A stretch of DNA of 20,475 bases from a virus: the IMG/VR virus record IMGVR_UViG_3300047668_000262, positions 1 through 20,475 of that record, one strand, 5' to 3'. The translations under genes were made by a program, and so were the position numbers. Under the pieces are notes generated by a model that was not told the DNA's origin, did not search any database, and saw only the letters and a program-made list of their open reading frames with translations. Within the stretch, counting starts at the first letter, position 1. Every line of letters begins with the position of its first letter. This document shows, in pieces, positions 1-20,475 of this stretch.

Positions 1-108
1 CAAGAGTATGACTTTGAAAAATATGTTGATGAGTGGACTAGTAGAAAAGGTGGTTATGAAGTTGATGAGGAGATCGTTAAAAAGTTTTCTCTAACAAGTG
101 ATAGATAA
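1..108 (+). CDS. C-terminal tail of an unidentified gene
   Basis: An open frame runs from the first base of the window to a TAA at 106-108, giving 35 residues of a C-terminus rich in charged residues (Lys, Glu, Asp) and ending FSLTSDR. It has the composition of its neighbours and stops 22 bases before gp44, so it is probably a real gene end. In T4 the sliding clamp gene 45 precedes gene 44, but this tail does not resemble the gp45 C-terminus I remember, so I assign no function. Confidence 0.6.
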   Translation, partial: QEYDFEKYVDEWTSRKGGYEVDEEIVKKFSLTSDR

Positions 109-130
109 TGAATAAATTGGAGTATATATT

Positions 131-1075
131 ATGGCAGATTTCTTATGGGTGGAACAATACCGTCCAAAGACTATTGAAGATTGTATCTTACCAGAGGATA
201 CAAAGAAAACATTTTTAGAATTTTTAGATAAAAAAGAATTACCTAATATGTTATTAACTGGTACTGCTGGTACCGGTAAGACAACTGTAGCACGTGCATT
301 GTGTGAGCAGTTAAACCTTGATTATATCATAATCAATGGCTCAGACGAGGGTCGTCAAATAGATACATTGAGGCATAAGATTAAGAACTTTGCCACTACA
401 GTATCATTCAATACAGAATCAAGACACAAAGTTGTTATCATGGACGAGGCAGATTATATGAACGCTGAGTCTGTACAACCTGCATTAAGAGGTTTCATTG
501 AAAGTTTTTATAACAACTGTAGATTTATATTCACTTGCAACTATAAGAACAAGATAATACCTGCTTTACATAGTAGATGTACTGTTATTGATTTTAAAGT
601 TACCAATGGTCAAGTAAAGAAAACGGCCATGTCTTTTATGAAACGTTTAGAAAATATTCTAAAAGAGCAAGAAGTTGAATATGATAAGAACATCTTAGCT
701 CAATTAATTGAAAAACACTACCCAGACTTCAGGAGAACGATTAACGAATTACAAAGGTATTCAGTACGTGGTAAGATTGATAGTGGTATACTATTCAATT
801 TGAAAGAAACGGACTACAAAAACCTTATGTCCTATCTACATAAAAAAGAATTTGATAATATGCGTAAGTGGGTAATACAGCATTTAGATATGGATGCCAC
901 TGATTTATTCAGAGGTGTGTATGATCATTTATCAATTAGTTTAGATCCTAAATCGGTACCTCAAGCAATACTTATTATTGCTGGCTATCAATACAAGGCT
1001 GCTTTTGTGGCAGACCATGAAATCAATGTAATCGCTTGTTTGACCGAGATTATGGCAAATTGTAAGTTTAAATAA
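131..1075 (+). CDS. 44: Sliding-clamp loader large subunit (T4 gp44-like)
   Basis: This is an AAA+ ATPase of 314 residues, close to the length of T4 gp44. Visible motifs are Walker A GTAGTGKT (residues 44-51), Walker B IMDEAD (103-108) and the clamp-loader SRC motif at 148-150, whose Arg acts as the trans arginine finger. The N-terminus LWVEQYRPKTIEDCILP is typical of RFC-type clamp loaders. In the T4 family gp44 forms a 4:1 complex with gp62 that opens the gp45 ring and places it on primer-template DNA. The ATG at 131 follows TTGGAG at about 117-122. gp62 lies about 300 bases downstream, separated by a tRNA, whereas in T4 the two genes adjoin. Confidence 0.96.
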   Translation: MADFLWVEQYRPKTIEDCILPEDTKKTFLEFLDKKELPNMLLTGTAGTGKTTVARALCEQLNLDYIIINGSDEGRQIDTLRHKIKNFATTVSFNTESRHKVVIMDEADYMNAESVQPALRGFIESFYNNCRFIFTCNYKNKIIPALHSRCTVIDFKVTNGQVKKTAMSFMKRLENILKEQEVEYDKNILAQLIEKHYPDFRRTINELQRYSVRGKIDSGILFNLKETDYKNLMSYLHKKEFDNMRKWVIQHLDMDATDLFRGVYDHLSISLDPKSVPQAILIIAGYQYKAAFVADHEINVIACLTEIMANCKFK

Positions 1076-1082
1076 GTGAACG

Positions 1083-1090
1083 TATAAATA
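1083..1090 (+). promoter_or_regulatory. T4-late-type box TATAAATA
   Basis: An exact TATAAATA lies seven bases after the gp44 stop codon, in the gap that leads to two mini-ORFs, the tRNA and gp62. In T4 this octamer is the late promoter, read by gp55-modified polymerase. In DNA this AT-rich a few chance copies per 20 kb are expected, so the support is its intergenic position. Confidence 0.4.
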
Positions 1091-1098
1091 AGATCAAA

Positions 1099-1179
1099 AT
1101 GAATTATATCATTTATAATATTAAAGATAAAGAAAGAAAAGACAAGTGGCCAAGAGAACAATATTTAGAACAATTATAG
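1099..1179 (+). CDS. Possible 26-aa mini-protein
   Basis: A short ATG frame encodes a 26-residue, highly charged peptide (start MNYIIYNIKDKERKDK, end EQYLEQL). It fills the gap between gp44 and the tRNA together with the next mini-ORF. There is no clear ribosome-binding site, and a start from the TATAAATA box would leave almost no leader. I do not recognise it, and at this length chance is a real possibility. Confidence 0.3.
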   Translation: MNYIIYNIKDKERKDKWPREQYLEQL

Positions 1180-1184
1180 TTAGA

Positions 1185-1283
1185 ATGAGAATGTGGTATG
1201 CAGATATACGAGGACATCATGGAAAACGTTGGGATTATGAACCTGGCGATTGGTATATGGGTAGACATAACAAACGAAAGTAG
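1185..1283 (+). CDS. Possible 32-aa Trp/Tyr-rich mini-protein
   Basis: A 32-residue ATG frame begins five bases after the preceding mini-ORF and ends ten bases before the tRNA. The peptide is basic and aromatic, with three Trp and three Tyr, including RGHHGKRWDYEPGDWYMG. That composition is unlike random AT-rich sequence, which slightly favours a real gene. A second in-frame ATG lies two codons in. No family was recognised. Confidence 0.4.
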   Translation: MRMWYADIRGHHGKRWDYEPGDWYMGRHNKRK

Positions 1284-1292
1284 AAAGGTTTT

Positions 1293-1368
1293 GCCCTTTT
1301 AGCTCAGCTGGTAGAGCAACTGATTTGTAATCAGTAGGTCATCTGTTCGACTCGGATAAAGGGCACCA
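1293..1368 (+). tRNA. tRNA-Thr (anticodon UGU), CCA encoded
   Basis: A full cloverleaf can be folded by hand. The acceptor stem is GCCCTTT (1293-1299) with AAAGGGC (1358-1364). The D arm carries AGCTCAGCTGGTAGAGC. The anticodon stem ACTGA/TCAGT (1319-1323, 1331-1335) closes loop TTTGTAA with anticodon TGT at 1326-1328. The T stem ATCTG/CGGAT closes loop TTCGACT. The discriminator is A1365 and CCA is encoded at 1366-1368. It reads ACA, a codon used very often by the genes around it, so it probably supplements host tRNA during infection. It sits between the two clamp-loader genes. Confidence 0.95.
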
Positions 1369-1378
1369 GAATTATATT

Positions 1379-1771
1379 ATGTACGAATTAAAAGATTATC
1401 TAAAAGCAATTAACGAGACCAAGGTCAATTTGTTGAATACAACAGATCAAGCCTGGACTAAAAAATACCCACCATTTATAATAAACAAGTGTTTATCTAT
1501 GTTTTGGGATACACTTCCACATGCCAATGAAATGAATGGTTATCACTTCTTGGACAAGGATATACAGTTCCAATTTTTACTAAATAGTGTTAGAACAAAG
1601 AAGCGGTTTGGAGGCAAGTGGATTAAAAAACAAAAACTGCATGATTTGGAAGTTGTTAAAGAGTATTATGGTTACAGTAATGAAAAAGCGAGAACAGCCT
1701 TACAAGTACTTACACCAGAAAATATTATTAAAATTAAAGAAGCCTGTAACAAGGGCGGGAGAACTAAATGA
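1379..1771 (+). CDS. 62: Sliding-clamp loader small subunit (T4 gp62-like)
   Basis: The product is 130 residues, shorter than the roughly 190 of T4 gp62. It carries the signature of the family: NKCLSMFWDTLPHANEMN in the first half and FQFLLNSVRTKKRF in the middle, followed by a basic stretch and a C-terminal helix. gp62 is the non-ATPase subunit that bridges the four gp44 subunits. The start lies 11 bases after the tRNA, so tRNA and mRNA must share a transcript or be separated by processing. Its TGA overlaps the regA ATG (ATGA at 1768-1771), which indicates translational coupling. Confidence 0.88.
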   Translation: MYELKDYLKAINETKVNLLNTTDQAWTKKYPPFIINKCLSMFWDTLPHANEMNGYHFLDKDIQFQFLLNSVRTKKRFGGKWIKKQKLHDLEVVKEYYGYSNEKARTALQVLTPENIIKIKEACNKGGRTK

Positions 1772-2214
1772 ATGAAGAAGTAACTTGGACACAAGAGAGT
1801 ATGTTAGAGGTCACCTTGACCCAACCAGACGATTTCCTAAAAGTAAGAGAAACATTAACACGAATTGGTGTCGCAAGTAGAAAAGATAAAACTCTTTTCC
1901 AATCATGTCATATTTTACATAAGCAAGGTAAGTATTACATAGTACATTTTAAAGAGTTGTTTGCCCTAGATGGTAAAAAAGCAACCTTAATAAACAATGA
2001 TATTCAACGTAGAAATACAATAGCCGTTCTATTACAGGACTGGAATTTAATTGATATTGTTCTAAAAGAGACAGCAGTATCTAACAAAGCACCATTATCA
2101 CAAATAAAAGTTTTACCGTTTAAAGAGAAAAAAGAGTGGATATTATCTGCTAAATATAACATAGGTAAAAAAATTGTTAAGGAAAATGGTCAAGATGAAA
2201 ATACCAAAGTTTAG
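1768..2214 (+). CDS. regA: RegA translational repressor
   Basis: From residue 12 the product follows T4 RegA closely: MLEVTLTQPDDFLKVRETL, then KDKTLFQSCHIL, then YYIVHFKEL, and near the end KYNIGK. RegA binds initiation regions of early phage mRNAs, including clamp-loader and its own messages, and blocks ribosome loading. Here it is 148 residues against about 122 in T4. The ATG at 1768 gives an 11-residue N-terminal extension and has GGGAG just upstream, while an internal ATG at 1801 would start at the T4-like position. The C-terminus is also longer and overlaps the next gene by 20 bases. Confidence 0.95.
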   Translation: MNEEVTWTQESMLEVTLTQPDDFLKVRETLTRIGVASRKDKTLFQSCHILHKQGKYYIVHFKELFALDGKKATLINNDIQRRNTIAVLLQDWNLIDIVLKETAVSNKAPLSQIKVLPFKEKKEWILSAKYNIGKKIVKENGQDENTKV

Positions 2215-3664
2215 AGACTACATAACAGAGCAAGATAATAGTCGTGATGAAGACAATATCACGGTTGCTATTCTTACTATAAACGATTCAGATAAACCTA
2301 ATAAGGATTCAACTGTTGAACTTATAGAAAAAGCATGTAAAAAGAAGAAGATAGAATGTATTATTGTAAATACTAAATCAGCAATTATCACAGACAAAGA
2401 CGAAGAAAAGAATACCCTTACAGTTTATAATTACGATGGTAAAGATGGCGAATACACCTTTACAGGTAGAGATACACTTTGTATAACAAGAGCAGGTGCA
2501 GTAGAAGACGAAGCTGGTCTTTCTTTAATATCTGCCTTTCAAAACTCATCAGCATTTATGGCTAACACAAGAGCAGCGATGTTAACTTGTGATAACAAAC
2601 TTACGTCTGCTTTACTATTTGAAAAATTTGGTATACCTACACCTACAACATCTTTTATATCTAACGAAAAGAATATAAAAGCAGGACTAGATAAGGTTGG
2701 TGGTAAATTTCCTATAATCTTAAAGACATTAACTGGTACACAAGGTATCGGTGTAATTAAAATAGAAAGTTATGAGGGCCTAGTTGCAACAGCACAAGCA
2801 ATGTGGAAACTAGAGTCTGAACTTTTAATACAAGAATTTATGCCTACGAAGTTTGACGTTAGAACTTTCGTAGTAGATAACAAAGTTATTGCATGTACAA
2901 AAAGAGTACATAGTAGTTATGACTTTAGATCAAATACACACAGAGGTGCTGAAGCAGAACCTTACATATTAAGTGAAGAAGAATATGAATTGGTTTTAAA
3001 AACTGCTAGAGTTTCAAAAGCATATATGGTTGGAGTTGATCACATAGTATTTAATAATAAACCATACATTTTAGAAATCAATGGTAGTCCAGGATCAGGT
3101 GCTGATTACGAGGGTTACCAATATAAAGATTACTATTCAGTAGGCGAACCATCTGGAAGAATAGATGGTGAAAAAATGATGGAGTTTTTAGTTGATTATA
3201 TTTCACAAAGAAAACATTGGGATAGACAAGCACTTTTAGAATGTGGTTGGCTTGAGACAGTTGAAATAGATGGCGTTGGTAAAGTTAGAGCTAAACTTGA
3301 TAGTGGTAACGGATCAAAAGCATGTGCTTTACATGCCGATAAAATTTTAGAAAAAGATGGTAAAATTATAAAATGGAAATATGACGGTAAGATTTTTAGT
3401 AAACCTAAACATGGTGTAAGTAAAATCTTTAGAGCAAATGCTGAGGGTGAAGAACCATCTGAAATTAGACCTACAGTATTATTAGATATTACATTTAATG
3501 GTTTCACATATAAAGATATAGAAGTTGGATTAGATAGTAGACCTAGAGCTGCTTCAGACTTACTAGTCAATAGAGATTTAATGCGATTGATGAATGTCAG
3601 TATAAACCCTAATAGAACATTCGCCTTGAGCAAACGGTTAAAACCGATAAACAAAAAAGATTAG
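2195..3664 (+). CDS. RimK-like ATP-grasp ligase fused to RimK-associated aspartic-protease-like domain
   Basis: The chosen start at 2195 has AAGGAA upstream and gives 489 residues; an earlier in-frame ATG at 2174 lies inside regA. Residues 1-12 (MKIPKFRDYITE) resemble the T4 capsid-targeting peptide. Residues about 20-340 form an ATP-grasp ligase of the RimK type: pre-ATP-grasp segment, ILKTLTGTQGIGV (176-187), DVRTFVV (221-227), and the metal-binding EINGSPG (294-300). RimK enzymes add glutamate to a protein C-terminus, in E. coli to ribosomal protein S6. Residues about 349-480 match the RimK-linked retropepsin-like domain, often called a putative ATP-dependent zinc protease, with AKLDSG (366-371) and Asp369 as the likely catalytic residue. 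A ligase and a peptidase on one chain suggest a reversible protein modification. The target is unknown; S6 is only an inference. Confidence 0.85.
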   Translation: MKIPKFRDYITEQDNSRDEDNITVAILTINDSDKPNKDSTVELIEKACKKKKIECIIVNTKSAIITDKDEEKNTLTVYNYDGKDGEYTFTGRDTLCITRAGAVEDEAGLSLISAFQNSSAFMANTRAAMLTCDNKLTSALLFEKFGIPTPTTSFISNEKNIKAGLDKVGGKFPIILKTLTGTQGIGVIKIESYEGLVATAQAMWKLESELLIQEFMPTKFDVRTFVVDNKVIACTKRVHSSYDFRSNTHRGAEAEPYILSEEEYELVLKTARVSKAYMVGVDHIVFNNKPYILEINGSPGSGADYEGYQYKDYYSVGEPSGRIDGEKMMEFLVDYISQRKHWDRQALLECGWLETVEIDGVGKVRAKLDSGNGSKACALHADKILEKDGKIIKWKYDGKIFSKPKHGVSKIFRANAEGEEPSEIRPTVLLDITFNGFTYKDIEVGLDSRPRAASDLLVNRDLMRLMNVSINPNRTFALSKRLKPINKKD

Positions 3665-3671
3665 TCGTTGA

Positions 3672-3899
3672 TAAGAAGACAATAACTATGCAGGACCTCG
3701 GTGCAATACCGAGCAACTCCACCATTAAACCAAAATTTATGGGGTTGAAATAGGATCGACTCGTAGGTAAAACTTCTAGGAGATTAATCGCTAACATCGT
3801 ACTGTTAATTAAATGCTAACTCACAAGGTTTCGCATTAGCAGCTTAGTCTGCTAGGGGTTTGCCTGTACCTCGCAACAGAAACAGGCGCTTGACAAACC
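3672..3899 (+). ncRNA. ssrA: Two-piece, circularly permuted tmRNA (tag ANSQGFALAA)
   Basis: The acceptor piece comes first. Its T stem CTCGG/CCGAG (3697-3701, 3709-3713) closes a 7-base loop. It is followed by CAACTCC (3714-3720), discriminator A and CCA at 3722-3724. After a 16-base spacer the coding piece starts with GGGGTTG (3741-3747), which pairs with CAACTCC with one G-U. The tmRNA-like GGATCGAC follows (3753-3760). A P2-like helix joins the pieces: 3762-3766 with 3686-3690 and 3773-3777 with 3674-3678. The tag frame 3815-3847 is GCT AAC TCA CAA GGT TTC GCA TTA GCA GCT TAG, encoding ANSQGFALAA with the classic ALAA degron end. A nested hairpin follows (GGTTTG 3857-3862 with 3894-3899; CCTGT 3863-3867 with 3882-3886). 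tmRNA frees stalled ribosomes. Outer ends are approximate. Confidence 0.9.
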
Positions 3900-3918
3900 G
3901 CTAAATATATGATATATT
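3890..3918 (+). promoter_or_regulatory. Sigma70-type promoter with extended -10
   Basis: TTGACA (3890-3895), a 17-base spacer, TGA, then TATATT (3913-3918). This predicts a start near 3925 and a leader of about 20 bases before the ATG at 3944, with AAAGGAAA as ribosome-binding site. The -35 box overlaps the 3' end of the tmRNA coding piece. It would serve 3944, the ferredoxin and gp43. Confidence 0.75.
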
Positions 3919-3943
3919 ATAACAATAAACAAAAGGAAATATT

Positions 3944-4249
3944 ATGCAAGAAGTGAAAATATTAAGACTATCTACAGGCGAAGATGTAATTGCTAAGGTA
4001 GGAGAAAACGACCAAGGGGTAAGTTTAAAGAACCCATTTGTAATCATACCACAACAAAAAGCACCAGGACAACCAATACAATTAATGATGTCTTTGTACA
4101 ATGCGTTTGGTAAAAGCAATACTATTACAGTAGCTAAAGATAAAATAGTCTTTATAACAGACCCTAAAGACGAAATCTTAAAATCATACGAGAATAACAC
4201 AAGCACTATCATTGCACCAAAGCCAGGACTAATCACAGAAAATAAGTGA
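3944..4249 (+). CDS. Small conserved-type phage protein, possible Sm-like fold
   Basis: This 101-residue protein starts EVKILRLSTGEDVIAKVGE and continues with a predicted beta-rich pattern (VSLKNPFVIIP, NTITVAKDKIVFITDP). It ends in a polar tail. The 'L.TGE.VIA.V ... L.NPF.I' pattern is the one I associate with small T4-like marine phage proteins of Sm/Hfq-like fold, but this is recall without an alignment. No catalytic motif is visible. It is the first gene after a strong promoter and its stop overlaps the GTG start of the ferredoxin, so the two are translationally coupled. RNA binding would fit an Sm-like fold but is not shown. Confidence 0.75.
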   Translation: MQEVKILRLSTGEDVIAKVGENDQGVSLKNPFVIIPQQKAPGQPIQLMMSLYNAFGKSNTITVAKDKIVFITDPKDEILKSYENNTSTIIAPKPGLITENK

Positions 4250-4578
4250 TAACTGTTAACTTTATCAGGACAAACAACGAAAAAGTCCAAGTTAAAGTAC
4301 CTGCTGGTTGGACAGTAATGGAGGCGGCTAAAGAAGCATGTCTAGATGAAATTCCTGCCAGTTGTGGTGGCTGTTGTGCCTGTGGTACATGTCACGTGTA
4401 CGTAGGTAATGCCTGGATTGCCAAACTAGGTGAAATAGATTATAATAGTACTGAACAATGTATGTTAGAATACGAAAAATCATACAAGAAAGGCATAAGC
4501 AGATTGAGTTGTCAACTACCATTAACAGAGGAACTTGACGGAATAACACTACACTTATTAGATGATGAACTTTTATAA
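4246..4578 (+). CDS. [2Fe-2S] ferredoxin
   Basis: A 110-residue protein with a GTG start inside the preceding stop (GTGA at 4246-4249). The four cluster ligands are Cys40, Cys46, Cys49 (C-x5-C-x2-C in ASCGGCCACGTCH) and Cys89 (RLSCQLPL). This is the adrenodoxin/plant-type beta-grasp ferredoxin layout, and the length fits. Two extra cysteines at 43 and 44 lie inside the cluster loop, which is unusual. The protein would carry single electrons in the host cytoplasm; the partner is unknown, with ribonucleotide reduction or host Fe-S metabolism as candidates. Its end overlaps the gp43 start by 17 bases. A SufE-domain gene at 15612 gives this phage a second Fe-S link. Confidence 0.9.
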   Translation: MITVNFIRTNNEKVQVKVPAGWTVMEAAKEACLDEIPASCGGCCACGTCHVYVGNAWIAKLGEIDYNSTEQCMLEYEKSYKKGISRLSCQLPLTEELDGITLHLLDDELL

Positions 4579-7060
4579 ATCAGTAATAGAACATAGAGGC
4601 AAACTTCTTGTAAGAGGTATACATGAAGGCCAAGACTATAAAGAAAAGATAGATTTTGGTCCTACTTTATATTCGTTAACTCAAAAAGAAAGTAAGTTTA
4701 AAACTTTAGATAATAGAAATCTAAACCCAATAAAATTCAAAGATATATCTGCCGCTAGACAATTCAGACGTGAAGTTGCAACTCAAAACTCTCCTGTCTA
4801 TGGTCTAGAACGTTATCATTATCAGTACATCAACGAACAATTTCCACAAAACATCAAGTGGGATAAAAAGTTTATTAAAATATTCACAATAGATATTGAG
4901 ACTACAGTAACAGATGGTTTTCCAGATGTGGATAACCCTACCGAAGAAATCATTTGTATTACAGTTAAAAATCAAACTAACAAACAAATATTAACGTGGG
5001 CTAAAGGTGACTATCATACAGATAGGACAGATGTAACTTTTATTAAATGTAAAACAGAAAATCAACTCCTTATGGAGTTTATGAAATTCTGGTTAAAGAA
5101 CTATCCAGATGTTGTTACAGGCTGGAATACTAAATTCTTTGATCTACCATACTTGATGAATAGAATTAAAATGGTTGCAGGTGAAAAGGTTGCAAACAAG
5201 ATGTCGCCATGGGGACTTGTGGATAAAATTGAAGTCATGGTAAGAGGTAGACCACAAACCTCATATGTTTTAAAAGGTACCGTAATGTTAGATTATCTTG
5301 ATTTGTATAGATGGTTTATTCCTACTAGGCAAGAGAGTTATAAACTAGACTTCATTGGTGAAGTAGAACTTGGCCAAAGAAAAAATGAAAACCCTTATCC
5401 AACCTTTAGAGAATTTTACGAGAAAGACTTTCAAAAGTTTGTTGATTATAACATACAAGACGTAGAACTTGTTGACGCTTTAGAAGATAAACTTGGTCTA
5501 ATTGAATTAGCATTAACTGTCGCATATGAATCTAAAGTAAACTATGATGATATATTTTCACAAGTAAGAGTCTGGGATACTTTGATTGCTAATCATCTAT
5601 TGGCAAAAAACATATGCATACCACCAAGAGAAGAACATAGTAAAGATACAAAATATGAAGGCGCCTATGTAAAAGACCCTACAGTTGGTCAGCATAAGTG
5701 GGTATGTTCTTTTGATATTAACTCACTATATCCTCATATCATTATTCAATACAATATTTCTCCTGAAAAGATAATAGGCCAAGATCCATCTGGTATTTCT
5801 GTAAACAAGATGTTGAAAAAAAGTTTAGACTTGTCACATTTAAAGAATGAAAATGCGTGTGTTACACCTAATGGTGCTAAGTTTAGAAACAATGGTCAAG
5901 GTTTCTTACCTGAAATGATGGAAACAATGTACAATGAACGTGTCATTTATAAGAAAAGAATGATCGCCGCTAAAAAACAATATCAGAAAACACCAACACC
6001 AGAATTACAAAGAGAAATTGCAAGATGTCATAACATTCAATGGGCAAGAAAGATTGCCTTGAACTCAGCTTATGGTGCAGTTGGTAACCAATACTTTAGA
6101 TTCTATGATGTAAGACAAGCAGCTGCTATTACAACAGCAGGTCAATTCATTATTAGATTCATTGAAGAAAAGGTTAACACTTATATGAATACTATTTTAA
6201 AATTAAAAGATGAAGACAAACAAGATTATATCGTGGCTTCTGATACAGATTCAATCTATGTAACACTAGATAAGTTAGTAGAAAAAACATGTCAAGGTAA
6301 AGACAATGACCAGATATGTAACTTTATAGACAAAGTTGTTAACAGTAGACTAGAACCTTTTATTGAAAAATGTTTTGATGAACTATCTGACTATACAAAT
6401 GCATTTAAGAACTGTATGGTAATGAAACGAGAAGTAATTGCCAACAAAGGTATATGGGTTGCAAAGAAAAGATATATGTTAAACGTATTAGATGATGAGG
6501 GTGTAAGACTTTCTGAACCTAAATTAAAGATCATGGGTATTGAGGCAGTTAAATCATCAACACCACAAGTTTGTAGAGGTAAGATTAAAGAAGCAATCAA
6601 AATCATTATGAATAAAGATGAAGATACTTTACAGAAATTCATTGCAGAATTTAAAACAGAGTTTAATAGTTTGTCTGCTGAAGCAATATCTTTTCCTAGA
6701 TCATGTAACAATATTAAAAAGTATAGAAACCCAGCAACCATATTCAGTAAAGGTACACCAATACATGTTAAAGGTTCTTTAATATATAATCAAAAACTAC
6801 GAGAACTTAAATTACATAAACAATATCCTTTCATTAAAGAAGGAGATAAGATTAAATTCTTAAAATTAAAAGAAGCTAATCCATTTAGATTTGATGTGAT
6901 AAGTTATATTACAACCTTACCTGTAGAGTTTAAACTACAAGAATATATAGATTACGAAACACAATTTGAAAAGACTTTCCTTGACCCTATGAGATTTATC
7001 TTACAGGCTATTGGTTGGTCACAAGAAAAGAAAGCAAGTTTGGATGCATTTTTTAGTTAG
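4562..7060 (+). CDS. 43: Family B DNA polymerase (T4 gp43-like)
   Basis: The replicative polymerase is 832 residues, somewhat shorter than the roughly 900 of T4 gp43. The 3'-5' exonuclease motifs are intact: Exo I IDIETT (Asp111, Glu113), Exo II WNTKFFDLPYL (near 188-198) and Exo III YNIQDVELV (near 300). Polymerase motifs are A FDINSLYPHII (Asp385), B KIALNSAYGAVGN (near 496-508) and C ASDTDSIYV (Asp561, Asp563). The start is one of two adjacent ATGs (4562 or 4565); MNFYKS after the second resembles the T4 N-terminus. The gene overlaps the ferredoxin and ends directly against the next ATG, so it sits in a tight operon. T4 has regA next to gene 43; here four features intervene. Confidence 0.98.
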   Translation: MMNFYKSVIEHRGKLLVRGIHEGQDYKEKIDFGPTLYSLTQKESKFKTLDNRNLNPIKFKDISAARQFRREVATQNSPVYGLERYHYQYINEQFPQNIKWDKKFIKIFTIDIETTVTDGFPDVDNPTEEIICITVKNQTNKQILTWAKGDYHTDRTDVTFIKCKTENQLLMEFMKFWLKNYPDVVTGWNTKFFDLPYLMNRIKMVAGEKVANKMSPWGLVDKIEVMVRGRPQTSYVLKGTVMLDYLDLYRWFIPTRQESYKLDFIGEVELGQRKNENPYPTFREFYEKDFQKFVDYNIQDVELVDALEDKLGLIELALTVAYESKVNYDDIFSQVRVWDTLIANHLLAKNICIPPREEHSKDTKYEGAYVKDPTVGQHKWVCSFDINSLYPHIIIQYNISPEKIIGQDPSGISVNKMLKKSLDLSHLKNENACVTPNGAKFRNNGQGFLPEMMETMYNERVIYKKRMIAAKKQYQKTPTPELQREIARCHNIQWARKIALNSAYGAVGNQYFRFYDVRQAAAITTAGQFIIRFIEEKVNTYMNTILKLKDEDKQDYIVASDTDSIYVTLDKLVEKTCQGKDNDQICNFIDKVVNSRLEPFIEKCFDELSDYTNAFKNCMVMKREVIANKGIWVAKKRYMLNVLDDEGVRLSEPKLKIMGIEAVKSSTPQVCRGKIKEAIKIIMNKDEDTLQKFIAEFKTEFNSLSAEAISFPRSCNNIKKYRNPATIFSKGTPIHVKGSLIYNQKLRELKLHKQYPFIKEGDKIKFLKLKEANPFRFDVISYITTLPVEFKLQEYIDYETQFEKTFLDPMRFILQAIGWSQEKKASLDAFFS

Positions 7061-7534
7061 ATGAAAAAATATATAGAAGACTTTTTTAAGTGGGTTAAAG
7101 GTACTGAACTAGTTGAACTAGACGACATAGATGTATCCGAGGATCCAGTTAGACCTGAACTGACTCTAGGTTTTAGAATTACACACGATAGAAAGATACT
7201 AGGATTAAAATACGAAGATAAGATTATAGCAATTGTTTGTATTGCAGTTTGTCCTGAAGTGCCACATACTGTTAGAGAAATGGATTATATGTCCAGAGTA
7301 AAAGACGGTAACGTTGTTGTTGCATATACAGTATGGTCTCGTAAACGAGGTGCAGGTCAAGAGATTATTAATAAACTAGCCAAGTATGTAAAAGAAAAAC
7401 AATATAAAAGACTAGTTACTTTATCTCCTCTAACACCAATGGCAACTCATTTTCACATTAAGAACGGTGCTAAACAAGTACATATAAATGATGTAACACA
7501 AAATTTTGAATATGATCTCAACAAAAAAATATAA
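7061..7534 (+). CDS. GNAT-like acetyltransferase candidate
   Basis: A 157-residue protein whose ATG directly follows the gp43 stop. Residues 53-62 (DKIIAIVCIA) and 85-92 (VVVAYTVW) look like the central GNAT beta strands. RKRGAGQ at 94-100 fits the acetyl-CoA pyrophosphate loop (R/Q-x-x-G-x-G) followed by the helix EIINKLAKYVKEK. The C-terminal HFHIKNGAKQV resembles the usual 'FY.k.GF' ending of GNAT proteins. The N-terminal 45 residues are acidic and less clear. The acceptor substrate cannot be read from the sequence. The gene overlaps the methyltransferase by 23 bases. Confidence 0.7.
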   Translation: MKKYIEDFFKWVKGTELVELDDIDVSEDPVRPELTLGFRITHDRKILGLKYEDKIIAIVCIAVCPEVPHTVREMDYMSRVKDGNVVVAYTVWSRKRGAGQEIINKLAKYVKEKQYKRLVTLSPLTPMATHFHIKNGAKQVHINDVTQNFEYDLNKKI

Positions 7535-8063
7535 CATAATCTATGCCGATCCTCCTTGGCATTTCCAGAATTATAATAATGAAACTGCTCAGACTAATCC
7601 AGATAAACATTATCCTACTATGACAATGAAAGATATAGAAAATTTACCAATAGGTGATCTTGCAGATACCGATTGTGTATTGTTTATGTGGTGTACAGAC
7701 CCATTATTACACAAACAAATACCTCTAGTTGAGAAGTGGGGATTTACATACAAGACAGTAGGTTTCACATGGGCAAAAACAAATAAGACTAGAATAAAAA
7801 ATTACTTCTTTAAAGGACCTGGATATTGGACTAGGGCCAACACTGAAACATGTATCTTGGCAACAAAAGGTAAACCTAAAAGAGTTGGTAAAAATGTAGA
7901 TAGATTAGTTGTGAGTGAACGTAGAGAACACAGTAGAAAACCAGATAGAATACGAAGTGATATAGTTGAATTGTGTGGTGATTTACCAAGAATAGAATTA
8001 TTTGCTAGAACTTCTATGCCTGGCTGGGACGTATGGGGAAACCAGGTTGACAAATTTAATTAA
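7512..8063 (+). CDS. MT-A70-family adenine N6-methyltransferase
   Basis: From the ATG at 7512 the product is 183 residues; a TTG six bases upstream is a less likely start. It opens with YNIIYADPPWHF, and the DPPW motif (13-16) is the catalytic signature of the MT-A70 group. It continues with VLFMWCTDPLL, WGFTYKTVGFTWAK, the GYWTRANTETCILATKG block, and a C-terminal IELFARTSMPGWDVWGNQ. This arrangement is typical of phage and bacterial DNA adenine methyltransferases of this family. A likely role is to modify phage DNA against host restriction, or to regulate it. There is no companion endonuclease beside it, so it looks like an orphan enzyme. Confidence 0.93.
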   Translation: MISTKKYNIIYADPPWHFQNYNNETAQTNPDKHYPTMTMKDIENLPIGDLADTDCVLFMWCTDPLLHKQIPLVEKWGFTYKTVGFTWAKTNKTRIKNYFFKGPGYWTRANTETCILATKGKPKRVGKNVDRLVVSERREHSRKPDRIRSDIVELCGDLPRIELFARTSMPGWDVWGNQVDKFN

Positions 8064-8075
8064 ACATGATATACT
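8047..8075 (+). promoter_or_regulatory. Sigma70-type promoter with extended -10, possibly leaderless
   Basis: TTGACA (8047-8052), 17-base spacer, TGA, then TATACT (8070-8075), a near-perfect promoter overlapping the methyltransferase end. The predicted start (about 8081-8083) coincides with the ATG at 8082, and there is no ribosome-binding site. The stretch ATGATATAYTATAAC is shared with the promoter at 3890. Confidence 0.75.
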
Positions 8076-8081
8076 ATAACT

Positions 8082-9185
8082 ATGAAAACTAAAACATTAA
8101 CTACTGAACAGGCATTGTATTGTGCTAACATATTTAATGATTACTTCGGTAAGTTTAGTCGTATAGATCAGTATATGAGAGATCAAAAACTATCTCAAAT
8201 ATCAGATGTACCGGCTGCATTACCTGGAATGGGTTTAGAGGGTGAAATATTTTCAAACTTTGATATGTCACCTAAAGATATGGACTTTGAAATATTAGAA
8301 CCAGATAATGAGACGTATGATACATTATTAAATATGACTTCTTCTCATACTAATATGTCAAGTGTACCTGGTAAAAATTTAAAGATTGCAATAAGAGAAA
8401 AGAATAGTGGTCAATGGGTAGGTTTTATAAGATGTGGTTCTCCTGTTATAAACATGAAACCAAGAAACGAATTATTAACTCATGTACCAGAATTAGTAAG
8501 TTTTAATAAGACTTCTATTATGGGATTTGTTATAGTACCAACTCAACCTTTTGGTTTTAATTACCTAGGTGGTAAACTACTAGCAGCTATATGTTGTAGT
8601 CACACTATAAGAGAAAAATTAAATACAAAATATGGTATGAACTTATCATTATTTGAAACTACAAGTTTATATGGTAATAGTAAATCATCAAGTCAATATG
8701 ATGGCATGAAGCCTTATTTAAGATACAAAGGTTTAACTGATAGTGACTTCATACCTTTGATACATGGCAAACCTTTCCATGACCTATCTGACTATGCTGA
8801 AGATTGCGTTGGTCAACTTGTTAAACAAGACGCTTCAAGTAGAAAATTAAAACAAACACAAGCTATAATTGCTTTAGTTAAAAGATCACTATCAGGTAAT
8901 AATTTAGAAACTTTTAATACAACTATAAGTAATGCAAAGAAACTAACTGAAAGAAAAAGATACTATGTTAGTGACTATGGTATCAAGAACTATCTAGATA
9001 TAGTAAAAGATAACACTAAAGAAATAATCAAAGGTGAGAATTGGGATAAATTTGAACTAAATAATATCATACAATGGTGGAAAAAGAAAGCAGAATCAAG
9101 ATATAATAAACTAAAAGAAGATGGTAGATTAAGGAATGATTTAGAAATTTGGACACCAGAGGCAGAAATAGACATTATCAGGTGA
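8082..9185 (+). CDS. DruA-like / DUF4338-like protein
   Basis: A 367-residue protein resembling the DUF4338 family, which includes DruA of Druantia anti-phage loci. Supporting segments are VGFIRCGSP (113-121), a run of hydrophobic residues MGFVIVPTQPFGFNYLGG (147-164), LFETTSLYGNS (190-200) and YDGMKPYLRYKG (206-217). This order (IG-type strand with a Ser-Pro, 'ivp..P...LG..lL', 'LfET', then a Tyr-rich block) is how I remember that family. The C-terminal third (about 245-367) is basic and helical. No catalytic residues can be assigned. The gene has its own strong promoter and sits between the methyltransferase and uvsX. The family call rests on pattern recall. Confidence 0.6.
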   Translation: MKTKTLTTEQALYCANIFNDYFGKFSRIDQYMRDQKLSQISDVPAALPGMGLEGEIFSNFDMSPKDMDFEILEPDNETYDTLLNMTSSHTNMSSVPGKNLKIAIREKNSGQWVGFIRCGSPVINMKPRNELLTHVPELVSFNKTSIMGFVIVPTQPFGFNYLGGKLLAAICCSHTIREKLNTKYGMNLSLFETTSLYGNSKSSSQYDGMKPYLRYKGLTDSDFIPLIHGKPFHDLSDYAEDCVGQLVKQDASSRKLKQTQAIIALVKRSLSGNNLETFNTTISNAKKLTERKRYYVSDYGIKNYLDIVKDNTKEIIKGENWDKFELNNIIQWWKKKAESRYNKLKEDGRLRNDLEIWTPEAEIDIIR

Positions 9186-9190
9186 CATTG

Positions 9191-9493
9191 ATGGCAATAG
9201 CAGAGAATCACTATAACGAATTAAAAGAATATTGGGACTTCCAAAGGAAGAGAGAATACAATTACGAACAACTATGTAATGTATGCGACAATATAGGTTC
9301 AAACTTTAGGTTTACCAATGGTAAAAACGGTGATGAACTAAAAAAAGATTTATGGAACAAAATACAACCGGACGAGTATGAAGAGCCACCTAAAGATTGG
9401 GTTCCACAAGATGAGAAGTATAGACTATGGAACGAAGGAACACCAAAGAAATTTAAGGTGTCCTTTAAGAAAATGAAAACAGTACAAGCTTGA
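9191..9493 (+). CDS. Small hypothetical protein
   Basis: I start this at the ATG at 9191, preceded by AGGTG at 9180-9184; the frame also opens at 9149 inside the upstream gene. The product is 100 residues, rich in charged and aromatic residues (NELKEYWDFQRKREYNYEQL, then DWVPQDEKYRLWNEG), with no membrane segment or motif that I recognise. It ends in the promoter region of uvsX: its TGA overlaps the -35 box. Composition matches its neighbours, so I regard it as a real gene of unknown function. Confidence 0.72.
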   Translation: MAIAENHYNELKEYWDFQRKREYNYEQLCNVCDNIGSNFRFTNGKNGDELKKDLWNKIQPDEYEEPPKDWVPQDEKYRLWNEGTPKKFKVSFKKMKTVQA

Positions 9494-9518
9494 CAATATC
9501 TAAAAGATATGTTATAGT
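9490..9518 (+). promoter_or_regulatory. Sigma70-type promoter for uvsX
   Basis: TTGACA (9490-9495), 17-base spacer, TGT, then TATAGT (9513-9518). The predicted start near 9525 gives a leader of about 23 bases with AAGGAGA (9534-9540) seven bases before the uvsX ATG. The -35 box overlaps the stop codon of the preceding gene. Confidence 0.78.
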
Positions 9519-9547
9519 TAGTACATTATAATTAAGGAGATAATAAT

Positions 9548-10567
9548 ATGAGTGATTTTTTAAAAGACATAATCAAAGAGAGTGGAAATGAGTATGCAGG
9601 CTTAGTAAGTGATGGTATGGATAGTGATGTATCAAGTTTCATTGACACAGGTTCTTATTCTTTTAATGCTCTACTATCTGGTAGTATCTATGGTGGATTA
9701 CCAGCAAACAAAATTACAGCAATCGCCGGCGAGGCAGCAACAGGTAAAACATTTTTTGCATTAGGTATTGTACAGAATTTTTTAGATGTAAACAAAGACG
9801 CTGGTGTTATTTACTTTGAATCAGAAAGTGCCGTATCAAAAGACATGATTGAAAGTCGTGGTGTTGATGGTACTAGAATGGTTGTTGTACCAGTTGCTAC
9901 AGTACAAGAATTTAGAGCTCAATCAATAAAAATTATTGACAAATATTTAGAACAACCAGAGAAGACTAGAAAACCTTTGTTGTTTGTATTAGATAGTTTA
10001 GGTATGTTATCTACTACGAAAGAAATGGAAGACACAGCCGCTGGTAAAGAAACAAGAGACATGACAAGATCACAAATTGTTAAGTCAACTTTTAGAGTAT
10101 TAACATTGAAACTAGGTAAAGCAGGTATTCCTATGATTATGACCAATCATACGTATGATGTTATTGGTTCAATGTTCCCTCAAAAAGAAATGGGAGGTGG
10201 TTCAGGACTAAAATACGCTGCCTCATCAATCATCTATTTAAGTAAACGTAAAGAAAAAGAAGGTACGGAAGTAGTTGGTAATATTATACATTGTAAAAAT
10301 TATAAGTCTAGATTGACAAAAGAAAACGCACAAATTGATGTTAAGTTAACCTATAAAAAAGGTCTTGATAAGCACTATGGTTTATTAGATATGGCAGAAG
10401 CAGCCGGTATCTTTACCAAAACTTCTACAAGATTTGAAACACCACAAGGTAAGGTGTTTGGTAAAACCATCAATGACGATCCAGAAAAGTATTTTACAAA
10501 GGAGATATTAACCAAAATAGATGAATACGCCAACAAAAAATTCAAATACGGATCAGACGAAGAATAA
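9548..10567 (+). CDS. uvsX: UvsX RecA-like recombinase
   Basis: The 339-residue product has a RecA-type ATPase core: Walker A GEAATGKT (61-68), an acidic catalytic strand with YFESES (89-94), and Walker B LLFVLDS (144-150). The segment [26 protein letters not shown] corresponds to the DNA-binding L1/L2 region. Length is a little below the roughly 390 of T4 UvsX. UvsX coats ssDNA and catalyses strand invasion, which in T4 starts recombination-dependent replication. It has the strongest ribosome-binding site in the window (AAGGAGA) and its own promoter, so it is probably highly expressed. It overlaps the next gene by 47 bases and lies two genes from gp41. Confidence 0.96.
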
Positions 10568-10844
10568 GAAGTATGTCTTTGCACAAAAGACTGGTGACGA
10601 TTTTACGGCTATAAAGTTACTTGAAGATAAGTACAGAAATGTAATCTACAAGTACGGTAAAGTTGCGTTTGCTAAAGACGAAAAGCCAGATGGTACATTG
10701 CCAATGAAGTTTGATTATGATATACTAACCAATCCAGAATCAAAAGACATTGAGAACCAAGAGTTTATAGATTACATAGGTGACATATTGATAGAAGTAA
10801 TGGAACAACAATTAAATAATGGAAAGGTAGAGTTCAGTGAATAA
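10521..10844 (+). CDS. Small conserved-type protein between uvsX and gp41
   Basis: A 107-residue acidic protein. The only ATG in frame before the conserved-looking part is at 10521, giving an unusually long 47-base overlap with uvsX. The first 16 residues (Asn/Thr/Lys-rich) may be non-essential coding forced by that overlap. The core ([19 protein letters not shown], then [25 protein letters not shown], and the helix [17 protein letters not shown]) resembles a small protein I recall at the same place in T4-like cyanophages. Function is unknown. Position suggests a link to recombination or helicase loading, as inference only. It overlaps gp41 by 8 bases. Confidence 0.82.
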
Positions 10845-12204
10845 CGAAAGAATAGAAGTCACCATATTAAGAAACTTAATGTTTAACGAACTGTATATGC
10901 GAAAAGCAATACCGTTTTTAAAAGACATATACTTTTCTAAAAGAGAAGAATCAATATTGTTTTCAGAAATATATTCCTTTGTTGAGAAGTATCAGAATCT
11001 TCCTACTAAAGAAACCATTTTGGTTGAAATGGGTTACAGAAAAGATTTAAATGATCAAGACGTTGCTGGTGTAAAAGATTTAGTGGCACAGTTAAGTCCT
11101 GAAGATGTTGATTCAAAATGGCTTATAGATACTACAGAAAAGTTTTGTAAAGATAGAGCAGTACATAATGCCGTACTTGATGGTATTAAGATACTTGATG
11201 GTAAAGACAAAGAGAGACAATCGGAGGCGATACCAAGTATCTTGGCAGACGCCTTATCAGTTTCATTTGACAATCATATCGGGCATGACTATCTTAACGA
11301 CAGTGATGAAAGATTTAATTGGTATCATACAAAAGAAAAGAAGTATCAATTTGATTTAGGTTACTTCAATAGAATTACAAAAGGTGGTGTACCAAGTAAG
11401 ACTTTAAATATTGCTCTTGCAGGTACAGGTGTTGGTAAATCATTGTTCATGTGCCACGTAGCTGCTAGTTTCTTAGCACAAGGATTAAACGTATTATATA
11501 TTACTTTAGAAATGGCAGAGGAAAGAATTGCAGAAAGAATAGACGCTAACTTATTAGATGTTTCTATGGACGATCTACATGATATGCCAAAATCATTATA
11601 TGAAGATAAGATAACAAAAATTAAAGATAAGACTAAAGGTCAATTAATTATAAAAGAATATCCTACAGCGTCTGCTCATAGTGGTCACTTTAGAAGTTTA
11701 TTAAATGAACTGTCTTTAAAGAAAAGTTTTAAACCACAAGTGTTGTTTATTGATTATCTAAACATTTGTTCTAGTAGTAGATTTAAAGGTGGTAATATAT
11801 CATCGTATTTTTATATTAAGGCAATCGCTGAAGAATTAAGAGGACTTGCCGTAGAGTTTGATATGCCTATCTTTAGTGCAACTCAAACAACTAGAACAGG
11901 ATTTGTTTCAACTGATATTGGTTTAGAAGATACATCTGAATCATTTGGTCTTCCAGCAACGGCAGACTTTATGTTTGCTTTGATGTCTAATGAAGAGCTA
12001 GAGCAGTTAGGACAAATGAAAGTAAAACAATTAAAGAATAGGTATAACGATCCTTCTTTACATCGTTCTTTCATTATAGGTGTAGATAGAGCCAAGATGA
12101 AACTATATGATGTTGAAAACAATGCTCAAAACATTGTAGACAAAGGACCAGAACCTAAAAAAATAGATAACCCTTACGATAAATTTTCGGATTTTAAAGT
12201 ATAA
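10837..12204 (+). CDS. 41: Replicative DNA helicase (T4 gp41-like, DnaB family)
   Basis: The gene starts with GTG at 10837, eight bases inside the previous gene, and gives 455 residues, near the length of T4 gp41. An N-terminal helical domain (about 1-150) precedes a RecA-like helicase core. Visible motifs are Walker A AGTGVGKS (195-202), YITLEMAEERIAERI following it, Walker B VLFIDYLN (Asp306), and the SATQTTR segment (sensor/motif H3-like). gp41 is the hexameric 5'-3' helicase of the phage fork, and it recruits the primase gp61. Its coupling to the gene before it suggests co-regulated synthesis with uvsX from the promoter at 9490. Confidence 0.96.
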   Translation: MNNERIEVTILRNLMFNELYMRKAIPFLKDIYFSKREESILFSEIYSFVEKYQNLPTKETILVEMGYRKDLNDQDVAGVKDLVAQLSPEDVDSKWLIDTTEKFCKDRAVHNAVLDGIKILDGKDKERQSEAIPSILADALSVSFDNHIGHDYLNDSDERFNWYHTKEKKYQFDLGYFNRITKGGVPSKTLNIALAGTGVGKSLFMCHVAASFLAQGLNVLYITLEMAEERIAERIDANLLDVSMDDLHDMPKSLYEDKITKIKDKTKGQLIIKEYPTASAHSGHFRSLLNELSLKKSFKPQVLFIDYLNICSSSRFKGGNISSYFYIKAIAEELRGLAVEFDMPIFSATQTTRTGFVSTDIGLEDTSESFGLPATADFMFALMSNEELEQLGQMKVKQLKNRYNDPSLHRSFIIGVDRAKMKLYDVENNAQNIVDKGPEPKKIDNPYDKFSDFKV

Positions 12205-12205
12205 T

Positions 12206-12469
12206 ATGGCTACACAAAAAGTAAGATTTAATAAAGAAGATAGAAGACCTAGAGCAAATAAAGATTACGATAAGGTATCTTATTCAAAGAAGATGGTTAA
12301 GAAAGGTCGTAAGATTATATGGCAAGTTAAAGAGAAACCAACTAATAATATTATTGCACATTATTTTTTTGAAGAAGACGCAGATAAACTAGTTAAATTT
12401 CAAAACAAAAATAGAGTGTGGGAAATGAACGGTGGTGTTCCAAAGTTTCTATGGATTAACAACATATAG
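12206..12469 (+). CDS. Small basic hypothetical protein
   Basis: An 87-residue basic protein starting one base after the gp41 stop. The first half is Lys/Arg-rich (VRFNKEDRRPRANKDYDKV, SKKMVKKGRKIIWQVKEKP), followed by a shorter acidic-aromatic stretch and the end NGGVPKFLWINNI. The composition would suit nucleic-acid binding, but no family is recognised. It appears to be the last gene of the uvsX transcription unit, because promoter-like boxes follow. Confidence 0.72.
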   Translation: MATQKVRFNKEDRRPRANKDYDKVSYSKKMVKKGRKIIWQVKEKPTNNIIAHYFFEEDADKLVKFQNKNRVWEMNGGVPKFLWINNI

Positions 12470-12472
12470 TAC

Positions 12473-12501
12473 TTGCCATCTTCTTATAAATATGGTATAA
12501 G
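12473..12501 (+). promoter_or_regulatory. Overlapping late-type box and sigma70-like promoter
   Basis: An exact TATAAATA sits at 12485-12492 in the 38-base gap before the ATG at 12508; as a T4-type late promoter it would start near 12498. The same gap can be read as TTGCCA (12473-12478), 17 bases, TGG, TATAAG (12496-12501), which would start on the ATG itself. The late reading fits the change to virion-like genes, but the two cannot be separated from sequence alone. Confidence 0.55.
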
Positions 12502-12507
12502 AAAGTT

Positions 12508-13929
12508 ATGGCATACAATTTAGCAACACTATCAACACTGGTACAACACGTACCTTCAAAATTAAAAGGTGATTTTACATCTATATTAAAATTGATGGAC
12601 GAGGGTGGTTACTATGGCGATGACGCTCCGGTAACTAAAAGTAAGACGTACACAGTAAAACTTACTCCTTCAAATTTTTATAAGGTATGTGATTTACTAA
12701 TAAAGAAGTATGACGCAACCATTAAACAAGGTGCTAAAAAATCAGCAGACGTTATAATACAAGAATTTAAAATTAAGTTTGTAGAGACAGGTAAGAAATC
12801 AGTAGGTTCTCTAGACGCAACAGTTGTACAGAAACAAGAACTTGCCTCACTTTGGATTATTCAAAGATCATTAAAAGATAAAAAGAAGTATACATGTCCT
12901 GAAGATATATCAAGAGACGTAAAGTATAAAGAACTAGTAGCAATATATCCAGATGTTATGGAAGATGGTTGGCTGGATAATTTTTATCAACAACAAAAGA
13001 AGATGTTAGAAGTTTTTTCTGGTGTAAACTTTACAGAATATAATAGAGACGGTGGTTTTATGACTTATATCTCTAACTTAATAAGAGACAAGTTTAAAAT
13101 ATCTAAAAAAGATAGTTGGAATCCTGCTGACATATGGTTAATTAGTAATGAAACTTTAGTAAGAAAAACTATTGATCAGGCCATGGCAGGCAAGTCTGTA
13201 TCTATTTCAAAATTAAATGATGTGATGAAGATACTATATGCAAAAAATAAATTAGCAGGTGTATCTTTAAAGAAAGTATCAGGTAACGTAGCAAGATTTG
13301 AAGAAGTAAATACTAAAAACGCATTAATGAAAGACGCCAAGTTTGTAATGAAGTTAGATAAATCAGTTATGAATATGAAAACTCAATCAGACAAAACATT
13401 ATCGTCCTCTGATATGAGAATAGATATTAAATCTTCTAATGATGTATGCGAATTTCAGGTCAGACAAAACGGAAAAGGATTTAATCAGAATTTAAAATTT
13501 GATGGTAAGTTTAAAGGTGCTGGAGCTGCTCGTGTAGGTAAAGTGCCGTTAGATTTACTAGCCAAATTACTACTAGAGTATGGTGTAGGTAACAATGCTA
13601 GTAAGTTTTTTGTAAACAAACATCAAATGTATCCTAAAACTTTAAAAGATTTTGATAAAGTAAAAAAGGTTTACCAAAATAGATTTGATTTTGTAAATAA
13701 AAAGACGGAAACGGGTATAAAGAATAGTGATTTTACACCTAATATGATCAGATCGTTCAACTCGGCTGACTTAAAGAACGGTGTATCACATACAAAGCTA
13801 ATGGAACTAGACTTTCTTTATTGCATTTACAAGATACCAGAAGCAAAAAGAAACAAAATGCTTACAGATATGGTGTACTTGGCAGAGAAAAGAGGGTCGC
13901 AATTTGGTCCATTTGGCAAGTTGTACTAG
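12508..13929 (+). CDS. Large phage protein of unknown function
   Basis: A 473-residue soluble-looking protein (start MAYNLATLSTLVQHV). No signal peptide, membrane segment or catalytic motif is evident. Recognisable segments are YNRDGGFMTYISNLIRDKF near residues 173-191, WNPADIWLI near 206, which I recall in proteins of T4-like marine phages without a known role, and KVPLDLLAKLLLEYGVG near 347. The C-terminus is positively charged and ends KRGSQFGPFGKLY. It lies behind a TATAAATA box and ahead of the tagged virion-like genes, which suggests a late gene, though it lacks the tag-like N-terminus of the genes that follow. Confidence 0.85.
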   Translation: MAYNLATLSTLVQHVPSKLKGDFTSILKLMDEGGYYGDDAPVTKSKTYTVKLTPSNFYKVCDLLIKKYDATIKQGAKKSADVIIQEFKIKFVETGKKSVGSLDATVVQKQELASLWIIQRSLKDKKKYTCPEDISRDVKYKELVAIYPDVMEDGWLDNFYQQQKKMLEVFSGVNFTEYNRDGGFMTYISNLIRDKFKISKKDSWNPADIWLISNETLVRKTIDQAMAGKSVSISKLNDVMKILYAKNKLAGVSLKKVSGNVARFEEVNTKNALMKDAKFVMKLDKSVMNMKTQSDKTLSSSDMRIDIKSSNDVCEFQVRQNGKGFNQNLKFDGKFKGAGAARVGKVPLDLLAKLLLEYGVGNNASKFFVNKHQMYPKTLKDFDKVKKVYQNRFDFVNKKTETGIKNSDFTPNMIRSFNSADLKNGVSHTKLMELDFLYCIYKIPEAKRNKMLTDMVYLAEKRGSQFGPFGKLY

Positions 13930-13937
13930 TATAAATA
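13930..13937 (+). promoter_or_regulatory. T4-late-type box TATAAATA
   Basis: An exact TATAAATA starts on the base after the upstream stop codon. It would give a start near 13943 and a leader of about 68 bases for the gene at 14012. That leader contains a small inverted repeat (AACAAC 13943-13948, GTTGTT 13955-13960) and AAGGAAAT before the ATG. Intergenic placement ahead of a virion-like block supports it. Confidence 0.55.
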
Positions 13938-14011
13938 GAGGTAACAACAAAAATGTTGTTTGAGTTATTAAATGGGATAGTGATTATAGTTATGGAATAA
14001 ATGAAGGAAAT

Positions 14012-15232
14012 ATGTTTAATTTTAAAGGTTTTATTACAAAAGAAAAGAACACACATTTAGAACACCTAGAAGACGATATAATTAATAGGGGTTCTGTAGG
14101 TGGAGATAATGCTGTTAAGTTTCTAAAGTCAATTAGAAACATGCTAGCAGGTTCATCTGGTGGTAAAGTAAATATGTCTGTTAAGTGGGACGGTGCTCCC
14201 GCTATTGTAGCAGGTATTAATCCAGAAAATGGTAAATTCTTTGTTGGTACTAAATCAGTATTCAACGCAACACCAAAAATCAATTATACTTCAGGTGATA
14301 TATCTTCCAACCATTCAGGTCCGGTTGCAGAGAAATTGAATGTATGTTTAAGAGAATTAAAAAGATTAAGAATAAGAGGTATCTACCAAGGCGATTTACT
14401 TTTTACAAATGATACAGTAACAAAAGTTATAGACGGTGAAAGTATGATTACATTTACACCAAACACTATTACATATGCTGTACCAGCCAACTCAACAATA
14501 GGTAAAAAAATTAGAAGAGCAAGAATAGGAATAGTATTTCATACTTACTATTCAGGCAAAACTATGAAATCATTAAATGCTGGTTTTGGTACTGTGTCTG
14601 GTAAATCAGGATCATCTTCTATATTTTTAGCAAGTGCTGGTTACACTGATACATCTGGTTCATCTACATTTACAAAGAGTGAACTATCTAGATTTGATAG
14701 TCTAATAAGAATGGCAGAGGGTTCTTTAAGTAAAGCTTCAACAATACTAAATGAAATGTCAAGAAACAAAGACGCCTTATCTGTAGGGTATAGATTAAAA
14801 TCTTTCTTCAATCACTATATAAGAAACACACAAGGCCATATGGCCAAAGTAAAATCAATGCAAGGTATGTTTAGAGATTACTACAAGAACATATTACAGG
14901 CAGAGATAGACGCCAAGAAATCAGATAAAGGTAAACAAAAATATAGAGATATATTAGATACAAATTTAAAGTATATTGATAGAAATGAATCAGCATTGTA
15001 TTTTGCAATCGCTAGTCATATCAGTTTACAAAATGCAAAGAACTTTTTAGTAAGTAAGCTATCACAAGTACAAAACATAGGTCACTTCATAAGAACATCA
15101 ACAGGTTACAGAGTAACTAATCCAGAGGGTTATGTTGCAGTAGATAGATCAGCGGGTGCAGTTAAACTTGTGGATAGACTAGAATTTAGTAGAGCCAACT
15201 TCACGATTAGTAAAGATTGGGTCAAAGGATAA
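14012..15232 (+). CDS. KxDG nucleotidyltransferase-like (ligase-fold) protein, DUF6267-like
   Basis: A 406-residue protein with AAGGAAAT before its ATG. Residues 1-11 (MFNFKGFITKE) resemble the capsid-targeting peptide seen elsewhere in the window. The core has VKWDGAPAIVAGI (57-69), with Lys58 placed like the nucleotidyl-lysine of ligase motif I (KxDG). FFVGTKS (76-82), IYQGDLLF (124-131) and ITYAVP (153-158) follow like later ligase-fold motifs, and IGIVFHTYY lies at 172-180. A helical C-terminal half (about 220-370) follows. I recall this family from T4-like marine phages, probably as DUF6267, with no proven activity. DNA/RNA ligase-type chemistry is inferred from the motif order only. Confidence 0.82.
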   Translation: MFNFKGFITKEKNTHLEHLEDDIINRGSVGGDNAVKFLKSIRNMLAGSSGGKVNMSVKWDGAPAIVAGINPENGKFFVGTKSVFNATPKINYTSGDISSNHSGPVAEKLNVCLRELKRLRIRGIYQGDLLFTNDTVTKVIDGESMITFTPNTITYAVPANSTIGKKIRRARIGIVFHTYYSGKTMKSLNAGFGTVSGKSGSSSIFLASAGYTDTSGSSTFTKSELSRFDSLIRMAEGSLSKASTILNEMSRNKDALSVGYRLKSFFNHYIRNTQGHMAKVKSMQGMFRDYYKNILQAEIDAKKSDKGKQKYRDILDTNLKYIDRNESALYFAIASHISLQNAKNFLVSKLSQVQNIGHFIRTSTGYRVTNPEGYVAVDRSAGAVKLVDRLEFSRANFTISKDWVKG

Positions 15233-15235
15233 ATA
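15228..15235 (+). promoter_or_regulatory. Weak late-type box GATAAATA
   Basis: One mismatch to TATAAATA, overlapping the stop codon of the 14012 gene and seven bases ahead of the ATG at 15242. The same octamer also occurs inside the coding region near 19323, so it may be chance. Confidence 0.2.
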
Positions 15236-15241
15236 TAAACA

Positions 15242-15598
15242 ATGAAAACTTATAAAGAATACGAAAACAAATTAGATCATATTGATAGCTTATGCGAAGA
15301 TATGAAATATGACGACCTTGTAGTTGAAGAAATTGAACATCAAGGAAAGAAAGTAAAACTAAACAACCCTACTAGAACACCTGGTGGACCAGGTAAGTTT
15401 GCAGTGTACGTTAAGAACGATAAAGGCAATGTTGTCAAGGTAACTTTTGGTGATCCTAATATGGAAATTAAAAGAGACAGTGAAGCAAGACGTAAATCTT
15501 TCAGAGCAAGGCACAACTGTGAAAATCCAGGTCCTAAATGGAAGGCAAGATATTGGTCATGTTATCAATGGAGAGCTGGTGCAAAGGTAGATAATTAA
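15242..15598 (+). CDS. Small FRARHxC-motif phage protein with capsid-targeting-like start
   Basis: A 118-residue protein. The start MKTYKEY is nearly the same as the T4 internal-protein capsid-targeting peptide (MKTYQEF). After an acidic linker, residues about 34-112 form a compact basic domain: GKKVKLNNPTRTPGGPGKF, VKVTFGDPNMEIKRD, RRKSFRARHNC (84-93) and YWSCYQWR (104-111). I recall this block as a stand-alone phage protein and as an appendix to phage head-maturation proteases. The protein here has no protease domain. The conserved Cys and His might bind metal, but that is inference. It lies ten bases after its neighbour in a run of virion-like genes. Confidence 0.82.
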   Translation: MKTYKEYENKLDHIDSLCEDMKYDDLVVEEIEHQGKKVKLNNPTRTPGGPGKFAVYVKNDKGNVVKVTFGDPNMEIKRDSEARRKSFRARHNCENPGPKWKARYWSCYQWRAGAKVDN

Positions 15599-15611
15599 AA
15601 ATGGAGATACT

Positions 15612-16394
15612 ATGTATATAAAAGGTGGAATGAAAAAACTTTCCAAGGCTATCGCCAAGTCAGCGAAAGAAGGATTTGACAAAGAGATAGCACAAGCACA
15701 AGAAGAAGAAAATCAAATACAGGCAATGGAACGACAAGCGGCTGGTTTACCACCAATTGATGAACCAGAAACGATGAAGTTTCCTACGCCAGAACCATCA
15801 AAGGAACAACCAACGGAAGAAGTTCCTTATGTAGAACCGGAGATTATAAGAGTGAATGAAAACTATGACCCCTTAAAAGGAAATTTAACAATGACTGAAA
15901 AGTGCGAAGCATGGAAACATAACTTTGCTCAGTTAGAACCAAAAGAAAAGTTTATGTATCTAATACAACAAAGTAAAGGTGTTGTTAAATTAGATGAGAA
16001 GACACAGAGAATACAAGGTTATAGAGTTTATGGTTGTGTAAGTCAGGTATGGGTATTACCATCATTAAAAGGTGATAATATGATACTAGAAATGGACGCA
16101 GACTCACATGAAGCAAGAGGAGTTGTTTACATACTTAAAAATATTTTCTCAGGTCATACGCCGAAAGAAATCATTGAGTTTAATACACATGATATTATGG
16201 ACATTGGTTTTTTAGATGTTCTATCTATGGGAAGAGTTGACGGTACTTATGCAATTATACAAGCAATCAAAGCTTATGCAACAGACACACAACAAATAAT
16301 TGATGAACAGTCTGGTATTGTTAATACAGAGAGTGTATATAAACCAGGTAACGCTACTAACAAAGATTACTTCAAGGACTTTAAAGACGAATAA
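15612..16394 (+). CDS. SufE-domain protein (Fe-S / sulfur-transfer)
   Basis: The 260-residue protein has a low-complexity, Glu/Pro/Gln-rich N-terminal arm (1-90) and a SufE-like domain (about 96-230). The match to E. coli SufE is clear along its length: MYLIQQSKG, then YGCVSQVWVLP with Cys142 at the place of the sulfur-accepting cysteine, MDADSHEARGVVYIL, GHTPKEIIEFN, LSMGRVDGTYAIIQAIKAYA. SufE takes persulfide from the cysteine desulfurase SufS and passes it to the SufBCD scaffold. A phage copy could maintain Fe-S assembly during infection, for the ferredoxin at 4246 among others. GGAG precedes the ATG, and the TAA overlaps the next ATG by one base. No capsid-targeting-like start is seen. 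Confidence 0.88.
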   Translation: MYIKGGMKKLSKAIAKSAKEGFDKEIAQAQEEENQIQAMERQAAGLPPIDEPETMKFPTPEPSKEQPTEEVPYVEPEIIRVNENYDPLKGNLTMTEKCEAWKHNFAQLEPKEKFMYLIQQSKGVVKLDEKTQRIQGYRVYGCVSQVWVLPSLKGDNMILEMDADSHEARGVVYILKNIFSGHTPKEIIEFNTHDIMDIGFLDVLSMGRVDGTYAIIQAIKAYATDTQQIIDEQSGIVNTESVYKPGNATNKDYFKDFKDE

Positions 16395-17101
16395 TGAAAA
16401 CAATTAAAGAAGTCAACACAATGTTACAAGAGGGAGTGTACGATCCAGGTATATTCAAAGCTTTCTTTTTAGCAGGTGGTCCAGGTTCGGGCAAGACTTT
16501 TATTACACAATCAGCATTTGCTGGTACAGGATTGAAAGTAGTTAATTCGGATACAATCTTTGAAAGAAGTTTGTTAAAGGCAAATTTATCATTAAAAATG
16601 CCAGACCATGAAGAATACTTTAGAGACATTGTAAGAAGAAGATCAAAACTTACAGCAGGTTCTCAATTGGAACAATATGTACAAGGCAGATTAGGATTAA
16701 TCATAGACGCAACAGGTAGAGATAAGACAGTTATTACAAGACAACACTCTATGTTAAAGGCGATTGGCTATGATACGTATATGATCTTTGTAAACACAAG
16801 TTTAGAAGTTGCACAACAAAGAAACTTAAATAGACCTAGGTCTGTACCTGAATACATTGTACAGAATAGTTGGAACAAAGTACAACAAAACATTGGTAGT
16901 TTTCAAACTACATTTAAACCAATGAACATGTTAGTTGTTGACAATAACAGATCAGAAAAAGAACTTGTCACTAATACGGTAGCTACAGCAAGTAAATATA
17001 TTAGAAGACAAATAAGTAGAAATCCAGATAACTATCTTGCTAAACAATGGATAGCAAAAGAACTAGAGGCAAAAAATTCACTGGCAAAGATGAGAAAATG
17101 A
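16394..17101 (+). CDS. P-loop kinase (zeta-toxin / polynucleotide-kinase-like)
   Basis: A 235-residue P-loop protein. Residues 1-13 (MKTIKEVNTMLQE) look like a capsid-targeting peptide with an LQE|G cleavage site. Then come FKAFFLAGGPGSGKT (Walker A GGPGSGKT, 28-35), VVNSDTIFE (49-57, with Asp53), LIIDATGRDK (102-111) as the second strand motif, and MIFVNTSLEVAQQRNLNR as the lid region. This order fits the kinase group that includes zeta toxins, AAA_33 proteins and polynucleotide kinases. The phosphate acceptor cannot be deduced. Its TGA overlaps the next ATG (ATGA at 17098-17101), so it is coupled to the nucleotidyltransferase fusion. Confidence 0.87.
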   Translation: MKTIKEVNTMLQEGVYDPGIFKAFFLAGGPGSGKTFITQSAFAGTGLKVVNSDTIFERSLLKANLSLKMPDHEEYFRDIVRRRSKLTAGSQLEQYVQGRLGLIIDATGRDKTVITRQHSMLKAIGYDTYMIFVNTSLEVAQQRNLNRPRSVPEYIVQNSWNKVQQNIGSFQTTFKPMNMLVVDNNRSEKELVTNTVATASKYIRRQISRNPDNYLAKQWIAKELEAKNSLAKMRK

Positions 17102-19404
17102 TAACAAATTTTAAAGACTACATAATCAAAGAAAGTATTATAGATATACCTAGAAGAACATATGCACCAGCTGTGTTTGATAATGCAGATACTAAAAAAC
17201 CTACAATAAAAAAGAGTGTTCTAAAACAGATTGACGATCAAATCTTTCAGTTTAAAAAAGAATATCCTGTTTTAAAGGTTGCTTTAATCGGTTCAATACT
17301 AACACATAGATATAGAAATGACGCAGACTTGGACATTAATATACTGTTTGATATACCAAAAGAAAAACAAGAACAAGAAAGAGTTGACCTTTCTCAAAAG
17401 TATTTGTCAGCAAAGAACCCAAAAAATATTCAAGGTAAATTAATACCAGGTACACAACACCCTATTAACTATTACTTTATTACAGATGAAGAAACTTACG
17501 ATGATCAAAACAAAAAAGCAGACGCAGTATTTGATATAACAAATAATAAATTTGTTAAGAAACCTGACGACTTTGTATTTGATACTAATCTATATGTACA
17601 AGAGTTTGAAAGAAAAGTACAAGAGTTAGACGTAGTTAAAGGTGAATTAAAAAGAGACATTATAGATTATAATGAATTAACAGAATTAAAACCTAACGAC
17701 ATTTTAAATCTACAAGAAAAGATTAATGAAAAGTTAGATGAAATAGAAGATAGTATTAGTGACATAATTAAAATCGGAGATGTTGTAGACGCCGAAAGAA
17801 GATCAGCATTTAATACTGACATGTCACCAGATGAAATTAGAAAATTCGGTGTTAAGAATAGATTACCTAAAAATGTTATCTATAAGATGTTAGAAAAATA
17901 CCATTACTTAAAGTTCTACAAAAAATGTAAAATGATTTTAGATGATGGTAAAGTTACAGACGATGAAATTAAATCTTTAAGAATAGAAGACGTTGATGGT
18001 ATGAGTGCAGAATCAATTGCCTCAGCATGGTCTGATATAATTAGAAGAACAATTAAGGCACCTAGAATGAAAGCCGGTATTGAACTGTACATGAAATATC
18101 TAAAGCAAGGTATGAAAGACGCCAAGAATAAGGCAGCTCAACATGCTGGTATAGATTACAATGAATTTGGTAAGGCAGTGACAGACGCCGGGTTACCTGA
18201 ACAAGTTACTGAAGCAGTCGTTGTCACTAAAGAAGTGGCATTTACATTTGGTAGATTTAATCCACCTACAATAGGTCACGAAAAACTTATTAAGAAAGTT
18301 GCTCAGGCAGCCAGAGATTATAAAGTATTTTTAAGTAGAAGTGAAGATACTAAAAAGAATCCATTATCTCCTAGTGATAAATTATCTTACATGAAAAAGA
18401 TGTTTCCTACACACGCAAGAAACATAGAGATTAATAAATCAAATATGATATTAGATATTGCTACTACGTTATTTAAGAAAGGTTACAATGTTCTTAAAAT
18501 GGTTGTAGGTAGTGATAGAGTAAGTGAGTTTAAAGGTATACTTACAAAATATAACGATGTACAAAGTAGACATGGTTACTATGATTTTAAAAAGATAGAA
18601 GTTATATCTGCCGGTGAAAGAGATCCGGATGCCGATGGTGCCTCTGGTATGAGTGCAAGTAAAATGAGAGCTGCAGCTGCCAAAGGAGACTTGAAAGATT
18701 TTGCAAAAGGTTTACCAAGAGGTGTAAACGCAGACGCATTAATGAAAGATGTTAGAAAAGGAATGAACATCAAAGAAGAAATTCAAAACAATAAACCAAC
18801 AATGAGTTTGGTTGAATTTGAACAACAACAAATAAGAGACCTTTATTTAAGAGACATGATCTTCAACATTGGAGAACAAGTTACCTATGTCAAAGAAGAT
18901 ATGCAAGGTACAGTTAAAAGAAAAGGTACAAATTATATTGTCCTAGAAGACAATCAAAACAATTTACACAAATGCTGGATATGGGATTGTATTCCTATCG
19001 CAAGTGACAAAGAGGTTGCAGTGAGAGAACATAACTTAAACGTAGACTATGGTTTTAAAGCCGTTTCAGAGGATACCTTTAAGGAACAGAAATACAAAAA
19101 GATATTTGGTGATTTAAAGAAAGAGATCCGTATGAAATTTGAGAAAGAATCGTATGAAATAGGCGCCGACTATGCCAATCATACTAAAGAAATGACACCT
19201 GGTGAGAAACCAGACGCTAAACCTATTGACGCCAAGCAAAGAGGTTACCCTACACAACCAGATTTAGATACAAAAATATCTGAAATAAATGTAAAAGAAT
19301 GGGCTTCTTCAGGTGAAACAATAGATAAATATAAACAAAGATTTAAAGAGGAATGGAAAGTAAAGCTTGATCAGGCTGTGACAAAAATGATTAATGACTT
19401 ATAG
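17098..19404 (+). CDS. Multidomain nucleotidyltransferase fusion with capsid-targeting-like start
   Basis: I start at 17098, where ATGA overlaps the kinase stop, giving 768 residues; the frame is open to 17047. Residues 1-12 (MITNFKDYIIKE) look like a capsid-targeting peptide. Domain 1 (about 35-200) is a polymerase-beta-type nucleotidyltransferase with GS at 65-66 and DLD at 77-79. A helical linker follows. Domain 2 (about 378-550) is a cytidylyltransferase/NMNAT-type nucleotidyltransferase with FTFGRFNPPTIGH (382-394; TxGH motif) and GMSASKMR (517-524; the ISSTxxR-like site). Domain 3 (about 589-635, FNIGEQVTYVKEDMQGTVKR) resembles a KOW-like beta fold. Possible prohead-protease sites fall between domains: VTE|A after 372 and IKE|E after 560. 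Substrates are unknown. Confidence 0.85.
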   Translation: MITNFKDYIIKESIIDIPRRTYAPAVFDNADTKKPTIKKSVLKQIDDQIFQFKKEYPVLKVALIGSILTHRYRNDADLDINILFDIPKEKQEQERVDLSQKYLSAKNPKNIQGKLIPGTQHPINYYFITDEETYDDQNKKADAVFDITNNKFVKKPDDFVFDTNLYVQEFERKVQELDVVKGELKRDIIDYNELTELKPNDILNLQEKINEKLDEIEDSISDIIKIGDVVDAERRSAFNTDMSPDEIRKFGVKNRLPKNVIYKMLEKYHYLKFYKKCKMILDDGKVTDDEIKSLRIEDVDGMSAESIASAWSDIIRRTIKAPRMKAGIELYMKYLKQGMKDAKNKAAQHAGIDYNEFGKAVTDAGLPEQVTEAVVVTKEVAFTFGRFNPPTIGHEKLIKKVAQAARDYKVFLSRSEDTKKNPLSPSDKLSYMKKMFPTHARNIEINKSNMILDIATTLFKKGYNVLKMVVGSDRVSEFKGILTKYNDVQSRHGYYDFKKIEVISAGERDPDADGASGMSASKMRAAAAKGDLKDFAKGLPRGVNADALMKDVRKGMNIKEEIQNNKPTMSLVEFEQQQIRDLYLRDMIFNIGEQVTYVKEDMQGTVKRKGTNYIVLEDNQNNLHKCWIWDCIPIASDKEVAVREHNLNVDYGFKAVSEDTFKEQKYKKIFGDLKKEIRMKFEKESYEIGADYANHTKEMTPGEKPDAKPIDAKQRGYPTQPDLDTKISEINVKEWASSGETIDKYKQRFKEEWKVKLDQAVTKMINDL

Positions 19405-19426
19405 ACCACCCAAACAAAGGAATAAA

Positions 19427-20475
19427 ATGAGCAGCTATAGAAAAACAATGGGAGAGGCAATGCAGGAAGTAAATGCATTTAGCCAAGAACGACAAGATAA
19501 GAATTTATTAGAGAACGTTCTAATGGGTACTCTTAAAGATAATCAATTGGCCAACCTTAAAAAAGTATGGGCAAATAAATCTATGAAAGATGTAACACCG
19601 GGTCTTAAAGCTACAATAGCTAAAATGGACATGCCTACTAAAGTTGCAATCGCAGGTGCAGAAATTAATGTACTTAAAGATATAGTATTTAAAGAAGAAG
19701 ACGCTTACGATAAAGACGATGAGAAACCAAAGACTAAACCTAAACCTAAAAAATTACAGGCGTCTTATGAAGAAGTAGAACTACAAGCAATACTAGACGA
19801 AAAATTTACAGTGCAAATTACCAAAAAAGATGGTTCAACAATGGAACTAGGAAGATATAATACTTCACATGAAGCACAAAGATATGTTGATATGTATGGT
19901 AAAGGTGCTAAGGTTGTTAAAGAAGAAAATTTCCACGAAGGCAAGATGAGCCAGATATATGCAATGGATCAAGATGGTGCAAGTGCAACCGAAATTGCCA
20001 AAGCATTAAAAGTTTCAACAAAAACAGTTGAAGATATACTTGGTGAAGATAAAAAAGATTTAGATGAGTCTTTTTCTCCTGCTATGTTACAAAAATTAAA
20101 AACTGAATTTGGTCCTTTAAAAGGCAAAACAATTAACGCTGCTCAGGCAAGACAGTTGATGAATATTTTAGATAAATTAAATGATAAAGGTTTAGAAACT
20201 TTAAAAGGTGCAGGTATACCTTTTGTTTCATCTGGTGCAATGTCTAAACTTTCAGTAAGAAATATGAAATGGAAAGTAACTACAATGAATCCAATGAAAG
20301 AAGAATCTTATACAGTAAAATATGTAGACCCTTTAAATAAAAAGAATTTACGTATGAAACATGCTGATAAGAAAGACGCACAAGATATGATGGATAGATT
20401 GAAAAAAGATGGTGTTAAAGAGATAGAGATAGTATCAGAAACAGTATCTAAATTTTCAGATCAACAGATTAAACA
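19427..20475 (+). CDS. Large virion-like protein, 3' end outside the window
   Basis: The frame opens at ATG 19427, with AAAGGA upstream, and runs without a stop for 349 codons to the window edge. It starts MSSYRKTMGEAMQEV. Residues about 130-168 (FTVQITKKDGSTMELGRY, then a helix and GAKVVKEE) and about 290-330 (YTVKYVDPLNKKNLRMKH, then a helix and GVKEIEIVSE) look like two copies of one small beta-alpha-beta unit. Between them, DGASATEIAKALKVSTKTV (about 185-203) looks like a helix-turn-helix. LDE|K after 125 and LDE|S after 214 could be prohead-protease sites between units. The family resembles structural or internal head proteins of marine T4-like phages, by recall only. Confidence 0.8.
   Translation, partial: MSSYRKTMGEAMQEVNAFSQERQDKNLLENVLMGTLKDNQLANLKKVWANKSMKDVTPGLKATIAKMDMPTKVAIAGAEINVLKDIVFKEEDAYDKDDEKPKTKPKPKKLQASYEEVELQAILDEKFTVQITKKDGSTMELGRYNTSHEAQRYVDMYGKGAKVVKEENFHEGKMSQIYAMDQDGASATEIAKALKVSTKTVEDILGEDKKDLDESFSPAMLQKLKTEFGPLKGKTINAAQARQLMNILDKLNDKGLETLKGAGIPFVSSGAMSKLSVRNMKWKVTTMNPMKEESYTVKYVDPLNKKNLRMKHADKKDAQDMMDRLKKDGVKEIEIVSETVSKFSDQQIK

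Follow-up and report, generated by a model that had tools for sequence, protein, structure and literature searches.

A circularly permuted two-piece tmRNA gene in a likely pelagimyophage-like T4-type phage, maintained by compensatory changes and located at a different genomic site

In trans-translation, a tmRNA alanylated through its G3-U70 pair is delivered by EF-Tu and SmpB, translation resumes on its tag, release follows and the tagged product is proteolysed. A family of phage tmRNAs is widespread in marine viromes, and the reason why lytic phages should have their own ribosome-rescue RNA is unsettled. Here we ask whether such an RNA is encoded in a 20,475-base virus record, a genome fragment analysed over its whole length and hereafter called the window, and what it would do for the phage. 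An earlier note, made from the sequence alone, had read positions 3672-3899 as a phage-encoded, permuted two-piece tmRNA with the tag ANSQGFALAA. This interpretation was supported by the analyses below, which confirmed that window positions 3663-3890 encode a circularly permuted two-piece tmRNA.

ARAGORN, an independent program, called a permuted two-piece tmRNA in the window with the same tag ANSQGFALAA, and gave a single tmRNA call among 300 dinucleotide-preserving shuffles of the window. A match to permuted tmRNA models, named beforehand in the earlier note as a test of its reading, was obtained well above threshold with both the general permuted-tmRNA model RF04321 (89.1 bits, threshold 47, E=2.8e-16) and the alphaproteobacterial model RF01849 (83.5 bits, threshold 50, E=1.3e-21) of Rfam, with part of the RF01849 3′ region missing from the window RNA. 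Minimum free energy folding was mildly better than that of shuffled sequences (z=-2.34), and the fold, drawn by a program that cannot represent pseudoknots, was partly different. The parts of the gene and its flanks are as follows.

2174..3664, + strand: RimK-like ATP-grasp protein, upstream flank (Pfam PF08443, E=5.7e-37)
3663..3890, + strand: permuted two-piece tmRNA gene ssrA, approximate precursor extent (ARAGORN, Rfam RF04321 and RF01849, pair conservation)
3663..3724, + strand: acceptor piece, 5′ end approximate (sequence, pair counts)
3663-3666, 3674-3678 and 3686-3693, + strand: 5′ strands of the P2 helices, within the acceptor piece (pair counts)
3697..3713, + strand: T arm with loop UGCAAUA (sequence, pair counts)
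3714..3720, + strand: 3′ strand of the acceptor stem, CAACUCC, forming 7/7 pairs with 3741-3747, including G3-U70
3721, + strand: A73
3722-3724, + strand: CCA
3725..3740, + strand: 16-nt spacer, presumably removed by processing (sequence)
3741..3890, + strand: coding piece, 3′ end approximate, comprising the acceptor 5′ strand, P2 3′ strands, pseudoknot 1, tag, stop-codon hairpin and last pseudoknot (pair counts)
3741-3747, + strand: 5′ strand of the acceptor stem, GGGGTTG
3753-3760, + strand: GGATCGAC (sequence; alphaproteobacterial consensus)
3789..3806, + strand: pseudoknot 1, with pairs 3789-3792/3796-3799 and 3793-3795/3804-3806
3815-3844, + strand: tag frame ANSQGFALAA with resume codon GCU, followed by stop TAG at 3845-3847 (ARAGORN, sequence)
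3837..3854, + strand: hairpin over the tag end (pair counts)
3855..3887, + strand: last pseudoknot, GGGGU/ACCUC and GCCUGU/ACAGGC (pair counts)
3890..3918, + strand: sigma-70-like promoter for downstream genes, TTGACA-17-TATATT with TG before the second hexamer (sequence)
3944..4249, + strand: DUF6561 protein of 101 aa, downstream flank (Pfam PF20198)

The permuted order is evident from these positions: the acceptor part (3714-3724) is followed by the spacer (3725-3740) and then by the coding part from 3741, and both the order and the parts of the two halves agree with what the earlier note had described. Its limits were less exact, since pairing on the P2 side begins at about 3663 and the last pseudoknot ends at 3887. 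Two features that had been regarded as departures from consensus proved to be ordinary: GGATCGAC equals the alphaproteobacterial consensus in Rfam, and TGCAATA is the commonest T loop in the family, occurring in 15 of 46 distinct relatives. Pseudoknot 1 of the window contains one mismatch (3791/3797).

A BLASTN search of the tmRNA against phage records matched HTVC008M alone, over 58 bases, so covariance models and sequence patterns were needed to find relatives; no match was obtained when the tmRNA DNA was searched against plasmids. Pattern scans of IMG/VR combined with synteny yielded 104 phage tmRNAs, 86 of them distinct, and pairs were counted in an alignment of 46 distinct sequences using a 52-pair structure written from the window. 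Standard pairs filled 91.0% of the cells, compared with 38–50% when the 3′ partners were slid by 1–3 columns, and changes on both sides were found in 32 of the 52 pairs, amounting to 365 such cells versus 30–78 in the slid alignments; the window-derived structure is favoured in this control, although the compensatory counts do not depend solely on this advantage. Among the relatives, seven versions of the acceptor stem were found, each with 7/7 pairs, so that the acceptor pairing, whose loss in related phages would have told against the earlier reading, is kept in 46 of 46 with compensatory changes; the P2 pairing, of which the same had been said, is kept in most. G3-U70 (the alanine identity element), A73 and the CC are invariant in the 46 relatives, and the 54-58 contact of the T loop covaries, being T-A in 36/46, G-G in 10/46 and no other combination. 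Overall, the T arm was paired in 100% and the P2 helices in 88–100% of cells in the 46-sequence alignment.

Support is unevenly distributed in the closer group of the window (17 sequences), where pseudoknot 1 and both distal P2 helices are maintained, and the P2 helix adjoining the tRNA domain (3686-3693) is paired in only 56% of cells. Pseudoknot 1 covaries within this group and the last pseudoknot across the wider set, and several subclades (L458, L434, L414 and relatives) have a simple hairpin, for example AGUC-GAAA-GACU, in place of pseudoknot 1. Even in the window's own clade, the stop-codon hairpin shows a compensatory change from GCAGC/TCTGC to GCGGC/TCCGC. Spacer length ranges from 0 to 121 nt in the relatives. 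Spacers of 47–121 nt were seen in L409, L416, L400, L423 and others, and inverted repeats in some of them would lengthen the acceptor stem of the precursor. At the other extreme, L440 (IMGVR_UViG_3300035183_000669, tag ANDAVYELAA) is a spacer-free permuted tmRNA with GGGG directly after CCA, and therefore one cut would yield both pieces.

The best match to the family B DNA polymerase of the window is in Pelagibacter phage Mosig (72.4% identity), followed at about 50% by the next best, and the window is therefore likely a fragment of a pelagimyophage-like T4-type phage. The T4-like replication cluster in which the earlier note had placed the tmRNA is borne out by the neighbouring genes, namely clamp loader, RegA-type translational regulator, RimK-like ATP-grasp, DUF6561, 2Fe-2S ferredoxin, family B DNA polymerase, MT-A70 methylase and RecA. 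A tRNA-Thr (TGT) gene lies at window positions 1293-1368 between the clamp-loader genes. By analogy with related isolates, the host would be of the SAR11 type, a group among the commonest ocean bacteria; Melnitz, a relative, infects OM43 and not SAR11 (PMC9004378).

Phage-borne two-piece tmRNAs are already known from this very group of phages: one was reported in 2022 in Methylophilales phage Melnitz (PMC9004378) and the ssrA of Mosig EXVC030M is annotated in GenBank. Permuted tmRNAs were found in 17/47 related contigs, and two-piece forms in 53/133 unique phage tmRNAs (PMC9004378), and the tmRNA database of 2025 holds 79 bacteriophage sequences (PMC11915505). We located a further permuted tmRNA, unannotated in the GenBank record, in HTVC008M (NC_020484.1, 145103-145414). 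The ssrA genes of Melnitz, Mosig and HTVC008M resemble that of the window in being permuted, two-piece and borne by T4-like marine myophages, but they lie near the gene of the late-transcription coactivator gp33, whereas the window gene lies between RimK-like and DUF6561 genes, and their tags (ANDNYVPVDYALAA, GEDNFALAA and ANFNEYALAA, respectively) differ from ANSQGFALAA. A glutamine riboswitch has been reported with ssrA in Melnitz (PMC9004378), whereas none scored above the Rfam threshold in the window. Mycobacteriophage Bxz1 and Bacillus phage G are likewise tailed phages with ssrA (PMC4131195), but they are distant, and their ssrA is not described as permuted in that source. What is new here is the different site of the tmRNA in the window's clade, the apparently modular tag and the deep phage clade separate from SAR11 tmRNAs; the broad covariation is a further point of note.

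Regarding the site, the same gene of about 120 aa and unknown function (F7) lies just upstream in 44 of 55 representative phage tmRNAs, with a PD-(D/E)XK nuclease gene nearly always before F7 and gp33 slightly further downstream; the tmRNAs lacking F7, besides that of the window, are on shortened contigs, in clearly different phages, or in L114, which keeps the nuclease and gp33. This site near gp33 is common to the tmRNAs of Mosig, Melnitz and HTVC008M. In the window's clade (the window, L005-L009 and L027), the tmRNA instead occupies a 282-bp interval between the RimK-like and DUF6561 genes, and in 69 syntenic relatives the same interval measures 55–115 bp and contains no tmRNA; in Mosig and Melnitz the tmRNA lies at the gp33 site, and the RimK site is without one. 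The nearest tmRNA outside the clade, in L422, has the same tag, is identical over 87.8% of the backbone and is located at the gp33 site. The simplest reading is that the gene was moved or copied from the gp33 site into the RimK-DUF6561 interval, which probably occurred in the window's clade, where the available contigs of 32 kb and 29 kb end short of the gp33 site. No paper on tmRNA relocation in phages was found among the open-access papers searched. Across the 282-bp interval a single base separates the window from L027, and two 200-bp blocks spanning it are 98% identical, compared with about 86% for the genomes; this near-identity may reflect strong constraint or a recent segment exchange. 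By eye, the end of the RimK gene possibly resembles the 5′ edge of the tmRNA, as a recombination footprint might.

The tag frame is conserved. Among 101 phage calls with tags of at most 10 residues, 91 end in ALAA and 7 in RMAA or AMAA, so the conservation of the ALAA frame that the earlier note had made a test of its reading was found; tags of the family include ANFNEYALAA, ANSQGFALAA, ANESYALAA, ANDNNFALAA, ANYNNFALAA and ADSQGFALAA. Different tags were found on some tmRNAs that are 97–99% identical elsewhere. Fisher tests on four pairs, which had been selected once the data were inspected and in which a 3-base gap counted as three positions, gave p=1.6e-6 for L157 vs L092 (2 backbone differences, 6/15 tag positions), 1.6e-8 for L423 vs L407 (3 in the backbone, 8 in the tag, L407 having ANESYALAA) and 3.2e-7 for L406 vs L465 (6 and 8); because of this choice of pairs, the values serve as illustration and not as proof. 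Conversely, identical tags, often with the same central codons, were found on backbones that are 56–75% identical. ANESYALAA, present on an HTVC008M-type backbone in the phage contigs L407 and L493, which come from separate data sets, is also the tag in 12 of 20 SAR11-like genomes read, which were assigned indirectly via the SAM-V riboswitch and relatedness, and ANDELALAA led among the higher-scoring SAR11-like tmRNAs. A separate set, L406, L400, L465, L494 and L505, carries DNHIDYRMAA or DNESYRMAA tags, which start with GAC (Asp) and not with an alanine codon and have the RMAA end.

Short-tract recombination between phages or with the host would explain this pattern, strong selection on the tag could account for part of it, and assembly chimeras are possible, but less likely for the ANESYALAA form that was found twice. 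We propose, tentatively and at slightly under even odds, that the tag centre in marine myophage tmRNAs is an exchangeable module, which would pass between backbones by short-tract recombination and sometimes become identical to a host tag, with no change to the ALAA end; tags would then be selected for the host adaptor or protease that reads them, and the whole gene may be movable as well, as in the window's clade. A search of open-access papers, which was not aimed at tag exchange itself, found none on such exchange in phages, and papers searched for SAR11 tags yielded nothing. These phages provide a comparison set, consisting of tmRNAs that are identical apart from the tag, identical tags on differing backbones, and phages that have or lack the gene at a given site, which would allow the roles of ribosome release and protein tagging to be separated experimentally.

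SmpB (PF01668) was sought in the complete HTVC008M and Mosig genomes and in the window-clade contigs, including the window fragment, with no match, so a trans-translation system that the phage encodes by itself is not supported. SmpB is present in 6/6 SAR11-like genomes, and host SmpB is therefore the most likely partner of the phage tmRNA in trans-translation. The tmRNA gene begins where the RimK-like gene ends, at its stop codon; no clear dedicated promoter was found directly upstream of it, and the next gene's promoter begins at 3890, at the tmRNA end, with similar promoter-like sites also seen in relatives lacking the tmRNA; we therefore infer that the RNA is transcribed from upstream and excised. 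In the proposed course of events, the tmRNA would probably be co-transcribed with the RimK-like gene. Removal of the 16-nt spacer by host nucleases would leave two RNAs joined via the acceptor and P2 helices. Charging by host alanyl-tRNA synthetase would occur via G3-U70 and A73, and host SmpB and EF-Tu would deliver the RNA to ribosomes stalled on broken messages. There the ribosome would continue on the tag as far as UAG, and the product, marked by its ANSQGFALAA tail, would be directed to ClpXP-type proteases. Ribosomes would thereby be kept cycling and amino acids recycled during the destruction of host messages. What the analyses show is the RNA structure and its conservation, the tag frame, and that SmpB is missing from complete relatives but encoded by likely hosts; expression, processing, charging, use in infection and benefit are inferred. 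Weighing against this account are the RF01849 score, far below that of host tmRNAs, the missing part of that model's 3′ region and the lack of a dedicated promoter. Taken together, we assign a probability of about 0.9 to the reading that this is the permuted ssrA of a pelagimyophage-like T4-type phage, working with host factors, normally kept near gp33 in the family and probably moved or copied to its present site here.

Three other readings were weighed against this one. That the gene is a decaying host-derived ssrA remnant, carried by chance and functionless for the phage, would fit its RF01849 score, which is below those of host genes (83.5 vs 189–244 bits), and the absence of a copy at the window site in 69 syntenic relatives, but compensatory changes throughout, invariant charging determinants and a tag frame conserved over a deep phage clade, together with the compensatory change in the stop-codon hairpin inside the window's own clade, leave it strongly disfavoured and highly improbable. 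The RNA might instead be a decoy, binding SmpB or competing with the tmRNA of the host and thus blocking host rescue in infection. The complete relatives without their own SmpB would suit such a role, and the tag-less tmRNA-like RNA of phage DS6A is similar to one that has been shown to be a strong tmRNA inhibitor (PMC4131195); yet the DS6A RNA has no tag part, unlike the phage tmRNA here, and a decoy would have no need for a conserved ALAA tag frame or a stop-codon hairpin, so we give this reading only a small chance.

The same RNA mechanism as in the preferred reading, with a different purpose, is implied if tagging is aimed at the host, the phage's own tag serving mainly to degrade host products and recycle amino acids or to divert tagging from host adaptors. 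This purpose was proposed for Melnitz (PMC9004378), and it would agree with tag centres that differ more than the rest of the RNA between some close relatives while the ALAA end is constant. However, there is no known means for a tmRNA to choose host over phage ribosomes, and some phage tags equal a SAR11-like host tag; we consider it unlikely.

As to where the phage gene came from, a tree of the backbone without the tag placed 54 phage tmRNAs in one clade (support 1.0) on a long branch, apart from 26 SAR11-like tmRNAs, in a short alignment of 174 columns with alphaproteobacteria as the only bacteria included. On acquisition from the host lineage, which the earlier note had offered as an alternative, the evidence is limited: the separate, long-branched clade makes recent capture from the present host unlikely, and an older alphaproteobacterial source would fit the Rfam match. 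Compared with the window RNA, SAR11-type tmRNAs share the permuted order, the acceptor and T-arm design, GGATCGAC and a short ALAA-ending tag (ANESYALAA, ANNKFALAA or ANDELALAA), but the phage form is shorter, scores lower against RF01849 and occupies a separate branch. More than 20 SAR11-like genomes also contain extra short tmRNA fragments (about 70–230 nt, 19–35 bits), often within a few kb of the full gene, such as those at 278284 and 280157 beside 281553 in G483:C1 and at 18627-21317 beside 18031 in G513:C7, which look like remnants of mobile elements that integrated into ssrA.
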